Shown here piece after piece: positions 1 to 64,000 of a stretch of 64,000 nt of DNA. The first letter of the stretch is position 1. The number at the start of each line of letters is the position of its first letter. The position numbers and the translations under genes were made by a program. Below the pieces are notes generated by a model. It did not search any database and was not told the DNA's origin. It worked only from the letters and a program-made list of their open reading frames with translations. The stretch comes from an uncultured Clostridia bacterium (GTDB taxonomy: Bacteria > Bacillota > Clostridia > Oscillospirales > Butyricicoccaceae): positions 1 through 64,000 of the forward strand of contig CAMEZQ010000003.1 of NCBI GenBank assembly GCA_945947915.1, in the 5' to 3' direction.

Positions 1-557
1 ACGCAGTTGCAGCGGATGTTCTGCTTGCCGTACTGCAGGGCGGTGTACTGGGTCAGCATGTTGACGCCGGCCTTGGCACAGGCATAGGCGGTGGAGCCCA
101 GGTCGCCGGCGCAGGAAGCCATGGAGCCGATGTTGATGATGGAGCCGCCCTTTTCGTTCTTCTGCAGATAGGGCAGCACGCACTTGATGGCGTAGAATGT
201 GCCGCGCAGGTCGCTCTGGAGAACTGCGTCCCACATTTCCAGGGTCAGCTCGTCGACGCGGCCGTCCTTGAGGCCGACGTTGGCAGCGTTGTTGACCAGA
301 ATATCGATCTTGCCGTACTGTTCGGCTGTGTCGGCGAAAAGCTTTTCGACGCTTTCGGCCGAGGTGATGTCCATGGTGTGGAAGGAGGCCTTGCCGCCTT
401 CACTGACGATGCGGTCGACGATGGCCTGGCCCTTTTCGGCACGGCGGCCGCAGATGATCACCTGGGCGCCCTCGGCCGCGAACAGGCGGGCGATGCCGAT
501 GCCGATGCCGCTGGTCGAACCGGTAACGATGGCAACTTTGTCTTTCAAACGATCCAT
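1..557 (-). CDS. SDR-family NAD(P)-dependent oxidoreductase (partial, cut by window edge)
   Basis: This is the N-terminal ~185 residues of a classical short-chain dehydrogenase/reductase; the C-terminus lies outside the window. The Rossmann motif TGSTSGIGIG lies near residues 12-21, NNAA follows in the middle, and the catalytic Tyr-Lys pair appears in YACAK. An ATG start at 557 follows a GGAGGAACA ribosome binding site. The family reduces carbonyls or oxidises alcohols with NAD(P)H. FabG-like, gluconate 5-dehydrogenase-like and hydroxysteroid dehydrogenase members share these motifs, so the substrate cannot be told. It lies downstream of the methyltransferase on the same strand, with a 150-base gap and a weak TATAAT at 646-651 that may be its own promoter. 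Confidence 0.9.
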   Translation of the reverse strand, partial: MDRLKDKVAIVTGSTSGIGIGIARLFAAEGAQVIICGRRAEKGQAIVDRIVSEGGKASFHTMDITSAESVEKLFADTAEQYGKIDILVNNAANVGLKDGRVDELTLEMWDAVLQSDLRGTFYAIKCVLPYLQKNEKGGSIINIGSMASCAGDLGSTAYACAKAGVNMLTQYTALQYGKQNIRCNC

Positions 558-708
558 ACTTGTGTTCCTCCTTGAAGGCTGAATAGAATAAAGTGCAAGC
601 GCCTGAGGCGCGCGATGCTGGGAAAAGGTCGTTCTTGTCGTGCAAATTATATACGGGATCAAACAACCAACGCCTCAAAAAGGAACCTGGGGACGGGTAT
701 GTTGAAAA

Positions 709-1830
709 TCAAAGAGCTTTGGGAGCCGTGCGCTTATCGACGAGATAGAGATACTCGCTGAGATGGATGGAACGGCTGCGGAGATTGCGGGCGCCGCGGA
801 AGGTGTTGTAGGCCGTGTCGAATACCGTGACACTGCCCAGCTCGCCGAGCAGGCGGCGCATTTCCTGCGGGGAAATGAAGCCTTCGGAATTGAAGGAGAT
901 CAGCAGAAAGCGGGCCGGCAGGCGGGCGCAGAGCTCGCCCAGGGCCGCCTGGGCTTTTGCGGGGCTGTTGTAATCGGAACGGTTCCAGTCGCGCGGGATG
1001 CCGGATACCGGACTGATCCGGTCGGCCGGCGGTTCCCGGTAGGTGCAGAGCAGATTGAGCATAAAATAATTGGAACCGTAGGGATGCTGGTTGTAGGGCG
1101 GGTCGAGGTAGGCGACGTCGACCGGCTCCATCTGGCCGGCCAGCCGGAGCGCGTCCAGCCGGGTGACCGTAAAGGGGCAGGTGTAATTGCTGAACACGGG
1201 GAAGGGCAGCTCGATGGGGGCCAGAATGCGGGAGAGGGCGTTGGCCGCCCGGCCGCCCCAGGCGCCCCTGCCGGTGTGCGGGTCTTTGTAAAAACCCTTG
1301 AAGACCCCCGAGGTGTTGCATTTGACCGAAGCCTCAGACAGAAGCGGCGCCAGGAAATAGGGCTGCAGGTCGGCGGGCAGGCGGCCGATGGCCGTGCGGC
1401 AGGTATCGAGAAAAACGGCGTTTTCCGGCGTGTAGAAAACACGCTCGCCCTTTTGGATATTGCCGGCGTCCCGGGGGGCGTAAAGACGGCGGATGAAGCC
1501 GTCGGTCACCGGATGGGCGGCCATGTCGCGCAGCAGCGCCCGGTGGACTTCGGAAAGCCGCGTCCGGTCGGGGCTGGCCAGATAGCAGCGGGAAATGACG
1601 CTGCAGTAGAGCTCCAGATCGTTGGCCAGAATATGATCGGCCCATTGCTTGAAAAAGCGGGAAACGACACCCGAGCCGGAGAAAACGTCGGCAAAGGTCA
1701 GCCGTTCCCGGCCCAGGCGGGACTGGACCTCGCGGACGCCCCGGCCGATAAAGTCCAGCAGGGCGCGCTTGTTGCCCAGGTAGGTGATGAGCTGTCGGGT
1801 GAGATATGCTTCGTTTTCGGTGGTTTCCAT
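709..1830 (-). CDS. D12-class N6-adenine-specific DNA methyltransferase
   Basis: A 373-residue protein of the D12 (Dam-like) adenine methyltransferase class. The AdoMet-binding motif FADVFSGSG is at about residues 46-54 and the catalytic DPPY tetrad is at about 243-246, in the order typical of this class. It would transfer a methyl group from S-adenosylmethionine to N6 of adenine in a specific DNA sequence. No restriction endonuclease is seen beside it in the window, so it may be a solitary modification enzyme or its partner may be elsewhere. The ATG at 1830 has an AAAGGAAG ribosome binding site. The recognition sequence cannot be inferred. Confidence 0.9.
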   Translation of the reverse strand: METTENEAYLTRQLITYLGNKRALLDFIGRGVREVQSRLGRERLTFADVFSGSGVVSRFFKQWADHILANDLELYCSVISRCYLASPDRTRLSEVHRALLRDMAAHPVTDGFIRRLYAPRDAGNIQKGERVFYTPENAVFLDTCRTAIGRLPADLQPYFLAPLLSEASVKCNTSGVFKGFYKDPHTGRGAWGGRAANALSRILAPIELPFPVFSNYTCPFTVTRLDALRLAGQMEPVDVAYLDPPYNQHPYGSNYFMLNLLCTYREPPADRISPVSGIPRDWNRSDYNSPAKAQAALGELCARLPARFLLISFNSEGFISPQEMRRLLGELGSVTVFDTAYNTFRGARNLRSRSIHLSEYLYLVDKRTAPKAL

Positions 1831-1880
1831 AACGGAGTCTTCCTTTCCGCCGCCTGCGGCTGCTGATCAAAAACAGTCCC

Positions 1881-1910
1881 AGTATAGCATAAATCGCCGA
1901 TCGACAGCAA
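1881..1910 (-). promoter_or_regulatory. Putative sigma-A promoter of the methyltransferase
   Basis: On the minus strand TTGCTG (1910-1905) and TATACT (1886-1881) are separated by 18 bases, about 50 bases upstream of the methyltransferase start. The -10 box is good and the -35 box is weak. It lies just beyond the terminator at 1956-2000, so the methyltransferase is probably transcribed separately from the glycine-riboswitch RNA. Confidence 0.5.
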
Positions 1911-1955
1911 CATCCCGGGCGGCGGGAAAGAAAAGACGGCGGGGCAAAGCCGCTT

Positions 1956-2000
1956 GAAAAAACAGAAAAAGCCGCAGCGGCAGAGCCGTCACGGCTTTTT
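1956..2000 (-). terminator. Intrinsic terminator closing the glycine-riboswitch transcript
   Basis: On the minus strand the stem AAAAAGCCG / CGGCTTTTT (arms 1992-2000 and 1966-1974) is followed by CTGTTTTTTC. It ends any transcript that reads through the riboswitch terminator at 2095-2148, leaving about 90 bases of RNA without a supported ORF between the two terminators. Confidence 0.7.
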
Positions 2001-2094
2001 CAGGAAAAAGGAAAGAGAAGGTATTGGCAAGGATAAAGCCGCGGAATGCGGGGAGTGAAAAGCAGCTGCGGGTCCCGGGCGGACCAAAAAAGGA

Positions 2095-2148
2095 AATAAA
2101 AAAAGACAGAACGCAAAGCCGCAGAAAAAGATGGGCTTGCCTCTGTCC
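2095..2148 (-). terminator. Expression-platform terminator of the minus-strand glycine riboswitch
   Basis: On the minus strand GACAGAGGCAAGCC (2147-2134) can pair, with small bulges, with GGCTTTGCGTTCTGTC (2120-2105), followed by TTTTTTT. The 5' arm of this terminator contains the GGACAGAG strand that closes the second glycine aptamer. Glycine binding and termination are therefore mutually exclusive, which is the arrangement of an ON switch. Confidence 0.75.
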
Positions 2149-2308
2149 ATTAACCTGAAAGATTCCCTCTGTACGGCGCAAGCGCCGTAAAAAGTTGCCT
2201 CGTCGGTGCAGCGGGTGGCTGCTTTTCAGAGCGTCGTCGGAACACGGTCCTTTTGCCTGAGAGCTTTCGCAATTCCCCTTCGGCGTGCCTGCGCGGCCTC
2301 TCTCCCGT
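2139..2308 (-). ncRNA. Tandem glycine riboswitch without a recognisable target gene
   Basis: Read on the minus strand, the first aptamer has a GGGAGAG start, CCGAAGGGG, then GCTCTCAGGCAAAAGGACCG. The second has CTCTGAAAAG, ACCGACGAGGCAA, then AATCTTTCAGGTTAATGGACAGAG. These are the conserved blocks of the two glycine (gcvT-type) aptamers, joined by a short linker. A good promoter lies immediately upstream and a terminator overlaps the last helix. No gene for glycine transport or cleavage follows: the next supported gene on this strand is a DNA methyltransferase beyond a second terminator. Confidence 0.88.
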
Positions 2309-2348
2309 ATTCGTCATCCGACCTATGCTGTTGTCATTTACCGTGTTT

Positions 2349-2377
2349 ATCATAAACGATGAAAGAGCCTTTGTCAA
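2349..2377 (-). promoter_or_regulatory. Sigma-A promoter of the minus-strand glycine riboswitch
   Basis: TTGACA (2377-2372) and TATGAT (2354-2349) on the minus strand are separated by exactly 17 bases. Transcription would start about 40 bases before the first glycine aptamer. It is divergent from the mntP promoter at 2459-2488. Confidence 0.8.
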
Positions 2378-2458
2378 TAGTTTTTTTCGAGTTTTTTGCA
2401 CGGAAACCGGCATTAAATATGTTAAAAAGTTGGCAAATGCCGGAGGACAAAAGAACGG

Positions 2459-2488
2459 TTGACAGGGCGGGGGCGCCTTTATTATAAT
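2459..2488 (+). promoter_or_regulatory. Sigma-A promoter of mntP
   Basis: TTGACA (2459-2464) and TATAAT (2483-2488) with an 18-base spacer. The predicted start, near 2495, coincides with the 5' edge of the Mn2+ riboswitch, as expected for a riboswitch-led transcript. Confidence 0.85.
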
Positions 2489-2493
2489 AGAAG

Positions 2494-2618
2494 CCGGACA
2501 AGGGAGTAGTCGGCGCCGGCCTGCCGGCGCGGCAATATCGACAGACTAACGGGACGTGGGCGTTATGGCACGACCGTTCGGTATTGCACGGCATTGTGAA
2601 ACGACGAGACTTGACCGC
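2494..2618 (+). ncRNA. yybP-ykoY-type Mn2+ riboswitch upstream of mntP
   Basis: The 5' side reads CAAG-GGAGTA-GTCG (2499-2512) and the 3' side CGAC-GAGA-CTTG (2602-2613). The outer arms CAAG/CTTG and inner arms GTCG/CGAC pair around the GGAGTA and GAGA internal loops characteristic of the yybP-ykoY Mn2+ sensor, and the helical segment between them folds back. CTTG overlaps the foot of the terminator at 2611-2648, so Mn2+-stabilised pairing would favour read-through into the Mn2+ exporter gene. The class is inferred from motifs and from the downstream gene. Confidence 0.8.
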
Positions 2619-2648
2619 TTGCTTTTGCTGCGGTCAGGTCTTTTTTTA
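2611..2648 (+). terminator. Expression-platform terminator of the Mn2+ riboswitch
   Basis: Stem TGACCGC (2612-2618) / GCGGTCA (2630-2636) is followed by GGTC and a run of seven or more T. It sits between the aptamer and the mntP ribosome binding site. Confidence 0.8.
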
Positions 2649-2690
2649 CGCTCCCGGGAAATCAAATGAAGATATGAAAGAGGTAGTAAC

Positions 2691-3251
2691 ATGTCCCTGA
2701 CTGAACTTTTCATCCTGGCCGTCGGCCTCTCCATGGACGCCTTCGCCGTTTCCATGTGCAAGGGTCTGGCCCTGCGGCACGCGGCGCCGCGGGATATGCT
2801 CAAGGCGGGCGCTTATTTCGGCGGCTTCCAGGCCGGCATGCCCCTGATCGGGTATCTGCTGGGCGCGGCCTTCAGCGACGCCATCAGCGCCGTCGATCAC
2901 TGGATCGCCTTCCTGCTGCTGGGCTTTATCGGCTTGAATATGATCCGCGAATCCAGAGGCGAGGCGGAGGAGTGCAGCGATGCCATGGACGTCCGCACCA
3001 TGCTGCTGATGGCTGTGGCCACCTCCATCGACGCGCTGGCCGTGGGCGTCACGCTGGCTTTTCTGCAGGTGTCTATCCTGCCGGCCGTCACCTTTATCGG
3101 CGTCGTCACCTTTACGCTGTCGGCCTTCGGCGTCTGGCTGGGCGGCCGTCTGGGCGGCAGCAGCCGCTTTAACGCCGAGCTGTGGGGCGGCGTCATCCTC
3201 ATCCTCATCGGCACCAAGATCCTGCTGGAGCATCTGGGCATTTTGGGGTGA
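2691..3251 (+). CDS. mntP: Manganese efflux pump MntP
   Basis: A 186-residue very hydrophobic protein with about six membrane segments in two related halves. Conserved acidic residues sit inside the helices: the two halves carry GLSMDAFAVSMCKG near the N-terminus and ATSIDALAVGVTLAF near residue 110. These are hallmarks of the MntP (YebN/DUF204) Mn2+ exporter. It exports excess Mn2+ from the cytoplasm. The ATG at 2691 follows GAAAGAGG. The upstream Mn2+ riboswitch and promoter agree with the assignment and predict induction by high Mn2+. It appears monocistronic. Confidence 0.95.
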   Translation: MSLTELFILAVGLSMDAFAVSMCKGLALRHAAPRDMLKAGAYFGGFQAGMPLIGYLLGAAFSDAISAVDHWIAFLLLGFIGLNMIRESRGEAEECSDAMDVRTMLLMAVATSIDALAVGVTLAFLQVSILPAVTFIGVVTFTLSAFGVWLGGRLGGSSRFNAELWGGVILILIGTKILLEHLGILG

Positions 3252-3256
3252 TCTGC

Positions 3257-4150
3257 GGGTTGGGAACTTCGCTGAAGCGGACGAATCTGGGTGCTGCGCC
3301 GCGCCTATGCCTCCCTTGTGCAAAGGGAGGTGAGTCCGAAGGACCCGGAGGGATTGTGCTTTTTCTGATTTTTCCTTCTCAACTTCACTTGTCCGCCTTG
3401 GCAAGTGCGCGTTTTTCTGTTACTTTCGACTGCCCGAAAGTAACCAAAGGGCACTGGGGGCGCTTTAAGCCGCCCCCCGGACCCCCAGGCGAGGGTGTAA
3501 AGGGTTGTGGTGAAGTCTGACGGAAGCGCGGAAGCCGCGACCGTGCGCCCGATTCCATTGATGCGTCCTCAGGTCGCTCATTGGGGCGCGGTTCCGTCTG
3601 ACATCAGCCGATAGAAAGCGGCCGGCGCGGCTCCGTGCGCCGTAAGCAAAAAAGAGCGACCCGTGACAGCGGCTTCGCCGCATCATCATCGGGTCGCCTA
3701 TAAAACGGCACCGCACCCATGCCTCCCTTGTGCAAAGGGAGGTGGGTCCGCAGGACCCGGAGGGATTGTGCTTTTCCTGCGCAACGCCACTTGTGCGCTT
3801 TGGCAAGCGCGCGTTTTTCTGTTACTTTCGACCGAGCGAAAGTAACCAAAGCTCGCCGGGGGTGCTTTAAGCCGCCCCCCCGGTCCCCCAGGCGAGGGTG
3901 TAAAGGGTTGTGGTGTGCTTTTCCAGACACATGGGGGCCGCGACCCAAGGCCCCGCTGATGCGGAACGGCTTCGGGTCGCTCACGCAGCCCGTCTGCCCC
4001 CGGAAGTTATGAAGGGCCTGTTTTTTTGCCTGGCTGCTTTATCATCAGGCCGGGAACTTCGCTGAAGCGGACGAATTTGAGTGCTGCACCGCACCCATGC
4101 CTCCCTTGTGCAAAGGGAGGTGGGTCCACAGGACCCGGAGGGATTGTTGG
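3257..4150. repeat. Array of composite intergenic repeats (about 2.5 periods)
   Basis: This non-coding stretch between mntP and selC holds repeated modules. Module E1 (CCTCCCTTGTGCAAAGGGAGG plus the GGACCCGGAGGGATTGTG tail) is at 3310-3358, 3722-3770 and 4100-4147. Module E2 (a GTTACTTTCG / CGAAAGTAAC hairpin, then a C-rich GCTTTAAGCCGCCCCC segment and CCAGGCGAGGGTGTAAAG) is at about 3407-3513 and 3808-3905. A joining module carries CGGGTCGCTCACGCAG and ACTTCGCTGAAGCGGACGAAT. The E1 copies are spaced by 412 and 378 bases. A further E2-joiner-E1 copy is at 35075-35530. Open frames through the repeats have no recognisable protein. Confidence 0.85.
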
Positions 4151-4168
4151 GGCGATGCCGTGGGGCAT

Positions 4169-4202
4169 AAAAAAACAGCCTGCTGTAGTTCAGCAGGCTG
4201 TT
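4169..4202 (-). terminator. selC terminator
   Basis: On the minus strand AACAGCCTGCTG and CAGCAGGCTGTT form a 12-bp stem followed by TTTTTA, directly after the tRNA CCA end. Confidence 0.9.
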
Positions 4203-4205
4203 CAC

Positions 4206-4302
4206 TGGCGGGCGTGCGTGGGAATCGAACCCACCTAAGAAGCTACTAACCCCTATCACCGGTTTTGAAGACCGGGGGGCACACCAGCACCCATCCACAC
4301 CC
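4206..4302 (-). tRNA. selC: tRNA-Sec (UCA anticodon)
   Basis: A 97-nucleotide tRNA with an encoded CCA end (4208-4206) and discriminator G. The anticodon stem-loop is CCGGT-CTTCAAA-ACCGG with anticodon UCA. The D arm has a 6-bp stem (GGGTGC/GTGCCC) with a TGGT loop, the T arm is GTGGG-TTCGATT-CCCAC, and the variable arm is long. These are the features of bacterial selenocysteine tRNA. The 8-bp acceptor pairs GGGTGTGG with GCACGCCC, but the eighth pair (G-G) is a mismatch. It lies just upstream of the glycine reductase genes, whose grdB and grdA need it. selA, selB and selD are not in this window. Confidence 0.93.
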
Positions 4303-4323
4303 GTGTGGCGTAATGCGTTAATT

Positions 4324-4352
4324 ATGATAGCATGAAGCTATGGTTTTTTCAA
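4324..4352 (-). promoter_or_regulatory. Promoter of selC
   Basis: TTGAAA (4352-4347) and TATCAT (4329-4324) on the minus strand have a 17-base spacer and end about 22 bases before the tRNA 5' end. Confidence 0.75.
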
Positions 4353-4554
4353 GTGCTTTTTTCAAAAAGCGGCAGCGGCCGGCCGGCGGACTGATCGTTT
4401 TTTTCGATGAATGCCATCGGCGGGGGCAAAACCGGCTGCGAAAAAACTTTCGGCATTTATAAATTTTGCAAATAAAGTTTGACACGGTCGTCAAAACAGC
4501 AAAAAATGCCGCTGGAATTCCGAGATTTTTTTTCGTTTTCAGGGAAAAGAGGGC

Positions 4555-4582
4555 TTTACAAATGGCCGTTCTGTGTTAAAAT
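4555..4582 (+). promoter_or_regulatory. Promoter of the glycine reductase operon
   Basis: TTTACA (4555-4560) and TAAAAT (4577-4582) with a 16-base spacer precede the tandem glycine riboswitch by about 55 bases. It is divergent from the selC promoter. Confidence 0.65.
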
Positions 4583-4639
4583 ATAGTCGTAAGCGAGCGC
4601 GTGTGTCTCGCTTGCCCAAAAATAAATATTTCAGGATGA

Positions 4640-4836
4640 AGCTTCCGGGAGAGCGCGGGACAGAGAACCCGCCGCCGAAGAGGCAAGGGCCTGCGGTGAG
4701 TCGCCGCAGGGCCGAAACTTTCAGGCAAAAGGACCGGATGCGGACTGTACTCTGAAGAGCTGTAAGCGAACTCATGCTTAAGCGCCAAAGGAGCAACGGC
4801 CTTAGGGCCGGAATCTCTCAGGCCAAAAAACGGAGA
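4640..4836 (+). ncRNA. Tandem glycine riboswitch controlling grd genes
   Basis: The first aptamer runs from TCCGGGAGAGCG through GCCGAAGAGGCAA to AACTTTCAGGCAAAAGGACCGG. The second runs from CTCTGAAGAG through GCGCCAAAGGAGCAA to AATCTCTCAGGCCAAAAAACGGAG. Two glycine aptamers in series ahead of grdX match the known use of this riboswitch to turn on glycine catabolism. No clear terminator is visible between 4836 and grdX, so the control mode is not decided. A second, target-less copy lies 2.3 kb away on the other strand. Confidence 0.92.
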
Positions 4837-4960
4837 AAAAGACGGTTGATTTACTTGTTTTTATTGTGATTTCAGTCGGGATTTCTTTAGAAGCACCGAG
4901 GCCGCTTATTTTTTTGACCCGGCGGCACGGACAGACTGAAATAAAGGCGGTAACAGGAAA

Positions 4961-5362
4961 TTGGATTTCATCATCATTACAAATAATCCCCGGGTGCGGG
5001 ACGAATACGGCGCCAAATACTGCGTGCTGTATCAGGAGTGTTCCTTCGACGAGATCCTCTACGCGGTGCGCGACAAGATCCACAAGGGGCACAAGCTGCT
5101 GACCCATCCCCTTTCGGGCAGCGTCAAGCCCAACGAGACCCCCTACAAGAGCATCATGATCTCGGCTGAGCGGGGCGCCATGGACAACGATTCGGTCATA
5201 CTGATCGAAGACGCCATCAATATGGCCACCAGCGGCAAGTTTGAAAAATACCGCCAGCGGCAGGCCACCCTCAACCAGCGCATCCTGGCCGACTTCCAGA
5301 TGATCGACTTTTTCCTGATCACCAGCGGCATAGAGTCGGCCCAGACCGGCCTGATGGTCTGA
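4961..5362 (+). CDS. grdX: GrdX protein
   Basis: A 133-residue protein beginning MDFIIITNN, with the conserved THPLSGSVKPNETPYKS segment of the GrdX family. GrdX is the small accessory protein regularly encoded first in glycine, sarcosine and betaine reductase operons; its biochemical role is not established. The start is TTG at 4961, since no ATG gives the conserved N-terminus. It is the first gene after the glycine riboswitch. Confidence 0.9.
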   Translation: MDFIIITNNPRVRDEYGAKYCVLYQECSFDEILYAVRDKIHKGHKLLTHPLSGSVKPNETPYKSIMISAERGAMDNDSVILIEDAINMATSGKFEKYRQRQATLNQRILADFQMIDFFLITSGIESAQTGLMV

Positions 5363-5432
5363 TCTCCGGATTTTATTCATTACGGTTTTCATTTAATTGA
5401 AATACAAATTATAGTGATTGGAGGAAATTATC

Positions 5433-6758
5433 TTGAAAACTCTTGAGCTTGGTTATATCCATATCAACGATATCATCATTGGCTCTGAGTCGAAGGTCGA
5501 GAACGGCGTCCTCTATGTAGATGAGGCTGCTGTCAAGGCACTGGTCCTGGAGGACGAGTTCCTGAAGGATGTTCACTTCGACGTCGCAAAGCCCGGTGAG
5601 AGCACAAGAATCACCCCCGTTAAGGACGTTATCGAGCCCCGCGTGAAGGTCGAGGGCCCCGGCGGCGTCTTCCCCGGCATGGTCAATAAGGTCGAGGCCG
5701 TCGGCGAAGGCAAGACCAATGTCCTGAAGGGCATGGCCGTTGTCACAGCCGGTAAGATCGTCGGCTTCCAGGAGGGCGTCATCGACATGAGCGGCCCCGG
5801 CGCCGACTACACCCCCTTCTCCAAGACCATCAACTTCGTCATGGTCTGCGAGCCCGCTGACAGCCTGCTGGCTACCGATCCCGAGGCTACACTGCCCATC
5901 GACAACGAGAAGAAGCCCGAGTATGAGAGAGCTGTCCGTATGGCCGGCCTGAAGGTCGCCGCCTACCTGGGCGAGCTGGCCAAGAACGTCACCCCCGACG
6001 AGACCGAGGTCTTCTCCACCCCCAACCTGAAGGAAGGCATGGAGCTGTATCCCGATCTGCCCCGCGTTGTCTATGTCGCCATGCTGCAGACCCAGGGCCT
6101 GCTGCACGACACCTATGTTTACGGTGTTGACGCCAAGCGCACACTGTCCACCATGATGTGGCCCACCGAGATCATGGACGGCGCCATCGTCAGCGGTAAC
6201 TGCGTGTCGGCCTGCGACAAGAACCCCACATATATCCATGAGAACAACCCCGTTGTTCACGAGCTGTTCAAGCAGCACGGCAAGACCATCAACTTCGTCG
6301 GCGTCATCATCACTAACGAAAACGTCTACCTGGCTGACAAGCAGCGCTCCTCCGACTGGGCTGCCAAGCTCTGCGAACTGCTGGGCGTTGACGGCGCTAT
6401 CGTCACACAGGAAGGCTTCGGCAACCCCGATACCGACCTGATCATGAACACCAAGAAGATCGAGCTGAAGGGCGTCAAGACCGCCATCGTCACCGACGAG
6501 TACGCCGGCCAGGATGGTAAGTCCCAGTCGCTGGCCGATGCTGACCCCCTGGCCGACGCTGTTGTCACCGGCGGCAACGCCAACCAGGTCATCATCCTGC
6601 CCAAGATGGACAAGGTCATCGGCATGCTCGACTATGTCGACGTCATCGCCGGCGGCCATGCTGGCTCGCTGCGCGAGGATGGCACCATCGAGGCTGAGAT
6701 CCAGGTCATCACCAGCGCTACTAACGAGATGGGCTTCAACAAGCTGTCCGCTAGATAA
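5433..6758 (+). CDS. grdE: Glycine reductase complex component B, alpha/beta proprotein
   Basis: A 441-residue substrate-binding proprotein of glycine reductase component B. The internal SGNCVSACDKN sequence (Cys near residue 257) is the conserved self-cleavage site. There the Cys becomes a pyruvoyl group that binds the amino group of glycine as a Schiff base, splitting the protein into two subunits. The TTG at 5433 is chosen because GGAGGAAA lies 5-12 bases upstream; an in-frame TTG at 5418 overlaps that ribosome binding site. It works with the selenoprotein GrdB encoded next. Confidence 0.96.
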   Translation: MKTLELGYIHINDIIIGSESKVENGVLYVDEAAVKALVLEDEFLKDVHFDVAKPGESTRITPVKDVIEPRVKVEGPGGVFPGMVNKVEAVGEGKTNVLKGMAVVTAGKIVGFQEGVIDMSGPGADYTPFSKTINFVMVCEPADSLLATDPEATLPIDNEKKPEYERAVRMAGLKVAAYLGELAKNVTPDETEVFSTPNLKEGMELYPDLPRVVYVAMLQTQGLLHDTYVYGVDAKRTLSTMMWPTEIMDGAIVSGNCVSACDKNPTYIHENNPVVHELFKQHGKTINFVGVIITNENVYLADKQRSSDWAAKLCELLGVDGAIVTQEGFGNPDTDLIMNTKKIELKGVKTAIVTDEYAGQDGKSQSLADADPLADAVVTGGNANQVIILPKMDKVIGMLDYVDVIAGGHAGSLREDGTIEAEIQVITSATNEMGFNKLSAR

Positions 6759-6790
6759 GTAATCATATCAGAGAGGAGGACACAACTACA

Positions 6791-8092
6791 ATGAGTTTCA
6801 AAGTTGTACACTATATCAACCAGTTCTTCGCCAACATCGGCGGCGAGGAAATGGCTCATGTTGCCCCCGAGCTCAGAGACGGTCTGGTTGGCCCCGGTCT
6901 GGCTCTGAACAACGCTTGGAAGGGCGAAGCTGAGATCGTCAAGACCATCGTCTGCGGCGACTCTTATTTCGCTGAGCATGAGAAGGAAGCCAAGGAGCAG
7001 ATTCTGGCTTGGGTCAAGGAGATCAATCCTGACTTCTTCATCGCCGGTCCTGCCTTCAACGCCGGCCGTTACGGCTATGCCTGCGCCAACGTCGCTATCG
7101 CCGTTCAGGAGATGGGCATTCCCGTTCTGACAGGTATGTATCAGGAGAACCCCGGTGCCGATTATAAGAACCAGGTCCTGATCGTCGCCACCAAGGACAG
7201 CGCTGCCGGCATGCGTCAGGCTGCCCCCACCATGGCTAAGCTGGCCCTGAAGATCATGAAGGGCGAAAAGCTGGGCGCTTCCTGCGAAGACGGCTATATG
7301 CCCAACGGCATCCGCGTCAACTTCTTCGAGAAGGAGCGCGGCGCCAAGAGAGCTGTCGACATGCTGATCAAGAAGCTGGCCGACAAGCCCTTCGTCACCG
7401 AGTATCCCATGCCTTCCTTCGACCGCGTCGAGCCGGGCAAGGCCATCAAGGATATGTCCAAGGCCACCATCGCTCTCTGCACATCGGGCGGTATCGTTCC
7501 CAAGGGCAACCCCGACCACATCGAGTCTTCGTCGGCTTCTCACTACGGTGAGTACAGCATCGAAGGCGTCATGGATCTGACCGAAGAGGGCTGGGAAACA
7601 GCTCACGGCGGTTACGACCCCATCTATGCCAACCAGGATGCCGACCGCGTCCTGCCCGTTGACGTTATGCGCGACCTGGAAAAGGAAGGCGTCATCGGCA
7701 AGCTGCACAACCTGTTCTACACCACCGTTGGTAATGGTACCGCTGTTGCCTCGGCTAAGGCTTTTGCTGCTGAATATGCACAGAAGCTGGTCGCCGCCGG
7801 CGTTGACGGCGTTATCATGACCTCCACTTGAGGCACCTGCACACGTTGCGGCGCAACGATGGTTAAAGAGATCGAGAGAACCGGTCTGCCTGTTGTTCAC
7901 ATGTGCACAGTCACACCGATCTCCCTGACAGTTGGTGCGAACAGAATCATCCCCACAATCGCTATTCCTCATCCTCTGGGCAACCCCGCTCTGGATCATG
8001 AAGAAGAGAAGAAGCTGCGCAGACATCTGGTCGACAAGGCGATCCATGCCTTCACCGTTGATGTCACCGAGCAGACCGTCTTCGAGGACTAA
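6791..8092 (+). CDS. grdB: Glycine reductase component B gamma subunit, selenoprotein GrdB
   Basis: A 433-residue selenoprotein that reads through an in-frame TGA at 7829-7831 (Sec347). The residues around it, STUGTCTRCG, are the invariant active-site motif of GrdB, and the downstream sequence through PHPLGNPALDHE continues the family in the same frame. The selenol attacks the glycine-pyruvoyl Schiff base, forming a carboxymethyl-selenoether that is handed to GrdA. The ATG at 6791 follows GAGAGGAGG. A short stem-loop just 3' of the UGA is a plausible SECIS element. Without Sec insertion only a 346-residue fragment would be made. Confidence 0.97.
7829..7870 (+). promoter_or_regulatory. Candidate bacterial SECIS element in grdB
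   Basis: Beginning 12 bases after the UGA (7829-7831), CGTTGC (7844-7849) pairs with GCAACG (7853-7858) around a GGC apical loop about 19 bases downstream of the UGA. That distance and a G in the loop fit the bacterial SelB-binding hairpin. Pairing was judged by eye. Confidence 0.5.
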
Positions 8093-8134
8093 TTTCAGCC
8101 CTCTAAAGCAATTGTAAACAGTTTGTTTGCATAA

Positions 8135-8165
8135 GCTTGGGGGAGGACGGTGTCCTCCCCCAAGC
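8135..8165 (+). terminator. Strong hairpin after grdB
   Basis: GCTTGGGGGAGGAC (8135-8148) and GTCCTCCCCCAAGC (8152-8165) form a perfect 14-bp stem with a 3-base loop. No T tract follows, so it may be a weak terminator or a 3'-end stabilising hairpin rather than a full stop. It separates grdXEB from the trxB promoter. Confidence 0.55.
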
Positions 8166-8271
8166 CCCCTTTACGCATTTTCCGCCTGCACCGGCAGGCT
8201 GCGGCGGCGGGAGATCGGGGTCCCGCGGGCCGTATTTACAGAAAATTTCCCGATGGTTTTGAATTTGAATA

Positions 8272-8300
8272 TTGCGGCCAAGGCCGTTCCTATATATAAT
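8272..8300 (+). promoter_or_regulatory. Internal promoter upstream of trxB
   Basis: TTGCGG (8272-8277) and TATAAT (8295-8300) with a 17-base spacer, about 60 bases before the trxB start. This would make trxB-trxA-grdA-grdC-grdD a second transcription unit, independent of the glycine riboswitch. Confidence 0.65.
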
Positions 8301-8367
8301 AGATATTGTTTGGAACTGAAAAATTTGCGCTTAATTTAAAAATTATATAAAGAAAGGGCGAATTCCA

Positions 8368-9312
8368 ATGAGCAAGATATATGATGTGATCGTACTGGGC
8401 GCCGGCCCTGCCGGCCTGGCTGCCGGTCTGTACGCCGGCAGAAGCCGTCTGTCCACCCTGATCATCGAAAAGGGCCAGGACGGCGGTCAGATCGCCATCA
8501 CCAATGAGATCGAGAACTATCCCGGCCAGGTGGAGGGCGATTCCGGTCCTTCCCTGATCGCCCGCATGACTGCCCAGGCTGCCCACTTCGGCGCCGAGCG
8601 CGTCAGCGACACCATCAAGAGCGTTGAGCTGGTCGGTGATGTCAAGACCCTGCACGGCTTCAAGGCCGACTATCAGGCCAAGGTCGTGATCGTCGCTACA
8701 GGCGCTTTCCCCAAGCCCATCGGCTGCAAGAACGAGGGCGACCTGGTCGGCAAGGGCATTTCCTTCTGCGCCACCTGCGACGCTTCCTTCTTCGAGGACT
8801 TTGAAGTTTACGTCGTCGGCGGCGGCGACAGCGCTGTTGAAGAGGCCATGTATCTGACCAAGTTCGCGCGCAAGGTCACCATCATCCACCGCCGCAACGA
8901 GCTGCGTGCCGCCAAGTCCATCCAGGAGAAGGCTTTCAAGAACGAGAAGCTGCACTTCATGTGGGACACCGTTGTTGACGAAGCCATCGCCAACGAAGAC
9001 GGCATGCTGGGCGCCATGGTCGTTAAGAACACCAAGACCGGCGAGCTGACCCGCATCGAGGCTGATCCCGACGACGGCATCTTCGGCCTGTTCGGCTTCA
9101 TCGGCTATAACCCCAACTCGGCTCTGTTCGAGGGCGTTCTGGATCTGGAGCACGGCTATATCAAGACCGACGAGAACATGCACACCAACGTCGAGGGCGT
9201 TTACGCTGCCGGCGATATCCGTGTCAAGAGCCTGCGTCAGGTCGTTACAGCCGCTGCTGACGGCGCCATCGCTGCCATGCAGGCTGAGCACTATCTGGCC
9301 AACAAGGAATAA
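8368..9312 (+). CDS. trxB: Thioredoxin reductase
   Basis: A 314-residue FAD/NADPH-dependent thioredoxin reductase. The FAD-binding GAGPAGLAAG is near the N-terminus, the redox-active CATC is at residues 134-137, and the NADPH-binding GGGDSAVEEA follows. A GDI segment near the C-terminus completes FAD binding. It reduces the thioredoxin encoded next, which supplies electrons to glycine reductase. It starts with ATG after AAAGGG. Confidence 0.96.
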   Translation: MSKIYDVIVLGAGPAGLAAGLYAGRSRLSTLIIEKGQDGGQIAITNEIENYPGQVEGDSGPSLIARMTAQAAHFGAERVSDTIKSVELVGDVKTLHGFKADYQAKVVIVATGAFPKPIGCKNEGDLVGKGISFCATCDASFFEDFEVYVVGGGDSAVEEAMYLTKFARKVTIIHRRNELRAAKSIQEKAFKNEKLHFMWDTVVDEAIANEDGMLGAMVVKNTKTGELTRIEADPDDGIFGLFGFIGYNPNSALFEGVLDLEHGYIKTDENMHTNVEGVYAAGDIRVKSLRQVVTAAADGAIAAMQAEHYLANKE

Positions 9313-9359
9313 TCCGTTATCCCTGTATTTAAATATTTATCTCAAAGGAGTACAGAAAA

Positions 9360-9677
9360 ATGCTTGAACTGACAAAAGACACATTCGAGGCCGAAGTTCT
9401 GCAGGCCGAGGGTAAGGTTTTCGTTGACTTCTACGGCGATGGCTGCGTTCCCTGCGCCGCGCTGATGCCCCATGTTCATGAGTTCGCTGAGCAGTACGGC
9501 GACAAGCTGAAGTTCTGCGCGCTGAACACCACAAAGGCCAGAAGACTGGCCATCAAGCAGGGCATCATGGGTCTGCCCGTCATGGCCATCTATGAGGGCG
9601 GCAAGCAGATCGCTTCGGTCGTCAAGGATGACGCCACCGTCGAGAGCATCGAGGCCATGATCAAGGCCAACATCTGA
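9360..9677 (+). CDS. trxA: Thioredoxin of the glycine reductase system
   Basis: A 105-residue thioredoxin with active site GCVPC (Cys29 and Cys32) instead of the usual WCGPC. Atypical active sites of this form are known in thioredoxins encoded within grd operons. It passes electrons from TrxB to the mixed selenide-sulfide of GrdA after each turnover. AAAGGAG precedes the ATG. Confidence 0.94.
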   Translation: MLELTKDTFEAEVLQAEGKVFVDFYGDGCVPCAALMPHVHEFAEQYGDKLKFCALNTTKARRLAIKQGIMGLPVMAIYEGGKQIASVVKDDATVESIEAMIKANI

Positions 9678-9694
9678 TCGGCCGTTGACCTTTC

Positions 9695-9745
9695 GGCGGG
9701 GACCCGGTTCCCGCAATACCCCGGATCCCGAGGGGGTCCAAATAA
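9695..9745 (+). other. Structured spacer between trxA and grdA
   Basis: GGACCC and GGGTCC bracket a GC-rich segment that can fold into a long imperfect hairpin, followed near 9764 by a small GAGTCTC/GAGACTT hairpin. The pairing is plausible, and a role in differential expression of grdA is only an inference. Confidence 0.35.
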
Positions 9746-9806
9746 CCATATATAGTGAGTCTCGCAAGAGACTTTGCTATAAATAAATTGAGGAGGAAAT
9801 TGAGCC

Positions 9807-10283
9807 ATGAGCATTCTGAATGGTAAGAAAGTTATCATCATCGGCGACAGAGACGGCGTTCCCGGCCCTGCCATCGAAGAATGTGCAAAGACTGCTGGCG
9901 CAGAGGTCGTCTTCTCTTCGACGGAGTGCTTCGTCTGAACCGCCGCAGGCGCAATGGATCTGGAGAATCAGAGAAGAGTTAAAGAATTCGCTGAACAGTA
10001 TGGCCCGGAGAACGTAGTTGTTCTGCTCGGTGCAGCGGAGGGTGAGGCCTCCGGTCTGGCCGCTGAGACAGTTACAGCTGGTGACCCGACCTATGCAGGT
10101 CCGTTGACAGGAGTCTCGTTGGGACTCACGGTTTATCATGTTTGCGAAGAAGAAGTCAAGGCAGAGTTTGACCCCGCCGTTTATGACGAACAGGTAGGCA
10201 TGATGGAGATGGTACTTGACGTCGATGATATCGCTAGCGAAATGCAGAGCATTCGCGACGAGTATTGCAAGTATCTCGGCTAA
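9807..10283 (+). CDS. grdA: Glycine reductase component A, selenoprotein GrdA
   Basis: A 158-residue selenoprotein. The in-frame TGA at 9936-9938 encodes Sec44 in the invariant CFVU redox motif, and the downstream frame continues with [11 protein letters not shown]. GrdA accepts the carboxymethyl group from GrdB on its selenol and carries it to component C, where it is released as acetyl phosphate. The resulting selenide-sulfide is reduced by thioredoxin. The ATG at 9807 follows GAGGAGGAAATTG. This is one of the best conserved selenoproteins of Clostridia. Confidence 0.97.
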
Positions 10284-10294
10284 GACAAGAAGTA

Positions 10295-10323
10295 AAGGGG
10301 CTGGATACTTCCAGCCCCTTTCC
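10295..10323 (+). terminator. Hairpin between grdA and grdC
   Basis: AAAGGGGCTGGA and TCCAGCCCCTTT form a 12-bp stem, followed by CCGTTATTT. The short T content suggests a partial terminator that would let grdA be made in excess of grdC and grdD. Confidence 0.55.
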
Positions 10324-10460
10324 GTTATTTCCGGCATTTTGGCCGGAGAAAGAGGGGAAACAGACAGCGCCCGCCCGGCCGGTCCTCCCCGACTGAGATC
10401 GTGGCTAAGGAATCGCAAGGATTCCAACGATAAATTAAGAAGAAAGGTTAGTGAGCCAAA

Positions 10461-11996
10461 ATGAACGCTGTAATCAAGGGTGCAGGTTATGCACTGGTCC
10501 ATACCCCTGATATGGTCATCCACAACGGTACCACACAGACGACAGAGAGAATCGTCAATCCTGAATCGGAGTATCTGAAGGCGCTGCCCGATCATCTGCG
10601 CACCTTCGAGCAGGCGGTCGCCTACTATCCCAACCAGACCTACATCGGCAACCTGACACCCGACGAGCTGGGTGCTATCCCCGCTCCCTGGAATGAGCAG
10701 GAGTGCCCCCTGACCAGCCGTTACGGCAAGTTCGGCCAGATCATGCCTCAGGAAGAGTTCCTGCTGCTGATGCAGGCCTGCGACGTTTTCGACCTGGTCA
10801 TCCTGGACGCGGCTTTCGTTGCCGAGCACAAGGCTGCTCTGGCTGCCAACGAGATCATCGATGATTCCATCATGGCCCGCATCAAGGACGGCGTTGCGCC
10901 TGCCGAGATCGAGAAGGCTGTCAATGAGGAGCATGCCGAGGGTCTGTACCACAACAACAAGCTGGTGGGCGCCGTCAAGAGAGCCCACGACATCGACACC
11001 AACCTGTCGGCCCATGTCATGCATGAGAACCTGGCCTCCAAGGCGTCCAACGTCGTCGCCATCCTGCACGCCATCAAGAACGCCGGCATCGCCAAGGAAG
11101 ACGTTGAGTATGTCATCGACTGCGCCGAGGAAGCCTGCGGCGATATGAACCAGCGCGGCGGCGGCAACTTCGCCAAGTCGGTGGCTGAGATCGCCGGCCT
11201 GGTCAACGCCTCCGGCTCGGATATCCGCGGCTTCTGCGCCGCTCCCGCCCATACCATGATCTCGGCTGCCTCTCTGGTCGCCGCCGGCTCCTACAAGACG
11301 GTCATCGTCACCTCGGGCGGCTGCACAGCCAAGCTGGGTATGAACGGCAAGGACCACGTCAAGAAGGGCCTGCCCATTCTGGAAGACGTTCTGGGCGGCT
11401 TCGCGGTCGTTCTGGGCCAGGATGACGGCGTCAACCCCATCGTCAACCTCAACATCCTGGGCCGCCACAAGGTCGGCTCCGGTTCCGGCCCCCAGCAGGT
11501 CACCGAAGCTCTGGTCTTCGATGCTCTGGACAGAAACGGCATGAAGGTCACCGACATCGATAAGTTCGCCGGTGAGCTGCACAACTCCGACGTTCTGAAG
11601 CCGGCCGGCGGCGGTGACCCCGCTGAGGGCTTCTTCAAGGTCGTCGCTGCTGCCGCCATCAAGCGCGGTGATATGGAAAAGGCTGCCATGAAGACCTTCG
11701 TCAAGGAACACGGCATGGTCGGCTGGGCTCCCACACAGGGCCACATCCCCTCGGGCGTTCCCTGCCTGGGCTTTGTCCGTGAGGATATCCTCAGCGGCAA
11801 GATCAAGAATGCCATGGTCGTCGGCAAGGGCTCGCTGTTCCTGGGCCGTATGACCAACCTGTTCGACGGCGTTTCCTTCGTTGTCGAAGCTAACCCCGGC
11901 AAGAAGGAAGAAGAAAAGGGCGTCAGCGAGGAAGAGGTCAAGAGCCTGATCGCCAAGGCCCTGAAGGATTTCGCAGCTGGTCTTCTGGCTGAGTAA
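10461..11996 (+). CDS. grdC: Glycine reductase complex component C, beta subunit
   Basis: A 511-residue protein of the GrdC family, with weak resemblance to beta-ketoacyl-ACP synthase III-like folds. With GrdD it forms component C, which cleaves the Se-carboxymethyl ester of GrdA with phosphate to give acetyl phosphate. The central segment RGGGNFAKSVAEIAGLVNASGSD and the SGGCTAKLGMNGKDHVKKG segment are conserved family sequence. AGAAAGGTTAGTGAG precedes the ATG at 10461. The stop is only 13 bases before grdD. Confidence 0.95.
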   Translation: MNAVIKGAGYALVHTPDMVIHNGTTQTTERIVNPESEYLKALPDHLRTFEQAVAYYPNQTYIGNLTPDELGAIPAPWNEQECPLTSRYGKFGQIMPQEEFLLLMQACDVFDLVILDAAFVAEHKAALAANEIIDDSIMARIKDGVAPAEIEKAVNEEHAEGLYHNNKLVGAVKRAHDIDTNLSAHVMHENLASKASNVVAILHAIKNAGIAKEDVEYVIDCAEEACGDMNQRGGGNFAKSVAEIAGLVNASGSDIRGFCAAPAHTMISAASLVAAGSYKTVIVTSGGCTAKLGMNGKDHVKKGLPILEDVLGGFAVVLGQDDGVNPIVNLNILGRHKVGSGSGPQQVTEALVFDALDRNGMKVTDIDKFAGELHNSDVLKPAGGGDPAEGFFKVVAAAAIKRGDMEKAAMKTFVKEHGMVGWAPTQGHIPSGVPCLGFVREDILSGKIKNAMVVGKGSLFLGRMTNLFDGVSFVVEANPGKKEEEKGVSEEEVKSLIAKALKDFAAGLLAE

Positions 11997-12009
11997 GCAG
12001 GTGACTGAA

Positions 12010-13164
12010 ATGAGCAATCTGGAAAAAACCATTGCCAAGGCCTTCCTGGAAATGGCGGAGGGCCTGGAGACGGGCAGCTTTGGCAAAAAGCCCCGCATCG
12101 CGCTGACCGGCATGGGCAGTGAGCACGGCGAAGAGAACGCCATGAAGGCCGCCGTTATGGCTGCCCGCAAGGGTGTTGACGTCGTTTATATCGGCAGCCT
12201 GGAGCACGAAGGCGTGACCACCGTTCACGTGGCCGACGACGAAGAGGGCCACAAGAAGATGGAAGCCATGCTGGACGCCGGCGAGATCGACGGCGCCGTC
12301 ACCATGCACTTCCCCTTCCCCATCGGTGTTTCCACCGTCGGCCGCGTCATCACACCGGCCAAGGGCAAGGAGATGTTCGTCGCCACAACCACGGGCACAT
12401 CGTCCACCGACCGTGTGGAAGGTATGGTCAAGAACGCCATTTACGGCGTGATCACAGCCAAAGCCACCGGCGTGGAGAATCCCTCCATCGGTATTCTGAA
12501 CGTCGACGGCGCGCGTCAGACCGAGATCGCCCTCAAGCAGCTGGCCGAGGGCGGCTATAACATCAACTGGGCCATCTCCGGCAGAGCCGACGGCGGCAGC
12601 GTGCTGCGCGGCAACGACGTTCTGCAGGGCACACCGGATATCCTGGTCACCGACTCGCTGACCGGCAATATCCTGATGAAGATGATGTCCTCCTTCACCA
12701 CAGGCGGTTCCTTCGAGGCCAGCGGCTTCGGCTATGGCCCCGGTATCGGCCAGGGCTATGAGAAGCTGGTTCTGATCGTTTCGAGAGCGTCGGGCGCCCC
12801 TGTCATCGCCAACGCCATCGAGTTTGCCGCCCAGCTGGTCAAGGGCAAGATCTTCGAGGTGGCCAAGGCGGAGTTCGCCGCTGCCGAAAAGGCCGGCCTG
12901 AAGAAGATCCTGGAAGCCAGAAAGGCTTCGGCCAAGCCCGCCGGCGAGGCCAAGGAAGAAGTTAAGATCCCGCCCAAAGAGGTCGTTACCGCTGAGATCA
13001 CCGGCATCGACGTTCTGGATCTGGACGATGCCGCTGCCGTTCTGTGGAAGGCCGGCATTTACTGCGAGACCGGCATGGGCTGCACCGGCCCCATGCTGCT
13101 GGTTTCCGAAGCCAACGAAGAAAAGGGCAAGGAGCTGGTCAAGGCGGCCGGCTACATTGGCTGA
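12010..13164 (+). CDS. grdD: Glycine reductase complex component C, alpha subunit
   Basis: A 384-residue protein related to phosphate acyltransferases of the PlsX type and the partner of GrdC. The C-terminal CETGMGCTGP motif contains the Cys residues proposed to carry the acetyl thioester before phosphorolysis to acetyl phosphate. The ATG at 12010 is preferred because CAGGTGA lies upstream at the right distance; an in-frame GTG at 12001 would add three residues. It is the last gene of the cluster and is followed by a terminator. Confidence 0.94.
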   Translation: MSNLEKTIAKAFLEMAEGLETGSFGKKPRIALTGMGSEHGEENAMKAAVMAARKGVDVVYIGSLEHEGVTTVHVADDEEGHKKMEAMLDAGEIDGAVTMHFPFPIGVSTVGRVITPAKGKEMFVATTTGTSSTDRVEGMVKNAIYGVITAKATGVENPSIGILNVDGARQTEIALKQLAEGGYNINWAISGRADGGSVLRGNDVLQGTPDILVTDSLTGNILMKMMSSFTTGGSFEASGFGYGPGIGQGYEKLVLIVSRASGAPVIANAIEFAAQLVKGKIFEVAKAEFAAAEKAGLKKILEARKASAKPAGEAKEEVKIPPKEVVTAEITGIDVLDLDDAAAVLWKAGIYCETGMGCTGPMLLVSEANEEKGKELVKAAGYIG

Positions 13165-13210
13165 TCTTCGGCTTACAGCTTAACGCAACTGCGCGTTTTT
13201 GCGCATAGGG

Positions 13211-13247
13211 ATGACCTCCGCCCGTCGGGCGGAGGTCATTTGTTTTT
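13211..13247 (+). terminator. Terminator of the glycine reductase genes
   Basis: ATGACCTCCGCCC and GGGCGGAGGTCAT form a 13-bp stem with loop GTC, followed by TTGTTTTT. Confidence 0.9.
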
Positions 13248-13294
13248 GCGCGGAAGTATTTTTTACGGCGCGAGGGGGATCCCGGCGGTTTGGA

Positions 13295-13386
13295 GCGGTG
13301 GACAGGAATGTTGAAAAGCTGTGCATGCTGTCATATCTGTGTGGAATGGGTGTGGATAAGCTGTGCAAACTGTGAAAAACACACAA
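13295..13386 (+). other. TGTG-rich segment with one perfect DnaA-box match
   Basis: TGTGGATAA (13351-13359) is the reverse complement of the DnaA box TTATCCACA. Around it are GTGGACAGG, TGTGCATGC, TGTGGAATG, TGTGCAAAC and TGTGAAAAA, that is, several TGTGnA words within about 90 bases, all on one strand. They lie about 60 bases upstream of the S10 operon promoter. A regulatory DnaA cluster is possible but not shown. Confidence 0.35.
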
Positions 13387-13443
13387 AATTCGGCATTCTG
13401 CCAAAGTTTGAGGGTAAAAATCGTATAAATAGACCAAAAAGGG

Positions 13444-13472
13444 TTGACAAACCGGACCGGATTTGGTATCCT
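13444..13472 (+). promoter_or_regulatory. Promoter of the S10 ribosomal operon
   Basis: TTGACA (13444-13449) and TATCCT (13467-13472) have a 17-base spacer. It is the only good promoter seen ahead of rpsJ and would give a leader of about 345 bases. Confidence 0.75.
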
Positions 13473-13478
13473 ATAGGA

Positions 13479-13825
13479 GCGCTCGGGAAAGGGCGCAGAG
13501 GGTCTGCCTGCGGGCGGTCCCCGAAAAACGCGATGAATCCGGAGATTGCCGGCCTGGCCGGGTAACTTCGGAGGAGTAGTCCGACAATCGGGCGGCAGAG
13601 AAACCAAGACATACTTGCGTATCCATTTACAACCGGCGGAACTGCCTGCACTCGGCAGGTAAGCCACGGGGAGACCAACGAGTATTTATTTGCGCCGGCG
13701 CCCTATCATGCAGAGACCGGCTTTCATTATGCCGAAAACGTGATACACCCGGAAGCGTTGAAGTTTCTCGCCGTACCAAATCATCAAAGAAATGCGATTT
13801 GCGTACGCACAGGAGGAAAACAGCA
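13479..13825 (+). other. Long untranslated leader of the S10 operon
   Basis: About 345 bases separate the predicted start of transcription from rpsJ and contain no supported ORF. Several short GC-rich self-complementary segments are visible, for example ACTGCCTGCACTCGGCAGG near 13640. Such a leader could bind a ribosomal protein for autogenous control, but I recognise no known r-leader class. Confidence 0.4.
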
Positions 13826-14137
13826 ATGGCAGAAATGCAGAAAATGAGAATCAGACTGAAAGCTTACGATCATCAGCTGATCGACCAGGCCGCCGAGCGC
13901 ATCGTTGAGGCTGCCAAGAGAACAGGCGCGGACGTCGCCGGCCCCATCCCTCTGCCCACAGAGAAGAAGGTCGTTACGATCCTGCGGGCCGTCCATAAAT
14001 ATAAGGACAGTAGGGAACAGTTTGAGAGACGCACGCACAAGCGTCTGATCGATATCCGCAACCCCGAGCAGAAGACCATCGAGGCTCTGACCAACCTGGA
14101 TCTGCCCGCCGGCGTCGATGTCGAGATCAAGCTGTAA
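13826..14137 (+). CDS. rpsJ: 30S ribosomal protein S10
   Basis: A 103-residue S10 of normal length with the conserved [13 protein letters not shown] start and [10 protein letters not shown] segment. It is a 30S head protein and also the NusE antitermination factor. The ATG at 13826 is preceded by AGGAGGAAAA; upstream in-frame codons would add an unconserved extension. It is the first gene of the S10 operon. Confidence 0.97.
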
Positions 14138-14249
14138 GAAACAAAACAAGTCAACAACCGTTCCCGCCGGTGCGGGAGGGTTATGTTGGGAAATGAAGGA
14201 AGACAACACTTTACTGTTTTCCAACCACTAACTTAAGGAGGAAATAAAA

Positions 14250-14954
14250 TTGCAACTGCAGAGAGCAATCATCGGTAAGAAGGTCGGCATGACACAGATC
14301 TTCGACAATACCGGAAAAGTGATTCCTGTCACTGTAGTCGAAGCTGGTCCCTGCACTGTCACACAGATCAAGACAGTCGAGAAGGACGGCTACGCATCGG
14401 TCCAGCTGGGCTTCGCTGACATCAGCGACAAGAAGCTGACCAAGCCCATGAAGGGCCATTTCGCCAAGGCCGGCGTTGCGGCCAAGAAGTACCTGAAGGA
14501 GTTCCGCCTGGCTGACTGCACACAGTACAAGGTGGGCGATATTGTCCTGGCCGACCTGTTCAAGGAAGGCGACAAGGTCGATGTCGTCGGCACCAGCAAA
14601 GGTAAGGGCTACGCGGGCGTCGTCAAGCGCTGGAACGCCAGAATGCAGCAGCACAGCCACGGTGTCGGCCCTGTCCATCGTTCGGTCGGCTCCATGGGCG
14701 CCAACACAGACCCCTCGAGAGTTCTGCCCGGCAAGAAGATGGCCGGTCACCTGGGCGCCGAGCAGGTCACAGTCCAGAACCTGCAGATCGTTAAGGTCGA
14801 TGCAGAATCCAACATGATCGCTGTCAAGGGCGCGATCCCCGGCCCCAAGGGCGGCGTCGTCTATATCAAGAACACCGTCAAGCTCAACCGCGTCAAGAAC
14901 ACGCAGGTCCAGGGCGTCAGCAGCAACCCGCAGAAGGCTTCTGCAAGAAAATAA
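14250..14954 (+). CDS. rplC: 50S ribosomal protein L3
   Basis: A 234-residue L3 that folds against 23S rRNA near the peptidyl transferase centre. GKKVGMTQIF opens the conserved region and SVGSMGANTDPSRVLPGKKM contains the glutamine-loop region. Translation starts at TTG (14250) after AAGGAGGAAATAA. The 112-base spacer from rpsJ holds a small CCCGCCGG/CGGGA hairpin. The C-terminus ends in a short Asn/Gln/Lys-rich tail. Confidence 0.96.
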   Translation: MQLQRAIIGKKVGMTQIFDNTGKVIPVTVVEAGPCTVTQIKTVEKDGYASVQLGFADISDKKLTKPMKGHFAKAGVAAKKYLKEFRLADCTQYKVGDIVLADLFKEGDKVDVVGTSKGKGYAGVVKRWNARMQQHSHGVGPVHRSVGSMGANTDPSRVLPGKKMAGHLGAEQVTVQNLQIVKVDAESNMIAVKGAIPGPKGGVVYIKNTVKLNRVKNTQVQGVSSNPQKASARK

Positions 14955-14972
14955 CGGGGAGGAGGAAAAACA

Positions 14973-15596
14973 ATGGCTAAAACCAATCTTTACGATATGA
15001 CCGGTAAGGTCATCGGCGAAATCGAACTGAATGACAGCGTTTTCGGCATCGAGCCCAACACAGCCGTCATGCATGAGGTCGTCAAGAACCACCTCGCCAA
15101 TATGCGCCAGGGCACACAGAGCACACTGACCCGCGCCGAAGTCCGCGGCGGCGGCAGAAAGCCCTGGAGACAGAAGGGTACCGGCCGCGCCCGTCAGGGC
15201 AGCATCCGCGCTCCCCAGTGGACACACGGCGGCATCGCTCTGGGCCCCAAGCCCCGCAGCTACCGCTACACACTGAACAAGAAGAGCCGTCAGCTGGCCA
15301 TCCGTTCGGCCCTGTCCGCCAAGCTGGCCGCCGGCGCCATGGTCGTCGTTGACAACATCACACTTCCCGAGATCAAGACAAAGGCTATGGTCAGCTTCCT
15401 CGAAAGCATCAGCGCCAAGTCGGCTCTCATCGTCACACCCGCAGTCGAGAAGAATGTCGTGCTGAGCGCCAGAAACATCCCCGGTGTCCAGACCACATTC
15501 GCCTCTGTCATCAACGTCTACGACATTCTGAAGGCTGACAAGTTCGTCGTCGATCAGAAGGCTGTCGAAATGATCCAGGAGGTATATGCAAAGTGA
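14973..15596 (+). CDS. rplD: 50S ribosomal protein L4
   Basis: A 207-residue L4 with the exit-tunnel loop (KPWRQKGTGRARQGSIRAPQ) that lines the nascent-peptide tunnel. In some bacteria L4 represses its own operon. Its stop overlaps the rplW start by four bases (GTGA), which implies translational coupling. Confidence 0.97.
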   Translation: MAKTNLYDMTGKVIGEIELNDSVFGIEPNTAVMHEVVKNHLANMRQGTQSTLTRAEVRGGGRKPWRQKGTGRARQGSIRAPQWTHGGIALGPKPRSYRYTLNKKSRQLAIRSALSAKLAAGAMVVVDNITLPEIKTKAMVSFLESISAKSALIVTPAVEKNVVLSARNIPGVQTTFASVINVYDILKADKFVVDQKAVEMIQEVYAK

Positions 15597-15886
15597 AATC
15601 CGCATACGACATCATCATTCGCCCCATCATCACCGAGCAGTCCATGGAGGCTGTCGAGAGCAAAAAATACGTTTTTGAAGTCGCCCGTTCGGCCAACAAG
15701 GTCGAGATCCGCAAGGCCGTTGAGCAGATCTTCGGCGTCAAGGTCATGAGCGTCAACACCCTGAACGTTCAGGGCAAGAACAAGCGCATGGGCGTCCATG
15801 TCGGCAAGACTGCCGCCATGAAGAAGGCAGTCGTTCGTCTGACCGCCGATTCCAAGCCGATCGAACTGTTCGAAGGCATGGTTTAA
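15593..15886 (+). CDS. rplW: 50S ribosomal protein L23
   Basis: A 97-residue L23, part of the tunnel-exit platform that docks trigger factor and signal recognition particle. The conserved RPIITEQSME start and KYVFEVARSANKVEIRKAVE segment are present. The start is GTG at 15593, overlapping the rplD stop; GGAGG lies upstream inside rplD. Confidence 0.96.
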   Translation: MKSAYDIIIRPIITEQSMEAVESKKYVFEVARSANKVEIRKAVEQIFGVKVMSVNTLNVQGKNKRMGVHVGKTAAMKKAVVRLTADSKPIELFEGMV

Positions 15887-15894
15887 TCGGCGAG

Positions 15895-15919
15895 GCCTCC
15901 GAGCCGTTACATCGGAGGC
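15895..15919 (+). other. Hairpin between rplW and rplB
   Basis: GCCTCCGA (15895-15902) pairs with TCGGAGGC (15912-15919). It lies in a 121-base spacer, which is long for this otherwise tight operon. There is no T tract. Confidence 0.45.
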
Positions 15920-16007
15920 TCACGCCAATACGGCGGCTCCGGCTGCCGAAAGTATATCGCCCCACAAAGGGCGGTGCAAAACGACAATCAACAAGGAGTG
16001 AAAAGAC

Positions 16008-16841
16008 ATGGCTATCAAGAGCTACAAGCCTACTACGCCCTCCCGCAGACATATGACTGTCACCGATTACAGAGGACTTAGCAAGGTCAAGCCGGAAAAG
16101 AGCCTGCTTCAGACCGTGAAGAAGACCGCCGGCAGAAACAGCTATGGCAGAATCACCGTCCGTCACCACGGCGGCGGCAACAAGATCAAATACAGAGTGA
16201 TCGACTTCAAGAGAGACAAGATGGATATGCCCGCGACCGTCATGACTCTGGAGTACGATCCCAACCGTTCGGCTCATATCGCCCTGCTGCAGTATGAGGA
16301 CGGCGAGAAGAGATATATCCTGGCCCCCAACGGCCTGAAGGTCGGCGACGTTGTTTACTCCAGCGCCACGGCCGATATCAAGCCCGGCAACTGCCTGCCC
16401 ATCGCCAACATCCCCCTGGGTACAGTCATCCACAACATCGAGCTGTATCCCGGCCGCGGCGGCCAGCTGTGCCGCAGCGCCGGCACTGCCGCCCAGCTGA
16501 TGGCCAAGGAAGGCACCGCTGCGCAGGTCAGACTGCCCTCCGGCGAAGTCCGTTATATCAAGATGGGCTGCAAGGCCACCATCGGCCAGGTCGGCAACCT
16601 CGACCATGAGAACGTCCACCTGGGCAAGGCCGGCAGAAAGCGCCACCTGGGCGTGCGTCCCTCGGTCCGCGGCTCGGTCATGAACCCCAACGACCATCCC
16701 CACGGCGGCGGCGAAGGCAAGTCGCCTGTTGGCCGTCCCGGTCCTGTTACCCCCTGGGGCAAGCCGACACTGGGCTATAAGACACGCAAGCAGAATCACC
16801 GCACTGACAAGCAGATTGTCAAGCGCAGAAACGCGAAGTAA
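16008..16841 (+). CDS. rplB: 50S ribosomal protein L2
   Basis: A 277-residue L2, a primary 23S rRNA binder needed for subunit joining and peptidyl transferase activity. [15 protein letters not shown] is in the N-terminal OB-like domain, and the C-terminal [14 protein letters not shown] loop carries the conserved His. The ATG follows AAGGAGTG. Length and sequence are standard. Confidence 0.97.
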
Positions 16842-16859
16842 TAGAAGGGAGACACTGAA

Positions 16860-17129
16860 ATGGGCAGAAGCACAAAAAAGGGTGCCTTTGTGGCTCCGGA
16901 GCTTTTGAAGAGAGTGGAAGCTCTGAACGAAAGCGGTGACAAGAAGGTCCTGAAGACATGGTCGAGAGCATCGACGATTTTCCCCCAGTTCGTGGGTCAC
17001 ACCATCGCTGTCCACGACGGCCGGAAGCATGTTCCCGTATATATCACCGAGGATATGGTTGGTCATAAGCTCGGCGAGTTTGCCCCCACAAGAACCTTTA
17101 AGGGTCATTCGGGCAACAAGAATAAGTAA
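16860..17129 (+). CDS. rpsS: 30S ribosomal protein S19
   Basis: An 89-residue S19 of the 30S head, which contacts the A-site finger of 23S rRNA. The conserved [20 protein letters not shown] and [16 protein letters not shown] segments are present. It starts at ATG 16860, 18 bases after rplB. Confidence 0.97.
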
Positions 17130-17144
17130 TCGGAGGAAAATGAG

Positions 17145-17480
17145 ATGGAAGCAAGAGCATATTTAAAGCATGTGCGCATCTCGCCCCGCAAGGTCAAGAT
17201 CGCCTGTGATCTGATCCGCGGCAAGGATGTCGCAACAGCGGCTGCCATTCTGATGAATACTCCCAAGGCAGCCAGCGAGCATCTGCTGAAGCTCCTCAAG
17301 AGCGCAGCCGCCAATGCTGAGAACAACCATGAGATGGATCCCGCCAAGCTGTACGTTTCCGAAGTGTTCGTCTGCGGCGGCCCCATCCTGAAGAGAGTCA
17401 TGCCCAGAGCTCAGGGCAGAGCCTTCAGAATCAACAAGAGGACCTCGCACATCACCCTCGTCCTCAAAGAGAGAGCATAA
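17145..17480 (+). CDS. rplV: 50S ribosomal protein L22
   Basis: A 111-residue L22 whose beta-hairpin lines the exit tunnel constriction. The conserved [17 protein letters not shown] start and the [17 protein letters not shown] hairpin are present; the hairpin region is where macrolide resistance mutations occur in other species. GGAGG precedes the ATG. Confidence 0.97.
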
Positions 17481-17500
17481 AGGTCAAGGAGGTAAGTTAT

Positions 17501-18345
17501 ATGGGCCAGAAAGTAAATCCCCACGGTCTGCGTGTGGGCGTTATCAAAGGATGGGATTCCCGCTGGTTTGCCAAAGACGAACTCGTTGGTGACCTTTTGG
17601 TTGAGGATTACAACATCCGCAAGCATCTGAAGAAGCAGCTGTACGCAGCCGGCGTTCCTCAGATCGAGATCGAGCGCACAAGCGCCAATGTCCGCATTAT
17701 CATTCACTGCGCCAAGCCCGGCATGATCGTCGGCAAGGGCGGCGCAGATATCCAGAAGCTGGAGCAGGATATGACCAAGATGATCGGTAAGCCCGTCAAG
17801 GTTTCCATCGTCGAAGTCAGAAATCCCGACCTCAACGCACAGCTGGTGGCCGAGAACATCGCTTCTCAGCTGGAGCGCCGCATCAGCTTCCGCCGCGCCA
17901 TGAAGCAGTCGATCGCCAGAGCCATGCGCCTGGGTGCCAAGGGCATCAAGGTCACCTGCTCGGGTCGTCTGGGCGGCGCGGAGATCGCCAGAGTCGAGCA
18001 TTATCACGAGGGCACCATTCCTCTGCAGACCCTGCGCGCCGACATCGAGTACGGCTTTGCTGAGGCTGATACGACCTATGGCCGCATCGGCGTCAAGGTC
18101 TGGCTGTACAAGGGCGAAGTCCTGACCGGCGGCCCCCGCCAGTCGAGCGTCGAGGCTCCCCGCCGCGACCGCCGCGACCGTCGGGACGGCGACCGCAGAA
18201 ACAACAACAGAAACGGCGACCGCAGAGGTCAGGGTGACCGCCGCAGCCAGGGCAACAACAGAGGCCAGGGCAACAACAGACCTTATCGTCAGAACAACGG
18301 CGGCAATCGTCCCGCCGCACCCAAGCAGGAAGGAGGCGCTCAGTA

Positions 18346-18346
<1 letters not shown>
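17501..18346 (+). CDS. rpsC: 30S ribosomal protein S3 with long basic tail
   Basis: A 281-residue S3. The core (about residues 1-208) has the KH domain with [15 protein letters not shown] and the C-terminal domain ending [10 protein letters not shown]3 lines the mRNA entry channel and contributes to mRNA unwinding. About 72 further residues form a low-complexity tail rich in Arg, Asp, Asn, Gly and Gln with DRR, RGQG and GNN repeats, which makes it clearly longer than typical S3 (about 210-235). The stop overlaps the rplP start (TAATG). Confidence 0.97.
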
Positions 18347-18779
<433 letters not shown>

Positions 18780-18783
<4 letters not shown>

Positions 18784-18983
18784 TGAAGGCAAAAGAGGTA
18801 CGCGAGCTCTCCACAGAGCAGCTGAACGAGAAGCTGGGCGAGCTGAAGAAGGATCTCTTTAATCTGAGACTTCAGCACGCGATCAACCAGCTTGAGAATC
18901 CGCTGAAGATCAGCGAGGTCAAGACTGACATCGCCAGAGTCAAGACAGTTCTGCGTGAGCGCGAGCTCGCAGGCAAGTCTTAA
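18780..18983 (+). CDS. rpmC: 50S ribosomal protein L29
   Basis: A 67-residue helical L29, part of the tunnel-exit ring. The conserved [19 protein letters not shown] is present. The start may be ATG 18780 or the adjacent in-frame ATG 18783; overlap with rplP implies coupling. Confidence 0.96.
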
Positions 18984-19003
18984 GCGGTAAGGAGGTTTAA
19001 ACT

Positions 19004-19261
19004 ATGAGTGAAAGAGCTTTCCGCAAGACAAGGGTTGGCATCGTCGTTTCCGATAAGATGGATAAGACCATTGTTGTTGCGATCGAGGACAGAGTCCAGC
19101 ATCCCCTTTACAAGAAGATCGTAAAGTCGACATATAAGCTGAAAGCACATGATGAGAAGAACGAGTGCCAGGTCGGCGACAGAGTGAGAGTCATGGAGAC
19201 AAGACCTCTGTCCAAGGACAAGAGATGGCGTCTGGTCGAGATCATCGAGAAGGCCAAATAA
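19004..19261 (+). CDS. rpsQ: 30S ribosomal protein S17
   Basis: An 85-residue S17, an OB-fold protein that helps assemble the 30S body. [20 protein letters not shown] and the [19 protein letters not shown] end are conserved. AAGGAGG precedes the ATG. Confidence 0.97.
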
Positions 19262-19273
19262 GGAGGGTTTACC

Positions 19274-19642
19274 GTGGTACAGCAGGAATCTTATCTTCGC
19301 GTAGCCGATAACACTGGCGCGAAGGAACTGAAGTGCATCCGCGTTCTCGGTGGATCCACTCGCAGATACGGCAACATCGGCGACGTCATCGTTGCCTCTG
19401 TCAGAAAGGCCGCGCCCGGCGGCCAGGTTAAGAAGGGCGAGGTCGTCAAGGCCGTTATCGTCCGCACAAGAAAAGGTATGAGAAGAGCCGACGGCTCCTA
19501 TGTCCGCTTCGATGAGAACGCGGCCGTCATCATCAAGGATGACAAGAGCCCCCGCGGCACCCGTATCTTTGGGCCTGTCGCTCGTGAGCTGCGCGACAAG
19601 GATTACATGAAGATCCTGTCCCTGGCTCCCGAAGTACTGTAA
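19274..19642 (+). CDS. rplN: 50S ribosomal protein L14
   Basis: A 122-residue L14 at the subunit interface, the binding site of the silencing factor RsfS. It begins [17 protein letters not shown] from a GTG start at 19274 after [32 protein letters not shown] is the standard C-terminus. Confidence 0.97.
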
Positions 19643-19657
19643 GGAGGAAGCGCTATC

Positions 19658-19975
19658 ATGAATACACTGCATGTAAAGACAGGCGATACCGTTGTAGTGC
19701 TTTCCGGCAAGGACAAGGGCAAGCAGGGCAAGGTTCTGTCCGCTTCCCCCAAGAACGGAACGGTTATCGTTGAAGGCATCAATATTGCACAGAAGCACAC
19801 CAAGCCCCGCAGACAGGGCGAAGAGGGCGGCATCCTGGCCAAGCCCATCCCCCTGAGAGCCTGCAAGGTCATGAGAGTTTGCCCCAAGTGCCAGAAGCCC
19901 ACTCGCCCCGCCCATAAGGTGGGTGCAGACGGTAAGAAAGTCACCATCTGCAAGAAGTGCGGCGCAGAGATTTAA
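19658..19975 (+). CDS. rplX: 50S ribosomal protein L24
   Basis: A 105-residue L24 with the KOW motif VVLSGKDKGKQGKVL, an early 23S assembly initiator. The C-terminus has CPKC and CKKC pairs that look like a zinc ribbon, as in many Firmicute L24 proteins. AAGGAGG precedes the ATG. Confidence 0.96.
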   Translation: MNTLHVKTGDTVVVLSGKDKGKQGKVLSASPKNGTVIVEGINIAQKHTKPRRQGEEGGILAKPIPLRACKVMRVCPKCQKPTRPAHKVGADGKKVTICKKCGAEI

Positions 19976-19997
19976 GAAGGGGTAGGAGGTAACTGAA

Positions 19998-20552
19998 ATG
20001 TCTGAGAATTACACACCCCGTCTTAAGAAGAAATATATGGACGAGATCGCGCCGGCCATGATGAAGAAGTTCGGCTACAAGAGCGTCATGCAGATCCCCA
20101 AGCTCGACAAGATCACCATCAACGTCGGCTGCGGCGAGGCCAGAGACAACTCCAAGGTCCTGGATGCCGTCTGCAACGACCTGGCCATCATCACCGGCCA
20201 GAAGCCCGTCGTCACACGCGCCAGAAAGTCCATCGCCAACTTCAAGCTCCGCGAGGATATGCCCATCGGCGCCAAGGTCACCCTGCGTCAGGATAAGATG
20301 TGGGAGTTCCTCGACCGCTTCTTCAACATCGCGCTGCCCCGTGTCCGCGACTTCCGCGGCATCCAGAACGGCGGTTTCGATGGCCGCGGCAACTTTGCCA
20401 TGGGCATCAAGGAACAGCTGATCTTCCCTGAGATCGAGTACGACAAGATCGACAAGATCCGCGGCATGGACATCGTGTTCACCACGACCGCACAGACCGA
20501 CGAAGAAGCCAGAGAGCTCCTCGAGCTGCTGGGCGCTCCGTTTGCAAAGTAA
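19998..20552 (+). CDS. rplE: 50S ribosomal protein L5
   Basis: A 184-residue L5, which binds 5S rRNA and contacts the P-site tRNA. It has conserved [32 protein letters not shown] and [28 protein letters not shown] precedes the ATG. Confidence 0.97.
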
Positions 20553-20570
20553 TAGGGAGGAGCAGAAAGA

Positions 20571-20756
20571 ATGGCTAAGAAAGCAATGATCCTGAAGCAG
20601 CAGAAGGGCAGCAAGTTTGAAGTGAGAAACTACAACCGCTGCAAGATCTGCGGCAGACCCCACGCCTATCTGAGAGATTTCGGCATCTGCCGTATCTGCT
20701 TCAGAGAGCTGGCCTACAAGGGCCAGATCCCCGGCGTCAAGAAGGCTTCCTGGTAA
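20571..20756 (+). CDS. rpsZ: 30S ribosomal protein S14, zinc-binding (type Z)
   Basis: A 61-residue short S14 with two CxxC pairs (CKIC and CRIC) that bind one Zn2+. This is the C+ form common in Firmicutes; a longer zinc-free paralogue often exists elsewhere and is not in this window. Confidence 0.97.
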
Positions 20757-20925
20757 GCCGAAAGGTTAGTTGGGCGTAAAGACGCCTGAGAATAGTGGAG
20801 GGGGCCGCCCCTCGGAAAAGGAGGCATGCTGCCAATCCCCGTGACCGGCAGCATCCCATTCCTTTCATCATCACGAGGGGCAGAAACAAGGCTGCCCTCT
20901 AACTTCGAATAGGAGGATAAAAGAA
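20757..20925 (+). other. Structured 169-base spacer between rpsZ and rpsH
   Basis: This spacer is unusually long for the spc operon. It holds GAGGGGG/CCCCTC near 20798-20813 and ATGCTGCC (20826-20833) pairing with GGCAGCAT (20847-20854). It may bind a ribosomal protein (S8 regulates the spc operon in E. coli) or be a processing site; neither is shown. Confidence 0.4.
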
Positions 20926-21324
20926 ATGCACATCACAGACCCCATCGCTGATATGCTCACCCGTATCAGAAACGCTGGCGCCGCCCGCCACGCGACTGTT
21001 GATGTCCCCGCCTCGGGTATGAAGAAGGCCATTGCCCAGATCCTGCTGGATGAGGGCTACATCAAGGCTTTTGAAGTGACCGATGAAGGCGTTCAGGGCA
21101 ACATCAAGATCACACTGAAGTACACCAACAACAAGGAAAAGGCTATTTCCGGTCTGAGAAGAGTCAGCAAGCCCGGCCTGCGTGTTTACGCCGGCGCCGA
21201 CGAGCTGCCCAAGGTCCTCAGAGGTCTGGGTATCGCCATCATTTCCACAAGCAAGGGCATTATGACCGACAAGAAGGCTCGCGAGCTCAACGTCGGCGGC
21301 GAAGTCCTTGCCTTCATCTGGTAA
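20926..21324 (+). CDS. rpsH: 30S ribosomal protein S8
   Basis: A 132-residue S8, a primary binder of 16S rRNA helix 21 and the translational repressor of the spc operon in E. coli. It begins [18 protein letters not shown] and ends with the conserved [26 protein letters not shown] precedes the ATG. Confidence 0.97.
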
Positions 21325-21338
21325 GGAGGTAAACCGAT

Positions 21339-21884
21339 ATGAGTCGTATTGGCAGAATGCCGATTGCCATCCCCGCCGGTGTCACCGTGGAAGTCAATGG
21401 CAATGTCGTCACCGTCAAGGGCCCCAAGGGCGAGCTGACCAGCGCTATGCATCCGGATATGATCATCGAGGTCAACGGCAGCGAAGTTCACGTTTCCCGC
21501 CCCTCGGAGGATAAGCTGCACAAGTCTCTCCACGGCCTGACCCGCACACTGATCCACAACATGATCCTCGGCGTCAGCGAGGGCTACAAGAAGGAGCTGG
21601 ACGTTGTCGGCGTCGGCTACCGTGTGGCCATGGACGGCAAGAAGCTGGTCATGAACCTGGGCTTCTCCCATCAGGTCATCGTCGAGCCTGTCGATGGCAT
21701 CACCATCGAGGCTCCCACCCCCAACAAGATCGTCATCAGCGGTATCGACAAGCAGCTGGTCGGCCAGTTCGCCGCTGACGTCCGCAAGAAGAGACCCCCC
21801 GAACCCTATAAGGGCAAGGGCATCAAGTACACCGGTGAAGTCATCCGCCGCAAGGAAGGCAAGACCGGCGGTAAGAAGAAATAA
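21339..21884 (+). CDS. rplF: 50S ribosomal protein L6
   Basis: A 181-residue L6 made of two repeated domains near the GTPase centre. It begins [15 protein letters not shown] and has the conserved [19 protein letters not shown] near the end. AAGGAGG precedes the ATG. Confidence 0.97.
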
Positions 21885-21898
21885 GGAGGTGCGCATAA

Positions 21899-22258
21899 AT
21901 GGTTAAGAAGTATGATTCCAACGCTCAGCGTCTGAAGAGACATAAGAGAGTGCGCGCTCACATTTCGGGCACCGCTGAGACACCCCGTCTGTGTGTCTTC
22001 CGCAGCGCGAAGCACATCTATGCTCAGATCATCGATGATGTAGCCGGCAAGACCCTGGTGGCCGCCGCTACGAATGAAAAGGATTTCGGCACCTACGGCG
22101 GCAACGTCGAGGGCGCCAAGAAGCTCGGCGCTCTGGTGGCCGAGAGAGCTCTGAAGGCTGGTATTGAAAACGTTGTCTTTGACCGCGGCGGTTATCTGTA
22201 TCACGGCCGTGTCAAGGCACTGGCAGAAGGCGCCCGCGAGGGTGGACTCAAGTTTTAA
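21899..22258 (+). CDS. rplR: 50S ribosomal protein L18
   Basis: A 119-residue L18, which binds 5S rRNA and joins it to the 50S. The basic N-terminus [15 protein letters not shown] and the [20 protein letters not shown]-terminus are typical. AAGGAGG precedes the ATG. Confidence 0.97.
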
Positions 22259-22276
22259 AAGAGGAGGAGTTAAGAA

Positions 22277-22777
22277 ATGGCTAAATTAATTGACGCCTCG
22301 GCACTTGAGCTGACCGAGAAGGTCGTAACCTTAAACCGCGTTTCCAAGACAGTCAAGGGCGGCCGCATCTATAAGTTCGCGGCGCTGGTCGTCGTCGGCG
22401 ACGGCAACGGCATCGTCGGCTTCGGCCTGGGCAAGTCCTCCGAAGTTCCCGATGCGATCCGCAAGGGCATCGAGGATGCCAAGAAGAATCTGATCAAGGT
22501 TTCGCTCAACGGCGATACCATTCCCCATGAGGTCATCGGCAAGTTCGGCGCCGGCCGCGTGCTGCTCAAGCCCGCTGCCCCCGGTACCGGCGTCATCGCC
22601 GGCGGCGCTGTGCGTGCCATCGTTGAGGCCGCCGGCATCAAGGACATCCGTACCAAGTGCCTGCGTTCCAACAACCCCGCCAACGTCGTTGCCGCTACCA
22701 TGCAGGGTCTGGCCTCGCTGAGAGACGCCCAGCAGGTGGCCGCCGTCAGAGGCGTTGCCGCTGAAAGCCTGAAATAA
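22277..22777 (+). CDS. rpsE: 30S ribosomal protein S5
   Basis: A 166-residue S5 important for decoding accuracy and mRNA unwinding. The double-stranded-RNA-binding-like domain has [20 protein letters not shown], the site of spectinomycin resistance changes in other species. GAGGAGG precedes the ATG. Confidence 0.97.
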
Positions 22778-22791
22778 GGAGGGTAACAGAC

Positions 22792-22971
22792 ATGAACACA
22801 GTGAAGATTACCCTTGTGAAGAGCCTGAACGGCAGAAACAAGAAGCACATTGCCACAGCCCATTCCCTGGGTCTGACCAAGATCGGCGATGTGACAGTCC
22901 AGCCCGACAACGAGCAGACAAAGGGCAAGATCGCGCAGATCGCCTACCTGCTCAAGGTCGAGAATAACTAA
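22792..22971 (+). CDS. rpmD: 50S ribosomal protein L30
   Basis: A 59-residue L30 starting [15 protein letters not shown], followed by the conserved [18 protein letters not shown] lies just upstream of the ATG at 22792. It sits between rpsE and rplO as expected. Confidence 0.95.
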
Positions 22972-22985
22972 GGAGGGTGCTGAAC

Positions 22986-23429
22986 ATGAAACTGCATGAA
23001 CTTTCCCCCGCCGCCGGCAGCACAACGGTCGGCAAGCGCAAGGGCAGAGGTGTCGGCACCGGCAACGGCAAGACAGCCGGCAGAGGCCATAAGGGCCAGT
23101 GGGCCAGAAGCGGCGGCGGCGTCCGTCCCGGCTTCGAAGGCGGCCAGATGCCCCTGACCAGAAGACTCCCCAAGAGAGGCTTCAACAATGTCTTCGCCAA
23201 GCATTACAGCGAAGTTAACCTCACAGACCTCAACAAGGCTTTCGAGGATGGTTCCGAAGTGACCTTCGAGGCTCTGGTTGAAAAGCGCCTGGCCTCCAAG
23301 AAGATGGACGGCGTCAGAATCCTGGGCGGCGGCGAGCTGACCAAGAAGCTGACTGTCAAGGCCAACGGATTCACTGCCTCCGCAAAGGAGAAAATCGAAG
23401 CCGCAGGAGGAAAGGCGGAGGTGATCTAA
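22986..23429 (+). CDS. rplO: 50S ribosomal protein L15
   Basis: A 147-residue L15, a late 50S assembly protein. [20 protein letters not shown] and the Gly/Arg-rich [14 protein letters not shown] are standard. The ATG at 22986 is chosen; the in-frame GTG at 22977 lies inside the AGGAGGG ribosome binding site. Confidence 0.97.
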
Positions 23430-23432
23430 GGC

Positions 23433-24713
23433 ATGATCGAAACAGTACGCAACGCATGGAAGATCCCCGAGCTGCGTAAAAAGCTGATCTATACGATCGT
23501 TGCGCTCATCGTCTTCCGTTTTGGACATTCGATCTATGTACCTTACGTCGACACAAAGATGCTGGCGACCCAGTTTGCCGCCTATGCGTCGACCATCCTC
23601 GGCTACTTCAACATTCTGGCCGGCGGCGGCCTTTCTTCCGCCTCGGTCTTTGCGCTGTCGGTATATCCCTATATCAACAGCTCGATCATTATGCAGCTTC
23701 TGCAGGTCGCCATCCCCTCCCTGGAACGTCTCGCCAAGGAGGGCGGTGAGGAAGGCCGCAAGAAGATCGCTACCATCACAAGATACGTGACCGTCGCCAT
23801 CGCACTGGTCATGGGCTTCAGCTATTACACCATGCTGAAGACCCAGGGCGTGCTGACCCGCACCGACCTCTGGAGCGGCATCGTCATCGTCCTGACCTTC
23901 GTGGCCGGCGCCAGCTTCGTCATGTGGCTGGGCGAGCAGATCACGGAAAAGGGCGTGGGCAACGGCGTTTCGCTGCTGATTTTCGTCGGCATCGTCAGCC
24001 GCGGTCCCTCGGCCGCCATGAGCATGATCTCCGGCGTCATGGCCGGCACACTGGCATGGTGGAAGGCTCTGCTGACCATCGTCCTGTTTGTCGCGATCAT
24101 CGCTTTCGTTGTTTTTATCACCAATGCAGAGCGCCGCATCCCGGTGTCTTACGCCAAGAGGGTGGTCGGCAGAAAGCAGTACGGCGGGCAGAGCACCCAT
24201 CTGCCCATGAAGGTCAATATGGCCGGCGTCATGCCCGTCATCTTTGCCTCCACCATCGTCACCGTACCTTCCACCATCGCCGCCTTCTTCACACCGGCGG
24301 AGGGCAGCTTCTGGGCCGGATTCATCAACGTGTTCTCCCAGGGCAAGCCTCTGTATATCATCGTCTATCTCCTGCTGATCTTCGGATTCGCCTATTTCTA
24401 TTCGGCGATCCAGTTCAATCCCATTGAGATCGCCAACAACCTCAAGGCCAACGGCGGCTTTATCCCGGGCTTCCGCCCCGGCCGCCCGACTTCGGACTTT
24501 ATCGCAAAGGTCCTCAACAAGGTCACCCTGATGGGCGCCATCTTCCTGGCCATCGTCTGCGGTATTCCCCAGATCCTGAGTAATATCGAAGGCATGGGCA
24601 GCCTGAGCGTCGGCGGCACATCGGTCATCATCATGGTCGGCGTCGCGCTGGAGACGGTCAAGGCGATCGAAAATCAGATGCTGATGCGTCATTATAAGGG
24701 CTTCCTCGAATAA
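23433..24713 (+). CDS. secY: Protein translocase subunit SecY
   Basis: A 426-residue integral membrane protein with ten membrane segments forming the SecYEG channel. Signature segments include RFGHSIYVPYVD, SASVFALSVYPYINSSIIMQLLQ and the cytosolic loop RRIPVSYAKRVVGRK that contacts SecA and the ribosome. It follows rplO by three bases, the usual spc-operon placement. Confidence 0.97.
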   Translation: MIETVRNAWKIPELRKKLIYTIVALIVFRFGHSIYVPYVDTKMLATQFAAYASTILGYFNILAGGGLSSASVFALSVYPYINSSIIMQLLQVAIPSLERLAKEGGEEGRKKIATITRYVTVAIALVMGFSYYTMLKTQGVLTRTDLWSGIVIVLTFVAGASFVMWLGEQITEKGVGNGVSLLIFVGIVSRGPSAAMSMISGVMAGTLAWWKALLTIVLFVAIIAFVVFITNAERRIPVSYAKRVVGRKQYGGQSTHLPMKVNMAGVMPVIFASTIVTVPSTIAAFFTPAEGSFWAGFINVFSQGKPLYIIVYLLLIFGFAYFYSAIQFNPIEIANNLKANGGFIPGFRPGRPTSDFIAKVLNKVTLMGAIFLAIVCGIPQILSNIEGMGSLSVGGTSVIIMVGVALETVKAIENQMLMRHYKGFLE

Positions 24714-24741
24714 GAAAGTCTTGTTTGGAGATGAAGACACA

Positions 24742-25377
24742 ATGAGACTGATACTTTTAGGCGCGCCCGGCGCAGGCAAGGGCACCCAGGCTGATTTCAT
24801 CACCGAAAAGCTGGGCATCCCCGTCGTTTCCACCGGCAACCTGCTCCGCAGCGCGATCGCCCACGGCACCGAGCTGGGCAAGAAGGCGGCGTCCTATATG
24901 GACAATGGCAGCCTCGTGCCCGACGAGCTGGTCCTGGATCTCGTGAGAGAACGGATCAGCCAGCCCGACTGCCAGAAGGGCATGATATTTGACGGCTTTC
25001 CCAGGACCCTGGCCCAGGCCGAGGCACTGGACAAAGTAATGGAGGTCGATATGGTCCTGTTCCTCAAAGTGGAGGACGAGGCCATTGTACAGCGCATGAG
25101 CGGCAGACGCACCTGCCCTGAGTGCCAGACGACCTACCACGTGGTCTCCCATCCGCCCCGTGTGGAAGGGATCTGCGATAAATGCGGCGCCGCGCTGGGC
25201 ATCCGCAAGGACGACCGTCCCGATGTGGTGCGCCAGCGGCTGGCTGTTTACCACAAACAGACCGAGCCCATCGTCAAGTATTATCAGCAAAAGGGCCTCC
25301 TCCGGGTCATCGACAGTGAGGAGACCGTTGAAGGTACATCGGCCCTTGTGGCCCAGGCCTTGGGGGTCGGTGTATGA
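24742..25377 (+). CDS. adk: Adenylate kinase
   Basis: A 211-residue enzyme converting AMP + ATP to 2 ADP. The P-loop GAPGAGKGTQ is at residues 7-16, GFPRTLAQA binds AMP, and the LID domain carries CPEC and CDKC, the zinc-binding form of Gram-positive Adk. The ATG at 24742 gives the standard MRLILLG start. The stop overlaps the map start (GTATGA). Confidence 0.96.
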   Translation: MRLILLGAPGAGKGTQADFITEKLGIPVVSTGNLLRSAIAHGTELGKKAASYMDNGSLVPDELVLDLVRERISQPDCQKGMIFDGFPRTLAQAEALDKVMEVDMVLFLKVEDEAIVQRMSGRRTCPECQTTYHVVSHPPRVEGICDKCGAALGIRKDDRPDVVRQRLAVYHKQTEPIVKYYQQKGLLRVIDSEETVEGTSALVAQALGVGV

Positions 25378-26129
25378 TCAAGATCAAATCGGCGCATGAG
25401 ATCAAGCTCATGCAGGAAGCCGGCCAGATCGCTGCCGCGGCACGCGCTGCGGCAGGCGCTCTGGTCGCTCCCGGGATCACCACCCGAGAGCTTGACAACG
25501 CAGCCCGCAAGGTCATTGAGAGCTGCGGGGCGAAACCCTCCTTTCTTCACTATAACGGATTCCCGGCGAGTATCTGCTGCAGCATCAACCACCAGGTGAT
25601 TCACGGATTCCCGGGCAAGTATAAGCTGAAGGAAGGCGACCTTGTCAAGATCGATGTGGGAGCAAACTACATGGGATACCATGGCGACTGCGCGGAGACC
25701 TTCCCTGTGGGGAAGATCACAGAAGAAGCGCAAAAGTTGATCGAGGTGACCCGGCAGAGCTTCTATGAGGGTATCAAGCTGGCCAGAGAGGGCCAGAGAG
25801 TATCCGACATTTCGCACGCGGTGCAGGCCTATGTGGAAGCAAATGGCTTTTCGGTGGTGCGGGATTATGTCGGCCACGGAGTAGGTTCCGAGCTCCATGA
25901 AGCTCCCGAGGTACCGAATTACGGAAACCCGGGCAGAGGCGCCCGGCTTGTCGCCGGAATGACGCTTGCCGTTGAACCGATGGTCAACGCGGGCGGCTAT
26001 CAGGTCAAGACGCTGCGGGACGGATGGACGGTCGAGACAGTCGACGGCAGTCTGTCGGCCCATTATGAAAACAGCATTCTGATCACCAAAGGGGACCCGA
26101 TCATTCTGACGGTTCCCCCCAGAAAATGA
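25374..26129 (+). CDS. map: Methionine aminopeptidase, type I
   Basis: A 251-residue dinuclear-metal aminopeptidase removing the N-terminal Met from nascent proteins. Metal ligands are visible in DVGANYMGYHGDCAETF, in GHGVGSELHEAPEVPNYG and in AVEPMV near the C-terminus. It is translationally coupled to adk. Confidence 0.96.
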   Translation: MIKIKSAHEIKLMQEAGQIAAAARAAAGALVAPGITTRELDNAARKVIESCGAKPSFLHYNGFPASICCSINHQVIHGFPGKYKLKEGDLVKIDVGANYMGYHGDCAETFPVGKITEEAQKLIEVTRQSFYEGIKLAREGQRVSDISHAVQAYVEANGFSVVRDYVGHGVGSELHEAPEVPNYGNPGRGARLVAGMTLAVEPMVNAGGYQVKTLRDGWTVETVDGSLSAHYENSILITKGDPIILTVPPRK

Positions 26130-26167
26130 CAAGACCCGGCACACTAACACTCTGAAGGAGATATTCC

Positions 26168-26386
26168 ATGCCAAAAGAAGACATGATCGAAGTTGAAGGT
26201 ACCGTTATAGAGGCGCTGCCAAACGCAATGTTTCAGGTTGAGATCACCGGCGGGCACAAGGTGCTGGCACATATTTCCGGTCGTCTCAGAAAGAACTTTA
26301 TCAAGATCCTCCCCGGAGACAAGGTGACGCTGCAGATGTCGCCCTACGACCTCTCCAAAGGGCGGATCACCTGGAGATCTAAGTAG
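26168..26386 (+). CDS. infA: Translation initiation factor IF-1
   Basis: A 72-residue S1-like OB-fold protein that occupies the ribosomal A site during initiation. It begins [20 protein letters not shown]. Between map and infA there is no KOW-domain L14e-like gene such as some Clostridia carry. Confidence 0.97.
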
Positions 26387-26398
26387 GATTCACGCTAA

Positions 26399-26527
<129 letters not shown>

Positions 26528-26555
26528 GAGAAAATATTTGGAGGTGTAGAGATAA

Positions 26556-26924
26556 ATGGCTCGTATTGCCGGTGTTGACCTCCCTCGCGAGAAGCGGGTG
26601 GAGATTGGTCTGACCTATATCTATGGTATCGGTCGCAAGCTCTCGAATGAGATTTTGGCAAAGACAGGTATCAATCCTGATACAAGAGTGAAGGATCTGA
26701 CAGAAGACGAGGCTGCAAAGCTGAGAGAAGCCATCGAGCATGAGTACGCCGTGGAAGGCGACCTGAGAAGAGAGGTCGGCCTGAACATCAAGCGTCTCGT
26801 CGAGATCGGCTCCTACAGAGGCCTGCGTCACCGCAGAGGCCTGCCCGTCAGAGGCCAGCGCTCGAAGACAAACGCAAGAACACGCAAGGGTCCCAAGAAG
26901 ACCATTGCCAATAAGAAGAAGTAA
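26556..26924 (+). CDS. rpsM: 30S ribosomal protein S13
   Basis: A 122-residue S13 of the 30S head, making a bridge to L5 and contacting P-site t[29 protein letters not shown] and the [19 protein letters not shown] region are standard. TGGAGG precedes the ATG. Confidence 0.97.
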
Positions 26925-26938
26925 GGAGGCCGCAAGAA

Positions 26939-27346
26939 ATGGCTAAAGTACAGGCTAAAAAGGGTGCGGCCGTCCGCACAAAGCGCCGCGAGCGCAAGAA
27001 CATCGAAAAGGGAGCCGTTCATATCCGTTCTTCCTTTAACAATACCCTGGTTACGATCACCGATCTGAAGGGCAACGCCATTTCCTGGGCGTCGGCCGGC
27101 GGTCTGGGCTTCAGAGGCTCCAGAAAGTCGACTCCTTATGCCGCCCAGACTGCTGCCGAGACAGCCGCCAAGGCTGCCATGGAGCACGGCCTGAAGACCG
27201 TTGAGGTCTATGTCAAGGGCCCCGGCGCCGGCAGAGAGGCCGCCATCAGAGCTCTTCAGGCAGCGGGCCTGGAAGTCAACATGATCAAGGATGTGACTCC
27301 CATCCCCCACAACGGCTGCCGTCCCCCCAAGAGAAGAAGAGTTTAA
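26939..27346 (+). CDS. rpsK: 30S ribosomal protein S11
   Basis: A 135-residue S11 of the 30S platform. [24 protein letters not shown] and the [16 protein letters not shown]-terminus are conserved. AAGGAGG precedes the ATG. Confidence 0.97.
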
Positions 27347-27368
27347 TCGAAGCAGGAGGTAAGAGATT

Positions 27369-27968
27369 ATGGCTAAGAATAGACAGCCCGTCGCCAAGCG
27401 CTGCAAGGCCCTGGGCATTTCTCCCGCCGTTATGGGCTACGCCAAGAAGCAGACCAACCGTAACCCCGGCGGCCAGATGAGAAAGAAGAAGAGCGAATAC
27501 GCGCTCCAGCTCAATGAGAAGCAGAAGGTCAAGTTCGTTTACGGCATCCTCGAGAAGCAGTTCTACGCTTACTACGAGAAGGCCTTCGCCATGGAAGGCA
27601 AGACCGGCGAAAACCTGCTGAGCCTCATCGAGCGCCGTCTGGACAACGTCGTGTACAGAGCCGGCTTTGCCATGACACGCCGTGAAGCCAGACAGCTGGT
27701 CTCCCATGCGCACTACACCGTCAACGGCAAGAAGGTCAACATTCCTTCTTACCTGGTCAAGCCCGGTGATGTCATTGCCATCCGCGAAAAGAGCATGGCG
27801 CTGGATAAGTTCAAGTCCGTCCTGGAAGCCAACGCTTCCATGCCCGTTGTCAGCTGGCTGAGCGTCGACAAGACCAAGGGTCAGGCCGTCGTCGCCGCGA
27901 TGCCCACAAGAGACGAGATCGACTGCGACATTGAGGAAAACCTCATCGTCGAGCTGTACTCGAAGTAA
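27369..27968 (+). CDS. rpsD: 30S ribosomal protein S4 (zinc-free form)
   Basis: A 199-residue S4, a primary 16S binder and helicase-region protein. The N-terminal segment KRCKALGISPAVMGYAKKQT lacks the Cys cluster of zinc-binding S4, so this is the C- form. The S4 RNA-binding domain begins near LERRLDNVVYRAGFA-like sequence (IERRLDNVVYRAGFAMTRRE). Confidence 0.96.
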   Translation: MAKNRQPVAKRCKALGISPAVMGYAKKQTNRNPGGQMRKKKSEYALQLNEKQKVKFVYGILEKQFYAYYEKAFAMEGKTGENLLSLIERRLDNVVYRAGFAMTRREARQLVSHAHYTVNGKKVNIPSYLVKPGDVIAIREKSMALDKFKSVLEANASMPVVSWLSVDKTKGQAVVAAMPTRDEIDCDIEENLIVELYSK

Positions 27969-28034
27969 TCCGCAGCGGCTTCTCCGGAAGCTGCGCGCAC
28001 GAAAATTGTTTTATGACAACAAGGAGGGTAATGA

Positions 28035-28985
28035 ATGATCGCTATTGAAAAACCCCGCATTGAATGTGTTGAGTCCCTGGCCGACGGTTCTTACGGCAAG
28101 TTCGTCGTGGAGCCGCTGGAGCGGGGATACGGCACGACCCTCGGTAACTCCCTGCGCCGCGTTTTGCTTTCGTCTCTTCCCGGCACTGCTGCCACAAGCA
28201 TCAAGATCGATGGCGTCCAGCATGAGTTTTCCACCGTTCCCGGTGTGAAAGAGGATGTCACGGAGATCGTGCTCAACGTCAAGCAGATCACTGCAAAGCT
28301 GCATACAGAAGGTAAGAAGATGGCCGTCATCGAGGCCGTCGGCCCCGGTCTGGTCACAGCCGGCGATATCAAGTGCGACTCCGAAATGGAGATCCTCAAT
28401 CCCGAGCTGCCCATTGCCACCCTTGCAGAGGGCGCCAAGCTGACCATGGAGCTTTCTTTCGATCACGGCCGCGGTTATGTCTCCAGCGACAAAAACAAGC
28501 AGCCGCAGCAGCCCATCGGCGTCATCCCCGTCGATTCCATCTACACACCGATCCATAAGGTCAACTACACAGTGGAGAACACCCGTGTGGGCAATATGAC
28601 CGATTACGACAAGCTGACACTGGAGGTCTATACCGACAAGACCATCACGGCCAAGGACGCCGTGTCGCTGTCGGCCAAGATCCTGACTGATCACCTCAAC
28701 CTCTTTGTTGAGCTGAGTGACGAGATCGGCTCCAAGGCCACCGTTGTGGATCACGTGGAATCGACCCAGGATAAGGTCCTGGAGATGACCATCGAAGAAC
28801 TGGATCTCTCGGTCCGCTCCTTCAACTGCCTCAAGCGTGCAGGCATCAACACAGTGCAAGATCTGGTCAACACGACCGAAGAGGATATGATGAAGGTCCG
28901 CAACCTCGGCAGAAAGTCTTATGAAGAAGTTGTCAATAAACTGACCGACATGGGACTTTATTTGGCAAAAGTGGAAAATCAATAG
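28035..28985 (+). CDS. rpoA: DNA-directed RNA polymerase subunit alpha
   Basis: A 316-residue alpha subunit. The N-terminal dimerisation domain has the [20 protein letters not shown] motif, and the C-terminal domain (about residues 240-310) binds UP elements and activators via [24 protein letters not shown] precedes the ATG at 28035. Confidence 0.97.
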
Positions 28986-28998
28986 ATATAAGGTGGCC

Positions 28999-29024
28999 TC
29001 TGTGCCCGCCATCGCGGGCACAGA
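28999..29024 (+). other. Hairpin between rpoA and rplQ
   Basis: TCTGTGCCCGC (28999-29009) and GCGGGCACAGA (29014-29024) form an 11-bp stem with a 4-base loop. No T tract follows, so it is not a classical terminator; it may adjust rplQ expression or stabilise the rpoA end. Confidence 0.5.
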
Positions 29025-29054
29025 CGCCGGTTTTGAATAAGGAGGTATAAAGTT

Positions 29055-29399
29055 ATGCCCGGTACCCGCAAACTCGGCAGAACGACTGACCACCGCCGCG
29101 CTATGCTCAGAGCAATGGTCACGTATCTGCTGGAAAACGGCAAGATCGAAACAACAGTTACAAGAGCCAAGGAAGTTCGTCCTCTGGCTGAGAAGATGAT
29201 CACCCTCGGCAAGAAGGGCGACCTGAACGCCAAGCGTCAGGCCATGGCCTTTATCACAAAGGAAGACGTCGTCAAGAAGGTTTTTGACGAGATCGCTCCC
29301 AGCTACGCCAGCCGCAACGGCGGTTACACCCGCATCGTCCGCATCGGGCCCAGAAGAGGCGACGCTGCTGAGATGGCCATCATCGAGCTGGTCAAGTAA
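29055..29399 (+). CDS. rplQ: 50S ribosomal protein L17
   Basis: A 114-residue L17 near the tunnel exit. [22 protein letters not shown] is the conserved start, and [23 protein letters not shown] ends it. It is the last gene of the supercluster; the ecfA-ecfA-ecfT-truA-rplM-rpsI genes that often follow in Clostridia are absent. Confidence 0.97.
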
Positions 29400-29424
29400 A
29401 GAACGGCTTTTGATCAAGCCTTAA

Positions 29425-29470
29425 GGGGATTGTTCCGAGATTGATGCCTCGGAACAATCCCTTTCTTTAT
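29425..29470 (+). terminator. Terminator of the ribosomal supercluster
   Basis: GGGATTGTTCCGAG and CTCGGAACAATCCC form a perfect 14-bp stem followed by TTTCTTTAT. Confidence 0.9.
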
Positions 29471-29488
29471 GCCTGGCGGAGAAAAGGA

Positions 29489-29517
29489 TTGCAACCGGTG
29501 GGGGAAAATAGTAAAAT
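29489..29517 (+). promoter_or_regulatory. Promoter of the amidohydrolase gene
   Basis: TTGCAA (29489-29494) and TAAAAT (29512-29517) with a 17-base spacer, 43 bases before the start codon. Confidence 0.65.
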
Positions 29518-29559
29518 AGAGATGCAGCGTATGCTTACTAAAAAAAGGAGATGTGTAAC

Positions 29560-30720
29560 ATGATTCTGATCAAAAACGGTCATGTCAAGACCATGGCCGG
29601 CCCCGACCTGCTGGGCGGCGATGTTCTGATCGACGAAGGCAAGATCAAGGCTGTCGGCATGGGCCTGGAGGCTCCCGAGGGCACACAGGTCATCGACGCC
29701 GCCGGCCGTCTGGTCGTTCCCGGCTTTGTGGACGCCCACTGCCACATCGGTCTGGACAACGAAGGCATGGGCTGGGAAGGCATGGACTATAACGAGATCG
29801 TCGAGCCCTGCACCCCTCAGCTGCGCGCCATCGATTCCATCAACCCCATCGACGAGGCCTTTATGAACGCCGTCATGGGCGGCGTCACCACCGCCGTCAC
29901 CGGCCCCGGCTCGGCCAATGTCATCGGCGGCACCTTTGTCGCTATCAAGCTGTACGGCAAGCGCGTGGACAAGATGATCCTCAAGAATCCCGTGGCCATG
30001 AAGGTGGCTTTCGGTGAGAACCCCAAGCGCTGCTACAGCGGCATGAAGAAGTCCCCCTCCACCAGAATGGCCACCGCCGCTCTGCTGCGCGATATGCTCT
30101 TCAAGACCAAGCGCTATATGGAAGATAAGGAAGAGGCCGAGAAGAACGGCACCAAGGCGCCCGCTTTTGATATGAAGCTGGAGGCCATGATCCCCGTCCT
30201 CAAGAAGGAGATCCCCCTCAAGGCCCACGCCCACAGAGCCGATGATATCTTCACCTCCATCCGCATCGCCCGCGAGTTCGATGTCGACATCACCCTGGAC
30301 CACTGCACCGACGGCAGCCTGATCGCCGACGAGCTGGCCGCCGAGGGTCTGCCGGCCTTTGTCGGCCCCTCCCTGGGCAAGAAGAGCAAGATCGAGCTGC
30401 GCAACAAGTCCTTTGAGACACCGGGCGTCCTCAACCGCGCCGGCGTCAACGTGTCCATCATCACCGACGCCCCCGTTATCCCCCTGCAGTACCTGCCCAT
30501 GTGCGCCGGCATGGCCGTCAACAGCGGCATGGACATCGAGGAGGCATGGAAGGCCATCACCATCAATCCGGCCAAGGCCACCGGTATCGGCGACAGAGTC
30601 GGTTCGCTGGAAGTCGGCAAGGACGCCGACGTGGTCATCCACAGCGGCAACCCGCTGACCGAGATCTCCTCGCAGGTCGACGTTGCCATCATCGACGGCA
30701 AGGTCATTTACGAGAGATAA
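29560..30720 (+). CDS. Amidohydrolase family protein
   Basis: A 386-residue TIM-barrel metal-dependent hydrolase of the amidohydrolase superfamily. The metal-binding HxH appears as DAHCHIG near residue 62, further His residues occur in KAHAHRADD and LDHCTDG, and the likely catalytic Asp lies in IITDAP. Hydrolysis of a cyclic amide or C-N bond is the general reaction; imidazolonepropionase-like and dihydroorotase-like relatives exist and the substrate is not known. The ATG at 29560 is chosen because AAAAGGAG sits nine bases upstream. It has its own promoter and terminator. Confidence 0.85.
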   Translation: MILIKNGHVKTMAGPDLLGGDVLIDEGKIKAVGMGLEAPEGTQVIDAAGRLVVPGFVDAHCHIGLDNEGMGWEGMDYNEIVEPCTPQLRAIDSINPIDEAFMNAVMGGVTTAVTGPGSANVIGGTFVAIKLYGKRVDKMILKNPVAMKVAFGENPKRCYSGMKKSPSTRMATAALLRDMLFKTKRYMEDKEEAEKNGTKAPAFDMKLEAMIPVLKKEIPLKAHAHRADDIFTSIRIAREFDVDITLDHCTDGSLIADELAAEGLPAFVGPSLGKKSKIELRNKSFETPGVLNRAGVNVSIITDAPVIPLQYLPMCAGMAVNSGMDIEEAWKAITINPAKATGIGDRVGSLEVGKDADVVIHSGNPLTEISSQVDVAIIDGKVIYER

Positions 30721-30744
30721 GCTTTTATTCATCCAAGACATATC

Positions 30745-30776
30745 AAAAAGGGCCGTCCCGTCGGGCGGCCCTTTTT
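30745..30776. terminator. Terminator after the amidohydrolase
   Basis: AAAAAGGGCCG and CGGCCCTTTTT form an A/T-flanked symmetric stem that can act on either strand. Confidence 0.85.
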
Positions 30777-30795
30777 GAAAACAGGAGAAAGAGAT

Positions 30796-31056
30796 ATGGA
30801 AGAGAACAGAAACACGGCCGACCGGGAGGAGATCATCTGCTGGTGCTCCAATGTCAGCCGGGGACAGATCTGGGATGCCATGGCCGGGGGCGCGCGCACC
30901 CTGCGGGACATCCAGGCGCGCACCGGCGCCTGCACTCTGTGCCAGTGCGCCGAGCGCAATCCCAAGGGCACCTGCTGCGGCGGAGATATCCTGCGGGTCA
31001 TGCGGGAATATCTGGCCGGGCAGGCCAAGCCGGAAGAAACGGACGGGGAGAAATGA
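30796..31056 (+). CDS. BFD-like [2Fe-2S]-binding protein
   Basis: An 86-residue protein with CWC near the N-terminus and CTLCQC about 30 residues later, matching the CxC...CxxC pattern of bacterioferritin-associated-ferredoxin-like domains; CC follows in GTCC. Such domains bind a [2Fe-2S] cluster and transfer electrons or regulate a partner. The ATG at 30796 follows ACAGGAGA. It overlaps the acetyltransferase gene by four bases. No bacterioferritin gene is near. Confidence 0.8.
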   Translation: MEENRNTADREEIICWCSNVSRGQIWDAMAGGARTLRDIQARTGACTLCQCAERNPKGTCCGGDILRVMREYLAGQAKPEETDGEK

Positions 31057-31550
31057 TGGAAGAGCTGACCTTCCGCCTGGCCGAGAGAAAAGACGCCGGG
31101 CGCATCCTGTTTTTTGTGCGGGAACTGGCCAAATACGAAAAGATGGAAGACCAGGTGACGGCCACCCCGGAGCTTCTGGAGGAATGGATCTTCGACAAGG
31201 GCCACGCCCAGGTGCTCTTCGCCGTTGCCGACGGGCAGGAGGTGGGCTTTGCCCTGTTTTTCCATAATTTTTCCACCTTCGTCGGCAAGGCCGGGCTGTA
31301 CCTGGAAGACCTGTATGTCCTGCCGGAATACCGGGGACGGGGATACGGCAAGGCGCTGCTGCGGCGGCTGGCCGCCATGGCTGTCGAACGGGGCTGCGGA
31401 CGGATGGAATGGTCCTGCCTCGACTGGAACCGGCCCAGCATCGAGTTCTACCGTTCGCTGGGGGCTGTGCCCATGGAGGGCTGGACCATCTACCGGGCGG
31501 CCGGTCCGGCACTGGCCCGTTTGGCCGGAGAAACCCGGGACGAAGAATAA
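31053..31550 (+). CDS. GNAT-family N-acetyltransferase
   Basis: A 165-residue acetyltransferase of the GCN5-related family, close to the diamine/spermidine acetyltransferase-like group by the FRLAERKDAGRILFFVRELAKYE start. The acetyl-CoA pyrophosphate loop is LPEYRGRGYGKALL. It would acetylate an amine; the substrate is unknown. Starts at 31053 and 31056 are both possible, with GGGGAG upstream; overlap with the previous stop suggests coupling. Confidence 0.88.
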   Translation: MMEELTFRLAERKDAGRILFFVRELAKYEKMEDQVTATPELLEEWIFDKGHAQVLFAVADGQEVGFALFFHNFSTFVGKAGLYLEDLYVLPEYRGRGYGKALLRRLAAMAVERGCGRMEWSCLDWNRPSIEFYRSLGAVPMEGWTIYRAAGPALARLAGETRDEE

Positions 31551-31590
31551 CAAAGAGAAATATTTATAGAATATATTGCTTTTTGGAATT

Positions 31591-31630
31591 AAAAACAGCC
31601 CCGCACGGATCGGTGCAGGGCTGTTTTTTT
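31591..31630. terminator. Terminator between convergent acetyltransferase and class B sortase genes
   Basis: AAAAACAGCCCCGCAC and GTGCAGGGCTGTTTTTTT form a stem with one mismatch, A- and T-flanked, able to serve both strands. Confidence 0.85.
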
Positions 31631-31640
31631 GAGGGTGGAT

Positions 31641-32429
31641 TTACGGCCGGGTATCTTCCACGAGGTAGCCGTGGACCAGAAAGCGCTTGGTATCGTCGTT
31701 GTCGGACGAGCAGGTGGAGAGAGAAACGATGCGGTCGCTGCCGGTGGGGAAGACGTTGGAGGCGATCCAGGTCTGGGATGTGATGCGGGAGACATAGTCG
31801 CCAAAGGTGCCGTCCGGGAAATCCAGCGCGTAGCTGTCGGAGGGCAGCTCGGTCATATAGGCCGAGAAGATCTCGTATTTGCAGCAGCCCTCGGCCGTGT
31901 AAATATAAAAATACCGGTGCTGTTCGTAAAAGGCCTGCTCGGAATACCGGGGCAGCACGCTGAACATGGTGCTGTTGCGCATGTTGTGGCCGTAGACGAT
32001 GGTGTGGGCATCGGACAGGTCGGCGCTGCAGCGGTAGTCGATAAAGATGCTGCCCATGCGCCGCGATGTGCCGTCGTAGGCCCGGCGCAGATAGGTATCG
32101 TTGGACGGCCCCTGCAGCACGGGATAGTTGACGTTGGTATCGGGAATGACGATCCAGGCGACGATGTCGGGATTGACTTCGGCCAGCGCGTCGAAATCCA
32201 TGGTCAGCTCGGGCGCCAGGTCGGCCGGGATCTCCTGCAGCGGCAGGTCGCCGCGGTTGTCGATGACCTGATCTTCGCCGCCGCGCAGAGAGAGGAATTC
32301 TTCGGCGGCGCCGGCATACAGCGCTTCTCCCCGGCGGTAGTCGAGCCAGCGGGTGAAAAACAAACCGGCCGAGCCGGCAAAAATACAGAGCAGCAGGGCG
32401 GCGGCCGCCCAACGGATCTTTCTGGACAT
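31641..32429 (-). CDS. Class B sortase
   Basis: A 262-residue membrane-anchored transpeptidase. One N-terminal membrane segment (about residues 8-26) precedes the catalytic domain, with His in VYGHNMRNS and the catalytic Cys near residue 240 in SLSTCSSDNDDTKRFLVHG, which also supplies the Arg. Class B sortases attach haem-transport or other proteins with NPxTG-like signals to peptidoglycan. No such substrate is beside it. The ATG at 32429 follows CAGGAG at 8 bases; an upstream TTG is unlikely. It appears monocistronic. Confidence 0.92.
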   Translation of the reverse strand: MSRKIRWAAAALLLCIFAGSAGLFFTRWLDYRRGEALYAGAAEEFLSLRGGEDQVIDNRGDLPLQEIPADLAPELTMDFDALAEVNPDIVAWIVIPDTNVNYPVLQGPSNDTYLRRAYDGTSRRMGSIFIDYRCSADLSDAHTIVYGHNMRNSTMFSVLPRYSEQAFYEQHRYFYIYTAEGCCKYEIFSAYMTELPSDSYALDFPDGTFGDYVSRITSQTWIASNVFPTGSDRIVSLSTCSSDNDDTKRFLVHGYLVEDTRP

Positions 32430-32456
32430 AGGCAAAGGCTCCTGTGGTTTTTTCTT

Positions 32457-32485
32457 ATTATCCCATGTTTTGGCCGGGCATGCAA
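32457..32485 (-). promoter_or_regulatory. Promoter of the class B sortase gene
   Basis: TTGCAT (32485-32480) and GATAAT (32462-32457) on the minus strand with a 17-base spacer. Confidence 0.6.
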
Positions 32486-32512
32486 ATCTTTTGTGGTGCC
32501 TGGTGTCTCATC

Positions 32513-32544
32513 TATATAAAAAGACCGCCTCTTTTGAGGCGGTC
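32513..32544 (-). terminator. Terminator of the MarR-family gene
   Basis: On the minus strand GACCGCCTC and GAGGCGGTC form a 9-bp stem followed by TTTTTATAT. Confidence 0.85.
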
Positions 32545-32562
32545 GCGGATAAAATGGGAGGC

Positions 32563-33018
32563 TCAGCAGCCCAGTACGGTCAGACTCTGGGCATCGGTGA
32601 GGATATGCTCCAGGGCGGCGATATTGGTCAGCAGCTGGCGCTGGTTTTCCTCGGGCAGGCGGGACAGGAGGGCGTGGACCTGGGCGTCGAAGCGGGCGTT
32701 GGCGGCTTCCAGATGCTGGAGTCCCTCGCCGGTCAGAGTGATGTGGGCGCTTCGGCTGTCGCGTTCCGAGCTGCGGCGGCTGATGAGGCCGCGGGATTCC
32801 AGCCCCGACAGGATTCGGCTCAGATAACCGGCGTCCAGCGACAGCCGCTTGGAGAGTTCGCTGGAGGTGCAGTCGGGATGCTTTTCAATCTCGTGCAGCA
32901 AGCGGATCTCGGTTTCGGAAAATTCGCTTTCCTGGGTCTCGTGGGTGATAAAATCGACGATATTGCTATAATACCGATGAAAATTGCGTACGCTTTGCAG
33001 TTCTTCCTGAATACTCAT
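32563..33018 (-). CDS. MarR-family transcriptional regulator
   Basis: A 151-residue winged-helix regulator. CTSSELSKRLSLDAGYLSRILSGLE is the recognition helix-turn-helix and ISRRSSERDSRSAHITLTGEG the wing. MarR proteins are dimers that bind palindromes and usually repress themselves and a neighbour until a small ligand binds. A perfect 14-bp inverted repeat lies at its promoter, between it and the divergent ridA gene, which is the likely second target. The ATG at 33018 follows AAAGGAG. Confidence 0.92.
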   Translation of the reverse strand: MSIQEELQSVRNFHRYYSNIVDFITHETQESEFSETEIRLLHEIEKHPDCTSSELSKRLSLDAGYLSRILSGLESRGLISRRSSERDSRSAHITLTGEGLQHLEAANARFDAQVHALLSRLPEENQRQLLTNIAALEHILTDAQSLTVLGC

Positions 33019-33054
33019 GGGAAAAGGCTCCTTTCAGATTTTTTCTTCGACTGT

Positions 33055-33083
33055 ATTTTAGACTTGATAGTTGCTTTTGTCAA
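33055..33083 (-). promoter_or_regulatory. Promoter of the marR-type gene
   Basis: TTGACA (33083-33078) and TAAAAT (33060-33055) on the minus strand with a 17-base spacer. Confidence 0.8.
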
Positions 33084-33115
33084 TTATTTTAGTTGCTAAA
33101 AGCAACTAAAATAAT
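33083..33115. promoter_or_regulatory. Palindromic operator between marR and ridA
   Basis: ATTATTTTAGTTGC (33083-33096) and GCAACTAAAATAAT (33102-33115) are perfect inverted repeats with a 5-base centre. The repeat touches the marR -35 box, and an extra half-site-like TAGTTGCTTTT lies at 33068-33078. The position suits autorepression. Confidence 0.8.
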
Positions 33116-33164
33116 GCCGGCATGCGGGTTGCTTTTTGTGCAGATGGGCGGCAGACAAAAAGAC

Positions 33165-33194
33165 TTTACATGCCCTTCGGACTTCCATTATAAT
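33165..33194 (+). promoter_or_regulatory. Promoter of ridA
   Basis: TTTACA (33165-33170) and TATAAT (33189-33194) with an 18-base spacer, 55 bases before the start and 50 bases from the operator palindrome. Confidence 0.75.
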
Positions 33195-33248
33195 AAGCGT
33201 AAAAGCAGACAGGCTTTTTATATCCCAACGAAAAAAGGAGAGATCATC

Positions 33249-33596
33249 ATGCAGATCGAACGCTTTGAGGGCACCGGCCGCATGAGCCGTGCCGTGCGCT
33301 TCAACAATACCCTCTTCCTCTGCGGCCAGACAGACACAACCAGCGACGATGTCCAGGCCCAGACCCGGGCCGTGCTGGCCAAGATCGAGGACCTGCTGAA
33401 CAAATACGGCTCCGACAAGGACCATATCCTGTCGGCCACCATCTACATCAAGTCCATGGGCGATTTCGCCGCCATGAACGAGGTGTGGGACGCCTGGGTG
33501 ACGAACGGCTGCGAGCCGGCCCGCGCCTGCGTCCAGGCTGAGATGGCCAACCCCCGCATCCTGGTGGAGATCTCCATCATCGCCGCCCTGCGGTGA
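33249..33596 (+). CDS. ridA: RidA-family enamine/imine deaminase
   Basis: A 115-residue RidA/YER057c/UK114 protein of slightly short length. The conserved CGQTDTT segment and the C-terminal RILVEISIIAAL are present, and Arg in EPARACVQAEMANPR is the usual substrate-carboxylate residue. RidA hydrolyses reactive enamine/imine intermediates released by PLP or amine-oxidising enzymes. Its convergent neighbour is an ornithine cyclodeaminase-type enzyme that makes imine intermediates, which fits a shared pathway. The ATG at 33249 follows AAAAGGAGAGATC. Confidence 0.9.
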   Translation: MQIERFEGTGRMSRAVRFNNTLFLCGQTDTTSDDVQAQTRAVLAKIEDLLNKYGSDKDHILSATIYIKSMGDFAAMNEVWDAWVTNGCEPARACVQAEMANPRILVEISIIAALR

Positions 33597-33600
33597 GGGC

Positions 33601-33704
33601 AGTGAAGAGGTAAGAGTGAAGAAGGAATAGGTAAGGTGTCCCTGCGGGACGGAATGATAGAGGGTGGCACCCTTGGCTCCCTAATTCTTCATTCTTCATT
33701 CAAC
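33601..33704. repeat. MITE-like or short imperfect inverted repeat region
   Basis: GTGAAGAGGTAAGAGTGAAG near the left end is roughly complementary to CTTCATTCTTCATTC at the right end, enclosing about 60 bases with small hairpins (GTCCCTGCGGGAC, GGGTGGCACCC). It resembles the small AGTGAAGAATGAAGAAT-type repeats of many Clostridia. Only one copy is in the window. Confidence 0.4.
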
Positions 33705-33740
33705 AAAAAAGCGCCCGCCATAATGGCGGGCGCTCTTTTG
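33705..33740. terminator. Terminator between convergent ridA and ornithine cyclodeaminase genes
   Basis: AGCGCCCGCCAT and ATGGCGGGCGCT form a 12-bp stem flanked by A6 and CTTTTG, able to serve both strands. Confidence 0.9.
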
Positions 33741-33749
33741 TGCTTTCAA

Positions 33750-34775
33750 TCACACCCAGAGGGGATCGTCCCACAGCATCAGCTTCTGGCCGATGCCCTG
33801 GGCCAGGGCGTTCTGATAGATCTTATGGGCGACGGCCACATCCACCGAGCCGATGCCGTAGGTGCAGCAGACGCACAGCTCGTCCTCGCTCTGGCGGCCC
33901 GGCTTCTGGCCGGCGGCCAGCTGGGGCAGGGTGGCGCACATCTCCTCGGTCAGGCGGCCTTCCGTGGTCAGGCGGTTGATGAGGGTGCCGGCGCCGTGGG
34001 ACAGCTGGGTCCAGTTGTCCACCACCTTCTTGTCGGCGCGGAGCAGGATGTCCTCCTCGATCTCGTTGACGCTCATCTGGATGACGGTGGCGTTGGGCTT
34101 GACCCAGCCCGACTGGATGATGGGCTTGCGGGAGGTGGTCATGGTGACGATGACATCGGCCTTCCGGGCGGCGCTTTCGGTGTCGCTGGTGGGGATGATG
34201 TTATACTTGCCCGCGTATTCCGCGGCCAGCGCCTGGGCCTTGGGCAGATCGAGGTCGCAGAGATAGATCTCCTCCAGCGAGGGGACAGCCTCCATCATGG
34301 CCATGATCATGGTGCGGCCGATGACGCCGGCGCCCACCAGGCAGGCTGTTTTGGCCGACTTGGAGGCCAGGTATTTGGCGGCCACACCGGCGGCGGCCGA
34401 GGTGCGCATGGCGGTGATCAATGTGCCGTCCATGATGGCCTTGGGATAGACCGTCTTGGGGTCGGACAGCATGACCACGTCGACGCCGTAGGGCATGCCG
34501 GGCTGGGTGGCGTTGAAGACCGATTCAGAGGCCCATTTGAAGCCGGCGATGTCCACATCGCCGCCGATGTAGGAGGGCATGGACATGCAGAAGGAGGTCC
34601 AGTTGTCGTTGTCGGGCATGCCCAGCATGGTCTTGGGGGGATTGATGATCTGGCCTTCGCCGATCATTTTAAAGGTCTTTTCGGTGACTTCCAGCACCAT
34701 TTTCATATCGAGCAGGCCGGCGCGGACGACGTCCTCCTGCTTGAGGAACAGAATTTCGGGTTTATACTGGGGCAT
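33750..34775 (-). CDS. Ornithine cyclodeaminase/mu-crystallin family protein, copy 1
   Basis: A 341-residue NAD(P)-dependent enzyme of the ornithine cyclodeaminase/mu-crystallin family. The dinucleotide-binding LVGAGVIGRTM is near residue 147, and KWASESVFNATQPGMP and TLITAMRTSAAAGVAAKY are family segments around the active site. Members deaminate, cyclise or reduce amino and imino acids; close relatives in Clostridia are, as I recall, annotated 'tyramine oxidase subunit B', but the true reaction is unclear. It is collinear and without gaps against the second copy at 35642-36667. The ATG at 34775 follows AAAGGAG. Confidence 0.85.
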   Translation of the reverse strand: MPQYKPEILFLKQEDVVRAGLLDMKMVLEVTEKTFKMIGEGQIINPPKTMLGMPDNDNWTSFCMSMPSYIGGDVDIAGFKWASESVFNATQPGMPYGVDVVMLSDPKTVYPKAIMDGTLITAMRTSAAAGVAAKYLASKSAKTACLVGAGVIGRTMIMAMMEAVPSLEEIYLCDLDLPKAQALAAEYAGKYNIIPTSDTESAARKADVIVTMTTSRKPIIQSGWVKPNATVIQMSVNEIEEDILLRADKKVVDNWTQLSHGAGTLINRLTTEGRLTEEMCATLPQLAAGQKPGRQSEDELCVCCTYGIGSVDVAVAHKIYQNALAQGIGQKLMLWDDPLWV

Positions 34776-34888
34776 GGCAAAAACTCCTTTACGATAATTT
34801 GGGCCTGTGGGGCTGCTTTTTTTATCTTATCGCCCTTCAGTGTCCGCGTCAAGCATGAATATGCAAAAACTTTTATAAATATTTTGAC

Positions 34889-34919
34889 TTGACTTCAAGT
34901 GAACTTTATCCTTTACAAT
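34889..34919 (+). promoter_or_regulatory. MerR-type promoter with 19-base spacer upstream of a MATE remnant
   Basis: TTGACT (34889-34894) and TACAAT (34914-34919) are 19 bases apart, the over-long spacing of promoters activated by MerR-family regulators. CTTGACTTCAAGTGAACTTT forms the dyad-like centre. It drives only the truncated MATE reading frame at 34959. No merR-type gene is near. Confidence 0.6.
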
Positions 34920-34958
34920 GGGAGCCGGCAAAAAAACAGTCAAAAGGAGAGATTTGAA

Positions 34959-35074
34959 ATGGGTATGATCGCCCGTCTGATCGAGCCGCGCCGGGAGACG
35001 GTGCCGATGGATCGGCAGATGTTTTCCAATATGGATCTGAAACAGCTGATCCTGCCGCTGATCGTGGAGGCGGC
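34959..35074 (+). pseudogene. Decapitated MATE-family exporter (5' remnant)
   Basis: The frame starts at an ATG preceded by AAAGGAGAG and encodes about 38 residues that read MDRQMFSNMDLKQLILPLIVE after a short leader, the characteristic N-terminus of a MATE multidrug exporter. After VE the sequence changes to composite repeat DNA and no further MATE sequence is found, so about 400 residues are lost. The promoter and ribosome binding site remain intact. Confidence 0.65.
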
Positions 35075-35530
35075 TGGCTGCGTTTCCGCAGCGGCAAGTG
35101 GCGGGAGAAGCGGGTCATCTGACCCGGGACGGGATCGTTCTTTTCTTGATTTTTCCTTTTCAACTTTACCTGTCTGCCGCCATAGGCGCGCGTTTTCTGT
35201 TACTTTCGACTGCCCGAAAGTAACCAAAGGGCACCGGGGGCGCTTTAAGCCGCCCCCGGTCCCCCAGGCGAGGGTGTGAGTGGGATGTGGTGTGCTTTTC
35301 CAAAAGTATGGAGGCCGCGACCCGAAGCCCCGCTGACGCGGAACGGCCCCGGGTCGCTCACGCAGTTCGTCTGCGCCCGGAAGTCATGAAGAACCTGTTT
35401 TTTGTCTGGCTGCATCGCCATAGGGCCGGGAACTTCGCTGAAGCGGACGAATTTGGGTGTTACGCCCAGGCGGAGCCTCCCTTGTGTAAAGGGAGGTGGG
35501 TCCGCAGGACCCGGAGGGATTGTGGCTTTC
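35075..35530. repeat. Composite intergenic repeat, second locus
   Basis: This contains a diverged E1-like tail (about 35100-35140), E2 with the GTTACTTTCG / CGAAAGTAAC hairpin and C-rich segment (about 35150-35278), the joining module with CGGGTCGCTCACGCAG and ACTTCGCTGAAGCGGACGAAT, and E1 (35476-35524). Order and spacing match 3808-4147. It directly abuts the MATE remnant. Confidence 0.85.
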
Positions 35531-35579
35531 CTGTTTTTCCTGCTCAACTTCGCTTGTGCGTTAAAAGATGTATAACAGC

Positions 35580-35613
35580 AGCAAAAGCACCCGCAGCGGC
35601 GGGTGCTTTTGCT
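35580..35613. terminator. Hairpin terminator downstream of ornithine cyclodeaminase copy 2
   Basis: AGCAAAAGCACCCGC (35580-35594) and GCGGGTGCTTTTGCT (35599-35613) form a perfect 15-bp stem. The flanking T tract is modest on either strand. Confidence 0.65.
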
Positions 35614-35641
35614 GTTTTGTCATATTGAAAGAAAAGAACGA

Positions 35642-36667
35642 TCAGACCCAAAGGGGATTGTCCCACAGCATGAGCTTCTGGCCGATGCCCTTTTTGCAGG
35701 CTTCGGTATAGATCTTGTGGGCGACGGCGATATCGACGGCGCCGACGCCGGCCGTGCAGCAGACGCAGAGCTCGTCTTCGCTCTCGCGGCCCGGCTTCTG
35801 GCCGGCGGCCAGCTGGGGCAGGGAGGCGAACATATCCTCGGTGATCTTGCCCTCGGCGGCCAGCTTGTTCATGAGGGTGCCCGGCAGGTGGGTCAGCTGG
35901 CTCCAGTTGTCCAGACCCTTTTTGTCGGCCTTGAGCAGCAGCTCGTCTTCGATCTCATAGGCGGCCATCTGGATGACGGTGGCGTTGGGCTTGACCCATG
36001 CGGCCTTGAGGAAGGGCTTGCGGGAGGTGGTCTCGGTGACGATCAGATCGGCCTGCTTGGCGGCGCTTTCGGTGTCGCTGCTGGGGATGACGTTGTATTT
36101 GCCGGCATACTCCTGGGCGATGTCCTCGGCCTTGGCCACATCCAGGTCGCAGAGATAGATCTGCTCGATGGAGGGGACGGCTTCCATGATGGCCGACACC
36201 ATGGTGCGGCCGATGACGCCGGCACCCACCAGGCAGGCCGTCTTGGCCGACTTGGAGGCGTAATATTTGGCGGCCACACCGGCGGCGGCCGAGGTGCGCA
36301 TGGCAGTGATCAGCGTGCCGTCCATGATGGCCTTGGGATAGACCGTCTTGGGGTCGGACAGGGTGACGATGTCGACGCCGTAGGGCATGCCGGGCTGGGT
36401 GGCGTTGAAGACCGATTCGGCCGCCCATTTGAAGCCGGCCACATCGATGTCGCCGCCCAGGTAGGCCGGCATGGACATGCAATAGGAGGTCCAGTTGTCG
36501 TTGTCGGGCATGCCCAGGAAGACCTTGGTGGGATTGATGACCTGGCCTTCGCCGATCATCTTGAATGTTTTTTCAGTGACCTCGAGGATCATTTTCATAT
36601 CGAGCAGGCCGGCCTTGATGACATCTTCCTGCTTGAGGAACAGAATTTCGGGTTTATACTGGGACAT
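35642..36667 (-). CDS. Ornithine cyclodeaminase/mu-crystallin family protein, copy 2
   Basis: A 341-residue paralogue of the protein at 33750-34775. It has the same length, begins almost identically (SQYKPEILFLKQEDVIKAGL), and has the same LVGAGVIGRTM cofactor motif and the same end KLMLWDNPLWV. Differences are scattered and mostly conservative, so the two arose by duplication and may differ in substrate. The C-terminal region GQKPGRESEDELCVCCTAG is kept in both. The ATG at 36667 follows AAGGAGAAATC. The copies point the same way with a MATE remnant and repeat between them. Confidence 0.85.
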   Translation of the reverse strand: MSQYKPEILFLKQEDVIKAGLLDMKMILEVTEKTFKMIGEGQVINPTKVFLGMPDNDNWTSYCMSMPAYLGGDIDVAGFKWAAESVFNATQPGMPYGVDIVTLSDPKTVYPKAIMDGTLITAMRTSAAAGVAAKYYASKSAKTACLVGAGVIGRTMVSAIMEAVPSIEQIYLCDLDVAKAEDIAQEYAGKYNVIPSSDTESAAKQADLIVTETTSRKPFLKAAWVKPNATVIQMAAYEIEDELLLKADKKGLDNWSQLTHLPGTLMNKLAAEGKITEDMFASLPQLAAGQKPGRESEDELCVCCTAGVGAVDIAVAHKIYTEACKKGIGQKLMLWDNPLWV

Positions 36668-36949
36668 GGTGATTTCTCCTTGTATTTTTAATTTTATAAT
36701 TTACAATTTGTTTTCTGACTTCCGCCGCCTGCCGGCGGCTGTGTTTCAGCATGGCTATATCATAAACCTGTTTTGGCCGGCCGTCAAGCATAAATATGCA
36801 GAAATTCTAATAATTATTTAAAATTAGTCGAAGATGCATAACGATCGGGGGCGCGGGGCCGCCGGTTTTGGTGAAGATGGACGGGGCGGGGGAGGATCTG
36901 AGATACGGCTGGGTAAAATAAAAGCAAAGACTGGGTAAATTCTTTGCAT

Positions 36950-36999
36950 TTTACGCAGATTTTACATGGAGCCGCCCATGATTTTACTTGAATTTTATA
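36950..36999 (+). promoter_or_regulatory. Pho-box-like direct repeats upstream of the Na/Pi cotransporter
   Basis: TTTACG (36950), TTTACA (36961), TTTACT (36983) and TTTATA (36994) begin at positions in 11-base register, with one degenerate slot at 36972. Direct TTnACA-type repeats every 11 bases are the binding pattern of PhoP in Gram-positive bacteria. The remainder of the 36668-37056 gap shows an AT-rich segment and no ORF. Confidence 0.6.
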
Positions 37000-37056
37000 T
37001 GATGTGCATGTAAAAACAACCGATCGAAAATCACGTCAATACGGGAGAGAGAGAAA

Positions 37057-38820
37057 ATGACCATATTTAATGTATTCACCCTCTGCGGGGGCCTGGCCCT
37101 GTTCCTCTTCGGCATGTCGACCATGGGCGACGGCCTGGAGCGCAAGGCCGGCAGCCGGCTGAAGGACCTGCTGGAGCGGCTGACCTCCAACCCCTTCAAG
37201 GGCTTTCTGCTGGGCCTGGCCGTCACGGCCGTCATCCAGAGCTCGTCGGCCACCACCGTCATGGTGGTCGGCTTCGTCAATGCCGGCGTCATGCAGCTCA
37301 ATCAGGCCATCGGCATCATCATGGGCGCCAACGTCGGCACGACGGTCACGTCCTGGATCCTCAGTCTGACCGGCATCCAGGGCGAGAGCTTCTGGATCCA
37401 GATGCTCAAGCCGGCCAATTTTTCGCCGGTGCTGGCGCTGGTCGGCATTTTGCTGTATATGTTCTGCAAGAGCAATTCCAAAAAAGACATCGGCTCGATC
37501 CTGCTGGGCTTCGCCGTGCTGATGACCGGCATGGAGATGATGTCGGGCGCCGTCGCCCCCCTCAAGACCATGCCGGAATTCGCCAACCTGCTGCTCCTGT
37601 TCTCCAATCCCCTTCTGGGCGTGCTGGCCGGCGCGCTGCTGACCGCGGTCATCCAGAGCTCGTCGGCTTCGGTGGGTATCCTGCAGGCCCTGGCCTCCAC
37701 GGGCGCCGTCACCTACGGCTCGGCCATTCCCATCATTCTGGGACAGAATATCGGCACCTGCGTCACGGCCATGCTGTCGTCGGTGGGCACCAATAAAAAC
37801 GCCCGCCGGGCATCGCTGGTCCACCTGTATTTCAACGTGATCGGCACGACGGTCTTTCTGATCGGCTACGGCATCGTGTCGGTGGTCTTCCGGCCGGCCT
37901 TCATCAGCCAGTCCATCGACGCCTTCGGCATCGCCATCGTCCACACGGCCTTCAACGTGGTCTCCACCGCCGTCATGCTGCCCTTTGCGTCGCTGCTGGA
38001 AAAGCTGGCCTACGCCACCATCCGGGACGATGCCGCCGAAGAGCCCCAGCCGGCCTTTGAGGTCTCGCTGCTGGACACCCGCCTGCTGGCCACCCCCTCG
38101 GTGGCCGTCGAGCAGGCCCGTCTGGTGGCCAACATGATGGCCGAGTTTTCCTTTGACGCCTGCCGCAAGGCCATGACCCTGCTGGACAATTACGATCCCA
38201 GCGTGTATGATGAGGTTGCCGAGCTGGAAAACCGCGTCGATGTGCTGGAGGATAAGATGGGCACCTACCTGCTGGCGCTGGGCCGCGAGTCGCTGAGCAG
38301 CGACGACACCAGCCAGGTGGCGCTGCTGCTCCATTCCATCGGCGACCTGGAGCGCATCGGCGACCATGCCCTCGGGCTGGCCAGAACGGCCGGGGAGATC
38401 CACAGCAAGGAGATCGTGTTCTCCACCCAGGCCCAGAAGGATATCATGACCCTGCGCATGGCGGTCACCGATATCATCAGCATCACCGTGCGGGCCTTCA
38501 CCCGCCAGGACCGCGCGGCCGCCCGCCATGTGGAGCCGCTGGAGCAGGTGGTGGATATGCTGCGCTACCGCATGAAGGAAGGGCACATCGACCGCATGCA
38601 GACCGGCGTGTGCAGCCAGCAGACCGGCTTCGTTTATTCCGACCTGATCACCGGCTGCCAGCGCATTTCCGACCATTGTTCCAACCTGGCTGTTTCGCTG
38701 ATCCGCACCGAGGTCGACAAGCTGGACGCCCACGAATATCTCAACAACATCAAATCGGGCGGCGACCGGGAATACACCGAGCTGTTCAGCACATACAAGA
38801 AGAAATACGGCATCGAATAA
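37057..38820 (+). CDS. Na/Pi cotransporter family protein with PhoU domain
   Basis: A 587-residue membrane protein. The N-terminal ~320 residues hold two Na/Pi-cotransporter repeats with the paired QSSSA motifs (AVIQSSSATTVMVVGFVNAG and AVIQSSSASVGILQAL). The C-terminal ~230 residues are soluble and helical with PhoU-like ENRVDVLEDKMGTYLL and GDLERIGDHALG. It imports phosphate with Na+, or tunes phosphate uptake. Pho-box-like repeats lie upstream, and a PhoP/PhoR-like pair follows. A CCCCG-rich hairpin lies at 38831-38867 between it and the regulator gene. Confidence 0.93.
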   Translation: MTIFNVFTLCGGLALFLFGMSTMGDGLERKAGSRLKDLLERLTSNPFKGFLLGLAVTAVIQSSSATTVMVVGFVNAGVMQLNQAIGIIMGANVGTTVTSWILSLTGIQGESFWIQMLKPANFSPVLALVGILLYMFCKSNSKKDIGSILLGFAVLMTGMEMMSGAVAPLKTMPEFANLLLLFSNPLLGVLAGALLTAVIQSSSASVGILQALASTGAVTYGSAIPIILGQNIGTCVTAMLSSVGTNKNARRASLVHLYFNVIGTTVFLIGYGIVSVVFRPAFISQSIDAFGIAIVHTAFNVVSTAVMLPFASLLEKLAYATIRDDAAEEPQPAFEVSLLDTRLLATPSVAVEQARLVANMMAEFSFDACRKAMTLLDNYDPSVYDEVAELENRVDVLEDKMGTYLLALGRESLSSDDTSQVALLLHSIGDLERIGDHALGLARTAGEIHSKEIVFSTQAQKDIMTLRMAVTDIISITVRAFTRQDRAAARHVEPLEQVVDMLRYRMKEGHIDRMQTGVCSQQTGFVYSDLITGCQRISDHCSNLAVSLIRTEVDKLDAHEYLNNIKSGGDREYTELFSTYKKKYGIE

Positions 38821-38890
38821 AACCGCAGTGCCCCGCCCCCGGCCTTTCCGGCCGGCCGGACGGGGCGGCAGACTTTGAGGAGAGATATCT

Positions 38891-39553
38891 ATGATCTATA
38901 TCGTCGAAGATGATGACAATATCCGCCAGATGGAGGCCTATGCCCTGCAGGGCAGCGGCTTTGAGACCATGGAGTTCGTTTCGGGCAGCGAGTTTTTTGC
39001 CCAGTGTGAAAAGCAGGTGCCCGACCTGGTGCTGCTGGACATCATGCTGCCCGGCATCGACGGCCTTTCCATCCTGCGGCGCATCCGCGAGGATCCCCGG
39101 CTGCAGGAGATCGGCGTCATCATGGTGACGGCCAGGAGCACCGAGCTGGACGCCGTCATGGGGCTGGACAAGGGCGCCGACGACTATATCGCCAAGCCCT
39201 TCGGCATCATGGAGCTGCTCTCCCGCGTCAAGGCGCTCATGCGCCGGGTCGACAGCAGCCGGCCGGTGCAGTATGTGCTGGACGAGATCGCCATCGACGA
39301 CGAGCGGCACCTGGTGACCGTCGACGGCCGGGAATGCATGCTGACCTTTAAAGAATACGAGCTGCTCAAATACCTGATGCTCAACCGCGGACTGGTGCTG
39401 ACCCGCGACCGTCTGATGGACGTCGTCTGGGGCACCGATTACGAGGGGGGCAGCCGTACGGTGGATATGCACATCAAGACCCTGCGCCAGAAGCTGGGCG
39501 CCAGCGGCGCCCATATCAAGACCGTGCGCAACGTGGGGTATAAGATCGAATAA
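38891..39553 (+). CDS. OmpR/PhoB-family response regulator
   Basis: A 220-residue two-domain regulator. The receiver domain has the acidic EDDD cluster, the phosphoacceptor Asp in LVLLDIMLPG, the Thr in MVTAR and Lys in AKPF. The C-terminal winged helix ends with SRTVDMHIKTLRQKLG and KTVRNVGYKIE. Placement between a Na/Pi cotransporter and a histidine kinase suggests a PhoP-like role in phosphate response; the sequence alone does not prove the signal. GAGGAGAG precedes the ATG. Confidence 0.93.
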   Translation: MIYIVEDDDNIRQMEAYALQGSGFETMEFVSGSEFFAQCEKQVPDLVLLDIMLPGIDGLSILRRIREDPRLQEIGVIMVTARSTELDAVMGLDKGADDYIAKPFGIMELLSRVKALMRRVDSSRPVQYVLDEIAIDDERHLVTVDGRECMLTFKEYELLKYLMLNRGLVLTRDRLMDVVWGTDYEGGSRTVDMHIKTLRQKLGASGAHIKTVRNVGYKIE

Positions 39554-39592
39554 AACCGGCCGTGCCGTCGGGGCGCGGAAAGGAGGAGAACT

Positions 39593-40927
39593 ATGGAAGT
39601 CAAGATCAATGCAAGGCTGTTTTTTATGGGCCTGATCACCATGCTGGTGACGGCGCTGGCCATACTGTTTTTTTTCCGCACGGCCTATTATCAGCAGGCC
39701 GAGGAGAATATCCGGCAGGTGGCCCAGACCATTTCCATCGCCTACGACAGCGCGGACGGCAGCATCGCGCTGGACAGCTATGCCGAGGCCGATTACCGCG
39801 TCACGCTGATCGCGCCCACCGGCGTCGTTCTGTATGAGAGCGAGCTGGAGAGCACCGACGGCATGGAGGACCATTCCACCCGGGAAGAGGTGGTGGAGGC
39901 CATCAAAAACGGATCGGCCCAGAGCACCCGCCGTTCGTCGACCATGGGGGTCGACACCTATTACGCGGCCGTGCGGCTGTGCGACGGCAATATCCTGCGC
40001 ATCGCCCAGGACACGGGCACTATGTGGGAGATCTACAACAAGACCCTGCCCTTCGTGGTCATTCTGGGCTTTCTCATCCTGCTGGCCTCGATTTTCCTGT
40101 CTTTCGTGCTGACCCGACAGCTCATCGCGCCCATCAACAAAATGGGGGCCGACCCGGAGCACATCGGGGAAAACGTCCCCTATCCCGAGCTGCAGCCCTT
40201 TGCCGACAGTCTGCGGGCCTACCAGCTGCGGGAGCGGCAGAACGAAAAGCAGCGCAAGGAGTTCACGGCCAACGTTTCCCACGAGCTGAAAACACCGCTG
40301 ACCAGCATTTCCGGCTATGCTGAGATGATCGAGAACGGCATGTGCCGGCCCGAGGACGTCCGCTCCTTCGGCGCGCGCATCCACACCGAAGCGGCCCGGC
40401 TGGTCACCCTGGTGGGCGACATCATCCGCCTGACCCAGATGGACGAGGCCGACGCGCCGCCCACGCTGGAAAAGACCGATCTGGCCCGGGCCGCGGCGGC
40501 GGCGGCCGAGCTGCTGGAGCTCAACGCCCAAAAGGCCGGCATCGAGGTGCTGGTGCGCGGCGAGCCGGCCAATATCCAGGGCAGCGTGGGCATGCTGGAT
40601 GAAATGGTCTATAACCTGTGCGACAACGCCATCCGCTACGGCAGGCCGGGCGGCCACGTCTGGCTGACCACCGGCGTCGATACCGAGCGGCGGGCCTGGA
40701 TCGAGGTCAAGGACGACGGCATCGGCATCGCGCCCGAGCACCAGAGCCGGGTGTTCGAGCGTTTTTACCGGGTGGACAAAAGCCACAGCAAGGAGACCGG
40801 CGGCACCGGCCTGGGGCTGGCCATCGTCAAGCACGCCGCCGCGCTGATGGGCGGCACCATCACCCTGCATTCCAAGCCGGGGCTGGGCACGACCATCACG
40901 GTCTCCTTCCCGGCCGCGGCCGATTGA
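39593..40927 (+). CDS. Sensor histidine kinase
   Basis: A 444-residue kinase with a membrane segment at about residues 11-27, an extracytoplasmic sensor region of about 115 residues, and a second membrane segment near 150-170. The HisKA domain follows with phosphoacceptor NVSHELKTPLTSISGYAEMI, then the HATPase domain with N box CDNAIRYG, G1 DDGIGI and G2 GTGLGLAI. There is no PAS domain, unlike longer PhoR proteins. It would phosphorylate the regulator encoded 39 bases upstream. Confidence 0.94.
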   Translation: MEVKINARLFFMGLITMLVTALAILFFFRTAYYQQAEENIRQVAQTISIAYDSADGSIALDSYAEADYRVTLIAPTGVVLYESELESTDGMEDHSTREEVVEAIKNGSAQSTRRSSTMGVDTYYAAVRLCDGNILRIAQDTGTMWEIYNKTLPFVVILGFLILLASIFLSFVLTRQLIAPINKMGADPEHIGENVPYPELQPFADSLRAYQLRERQNEKQRKEFTANVSHELKTPLTSISGYAEMIENGMCRPEDVRSFGARIHTEAARLVTLVGDIIRLTQMDEADAPPTLEKTDLARAAAAAAELLELNAQKAGIEVLVRGEPANIQGSVGMLDEMVYNLCDNAIRYGRPGGHVWLTTGVDTERRAWIEVKDDGIGIAPEHQSRVFERFYRVDKSHSKETGGTGLGLAIVKHAAALMGGTITLHSKPGLGTTITVSFPAAAD

Positions 40928-40943
40928 GAAAAAGAGAGCTTCT

Positions 40944-40980
40944 GCCGGCAGGCGCCGCGGCGCCCGCCGGCTTTTTCTTG
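40944..40980 (+). terminator. Terminator of the phosphate-response operon
   Basis: GCCGGCAGGCGCC and GGCGCCCGCCGGC form a GC-rich stem with one bulge, followed by TTTTTCTTG. Confidence 0.85.
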
Positions 40981-41140
40981 TCTTTTGCAGGCGCCTGTGA
41001 TAAAATAATGTTTAAACCGTCCGAAGGCGCGTCCATGCGGCTGCGCCGCGCGGTTTTTATGGATTTGTATTGTACACAGATGCTTCAAAGCGCTCGCTTT
41101 GCAGGCGCTTTCATCCCGCCACCCTGACAGGAGAATTCCC

Positions 41141-42481
41141 ATGACAGAGAATGTGATAAAAAAGCTGGACAAGTTTTTTCTGGCCTTTCTGATCATCAAC
41201 CCGTTTCTGGACGTCGTCACCGGCGTTTACATCAAAGTGCTGGAAAGCCTTTCGGGCAATAATTTCGATACCATCGCCATGCCGGTCACGCCCAGCCTGC
41301 TGATCCGCATGCTGGTGCTGGTGCTCTTTGCCGCCTACGCCCTCATCTCACTGGACAAAAAGGCCATCGGCGCGGCCCTGCCGGTGGCAGTGGCATGGCT
41401 CATGTCGGTGGTGGGCGAGATCCTGTTCTTCTATTCCTTCGCCCTCTATACCGATGTGCAGTATATCGCCCGGTTCGCCTATAATCTGGCCGTGATCCTG
41501 GTCTATATGCAGGTCTTCCGCCGGATGGGGCTCCCCCGGGAGGAGCTGCTGCGCAGGCTGAGCGATGTGCTCTGCTATTCGCTGCTGCTGCTTTCGGCCA
41601 CCATCGTCGTTTCCTATCTGTTCGGCCTGGGCTACACCACCTATGCCGACCGGTACGGCTACCGGGGCACCCGGGGCTTTTTCTATTCGGGCAACGACAT
41701 CACGGCCATTCTGATGGCCGGGCTGCCGGTGGTGCTGTGCGCCTTCCTGCAGCGCCGGGATATGGACAGCCGGCACTTTGCCGCCTATGACCTGAGCGCC
41801 GCGCTGACGGCCATCTGCCTCATGCTCATCGGCACCAAGACGGCCTTTATCGCCGTCATCGTCACCTTTGCCGTGCTGGCCGCCTGCGCCCTGTGGCGCT
41901 TTTTCGGCTGCCGCGAGCGGGTGCCGGTGCGCAGGATGCTCATCCTGCTGGTCACCATGGCGCTGGTCTTCGGCCTGATGGCCCTCTTTTCCACCGAATC
42001 CATCTTTGGCGAGATCCGCACCTCCTTCCAGAGCTCGGGCAACACCTGGGAAAAGGAAGGCGCAGCCACGGCGCTGCTGTCGGGCCGCCAGCTCAAGCTG
42101 CGCCGGGCCTTTGAGATGTACAGGGAGGGCGGGCTTTACACCTGGATCTTCGGCGTCGGCCGCGGCACCCAGAGCGCCATCATCGAGATGGATCTTTTTG
42201 AAGTGGTCATTTATTACGGCATTTTCGGTGCCGCGGCCATGCTGTGGCTGTACCTCAAGCTGGGGATCGAGTTCGTCTGGAAGTTCTTCAAGAACCTGCC
42301 GGCGCTGCGCCGCGACCTCATGCCGGTGGCCTGCCTGGTGTCGCTGGGGCTGTGCGCCGGGTATCTCATCATCGCCGGACACATTCTGTTCAGCGTCACC
42401 TCCGGCTTCTATTTTTCCTATATGCTGCTTTTCGGCAAGGTCCTCTATACCGAGGACACCCGCAAGCTGTGCATCTTCTGA
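41141..42481 (+). CDS. O-antigen ligase (Wzy_C) family membrane protein
   Basis: A 446-residue protein with about ten to twelve membrane segments. The segment YRGTRGFFYSGNDITAILMAGLP and the long extracytoplasmic loop before VGRGTQSAIIEMDLFEVVIYYGIFG are typical of the O-antigen ligase/polymerase superfamily. In Gram-positive cells such proteins polymerise or attach surface polysaccharide repeat units. No glycosyltransferases are adjacent, so the glycan is unknown. ACAGGAGAATTCCC precedes the ATG at 41141. Confidence 0.82.
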   Translation: MTENVIKKLDKFFLAFLIINPFLDVVTGVYIKVLESLSGNNFDTIAMPVTPSLLIRMLVLVLFAAYALISLDKKAIGAALPVAVAWLMSVVGEILFFYSFALYTDVQYIARFAYNLAVILVYMQVFRRMGLPREELLRRLSDVLCYSLLLLSATIVVSYLFGLGYTTYADRYGYRGTRGFFYSGNDITAILMAGLPVVLCAFLQRRDMDSRHFAAYDLSAALTAICLMLIGTKTAFIAVIVTFAVLAACALWRFFGCRERVPVRRMLILLVTMALVFGLMALFSTESIFGEIRTSFQSSGNTWEKEGAATALLSGRQLKLRRAFEMYREGGLYTWIFGVGRGTQSAIIEMDLFEVVIYYGIFGAAAMLWLYLKLGIEFVWKFFKNLPALRRDLMPVACLVSLGLCAGYLIIAGHILFSVTSGFYFSYMLLFGKVLYTEDTRKLCIF

Positions 42482-42515
42482 GCCTGCCCGCGGGAAGCGC
42501 CGCGGAGAGATATGA

Positions 42516-42550
42516 AAAGCCGCCCGGCTGGATGCCGGGCGGCTTTTTTG
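42516..42550 (+). terminator. Terminator of the O-antigen ligase-type gene
   Basis: AAAAGCCGCCCGGC and GCCGGGCGGCTTTTTT form a strong stem with a T run. Confidence 0.9.
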
Positions 42551-42552
42551 CG

Positions 42553-42598
42553 CCAAAACGGCCGAAAGGCGCCGCCGCGGGGGCAGCGCCTTTCGGCC
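42553..42598 (-). terminator. Terminator of glnN
   Basis: On the minus strand GGCCGAAAGGCGC and GCGCCTTTCGGCC form a 13-bp stem with a GC-rich loop, followed by GTTTTGG. It faces the preceding terminator. Confidence 0.75.
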
Positions 42599-42634
42599 TG
42601 AGCGTTTATAACAACTTTTGCGGAGAGAGCGGGA

Positions 42635-44743
42635 TCATTCGTTGAACAGCAGGTCGGTGTAGGTGGGCAGCGGCCAGTATTCGTCGCCCAGCAGGGTCTC
42701 CAGTTTGTCGGAGGTTTCGCGCAGGGCGTTCATGGCCGGCAGGATCTTGTCGCGGTAAAAGACCGAGCGGGCCTTGACACTGTCGAAGGTTTCGGTGTGG
42801 GCCTTTTCCACCAGCTTTTCCAGCTTGGACAGGTTGGCCTTGAACTGGGCGCCGGCTGCCGTGACGTCTTTGAGGATGCCCGATTCCACCGAAACGTCCA
42901 AAGCCAGGCCGGTCTGGTGCAGGCTGTTGAAGGAATCGGCGACGAAACGGGTGTATTTGACGATGGCCGGCAGGATCTGGCGCTTGGCCATTTCGATCAT
43001 GGTCAGAGCCTCGATGTTGACCGTGCTGACGTAATTGTCGTGGTAGATGCCGTATCTGGCCTCCAGCTCCCGGCGGCTGAGGACGCCGAAGCGCTCGAAG
43101 AGGTCGACGGTCTTGGGGGTGATGGCGGCGTCAAAGGCGTCCACCGAATTGTCGATGTTGGGCAGGCCGCGGCGGGCGGCTTCCTCGATCCATTCGCGGC
43201 TGTAGTTGTTGCCGTTGAAGATGACCCGCTTGTGGTCGCGCATGATATCGCGGATGATATCGCGGACCTCGGCGTTGATGTCCCCGCACTTTTCCAGCCG
43301 GTCGGCGATGCGGCTGAGGATATCGGTCATGATGAGGTTGGTCACCGTGTTGCAGTCGGCGATGCTCATGGAAGAGCCCAGCATGCGGAACTCAAACTTG
43401 TTGCCGGTGTAGGCCATGGGGGAGGTGCGGTTGCGGTCGGAAACGTCCTGGGGCAGCACGGGCATGGAGCTGACGCCGATCTGCAGGCTGCCGCCCTGGC
43501 GGAAGGTGGATTCGCCGCCGGTCTCGATCTCCTGCAGGATATCGGTCAGCAGGTCGCCCAGAAAGACCGAAACGATGCAGGGGGGCGCTTCGTGGCCGCC
43601 CAGACGGTGGTCGTTGCCGGGGCTGGCGATGGTCATGCGCAGCAGGTCGGCGTATTCGTCCACGGCCCAGATGAAGGCGCTGAGGAAGAGCAGGAACTGG
43701 GCGTTGTTCTCGGGGGTCTTGCCCTGCTTGAGCAGGTTGCGGGTGCCGTCGGCGTTGATGGACCAGTTGTTGTGCTTGCCCGAGCCGTTGACGCCGGCAA
43801 AGGGCTTTTCATGGAGCAGGCAGACCAGATTGTTGCGCAGGGCCACCTTCTTGAGGGTCTCCATGATGAGCTGGTTATTGTCGGTGGCGATGTTGACTGT
43901 GTTGAACACCGGAGCCAGCTCGTGCTGGGCCGGAGCCACTTCGTTGTGTTCGGTCTTGGAGGGGACGCCCAGCGACCAGAGCTCCTCGTCGACCTCGCGC
44001 ATGTATTTGGCGACGTTTTCCTTGATGGATCCGTAATAGTGGTCATACAGCTCCTGGCCCTTGGCCGGCTTGGCGCCGAAGAGGGTGCGGCCGCACAGCA
44101 TCAGGTCGTGGCGCTTCTGATACAGCTCCTTGGAGACCAGGAAGTATTCCTGCTCGGCGCCGGTCATGGCCACCACCCGGCGGGTGTCCTGGTCGCCGAA
44201 GCAGCGCAGCACGCGCACCGACTGGGCCGACAGGGCCTCCATCGAGCGCAGCAGGGGGGTCTTCTTGTCCAGGATATCGCCGTTGAAGGAGCAGAAGCAG
44301 GTGGGCACGCAGAGGGTGCCGTCCTTGACAAAGGCGGGGGAGGTGCAGTCCCAGGCCGTATAGCCGCGGGCCTCGAAGGTGGCGCGCATGCCGCCGGATG
44401 GGAAAGAGGAGGCATCGGCCTCACCGCGCACCAGCTCCTTGCCCGAGAAGGACATGATGATGGTGCCGTCGCCCTGGGGATTGATGAAGGAATCGTGCTT
44501 TTCGGCCGTGTAGCCGGTCATGGGCTGGAACCAATGGGTGAAGTGGGTGGCGCCCTTGTCCAGGGCCCAGCGCTTCATGCCGTTGGCCACCGCGTCGGCA
44601 ATGGCGGGGTCGAGGGTGCGGCCGTCGTTGATGGTCTTGCGCAGCTGCTTGTAGGTATCGCCGGGCAGGTATTTGCGCATGGCCGTGTCGTCAAAAACAT
44701 TGGAGGAATAGCGTTCGATGAGAGAATCGCCGCGTTCGGTCAC
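42635..44743 (-). CDS. glnN: Glutamine synthetase type III
   Basis: A 702-residue type III glutamine synthetase making glutamine from glutamate, ammonia and ATP. Signature segments include THWFQPMTG near the N-terminus, GAEQEYFL, NEVAPAQHELAP and HEKPFAGVNGSGKHNNWS with the catalytic residues, and GNDHRLGGHEAPP. The GTG at 44743 is preferred because AAAGGG lies about 8 bases upstream; an in-frame ATG at 44764 would add seven residues but has no ribosome binding site. It would re-assimilate ammonia, including that freed by glycine reductase. It is monocistronic with its own promoter. Confidence 0.95.
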   Translation of the reverse strand: MTERGDSLIERYSSNVFDDTAMRKYLPGDTYKQLRKTINDGRTLDPAIADAVANGMKRWALDKGATHFTHWFQPMTGYTAEKHDSFINPQGDGTIIMSFSGKELVRGEADASSFPSGGMRATFEARGYTAWDCTSPAFVKDGTLCVPTCFCSFNGDILDKKTPLLRSMEALSAQSVRVLRCFGDQDTRRVVAMTGAEQEYFLVSKELYQKRHDLMLCGRTLFGAKPAKGQELYDHYYGSIKENVAKYMREVDEELWSLGVPSKTEHNEVAPAQHELAPVFNTVNIATDNNQLIMETLKKVALRNNLVCLLHEKPFAGVNGSGKHNNWSINADGTRNLLKQGKTPENNAQFLLFLSAFIWAVDEYADLLRMTIASPGNDHRLGGHEAPPCIVSVFLGDLLTDILQEIETGGESTFRQGGSLQIGVSSMPVLPQDVSDRNRTSPMAYTGNKFEFRMLGSSMSIADCNTVTNLIMTDILSRIADRLEKCGDINAEVRDIIRDIMRDHKRVIFNGNNYSREWIEEAARRGLPNIDNSVDAFDAAITPKTVDLFERFGVLSRRELEARYGIYHDNYVSTVNIEALTMIEMAKRQILPAIVKYTRFVADSFNSLHQTGLALDVSVESGILKDVTAAGAQFKANLSKLEKLVEKAHTETFDSVKARSVFYRDKILPAMNALRETSDKLETLLGDEYWPLPTYTDLLFNE

Positions 44744-44796
44744 TGAGATCACCCTTTCTTTCATATTGAGGAAAACGCATTGAAAAAACTGATATA

Positions 44797-44825
44797 AGCA
44801 TAGCCCTTTGCCTTGGTAAAGTCAA
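44797..44825 (-). promoter_or_regulatory. Promoter of glnN
   Basis: TTGACT (44825-44820) and TATGCT (44802-44797) on the minus strand with a 17-base spacer. Confidence 0.7.
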
Positions 44826-45065
44826 TAAAAAACAGAAAAAGACTTTGAAATTATTTTTGATATCAGAATTTTTGCTTGAAAAGCAAAATATTTTATATTT
44901 TTTCAAAAAATGATTTGAAAAGATGCAAAACTGACGGAAACATGTGTAAATTCTGGATAGGACGGCCGTTGGCACCCGGCCTTTGAAAACCGAAAGATCA
45001 CTTCCATAAAAATACATAAAAAACCATTTAATTCTATTTTATTGCAGAAAAATCCAGAAATTCGC
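44826..45065. other. AT-rich intergenic region between glnN and pyrG
   Basis: About 240 AT-rich bases, in sharp contrast with the GC-rich genes on both sides. There are poly-A/T tracts and a TTTTGCTTGAAAAGCAAAA inverted repeat near 44872, with no ORF or recognised element. Confidence 0.5.
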
Positions 45066-45094
45066 TTGACTTTGACGATAGATTGGTGTACTTT
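45066..45094 (+). promoter_or_regulatory. Promoter of pyrG
   Basis: TTGACT (45066-45071) and TACTTT (45089-45094) with a 17-base spacer. It gives a leader of about 105 bases. No terminator hairpin of the B. subtilis pyrG attenuator type is clear. Confidence 0.6.
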
Positions 45095-45205
45095 GGAACA
45101 GTATTTTTTCTTTTGGCCGCAGGGGAAAACCGGCCGGCGGGGCCGGCATCCATCTGTGTTCGGAATTGGTCAAATCATAAATTCGTAAAAAGGAAGTGTT
45201 ATGCT

Positions 45206-46798
<1,593 letters not shown>

Positions 46799-46827
46799 CG
46801 GGCCGCGCCCCTGCGCCGTCCGTTCCA

Positions 46828-46858
46828 GCCCTCCCCGAAGCCGGGGAGGGCTTTTTTC
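46828..46858 (+). terminator. Terminator of pyrG
   Basis: GCCCTCCCCG and CGGGGAGGGC form a 10-bp stem followed by TTTTTT. Confidence 0.92.
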
Positions 46859-46872
46859 GACACGGTTTTTCT

Positions 46873-46900
46873 TTGCAAACAGGGCAAAATCGTGTATGAT
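46873..46900 (+). promoter_or_regulatory. Promoter of the first leucine-rich repeat gene
   Basis: TTGCAA (46873-46878) and TATGAT (46895-46900) with a 16-base spacer and a TG just before the -10 box. Confidence 0.65.
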
Positions 46901-46939
46901 AGAAGGCGAGAGAATTCAGTAGTTCCCAAGGAGGATCCC

Positions 46940-48139
46940 ATGACAGAACAGAATGTTTCCTATACCTACGAGCTGAACGGCGACAAGAGCGTGCGTATCA
47001 CCGGTTATACGGGCGACGCCGTGCTGCTGACCGTGCCGGCCGAGCTGGACGGCCGCAAGGTGGCCGACATCGGCATGTTTGCCTTTCACGGCTGTGCCAA
47101 CCTGCGGCACGTGGTCCTGTCGGAAGGCATCGTCACCGTTTACGTCAACGCCTTTTACGACTGCCCGGCGCTGGAGAGCGTCCGGCTGCCCGATACCATT
47201 GAGAACAGCGTCAACAACAGCGTGCGCGCCTGCCCCAACTTCCAGGGCTTTCAGGTGAGCGAGACCAATACGCAGTTCCATTCCCGCGGCGGCGTGCTGT
47301 TCAATACCGAGCTGGGCCAGCTGTGCGATTATCCGGCCGGCCTGGAGGACGCCGAATACCGGGTGCCCGACGGCACCAGCCAGATCGCCCTGGGCGCCTT
47401 TGCCGAGCATCCCCATCTGCGCAAAGTGATCCTGCCCGAGGGGCTGACCCGCATCGGCGACGCCGCCTTCCGCGACTGTGCCTCCCTGCAGGAAGTGGTT
47501 TTGCCCTCGACGCTGGAGCAGCTGGGAGCCCAGGCCTTTGCCGGCTGCGGCGCGCTGGAGCGCCTGCAGCTGCCCGCCGCCCTGGGGGAGATCGGGCAGA
47601 ATGCCCTGAGCAGCTGCTGGAGCCTGGGCGAGATCGGCCCCGAGGGGCAGGGCGCCGGCTTTGCCGTGCGCGACGGCGTTTTGTACGACCGGGAGATGAC
47701 CACCCTGCTGCGCTTCCCGGTGGATGGCCGGGTGGGCTTTGCCGTGCCGGAGGGTGTGACGCGCATCGCCGCCGGCGCCTTTTCCGGCTGCGGCGACCTG
47801 GCGGAGATCCGCCTGCCCAAAAGCCTGCGGGTCATTGAAGGCAGCGCCTTTTCCCACTGCAGCATGCTGGACGGCATCGTTATCCCCGAGGGGGTGGAGG
47901 CCGTGGCGCCGGCCGCCTTTCTGGGCTGCACCAATCTGGCCCGGGTCACTGTGCCCGACAGCCTGCGGCAGGTGGGCAGCCGCGCCTTCTGGTATTGCTT
48001 CTCGCTGACCGCCCTGGAAGTGCCGGCGGCGGCGGAGGTCGCCCCCGACGCCTTCGGCGGCGACGAGGATGTGCTGCGGGAGATCGGCCTGGATTGTGTC
48101 ACCGAGCTGCGCCGCAGATCACGAAAACAGACGGTTTAA
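46940..48139 (+). CDS. BspA-type leucine-rich repeat protein 1
   Basis: A 399-residue protein made largely of LRR_5 (BspA/TpLRR) units of about 23 residues, such as IGDAAFRDCASLQEVVLPSTLEQLG and IAAGAFSGCGDLAEIRLPKSLRVIE. There is no signal peptide, membrane segment or LPXTG signal, so it is probably cytoplasmic or exported by a route not visible here. BspA-type repeats mediate protein-protein binding. AAGGAGG precedes the ATG. A hairpin terminator separates it from a related gene. Confidence 0.85.
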   Translation: MTEQNVSYTYELNGDKSVRITGYTGDAVLLTVPAELDGRKVADIGMFAFHGCANLRHVVLSEGIVTVYVNAFYDCPALESVRLPDTIENSVNNSVRACPNFQGFQVSETNTQFHSRGGVLFNTELGQLCDYPAGLEDAEYRVPDGTSQIALGAFAEHPHLRKVILPEGLTRIGDAAFRDCASLQEVVLPSTLEQLGAQAFAGCGALERLQLPAALGEIGQNALSSCWSLGEIGPEGQGAGFAVRDGVLYDREMTTLLRFPVDGRVGFAVPEGVTRIAAGAFSGCGDLAEIRLPKSLRVIEGSAFSHCSMLDGIVIPEGVEAVAPAAFLGCTNLARVTVPDSLRQVGSRAFWYCFSLTALEVPAAAEVAPDAFGGDEDVLREIGLDCVTELRRRSRKQTV

Positions 48140-48143
48140 CGGC

Positions 48144-48182
48144 AGAGCCGCCGCGAAGGCTTTCGCGGCGGCTCTTTTATTT
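48144..48182 (+). terminator. Terminator between the two leucine-rich repeat genes
   Basis: AGAGCCGCCGCGAA and TTCGCGGCGGCTCT form a perfect 14-bp stem followed by TTTATTTCC. Confidence 0.85.
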
Positions 48183-48221
48183 CCTGTCCGGAACAGAAAA
48201 AAGAAAGGGAGGCAGAAGACC

Positions 48222-49418
48222 GTGCCAGAAAGCAATATGCCCCTGAGAAATATTCCTCTTCACCCAAATAACAGCGCCCGGCAGACCAGCGCCGACGGAT
48301 TCGTTTACACCCTGCGGCCGGACGGCGCCGCCTGCGTGCTGAGCTACAGAGGCGGCGCCAGATCGGTGGTTTATCCCACCGCTGTCGATGGGCATCCCGT
48401 CAGCCATGTGTCCATGGCGGCCTTTTCCATGACCGGTATCGAGGAGCTGATCATCCCGGAGGGCGTCGAGGAGATCGCGCCCATCCTGATGGCCTATGAG
48501 CTGCGCCGCATCGTGCTGCCCGACGATCTGGAGCCCGGCCGGGCGCCCATGATCTTTCGCTGCCGCAGGCTGGAAGAGATCCGGGCGCGGGCATCCAGCC
48601 TGCATTACGCCACCGTGGGCGGCGTGCTGTTCAGCAGGGACGGCACCGTGCTCTACTGCGTGCCGCAGGGACTGAAGCTGACGGAATATACTGTGCCGGC
48701 GGGGGTGTGCGAGATCGCCGGATCGGCTTTTGGCGGCTGCGCTTCCCTGCGTCAGATACAGCTGCCCGCCGGCCTGCGCTGCATCGGCGATGGGGCTTTT
48801 CAGGACTGTGCCGATCTGCTTTCGGCCGATCTGCCCGACAGCCTGGAGCATATCGGCGCGTGCGTCTGGAGCGGCTGCGGAAAGCTGGAACACCTCCACA
48901 TCCCGGCCGCTGTCCGCACCATCGGCGCTGATGCTTTCCCGCAGGCGGACGCCGTGCCGGAGATCACCGTCGATCCGGAAAACCGGCATTTTATCATGCG
49001 GGAAGGCATGCTGCTCGACCGGGAGCTGACGCGCCTGCTGCGCTGCGCCAGGCAGGACCGCACGGAAGTACAGGTGCCCGAGGGCGTCGAGGAGATCGAT
49101 CCCCACGCCTTTTCCGGCTGCCTTTCTCTGCGCCGGATCACGCTGCCTGACAGCCTGAAAAGGATCGGGGAAGGCGCTTTTGCGGGCTGTACGGCGCTGG
49201 AATCGGCAGAGATCCCGGCGGGCGTGCAGGAGATCCCCGCGGATGCCTTCGCGCGCTGTGTTTCCCTGCGGGAGGTGCGGCTGCCAGCGTCGGTGAAGCG
49301 TTTGCAGCCGTTTTCTTTCTGGGGCTGCCGCTCGCTGCGGCGCGTCGACGTGCCGGAAGACGCCGATATTGATGACGATGCCTTTGACAACAGGGAGATC
49401 GAGATCCTGCGGATATAG
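48222..49418 (+). CDS. BspA-type leucine-rich repeat protein 2
   Basis: A 398-residue paralogue of the preceding gene product, with the same LRR_5 units (for example IGDGAFQDCADLLSADLPDSLEHIG and IDPHAFSGCLSLRRITLPDSLKRIG) and a matching central segment of the type MREGMLLDRELTRLLR. Like its neighbour it lacks a signal peptide and wall anchor. The start is GTG at 48222, nine bases after GGGAGG; an ATG at 48237 is the alternative. The two genes look like a tandem duplication. Confidence 0.83.
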   Translation: MPESNMPLRNIPLHPNNSARQTSADGFVYTLRPDGAACVLSYRGGARSVVYPTAVDGHPVSHVSMAAFSMTGIEELIIPEGVEEIAPILMAYELRRIVLPDDLEPGRAPMIFRCRRLEEIRARASSLHYATVGGVLFSRDGTVLYCVPQGLKLTEYTVPAGVCEIAGSAFGGCASLRQIQLPAGLRCIGDGAFQDCADLLSADLPDSLEHIGACVWSGCGKLEHLHIPAAVRTIGADAFPQADAVPEITVDPENRHFIMREGMLLDRELTRLLRCARQDRTEVQVPEGVEEIDPHAFSGCLSLRRITLPDSLKRIGEGAFAGCTALESAEIPAGVQEIPADAFARCVSLREVRLPASVKRLQPFSFWGCRSLRRVDVPEDADIDDDAFDNREIEILRI

Positions 49419-49434
49419 AGAAAACAGGCCAGAA

Positions 49435-49475
49435 CCGCCGAAGCGGAAGATCCCGCGACGGCGTTTTTTTATTTT
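49435..49475 (+). terminator. Terminator of leucine-rich repeat gene 2
   Basis: A nested stem (CGCCG/CGGCG outside, GCGG/CCGC inside) is followed by TTTTTTTATTTTT. Confidence 0.7.
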
Positions 49476-49688
49476 TGACAGGAAGTTTATTTTTGAGAGA
49501 AAATTTTCCTGTTCATTCTATGGATACAAAAAATGCACAAAAAACAGGGAATTTCTACGAAAGTTTCGTTTATTTGCCTTTATACAAACCTATTGGGTTA
49601 GTGCATATTTAGAATAGTAAAGCGCCGGCATTTTTCGGCGGAAGACCACCGGATCCCGCCGGGATCCGCTGCAATATGGAGGATGTAT

Positions 49689-50828
49689 ATGAAGATCGGA
49701 TTGTTGGGTTTCGGCGTAGTCGGCGAGGGCGTCTGGCGGCTGATGGAAGCCCGGGGGGACATGGAGGTCGTCCGTGTGCTCTGCCGCCGCGACCGGACGC
49801 TGCCGGGCACGCAGGTGACCCATGATTTTGAAGATATCCTGCGGGATGACGCCATCGACACCGTTGTGGAAGTGATGGGGGGCCTGGAGCCGGCCTGGGA
49901 CTATGTCCGCCGGGCCGCCGCGGCCGGCAAGCATATCGTCACGGCCAACAAGGCGCTGGCGGCGGCGCACTACGACGAGCTGCTGGAGCTGACGGAAAAA
50001 CACGGCGTCCGGCTGCGCTGCACGGCTGCCGTGGGCGGCGGCATCGGCTGGCTGCCGGCGCTGGAGCGCGCCCGCCGCTGCGATACCGTGACCCGGGTGG
50101 GCGGCATTATGAACGGCACCTGCAACTATATTCTGGATTCCATGACCCGGCTGGGGGTGGATTACGGCGAAGCGCTGCGGCAGGCCCAGGCGCTGGGCTA
50201 TGCCGAAGCCGATCCCTCGGCCGACGTGGACGGGACAGACACGTGGAACAAGCTGATCCTGTCAGCCAACATAGCCTTCGGCGTCAGCCTGGATACCGCC
50301 GCCGTGCCGGCGGCCGGCATCCGACAGATCACGGCCGGCGACGTGCAGGCCTTCGCACAGCACGGGCTGGTCTGCCGGCTGGTGGGGGAGGCGGCCCGGC
50401 AGGACGGCGCCTTCCGAGCCTGGGTCCAGCCGGCGCTTTTCCCTGCCGGCGCGCCCGAGGCCGCCGTTTCGGACAATGATAACCTGATCACTTTTGAAGG
50501 CGGCACCGTCGGCCGGCAGAGTTTTCTGGGACAGGGAGCAGGCCGCTGGCCCACGGCGTATAATGTGGTGCAGGACTGTGCCGACCTGCTGGAGGGACGC
50601 GGCTTCTACTGCCGCCGCGGACCTGCCGTTCCAGTGGATAACAGCGTCTGCCTGCGGTATTATGTGCGGGGCGGCGGGGACGAATGGCAGAACGCCGGTC
50701 AGACGGCCCAGTGGGGGCAGGCCGTGGTCACCGGGCCTGTGCCGGCCGCCGTCATGCATGCCTGGCTCCGTTCCCATCCGCAGGCTTTTGCCGCCGCGCT
50801 GCCTCCGGATGCCGGCGAAGGAATATGA
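49689..50828 (+). CDS. hom: Homoserine dehydrogenase
   Basis: A 379-residue enzyme reducing aspartate semialdehyde to homoserine with NAD(P)H for threonine and methionine synthesis. The Rossmann GFGVVGEG is at residues 7-14, TANKALAA and GGGIGWLPALE follow, and the substrate segment GIMNGTCNYILDSM and GYAEADPSADVDGTD are conserved. There is no clear C-terminal ACT domain of the usual length. The ATG at 49689 is placed 6 bases after TGGAGG; an ATG at 49683 abuts the ribosome binding site. It starts a hom-lysC-asd cluster. Confidence 0.94.
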   Translation: MKIGLLGFGVVGEGVWRLMEARGDMEVVRVLCRRDRTLPGTQVTHDFEDILRDDAIDTVVEVMGGLEPAWDYVRRAAAAGKHIVTANKALAAAHYDELLELTEKHGVRLRCTAAVGGGIGWLPALERARRCDTVTRVGGIMNGTCNYILDSMTRLGVDYGEALRQAQALGYAEADPSADVDGTDTWNKLILSANIAFGVSLDTAAVPAAGIRQITAGDVQAFAQHGLVCRLVGEAARQDGAFRAWVQPALFPAGAPEAAVSDNDNLITFEGGTVGRQSFLGQGAGRWPTAYNVVQDCADLLEGRGFYCRRGPAVPVDNSVCLRYYVRGGGDEWQNAGQTAQWGQAVVTGPVPAAVMHAWLRSHPQAFAAALPPDAGEGI

Positions 50829-50850
50829 ATCGGAAGAGAGGATACTGCAT

Positions 50851-51638
50851 ATGCTCAAAGTGACGAAATTCGGCGGGACCTCCATGGCTGACGCCGGACA
50901 GTACCGCAAGGTTCGGGAGATCATCCAATCGGACTCCAGCCGCCGGGTGGTGGTGGTTTCGGCCGCCGGCAAGCGCGACCGGAACGACCACAAGATCACC
51001 GATCTTTTATATCTTTGCCACGCCCATACGCTGTATGGTGTAGAGTGCGACCGTATTTTTGAAATGATCACCTCCCGGTATCTGCAGATCCGGAATGATC
51101 TGGGCATCCAGTTGGATCTGGAGGCCGAATTCGCCGCCCTGAAGCAGCGCATTGACACCAAAACGCCGACCCCGACCGCTTTATCACCGGTATCACCGGC
51201 AAAAAGGATTTCAGCATCATTTCCATGAGCAAATGGGGCATGAGCAACCAGGTGGGCGTGCTGCGCAAGATGCTCTCGGTGCTGGAGCGCCACGGCATCT
51301 CCATCAATTACGCGCCAAACGGCATTGATAATGTTTCGGTCGTCATGCCGTCGGAGGCGCTGGCCCCCCATCTTTACACCGTGCTGGCCGAGATCCAGAA
51401 CGAGGTGGGCCCCGATTCCCTCGACGTGCACGACCAGATCGCCGTGGTAGCCGCCGTTGGCCGGAAGATGGCTTTCCGCCCCGGCGTTTCCGGCAAGATC
51501 TTCGCGGCGCTGGGAGAAGCCGGCATCAATATCCGTATGATCAACCAGGGTCCCGATGAGCTGAACATCATTTTCGGCGTGGCCAACCGGGATTTCGCCG
51601 ACGCCATCCGGGTCCTGTACAACAGCTTCGTCAAATGA
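50851..51638 (+). pseudogene. Aspartate kinase with internal deletion and frameshift
   Basis: The N-terminal ~103 residues (start MLKVTKFGGTSMADAGQYRK, ATG 50851) and the C-terminal ~157 residues (ITGKKDFSIISMSKWGMSNQ through the ACT domains to the stop at 51638) of one aspartate kinase are present in different frames. The join is near 51150-51170. Aspartate kinase normally has about 440 residues, so about 180 residues of the central catalytic region are missing as well as the frame being shifted. It lies between hom and asd, where a functional lysC would be expected. An assembly error is a possible alternative. Confidence 0.85.
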
Positions 51639-51691
51639 TCGGCAATCCGCCGCGGCGCATCCGCTGCCGGTTTGCCTGTTTGGAGGTACTT

Positions 51692-52693
51692 ATGAAAACT
51701 TATACTGTCGCAGTTCTGGGCGCCACCGGCGCCGTGGGACGGGAAATGATCGGGATCCTGGCCGAGCGCCGGTTTCCCGTGGGAAAGCTGGTGCCGCTGG
51801 CCAGCGCCCGCAGCGCCGGGCAGACCCTGCGCTTCGGCGATGAGGAGGTGACCGTGCGGGAAGCCTGCAGCAAGGCGTTCCGCGGCGTCGATATCGTGCT
51901 GGGGGCGGCGGAAAACGACGTTGCCCGGCGGTTCGCCCCGGATATCCGCGCGGCGGGCGCCGTCTTCGTGGATAATTCTTCGGCTTTCCGGCTGGATCCC
52001 GACGTGCCGCTGGTGGTGCCCGAGATCAACCCCGGCGACGTGCTGGGCCATCACGGCATCATCTCCAACCCCAACTGCTCCACCATCATCACGGCCGTGG
52101 CGGTCAATCCCCTCAACGCCATTTCCCCCATTCTCGCCATGACGGCCTCCACCTATCAGGCCGTGTCGGGCGCCGGCGCCGGCGGGCCCATCGAGCTGGA
52201 AGCCCAGACGGCGGCGCTGAGCCGCGGCGAGCCCTGCCGGCCTTCGGTCTTTCCCTATCAGATCGCCTGCAACCTCATCCCCCAGATCGGCAGTGCCCAA
52301 AAGGACGGCTATACCAGCGAGGAGATGAAGCTGCAGAACGAGGGCCGCAAGATCATGCACCTGCCCGAAATGAAGGTGAGCTGCACCTGCGTGCGGGTCC
52401 CGGTGGTGCGCAGCCATTCCATTTCGGTCAGCCTGCATTTCGCCTCGCCGGTGACGGTGGAGGCGGCCCGCCGGGCCATTGCCGCCGCGCCGGGCTGCCG
52501 CCTGGTGGACGATCTGGAAGCCGGGCAGTATCCCATGCCGCTGTATACCTCCGGCCAGGATACCGTGTTCGTCGGCCGCATCCGTCCCGACCTGACCGAT
52601 CCCAACGGCCTGTGCCTGTGGTGCTGCGGCGACCAGGTGCGCAAGGGCGCCGCCACCAACGCCGTGCAGATCGCCGAGCTGCTCATCGGCTGA
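51692..52693 (+). CDS. asd: Aspartate-semialdehyde dehydrogenase
   Basis: A 333-residue enzyme reducing aspartyl phosphate to aspartate semialdehyde with NADPH. The cofactor loop LGATGAVGREM is near the N-terminus, the catalytic Cys is in SNPNCSTIITAVA, and the His is in VPVVRSHSISVSL. TGGAGG precedes the ATG at 51692. Its product feeds homoserine dehydrogenase, encoded two genes upstream, and the lysine branch. Confidence 0.96.
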   Translation: MKTYTVAVLGATGAVGREMIGILAERRFPVGKLVPLASARSAGQTLRFGDEEVTVREACSKAFRGVDIVLGAAENDVARRFAPDIRAAGAVFVDNSSAFRLDPDVPLVVPEINPGDVLGHHGIISNPNCSTIITAVAVNPLNAISPILAMTASTYQAVSGAGAGGPIELEAQTAALSRGEPCRPSVFPYQIACNLIPQIGSAQKDGYTSEEMKLQNEGRKIMHLPEMKVSCTCVRVPVVRSHSISVSLHFASPVTVEAARRAIAAAPGCRLVDDLEAGQYPMPLYTSGQDTVFVGRIRPDLTDPNGLCLWCCGDQVRKGAATNAVQIAELLIG

Positions 52694-52737
52694 GGGGCCG
52701 TATATATACAGACTGTTTTTTTACGCTGCCGCACCGC

Positions 52738-52769
52738 GGCCGGGCGCGAACGCGCCCGGCCGTATTTTT
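52738..52769 (+). terminator. Terminator of the hom-asd cluster
   Basis: GGCCGGGCGCG and CGCGCCCGGCC form an 11-bp stem followed by GTATTTTT. Confidence 0.85.
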
Positions 52770-52787
52770 CTGCCTGCCGGCGGACGC

Positions 52788-52816
52788 TTGCGCTTTGGGG
52801 CAAAGGGGGATATAAT
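52788..52816 (+). promoter_or_regulatory. Promoter of the MATE exporter gene
   Basis: TTGCGC (52788-52793) and TATAAT (52811-52816) with a 17-base spacer, 52 bases before the start codon. Confidence 0.65.
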
Positions 52817-52868
52817 AATAAAACATGCGTATGTCTGCGCAAATTTCACAAAAGGAGAAAAGCAGTCT

Positions 52869-54278
52869 ATGCCAGCCAAAACCTTCCGGCAAAAATTCAT
52901 CGGCGACCGCGCCTTTTACAAAATGGTGCTGTATATCGCCGTGCCCATCGTCGTGCAGAACGGCATCACCAATCTGGTCAATCTGCTGGACAACGTCATG
53001 GTGGGTCAGCTGGGCACCGAGGCCATGTCGGGCGTCGCCATCGCCAACCAGCTCATGTTCGTCTTTAACCTCTGCATCTTCGGCGGCCTTTCGGGGGCCG
53101 GGATCTTCTGCGCCCAGTTCCACGGCTCGGGCAACGCCGACGGCGTGCGCCAGACCTTCCGGTTCAAGCTGCTGGTGGCCTTCGGCCTGTGCGCCGTTTT
53201 CCTCACGGCCTTTCTCACCCGGGATACCGAGCTTTTGTCCCTCTATCTCCACCAGTCGGAAAGCGGCGGCGACCTGCTCTATACCCTGCAGGAGGGCCGG
53301 CGCTACCTGCGCATCATGCTGCTGGGCCTCATTCCCTTTGCCCTCAACAACGTATATATCACCACCCTGCGCGAGACCGGCGAAACACTGCTGCCCATGA
53401 AGGCCGGCGTCACGGCCGTGCTGGTCAATCTGGTCTTCAACTGGCTGCTCATCTTCGGCCATCTGGGCTTCCCGGAGATGGGCGCGGCCGGCGCGGCGGC
53501 CGCCACCGTGCTCTCCCGTTACATCGAGCTGTTCATCGTGGTGGGCTGGACCCACCGGCACAAGGAGAAAAACCGGTTCATCCAGGGGGTCTACCGCAGC
53601 CTGCGCATCTCCCGGCCGGTCTATACCAGCATCCTGCGCAAGGGCTGGCCCCTGCTGCTCAACGAGGTGCTGTGGTCCATCGGCATGACCACCATCACCC
53701 AGTGCTATTCCGTCCGTGGCCTGTCGGCCGTGGCCGCTGTCAACATCGCCTCCACGCTGGCCAATCTGTTCAAGATCGTCATGATGGCCGCCGGCAACGC
53801 CATCGCCATCATCGTCGGCAACCGCCTGGGCGCCGGCCGCATGGAGGAGGCCCGGGATATCGACAACAAGATGATCTTTGCCACATGTGCGCTGTGCGTG
53901 CTCATCGGGCTGGTGCTGCTGGGCGTGGCGCCCCTCTTCCCGGCCATGTATAACACCACGGACGAGGTCCGGGCGCTGGCCACCGTTTTTCTGCGCATCA
54001 CGGCCTGCGTTTTGCCGCTGCAGGCCTTCAACAACGCCTGCTATTTCACCCTGCGGGCCGGCGGCAAGACTTTTATCACCTTTATTTTCGACAGCATGTT
54101 CGTCTGGTGCGTCAGCCTGCCGCCCGCCCTGTACGCTTCGCGCATGACAGCCATGCCGGTCATTGCCATGTATGCCATGGTGCAGGCGCTGGACATGGTC
54201 AAGACAGCCATCGGCTTTATGCTGGTCAAGCGGGGCAGCTGGCTGTCCAATATTGTTGTGGACGGCGGCAGGAAGTAA
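52869..54278 (+). CDS. MATE-family multidrug/cation exporter
   Basis: A 469-residue protein with twelve predicted membrane segments. The paired half-motifs NLVNLLDNVMVGQLGTEAMSGVA and INIAS-like VNIASTLANLFK are typical of MATE transporters, which expel organic cations or metabolites using Na+ or H+. The substrate is unknown. AAGGAGAAAAGC precedes the ATG. It is a different MATE from the truncated remnant at 34959. Confidence 0.92.
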   Translation: MPAKTFRQKFIGDRAFYKMVLYIAVPIVVQNGITNLVNLLDNVMVGQLGTEAMSGVAIANQLMFVFNLCIFGGLSGAGIFCAQFHGSGNADGVRQTFRFKLLVAFGLCAVFLTAFLTRDTELLSLYLHQSESGGDLLYTLQEGRRYLRIMLLGLIPFALNNVYITTLRETGETLLPMKAGVTAVLVNLVFNWLLIFGHLGFPEMGAAGAAAATVLSRYIELFIVVGWTHRHKEKNRFIQGVYRSLRISRPVYTSILRKGWPLLLNEVLWSIGMTTITQCYSVRGLSAVAAVNIASTLANLFKIVMMAAGNAIAIIVGNRLGAGRMEEARDIDNKMIFATCALCVLIGLVLLGVAPLFPAMYNTTDEVRALATVFLRITACVLPLQAFNNACYFTLRAGGKTFITFIFDSMFVWCVSLPPALYASRMTAMPVIAMYAMVQALDMVKTAIGFMLVKRGSWLSNIVVDGGRK

Positions 54279-54293
54279 GGCCATCCACAGAGC

Positions 54294-54328
54294 AAACGCC
54301 CGGAGACCGAGAGTTTCCGGGCGTTTTT
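54294..54328. terminator. Terminator between the convergent MATE and P-loop ATPase genes
   Basis: AAACGCCCGGA and TCCGGGCGTTTTT form an 11-bp stem with A and T flanks, usable on both strands. Confidence 0.85.
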
Positions 54329-54337
54329 CCGTGCGGT

Positions 54338-55426
54338 TCAGGCCTGCAGGGCGGCGCGGATGCGGGCCAGGGCGGCGTCGGTCTGGGCCGTGACGGCGGC
54401 GAAATCGACATGGGGATGATAGATGGCCTCCATGCGGTCGTGAAGGGCGTGGGCCCGGGCGATGCAGGACACGGCCTCATCCAGAAGGCTTTGGGCTTGG
54501 GCGGAAAGGCGGCGCGTCCGGCGGCGGCTCTCCCGCGTGCCGGCGCTGTCGAGGCAGCTGTCCAGGCGGATGCGGCGGTAGACCGGTCCCGCCCACCGGC
54601 CTCGCCGGTCGGAGGTGACGAAGGCCAGGGAAAGCTCGGGCAGCCACAGGTGGAGCAGACGGCCGGGGTCGATGGGATCCAGGCAGGCGTAGACGGTGTG
54701 GCCCGCCGCCAGGGCGGCATCCCGCAGCGGCTCCAGGAAGCGGGGCGTCAGCCCGCAGTCAGAGCAGATATCATAGACCCGTTCGCCGTGCCCGGTCAGG
54801 CTGTCGTAAAGGCGCAGGCAGCCTTCGGGGGTGACGCCGTCGATCAGCCGCAGGCACAGGCGGCCGACGCCGCCCTTTTTGGGGATCTCCCGACCGGCCA
54901 CGCCCCGGGCCCGCTTTTCCAGCCGGTCCGGGGGCAGGGCTTGGGCCGCTTCGCCCGCGATCAGGCTTTCGATGCTGTTTACGGCTGTCAGCAGGCTGTA
55001 GGCACGGGCATAGCAGTCTTTGATGCCGGCATTCAGCAGACGCAGGGCCGGGCGGGCCTGCCGCAGTCCCGGCACGTCCCGGAAGGCCGAGAGGGCGATA
55101 TAGTCGCCTTCGGCGCCGGGCAGGGCCGGCTCGGTGATATGCGGCGCCGTGCCGTCGAGGATGGCGGCGTCGGGGCCGTGCAGGATGACGCCGTCGAGGG
55201 AATGGGGATCGGAGGAGCAATAGATATCCTCCCGCAGGCCGCCCGCATACAGGCCGCCGGCCAGCCGGCCGATGGCCGTGGCCTTGCCGCAGCCGGGGCC
55301 GCTTTTGACGAGATATGTATCACGGCCGGGCATTTCGGTCATGGCACGGTCGAAAAAGGAGACAAAGCCGTCTTTGGAATTGGCGGCCAGGAAAAAGGCG
55401 CAGGTCATGTTTTTTGGATGGTCCAT
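54338..55426 (-). CDS. P-loop ATPase of the PRK06851-like family
   Basis: A 362-residue nucleotide-binding protein of unknown function. A Walker A-like GPGCGKATA occurs near residue 45, and the downstream segment YCSSDPHSLDGVILHGPDAAILDGTAPHITEP matches, from memory, the conserved core of the uncharacterised PRK06851 ATPase family. It carries Cys-containing CSDCGL in the second half. The ATG at 55426 follows GGAGGTAATC; an upstream in-frame ATG at 55465 lacks a ribosome binding site. It is divergent from the pilus locus and may be unrelated. Confidence 0.75.
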   Translation of the reverse strand: MDHPKNMTCAFFLAANSKDGFVSFFDRAMTEMPGRDTYLVKSGPGCGKATAIGRLAGGLYAGGLREDIYCSSDPHSLDGVILHGPDAAILDGTAPHITEPALPGAEGDYIALSAFRDVPGLRQARPALRLLNAGIKDCYARAYSLLTAVNSIESLIAGEAAQALPPDRLEKRARGVAGREIPKKGGVGRLCLRLIDGVTPEGCLRLYDSLTGHGERVYDICSDCGLTPRFLEPLRDAALAAGHTVYACLDPIDPGRLLHLWLPELSLAFVTSDRRGRWAGPVYRRIRLDSCLDSAGTRESRRRTRRLSAQAQSLLDEAVSCIARAHALHDRMEAIYHPHVDFAAVTAQTDAALARIRAALQA

Positions 55427-55574
55427 AGATGAGATTACCTCCGGATCTTGCGTTTTTTGAGTCATTCCAGTATATGTCCGGCCGCGCTTTCCGGTGTCTG
55501 TTTCATCGCCGTGTCAAATCCAGGTAAAATGGGCGGAAATTCATTAAATTTGAAAAAATACCGTGTTATACTGA

Positions 55575-55766
55575 ACGTGAGATCCAAAGCATTTTAGAAA
55601 ATACATGGGCAGATCGCATGCAGGCGTGCGTCGCGGAATGAGAGAGGCGGAAACCGGGGCGGCCGGCCGTACAGGTCCGGGGCTCCGCGGGAGAGGAAAT
55701 GCTCCCGCTTGGCAGACGCTTTAAAAAGAGCGGATCGGGACGTCGGCGGCGGCGTCCCGTTTTTTG
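55575..55766 (+). ncRNA. Unidentified structured leader RNA with terminator before the pilus operon
   Basis: A TATACT -10-like box is followed from about 55580 by roughly 185 bases of GC-rich, self-complementary, ORF-less sequence ending in an intrinsic terminator (CGGGACG / CGTCCCG, 55736-55759, then TTTTTT). GCGGGAG/CTCCCGC (55687-55707) is a clear hairpin. The layout is that of a riboswitch or attenuator 28 bases upstream of the first gene of the pilus locus. I do not recognise the aptamer class. Confidence 0.5.
55736..55766 (+). terminator. Terminator in the pilus operon leader
   Basis: CGGGACG (55736-55742) and CGTCCCG (55753-55759) form a 7-bp stem followed by a run of six or more T, just upstream of the ribosome binding site at 55783. 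Confidence 0.75.
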
Positions 55767-55793
55767 TATGCGCCGCGGCGCTGGAGGGAAATT

Positions 55794-56285
55794 ATGACCG
55801 AGCAGGAACTGAAAAAGCTGGGGCGCGGCGACCTGATGGAGCTTCTGCTGGAGCAGGGGCGCGAGATCGAGCGCCTGCGCGCCGCCGTGGAGACGGCTGA
55901 GCGGCAGGCCAGGCAGGCCGAGCAGCGCCTGTCGCAGCGGGAGCTGGATGTGGAGGCCGCCGGTACGCTGGCCGACGCGTCCGCCCGGGTCAACGGCCTG
56001 CTGGAAGCGGCCCAGGCCACAGCCGATCAATATCTGGAGAATATCCGTGCCCGGCAGGCGGCGCTGGAGGAAGACTGCGCCCGGCGGGAGAATGAGAGCC
56101 GCGCGGCGGCGGAAGCCCTGGTGCGGGAGGCACAGGCGCGGAGCGACGCCATGATCCGCGAAGCCTCGGCTCAGGCCGAGCAGTATTGGCAGACGGTGGC
56201 CCAGCGCCTGGAGGACTTTTACGAGGCCCATCAGGGGCTGCGGGAGCTGCTGGAAGCCGTGCCCCGCAGGAACGGCGACGTATGA
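55794..56285 (+). CDS. Coiled-coil protein of the pilus locus
   Basis: A 163-residue soluble protein that is almost entirely predicted coiled coil, rich in Ala, Glu, Arg and Gln, with heptad-like LEQGREIERLRAAVETAERQ. No signal peptide or membrane segment is seen. It superficially resembles DivIVA or V-ATPase-stalk-type helices. Its stop overlaps the signal peptidase start (ATGA), so the two are translated together; a role in positioning the secretion or pilus machinery is inference. GGAGGG precedes the ATG. Confidence 0.7.
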   Translation: MTEQELKKLGRGDLMELLLEQGREIERLRAAVETAERQARQAEQRLSQRELDVEAAGTLADASARVNGLLEAAQATADQYLENIRARQAALEEDCARRENESRAAAEALVREAQARSDAMIREASAQAEQYWQTVAQRLEDFYEAHQGLRELLEAVPRRNGDV

Positions 56286-56869
56286 GCCGGCAGAAAGCGC
56301 CGGCCGAGCTGCCCAGCCTGGACGTGATCGAAAAGGCCGTGCGGCAGACGCGCTGGCGGAAAAGATATATCACCGTGCTGCGCAGCACGGTGTTCACGCT
56401 GATCACCGTGGCCGCCGCCGCCGTGCTGGTGGCGACGCTGTGGCTGCCCGTGCTGCAGACTTACGGCGATTCCATGTCCCCCACGCTGCGCGACGGCGAT
56501 ATCATCGTATCGGTCAAATCGGGCGAATTCGCGCCAGGGGATATCATCGCGTTTTATTATAACAACAAGATCCTTGTCAAACGCGTCATTGCCGCGGCCG
56601 GACAATGGGTCGATATCCGGGAGGACGGCACGGTGCTGGTCGACGGCCAGGTGCTCGACGAGCCGTATCTCGCCGAAAAAGCCTTTGGCGAATGCGACAT
56701 CGAGCTGCCTTATCAGGTGCCCGACGGCCGGATCTTCGTCATGGGCGACCACCGCAGCGTATCGGTGGACAGCCGCAGCACGGCGGTGGGCTGTGTCGCC
56801 GGCGAACAGATCGTCGGCCGGATGGTCTTCCGGCTGTGGCCGCTGCGCGACGCCGGTGTGCTCCGGTAG
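56282..56869 (+). CDS. Signal peptidase I
   Basis: A 195-residue type I signal peptidase with one N-terminal membrane segment (about residues 34-54). The catalytic Ser is in YGDSMSPTL, the general-base Lys in VKRVIAAAGQ, and the third conserved box is MGDHRSVSVDSR. Dedicated signal peptidases occur in Gram-positive pilus loci, where they process pilins or assist sortase assembly. It is translationally coupled to the coiled-coil gene and followed by LPETG-protein genes. Confidence 0.92.
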   Translation: MSRQKAPAELPSLDVIEKAVRQTRWRKRYITVLRSTVFTLITVAAAAVLVATLWLPVLQTYGDSMSPTLRDGDIIVSVKSGEFAPGDIIAFYYNNKILVKRVIAAAGQWVDIREDGTVLVDGQVLDEPYLAEKAFGECDIELPYQVPDGRIFVMGDHRSVSVDSRSTAVGCVAGEQIVGRMVFRLWPLRDAGVLR

Positions 56870-56911
56870 CGTGGAGAAATCAGAGAGAACAGAAGAAAGG
56901 AGGTGTCCGGA

Positions 56912-59900
56912 ATGGAACAGCAGACGACGCAGACCGCGAGGCTGATGGGAGAACACCGCCGCCGCCGCAGATGGCAGAGGGTCATGGGCGTGCTGGCGGC
57001 GCTGGTGGTTTTCTGCACGACCTACGCGCTGATCCTGCCAGCCATCACCATGACGGGCGCCACCATCTGCGGAATAGAAGAACACACCCATACGGAGGCC
57101 TGCTATACCGTCCGCGAGGCCCAGCCGCGCCTGGTCTGCACGGCCGCGCAGGCGGTGCACGTCCATACCGACGCCTGCCTCGGCAGCGACGGTGAATGGA
57201 TCTGCGGCCAGGCCGATTTTCTGCTGCATACCCACGAGGAAAGCTGCTATGGCGCCGACGGAAGCCTGATCTGCCCGCTGGAGGAGATCGAGGCGCACAG
57301 CCACACGGCCGCCTGCTGGGAGCTGCGGCAGATTCTTGTCTGCCCGCTGGAGGAGGATCCCGGGCATACCCACGGCGAGAGCTGCTATACCTATCACCGC
57401 GGCGCGCTGATCTGTACCCAGGCCGAAGCGGCGGGGTACAGCCATACAGCCGACTGCTATACTACTGTGGAGGAAACGGTCTCCCATGAAGAGACCGTGC
57501 TTTCCTGCGGCCTGGAGGAGAGCGAGACCCATGCGCACGGCGACGCCTGCTACACCATCCGCACGACGGAAGAAACGGTGCAGCGCCAGGTGCTCACCTG
57601 CACGCTGGAAGAGACCGATGGACACACCCACGGCGACGCCTGCTATGCGTGGGACGCCGAGCTGATCTGCACCCAGGAGGAACGTCCGGCCGGCCATCTG
57701 CACGGCGACGCCTGCTATACGACAGACGAAGTGCTGGCCTGCCCGCTGGAGGAGATCGAGGCCCACGTCCATACCCCTGACTGCTGCGGGGATATCCTGG
57801 ACGGCGACGGCGCGGTGGTGTCTTCCTTTGAAGACGCCTACGCCGAGGCACAGGCGGCCTGGACGGGCGAGGGCGAGTATGTCTTCGACGCCGGGGAATG
57901 GGCCGAATACCTGGTCTGCGGCCTGCCGGCCGTAGAGGAGCATCAGCATACCGACGCCTGCTTTGTCTTCCCCGCGGAGGGCGAGACCGAGACTGTATTG
58001 ACCTGCGGCCGGGAAGAACATGTTCATACAAGCGCCTGCTATCCCGATGGCCCGGCCTATATCTGCGGCCTGGAGGAGCATACCCACGAAGAGGCCTGCT
58101 ATGACGCGGAAGGCACGCTGATCTGCGCCCTGGAAGAACACATCCACGGCGAAAGCTGCCTGGCGGAGAAACCGAAAAGCGAGTATGAGGCCGCGTATGG
58201 CAGCCTTGCAGAATTGCCTGACGGCGCGGTGGTCATTCCCGCGGAAGAGCCGGGAGCCGGGGAACCGGCCGAAGCCGGGGAATATCTCTTCCGCTATGAG
58301 GACGCCGCGATTGAAATGACGGTCCAGCTGACGGGAGAGGCGCCCGCTGCCGGAACCGGGGCAGACCCGGAGACAGATGAGGCGCTTTCAGACGGAGAGC
58401 CTGTGGCCGGTGAGACGGAGCCCGCTTCGGGCGGGGACGCCGGCAGGCTGGTATTGGCCGTCATCCCCCAGGAGGAGGACAGTCAGGCCTACTGTGACGC
58501 CGCGGAATACGCGGCCGCCCATGCCGACGAGGCGGAGGAGCTTTGCCGGATCCTCACCTATGAGTTCCGTTTCTTCCGGGACGGGGCGGAGCTGGATGTG
58601 TCCGGCTGCCAGGTCACCGTGGAACTGAGCCCCAAGGAAACGGCGGTGGCGGCCCCTGTCAGTCAGGAAGAGCCCGTCCAGGCGGAAGTTCCGGCGGCCA
58701 TGCGCGCGCGGCGGACAGCCGCGGCGCCAGCGGAGTCCGGCGAGGAGCAGACGGCGGCAGAGCAGACGGCGGCAGAGCAGCCGGCGGAAGAAACGGTGGT
58801 CCGCATCTCCGTCCTGCAGGAGATGGACGGCGGGGTCACGGAGACAGACTCCGCGCTGGTGACGGCGGAGGAAGCCGCCGGAACGGTGGTGCGGTTCACA
58901 CTGCAGTCCAGCCGGCTGGCGGTGGCGCTGTCTCAGACGGCCAACCCCCATTTCAATGTGCAGTATTACGCCTATATCCCCCGCGTTCGCTGGAAGAATG
59001 AAAACGCGGGAGCGTTGAGCATCATCGATACCGACAACGGCGGCCAGGGGAAGGGCGGCAATCTGCCCCAGAACGGTCAGAAGCTGTCGGTAAAGTACCT
59101 GGCCATGGAGGACAGACTGGTTGCCGCAGATCACGTGCTGACAGAGGTATATCAGCAGCAGGTCTGCGAATATATCAAGGCGCCCAATCTGACCTATTTC
59201 AACAGCCTGTATGAGAACGGCAACTATCAGCTCAAGGAGATCTGGGTGCTGCAAAAAGGAGCAGACCCGAGCAGCACGGATCAGGGGGGCTGGACGGTTT
59301 ACCAGCCCACGATCCACTTCACCAACCGGCAGGAATCCGCCAACGAAACCACTGTGCGCATCACCGATGACACCGTGCTCCGGCTGGTGTACGACATCAC
59401 GAAAGGCTCTTACCGGAACGACGTCAATTTCTACGATTACGATATTACCAACGGCAAGATATTCGGCACGGCTGAGAATGCCCAGAACCAGACAAACGCC
59501 CTGAGCGGAATCAGTGCCGGCGGCACCTACTATGTCAAGACGGACAACAGCACCGGAACGGACCAGCAGGGAATCAACTCCTCTGGAAACTATTCCGGCT
59601 CCGGGACCAGGCTGGCCTTCGGCAACAACAATACCCGCGTGGGCCTGGGCACCGTCAAATGGGGGAAGAACGAACCCAACAAATTCAATACGGTGAACAA
59701 AGATACCGGCGGCGGCTGTACCTTCGGCCTGGCCTCCGGCATGGATGGAGACGGCAATATTCAGTTTGCCCGCGGTATTCAGGCGCCGGCCCTGTTCGGC
59801 ACCGGCTCCGCGGCCGGAAAGACGGCCCATCTGGGCTACGGGATGAATTTCCAGCGGCAGGGAGATACTTACACGCTGACCAATGTTACCGATAGGAGCG

Positions 59901-60967
59901 GAAATGCTGTCACGCAAGATTTGACCAACTTCATGGTATCGGACAATTGGAGCCATACCGCTAAAATTTATGCCAACAACTTCTGGCCTCTGGACAGCGC
60001 CTATAATTACCAGGACGTCTATGCGCAGGGCCACGATCCCAAGACAGGCCCGGCCGAAAGCGGGACGGGCACCCATATTTACGCCGTCGGAAGCGGCGGA
60101 ACGGAGCACTACCCCGCAAGTGACAACGGCGTGCCCCACAACAACTATTTCGGCATGAACTTTGCCGTCCAGTTTGAACTGGTGGAGGACTATGTGGGGC
60201 CTCTGGAATATCTGTTCTTCGGCGACGACGACATGTGGGTGTTCCTGGACGGACGGCTGGTCTGCGACATCGGCGGCGTCCACTCCTCCGTGGGCGAGTA
60301 CGTCAACCTGTGGGACTACATTGAAAAGGGAACCGCCGGAACCCATACGCTCAGCTTCTTCTATACGGAGCGGGGCGCCTCCGGCTCCTCCTGCTATATG
60401 CAGTTTACCCTGCCCTCCGTTTCCTCCGCCACTCCGGAGCAGAATACCGGAGAGCTGCGGGTGGAAAAGAAGGTGGAGGGCGCCCTCGCCGACAGCGGAC
60501 AGGAGTTCGCCTTTGATATTTCCTTTACCGATCCCAACGGATTCCCCCTGCCTGATGACTATTCCTACTCCAAATACGACGCCCAGGGAAATTATCTGCT
60601 GTCTGACGTGATCATCTATGACGGCGGCAGCTTTACCCTGGAGGACGGGCAGTACATCATTGTGAAGTATCTTCCCTACGGCACGAAGTACACCATCACG
60701 GAAGCGGAGAGCCCCCAGTCCTGCCGGACCACGGTGCAGGTCAATGGCGGCGTGACGGTGGAGAGCCGCACGGCGGCCGGCACCATCCCGGACAGCGGAG
60801 AGCGGCAGAACGTGCTCTACACCAATTTCATGCAGTATGTGCTGCCGGAGACCGGCGGCGACGGACGCGCGGGATATATTTGGGGAGGACTTGGGCTGAT
60901 GGCCGGTTCGCTCCTGTTATATATGATCATTCAGCGCCGAGGGAAGGGAGGCACAGATCCCGCTTGA
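56912..60967 (+). CDS. LPETG-anchored pilus/adhesin protein with Cys/His repeats and fibro-slime domain
   Basis: A 1351-residue secreted protein. An Arg-rich N-terminus and hydrophobic segment (about residues 23-45) form the export signal. Residues 53-416 hold 14 units of the form C-x(5-9)-H-x-H-x3-C, such as CGIEEHTHTEACY. An acidic Ala/Glu-rich linker follows (about 420-660). A fibro-slime/PA14-like domain lies near 1074-1170 with FFGDDDMWVFLDGRLVCDIGG, then a Cna-type beta domain from about 1177. LPETG is at 1311-1315, then a membrane helix and basic tail. It is probably the large tip adhesin of a sortase-built pilus. GGAGGTGTCCGGA precedes the ATG. Confidence 0.88.
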   Translation: MEQQTTQTARLMGEHRRRRRWQRVMGVLAALVVFCTTYALILPAITMTGATICGIEEHTHTEACYTVREAQPRLVCTAAQAVHVHTDACLGSDGEWICGQADFLLHTHEESCYGADGSLICPLEEIEAHSHTAACWELRQILVCPLEEDPGHTHGESCYTYHRGALICTQAEAAGYSHTADCYTTVEETVSHEETVLSCGLEESETHAHGDACYTIRTTEETVQRQVLTCTLEETDGHTHGDACYAWDAELICTQEERPAGHLHGDACYTTDEVLACPLEEIEAHVHTPDCCGDILDGDGAVVSSFEDAYAEAQAAWTGEGEYVFDAGEWAEYLVCGLPAVEEHQHTDACFVFPAEGETETVLTCGREEHVHTSACYPDGPAYICGLEEHTHEEACYDAEGTLICALEEHIHGESCLAEKPKSEYEAAYGSLAELPDGAVVIPAEEPGAGEPAEAGEYLFRYEDAAIEMTVQLTGEAPAAGTGADPETDEALSDGEPVAGETEPASGGDAGRLVLAVIPQEEDSQAYCDAAEYAAAHADEAEELCRILTYEFRFFRDGAELDVSGCQVTVELSPKETAVAAPVSQEEPVQAEVPAAMRARRTAAAPAESGEEQTAAEQTAAEQPAEETVVRISVLQEMDGGVTETDSALVTAEEAAGTVVRFTLQSSRLAVALSQTANPHFNVQYYAYIPRVRWKNENAGALSIIDTDNGGQGKGGNLPQNGQKLSVKYLAMEDRLVAADHVLTEVYQQQVCEYIKAPNLTYFNSLYENGNYQLKEIWVLQKGADPSSTDQGGWTVYQPTIHFTNRQESANETTVRITDDTVLRLVYDITKGSYRNDVNFYDYDITNGKIFGTAENAQNQTNALSGISAGGTYYVKTDNSTGTDQQGINSSGNYSGSGTRLAFGNNNTRVGLGTVKWGKNEPNKFNTVNKDTGGGCTFGLASGMDGDGNIQFARGIQAPALFGTGSAAGKTAHLGYGMNFQRQGDTYTLTNVTDRSGNAVTQDLTNFMVSDNWSHTAKIYANNFWPLDSAYNYQDVYAQGHDPKTGPAESGTGTHIYAVGSGGTEHYPASDNGVPHNNYFGMNFAVQFELVEDYVGPLEYLFFGDDDMWVFLDGRLVCDIGGVHSSVGEYVNLWDYIEKGTAGTHTLSFFYTERGASGSSCYMQFTLPSVSSATPEQNTGELRVEKKVEGALADSGQEFAFDISFTDPNGFPLPDDYSYSKYDAQGNYLLSDVIIYDGGSFTLEDGQYIIVKYLPYGTKYTITEAESPQSCRTTVQVNGGVTVESRTAAGTIPDSGERQNVLYTNFMQYVLPETGGDGRAGYIWGGLGLMAGSLLLYMIIQRRGKGGTDPA

Positions 60968-61031
60968 CGATTCAAGCAGCATTTTCTCTCCCTTTGCACA
61001 AATGAAATTCAAATTGAAAGGATTTGAAACT

Positions 61032-62561
61032 ATGAAAAAAACGTTATCCCTCCTTCTGGCACTGACCATGATCCTGGCTCTGTCAGCGACAGCCCTTGCG
61101 GCGACGGTGACCGTTCCTACGGAAGGTATTCTGAAAGATCATACCTTCACTGCCTATCAGATCTTCTCCGGCCGTGAAGAAAACGGCATCCTGTCTGACA
61201 TCCAGTGGGGCAACGGCATTGATTCCGCCAATTTCCTGGCAGCCCTGCAGGCCGACACCACCTATGGCAGCAAGTTTACCAGCTGCAAAACCGCCGCCGA
61301 TGTGGCAAAGGTGCTGAGCGACAACAATACCAATGCCGCCCTGGCCAATCAGGTGGCCAAGCTGGCTTACGCCAACAAGAAAGGCGACGGTACGACCCTG
61401 ACCTCCGGTAATAACACCCTGGCGGACGGCTACTATCTGGTTGTGGATACCACGGCTGATGTGGGTGCAGGCGGCGCCTACAACACCGCTCTGCTCCAGG
61501 TGGTGGGCGACATCAACATCACTGTCAAGACCGACGCGCCTACCGTGGAGAAGAAAGTCAAGGAGGGCAGCGGCTACAATGATGTTGCTGATTGCAACAT
61601 CGGCGACACTGTGGAGTTCCGTCTGATCGGCTCCGTGCCCGACATGAGCCGCTATGACACCTACAAGTACATCTTCCATGATACTCTGTCTGCTGGTTTG
61701 ACCCTGAATGAGGACAGTATCAAGGTCTATGTGGCCTCTGATAAGGACGGCACCGATAAGACCGAGATCACCGGTTGGACCAAGGCTGTGGATGGCCAGT
61801 CTTTCACCGTGTCCTTTACCGATCTGAAAACGGTCAGCGGCGTGGCCCAGGGCAAGTACATCATTGTGGAGTACACCGCCACCCTGAATCAGAGCGCTCA
61901 GGTCGGCCTGCCCGGCAACGCGAATACAGTCAAGCTGGAATACTCCAACAAGCCCGACCAGAGCGGCTCGGGCGATACCGACAACACAGGAAAAACTCCC
62001 GAGGACAAGGTCATCGTCTTTACCTATGAGCTGGATACCACCAAGGTGGACGGTCAGAACAATACTCAGAAATTGGAAGGCGCGGAGTTCAAGCTGCACA
62101 ATGCCGCCAATAAGTGGGCCATTGTGGATTCCAACAGCAAGGTGACCGGCTGGGCGGATACAGAAGAAGGCGGTTCCACGCTGACCTCCGATACCGACGG
62201 CCTGTTCAAGGTCATCGGCCTGGATGAGGGTACCTACTATCTGAAGGAGACCAAGGCCCCCGCTGGATACAATATGCTGAGCAAGGAAATCACCGTTGTT
62301 ATCACTGCGACTACCAGCACGACTTGGGACAGCGGGGAGCCCAAAGATGCTTTGACTAAGCTGGAAGTTACCGCTGACGGAAAAGCCGGTACCGGTGACG
62401 TCGACACCGGCATCGCCGGCATCACCGTGGCAAACAACAAGGGTGCCACCCTCCCCGAGACCGGCGGCATGGGCACGACCATTTTCTACGCGCTGGGCTC
62501 CATCCTGGTGCTGGGCGCCGGCGTGCTGCTGGTGGTCAAGAAGCGCATGAGCGCGGAATAA
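61032..62561 (+). CDS. LPETG backbone (major) pilin
   Basis: A 509-residue secreted protein with a classic signal peptide ending TALAA. PTVEKKVKEG contains a candidate pilin-motif Lys. The C-terminal Cna-B/SpaA-type domain carries the E-box YYLKETKAPAGYN needed for isopeptide bonds, and LPETG at 474-478 is followed by a membrane helix and KKRMS. These features mark a fimbrial isopeptide pilin polymerised by the class C sortase encoded next. The ATG at 61032 is chosen by its AAAGGA site; an in-frame ATG at 61002 would add ten residues. Confidence 0.92.
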   Translation: MKKTLSLLLALTMILALSATALAATVTVPTEGILKDHTFTAYQIFSGREENGILSDIQWGNGIDSANFLAALQADTTYGSKFTSCKTAADVAKVLSDNNTNAALANQVAKLAYANKKGDGTTLTSGNNTLADGYYLVVDTTADVGAGGAYNTALLQVVGDINITVKTDAPTVEKKVKEGSGYNDVADCNIGDTVEFRLIGSVPDMSRYDTYKYIFHDTLSAGLTLNEDSIKVYVASDKDGTDKTEITGWTKAVDGQSFTVSFTDLKTVSGVAQGKYIIVEYTATLNQSAQVGLPGNANTVKLEYSNKPDQSGSGDTDNTGKTPEDKVIVFTYELDTTKVDGQNNTQKLEGAEFKLHNAANKWAIVDSNSKVTGWADTEEGGSTLTSDTDGLFKVIGLDEGTYYLKETKAPAGYNMLSKEITVVITATTSTTWDSGEPKDALTKLEVTADGKAGTGDVDTGIAGITVANNKGATLPETGGMGTTIFYALGSILVLGAGVLLVVKKRMSAE

Positions 62562-62600
62562 AAATCGCGCGGGCAGGCGCGGCCTGCCGCTGAACAGATC

Positions 62601-62640
62601 CTGCCGTGCCGGGGAGCTCCGGCTCCCCGGCGCGCGGCAG
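62601..62640 (+). other. Hairpin between the pilin and sortase genes
   Basis: CCGGGGAGC and GCTCCCCGG, extended by CTGCCG/CGGCAG outside, form a long stem. No T tract follows, so it may lower sortase expression relative to pilin or stabilise the pilin mRNA. Confidence 0.5.
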
Positions 62641-62653
62641 CAAGGAGCGTCTT

Positions 62654-63487
62654 ATGGCAATGAGCTATATCAAAAAGAATCTTTCCACCATCCTGCTGCT
62701 CATCGTCTTTTTTATAGGACTTTCCTTGCTGCTGTATCCCAGTGTCAGCGATTATTGGAATTCCATGCACCAGTCCCGGGCCATCGCCAGCTATGCCGGC
62801 GAGGTGGCTCAGCTGGACACCCAACGGTACGACGCGCTGTGGGAGGCAGCCCGCGGCTACAACGCGGCGCTGGCCGGCCGGAGCAATACCTATCTGCTGA
62901 CCGAAGAACAAAAGGCGCAGTATGAGGCGCTGCTGGATGTGGCCGGTCTGGGCGTTATGGGCTATGTGGAGATCCCGGCGATCAAGTGCGCGCTGCCCAT
63001 TTACCACGGCACCGACGAGGCCGTGCTGCAGATCGCCGTGGGCCATCTGGAATGGTCCAGTCTGCCCGTGGGCGGTGAAAGCACCCACTGCGTGATTTCC
63101 GGCCACCGTGGCCTGCCCAGCGCCCGGCTCTTCACCGATCTGGACAAGCTGGTGGAGGGGGATATTTTCCTGCTGCGGGTGCTGGACGAGGTGCTGACCT
63201 ACGAGGTCGACCAGATCCGCATCGTCGAGCCGCAGGAGGTGGACGATCTGGGCATCACGGCGGGCGAGGACCTGTGTACGCTGGTCACCTGCACGCCTTA
63301 CGGCATCAATACCCACCGTTTGCTGGTGCGGGGCCACCGGGTGGAAAACCGGGCCGACGCCGCCGGGGTTCGTGTGACGGCCGACGCCATCCTGATCGAC
63401 CCGCTGCTGACGGCGCCGCTGGCGGCTGTGCCCATGGTGCTGCTGCTGGTGCTGTGGGTGATGATCCATTACCGCAAAAAGAAATGA
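62654..63487 (+). CDS. Class C (pilus-polymerising) sortase
   Basis: A 277-residue sortase with an N-terminal membrane segment and a second C-terminal one (about residues 250-270), the topology of class C enzymes. The catalytic His is in CVISGHRGLP near residue 151, the Cys in TLVTCTPYG at residue 213, and the Arg in RLLVRGHR. It joins backbone pilins by Lys-Thr isopeptide bonds. AAGGAGCGTCTT precedes the ATG at 62654. Confidence 0.94.
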   Translation: MAMSYIKKNLSTILLLIVFFIGLSLLLYPSVSDYWNSMHQSRAIASYAGEVAQLDTQRYDALWEAARGYNAALAGRSNTYLLTEEQKAQYEALLDVAGLGVMGYVEIPAIKCALPIYHGTDEAVLQIAVGHLEWSSLPVGGESTHCVISGHRGLPSARLFTDLDKLVEGDIFLLRVLDEVLTYEVDQIRIVEPQEVDDLGITAGEDLCTLVTCTPYGINTHRLLVRGHRVENRADAAGVRVTADAILIDPLLTAPLAAVPMVLLLVLWVMIHYRKKK

Positions 63488-63563
63488 TCCTGTCTGACTG
63501 TATTTTCGCATATCCCCGGGCCATCCGGGCTATGATCAAGCTGTGTTTAAGGGAGGTGACGCC

Positions 63564-64000
63564 ATGCGCATCCATACTGTCTGCTGTAAATTGATCCGCG
63601 CCGCGGCGCTCTGTCTGCTGGCCGCGCTGCTCTGTGTTCAGCCCGCGCTGGCGCTGACGGTCATCGATACCGGCGCCGCCCGCAGCCTGACGGTGGAATA
63701 CCGCGCCGGCGCGCCGGTGGAGCTTTACCGGGTGGCCGACCTGTCGCCCTATGGCGTCTTTACCTGGGCCGCGCCCTTTGATGCATTGTCCCTGGCCGAC
63801 CCCAATGGCCTGGATATCGAAGCGTGGACGGCCATGACGTCGACGCTGGCGGCCTATGCCGCGCAGGAGGAGATTCTTCCGGCCCGAACCGGGACGGTCG
63901 GCCGGAATGGCCGCCTGAGCTGGGACGACCTGGATACCGGCCTCTGGCTGCTCTGCGCGCCCCGCCATACGCTGGACGGCGTCACCTGCGAGGGGCAGCC
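63564..64000 (+). CDS. Secreted pilin-like subunit (partial, cut by window edge)
   Basis: The first 145 residues of an exported protein. A basic start MRIHTVCCKLIRAA and hydrophobic core are followed by a likely cleavage site after PALA. The mature part, with VEYRAGAPVELYRVADLS and LDTGLWLLCAPRHTLDG, looks like the SpaA/Cna-B-type N-domain of minor pilins. AGGGAGGTGACGCC precedes the ATG. Position after a class C sortase suggests a minor or basal pilin. The C-terminal sorting signal would lie outside the window. Confidence 0.7.
   Translation, partial: MRIHTVCCKLIRAAALCLLAALLCVQPALALTVIDTGAARSLTVEYRAGAPVELYRVADLSPYGVFTWAAPFDALSLADPNGLDIEAWTAMTSTLAAYAAQEEILPARTGTVGRNGRLSWDDLDTGLWLLCAPRHTLDGVTCEGQ

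Follow-up and report, generated by a model that had tools for sequence, protein, structure and literature searches.

The stretch of DNA analysed here (the window; 64,000 nt, contig CAMEZQ010000003.1, genome G000) carries on its minus strand a predicted transcription unit made of a promoter, a tandem glycine riboswitch and two terminators. The sigma-70-type promoter TTGACA-17-TATGAT (2349..2377, 11/12 consensus matches) precedes aptamer 1 at 2235..2317 (Rfam RF00504, 58.6 bits, E 1.5e-9) and aptamer 2 at 2141..2231, a weak match of 36.5 bits; both lie above the curated RF00504 cut-off of 32 bits. The score against RF03166 (glycine-GGAnGA riboswitch) was 73.7 bits, under that family's curated cut-off of 110, and the unit is not assigned to it. 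The weaker aptamer 2 agrees with a survey in which aptamer 1 was the better conserved of the two in the gcv context (PMC6944388). Terminator 1, the expression platform, spans 2098..2148 with a hairpin at 2148-2105 and a run of seven U at 2104-2098. Beyond it lies a read-through RNA of about 141 nt (1957..2097, delimited by sequence and folding) that would be completed only when terminator 1 is bypassed; it contains the conserved single-stranded block ACCTTCTCTTTCCTTTTTC (2004..2022), the proposed seed, and ends in terminator 2 (1957..2001; hairpin 2001-1965 and U-tract to 1957), the predicted 3' end of the small RNA. Terminator 1 folds at -19.6 kcal/mol (z -3.3) and terminator 2 at -23.1 kcal/mol (z -6.3), and for each of them 0/200 shuffles fold as well. 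A sequence-only reading of this DNA had recognised the promoter, the tandem riboswitch, the overlapping terminator and the second terminator on this strand, all of which are present, together with a second tandem glycine riboswitch before grd, confirmed at 4636-4843 (+); its figure of about 90 extra bases of RNA is corrected by the length of the read-through segment given above.

Glycine riboswitches usually govern downstream glycine enzyme or transporter genes in cis, a typical context that is not part of their sequence definition. This context was not found here, there being no conserved same-strand gene and the unit being closed by terminator 2. The next same-strand gene, encoding a D12-class adenine DNA methyltransferase (709..1830, minus strand, Pfam PF02086), begins past terminator 2 and past a promoter-like sequence, TTGCTG-17-TATACT, recognised by eye in front of it, and is probably not part of the riboswitch unit. 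Its homologue lies behind the unit in G002, one of two further species of the same genus (G002 and G003), and no same-strand gene follows the unit in G003. The absence of a supported ORF between the terminators, as first proposed, also holds: just one ATG, inside aptamer 2, starts a frame of appreciable length, 53 codons in the window and 56 in G002, and because this frame stops after 5 codons in G003, no conserved protein is expected and a small protein from the read-through segment was rejected. A peptide encoded on the opposite strand across the block was likewise discarded by eye, the frames differing among the species.

Terminator 1 opens with eight bases, GGACAGAG (2148-2141, minus strand), that also form the 3' strand of the aptamer-2 P1 helix in the Rfam alignment, so that a ligand-stabilised P1 and terminator 1 are mutually exclusive. 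Judged from the sequence, this layout is that of an ON switch, and an equivalent arrangement of riboswitch and terminator precedes gcvT in the relatives G004, G005, G007 and G012. ON switches have been described elsewhere for gcv and grd glycine riboswitches (PMC11477304). For the window unit, the ligand, glycine, and the ON direction are both deduced from its Rfam family and its gcv-type relatives.

Orphan units of the same kind occur in G002 and G003, that is, in 2/6 other species of the genus and in three species in all. When the three were aligned, the aptamers and the base of the terminator 1 stem were conserved, the upper stem differed in each species, and an unalignable spacer followed before an identical block; the read-through length was accordingly variable (141, 110 and 178 nt in G000, G002 and G003). 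Promoter-like hexamers stand at the matching position in G002 and G003, and terminator 2 was found in all three species. The block ACCTTCTCTTTCCTTTTTC, which directly precedes terminator 2, is 19/19 identical in the three species and is predicted to be 98-99% unpaired in each, versus 55-60% over the whole read-through segment. Fourfold-degenerate sites of the neighbouring mntP gene show only 38-50% pairwise identity among the same genomes, so that 19/19 identical positions in three species are very unlikely to have arisen by chance (2e-6, even when a per-site probability of 50% is allowed for three-way retention). The block is restricted to 3/87 family genomes, being missing from the other 84 even at 2 mismatches, and an exact scan of an 84,980-species genome collection, which may omit the window's own or near-identical records, gave as sole match the G003 contig CALWAP010000008.1 of an uncultured Clostridia bacterium. 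Riboswitch, terminator, block and terminator are thus kept in three species and in two downstream contexts, which supports the small-RNA unit suggested by the sequence-only reading; nor does the unit resemble an evolutionary fossil. Pyrimidine-rich sequence can, nevertheless, be constrained in other ways, for example by protein binding.

The origin of the unit was addressed with a FastTree phylogeny of 35 riboswitches, in which the three orphans form one clade (support 0.999) next to gcv-type riboswitches, with the grd and symporter types further off; support for the deeper branches is moderate (0.60-0.87). A gcv operon lies behind the related riboswitch in G004 and G005 of the same genus, and glycine decarboxylase (GDC-P) is absent from G000 and G002, so that descent of the orphan unit from a gcv leader appears likely on comparative sequence grounds. 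The G003 genome has a gcv operon elsewhere, yet also keeps the orphan unit. This operon (L060:4322-6300, minus strand) has a long upstream region with no riboswitch match, unlike its relatives, and a search for a hidden riboswitch upstream of it found none.

Glycine riboswitches were further surveyed in 87 family genomes, with inspection of about 40 downstream regions, where the usual contexts were gcv, grd and, by sequence inspection, symporter genes. A second orphan set was found in genus g15, in which three species (G020, G089 and G090) carry a tandem glycine riboswitch with a terminator, behind which come a conserved non-coding stretch of about 290-300 nt, a strong terminator and a convergent degV-like gene (L038:4679-5205, minus strand; L123:2650-3250, minus strand; L145:300-830, plus strand). 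The g15 RNA has stable hairpins along with a pair of invariant C/U motifs, CTAACCTCCCC and ATAACTCTCTTTCC, predicted to be 85-95% and 77-88% unpaired, respectively, versus a mean of 46-48%. In the tree, these orphans too fall among riboswitches of gcv type (clade support 0.985), and G090 has a riboswitch-controlled gcv operon (L122) beside its orphan unit. The only sequence shared by the RNAs of the two genera is the octamer CTCTTTCC, which does not establish common descent, and order-level matches to the g15 RNA were weak and chance-like on inspection. In genus g10, G070 (L141, minus strand) and G073 (L136:300-700, plus strand) have a symporter-type tandem riboswitch with two hairpins and then a convergent HAD-like gene behind it, possibly a third orphan class. 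By eye, the glycine riboswitches of genus g7 (L118, L142 and L147) precede genes resembling components of 2-hydroxyacyl-CoA dehydratase. In a published survey, every glycine riboswitch was paired with the closest gene on its strand within 500 nt (PMC6944388), and orphan glycine riboswitches could be missed in this way.

Putative targets were sought by pattern searches and with sequence stretches. The proposal of the sequence-only reading that the small RNA acts on grd or selC did not hold up, since pairing was no better than with shuffled sequence, and the adjacent mntP and grd start sites performed no better than shuffled seeds. An alanine/glycine symporter was dismissed as a target, the gene being absent from G000 and G003. 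Across G000, G002 and G003, complements of the core seed, G-U pairs included, showed no enrichment relative to the reversed control (27 vs 26, 20 vs 21 and 18 vs 31), and no orthologous Shine-Dalgarno site recurred among these three genomes. One pairing stood out, that with a gene for a YitT-like membrane protein (G000:C2:11123-11103, minus strand, locus L061), where 16 perfect base pairs place the block over the Shine-Dalgarno sequence and the duplex reaches -27.4 kcal/mol, where 67 start sites of the window average -10.4 (sd 4.4). The corresponding start sites give -16.1 kcal/mol in G002 and -12.4 kcal/mol in G003, and because the pairing is retained in neither, this site was rejected as a conserved target and is only a lead. 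For the g15 seed, a single complementary site, with 2 mismatches, was found in G020, where a surface-protein-like gene starts, and no such site was found in G089 or G090.

Given the parts of the unit, its competing helices, its conservation and predicted accessibility and the fact that it has neither a conserved ORF nor a constant gene behind it, all established from the sequence, it is probably a stand-alone glycine-inducible small-RNA gene whose product most likely pairs in trans with Shine-Dalgarno sites. Transcription from the promoter at 2377-2349 would produce the tandem aptamer; without glycine, GGACAGAG would pair into terminator 1 and leave a short leader RNA, and with glycine, the aptamer-2 P1 helix would hold GGACAGAG, block terminator 1 and let transcription reach terminator 2. 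The product, some 380 nt long and perhaps subject to processing, would expose in its 3' part the unpaired pyrimidine stretch ACCUUCUCUUUCC-UUUUUC right before the terminator hairpin. Because the stretch complements purine-rich Shine-Dalgarno sites, the RNA would most likely act in trans under abundant glycine, blocking the translation of certain mRNAs. Both the trans action and the base-pairing mode are suggested by these sequence features.

Riboswitch-controlled trans-acting RNAs are rare, the examples being SreA/SreB (PMC7266159) and EutX and Rli55 (PMC7602753). In EutX of Enterococcus faecalis and Rli55 of Listeria monocytogenes, a riboswitch and a terminator decide whether a non-coding RNA rather than an mRNA is completed, and the longer RNA acts in trans (PMC7602753), as is proposed for the window unit; the unit has the same kind of layout, with riboswitch and terminator before a gene-free non-coding segment that has its own terminator. 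The ligand of EutX and Rli55 is B12, which switches the RNA off, whereas glycine is predicted to switch the window RNA on, and EutX and Rli55 both contain a site bound by the ANTAR protein EutV, whereas the conserved feature of the window unit is a C/U single strand. The SAM riboswitches SreA/SreB of Listeria resemble the present proposal in that a riboswitch RNA acts on distant mRNAs (Loh et al. 2009, cited in PMC7266159). Among gene-regulatory riboswitches, the nearest in the tree is the gcv-type tandem glycine riboswitch (RF00504), which has the same aptamers and terminator logic; the window unit differs from it in having no gcv or other gene behind and in being ended by a second terminator. 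It differs from SreA/SreB, in which the regulator is reportedly the riboswitch leader of a normal gene, in its dedicated gene-free read-through segment. The Gram-positive small RNAs RoxS/RsaE and FsrA expose an unpaired C-rich motif that is the complement of Shine-Dalgarno sequences, and in Bacillus RoxS and FsrA pair with such sites (PMC10433868). Like them, the window unit has a C/U motif, predicted to be unpaired, followed by an intrinsic terminator, and its predicted accessible C/U-rich single strand, identical in three species, is of the RoxS/FsrA kind; unlike RoxS and FsrA, it begins at the 5' end with a metabolite aptamer that would control it, and the likeness is one of motif type, not a demonstrated sequence relation. 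No report of a glycine-riboswitch-controlled trans RNA was found in the open literature (subscription papers and preprints lay outside this coverage), nor, in the literature searched, was any riboswitch that senses an amino acid and controls a trans-acting RNA.

The most serious competitor, although an unlikely one, is that the glycine-induced RNA binds a protein, as a sponge of the EutX/Rli55 kind, with the C/U block as the protein site and no mRNA pairing. The best-known riboswitch-controlled trans RNAs do sequester protein (PMC7602753), a block that is unpaired and conserved to the letter would suit such a role, and the target searches yielded no conserved mRNA target; however, no known protein motif was recognised in the block, which resembles instead the C-rich Shine-Dalgarno-binding single strands of RoxS and FsrA (PMC10433868). 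A functional product consisting of the terminated riboswitch RNA itself, with the read-through part incidental, would have a precedent in SreA/SreB, riboswitch RNAs able to act in trans on distant mRNAs (Loh et al. 2009, as cited by PMC7266159), but it is very improbable for the window unit, as it leaves unexplained why the 19-nt block and terminator 2 are retained amid unconserved surroundings.

It is also improbable, if less so, that the unit is an evolutionary remnant, that is, the decaying leader of a lost gcv or transporter operon. The gcv-type affinity of the riboswitch, the missing GDC-P gene in G000 and G002 and the gcv genes behind the related riboswitch in G004 and G005 fit such a loss, and these last are one half of what the sequence-only reading had expected of relatives in that case; the other half, a decayed remnant at the window unit, was looked for and no trace of gcv was found. 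Moreover, promoter, aptamers, terminators and block persist in three species despite strongly diverged synonymous sites, G003 keeps gcv elsewhere, and G090 has a riboswitch-gcv operon plus an orphan. The loss of a transporter gene, which the sequence-only reading had offered as an option, is weakened by these gcv-keeping relatives with orphans, by the absence of a gcv remnant and by nearest riboswitches that are of gcv type, not transporter type. The small-RNA reading is therefore better than the gene-loss reading. There is, finally, a slight chance that the unit is a long leader of the DNA methyltransferase gene, read-through of terminator 2 giving glycine-dependent expression: the gene is the unit's same-strand neighbour in G000 and G002. 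Yet terminator 2 is a strong one (z -6.3), a promoter-like sequence intervenes before the gene, and G003 keeps the unit with no methyltransferase gene behind it.

Taking the small-RNA reading across both genera, it may tentatively be proposed, at somewhat less than even confidence, that glycine riboswitches have turned at least twice in one Clostridia family from leaders of glycine catabolism genes into sensors that head dedicated small regulatory RNAs with seeds complementary to Shine-Dalgarno sites, one metabolite sensor thereby controlling several mRNAs in trans. The interest of the unit rests on this two-genus recurrence and on the strictly conserved unpaired motif. If the proposal is true, a glycine-induced small RNA would let an amino-acid sensor govern scattered genes without a protein regulator, and the passage from cis riboswitch to trans regulator could be traced in several related genomes, in which gcv-linked and orphan versions occur next to each other.

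Other features were observed in the window. The mntP leader (2497-2690, plus strand) is about 160 nt long, includes a terminator-like hairpin and looks by eye like a manganese (yybP-ykoY) leader, and no yybP-ykoY match was found for it in Rfam up to E 5. Between mntP and selC, a repeat of the form CCTCCCTTGTGCAAAGGGAGGTG...GGACCCGGAGGGATTGT is present in three copies (3300-4150). An S10-Clostridia ribosomal protein leader was detected at 13525-13594 (plus strand), with a score of 36.9 bits, just above the cut-off.
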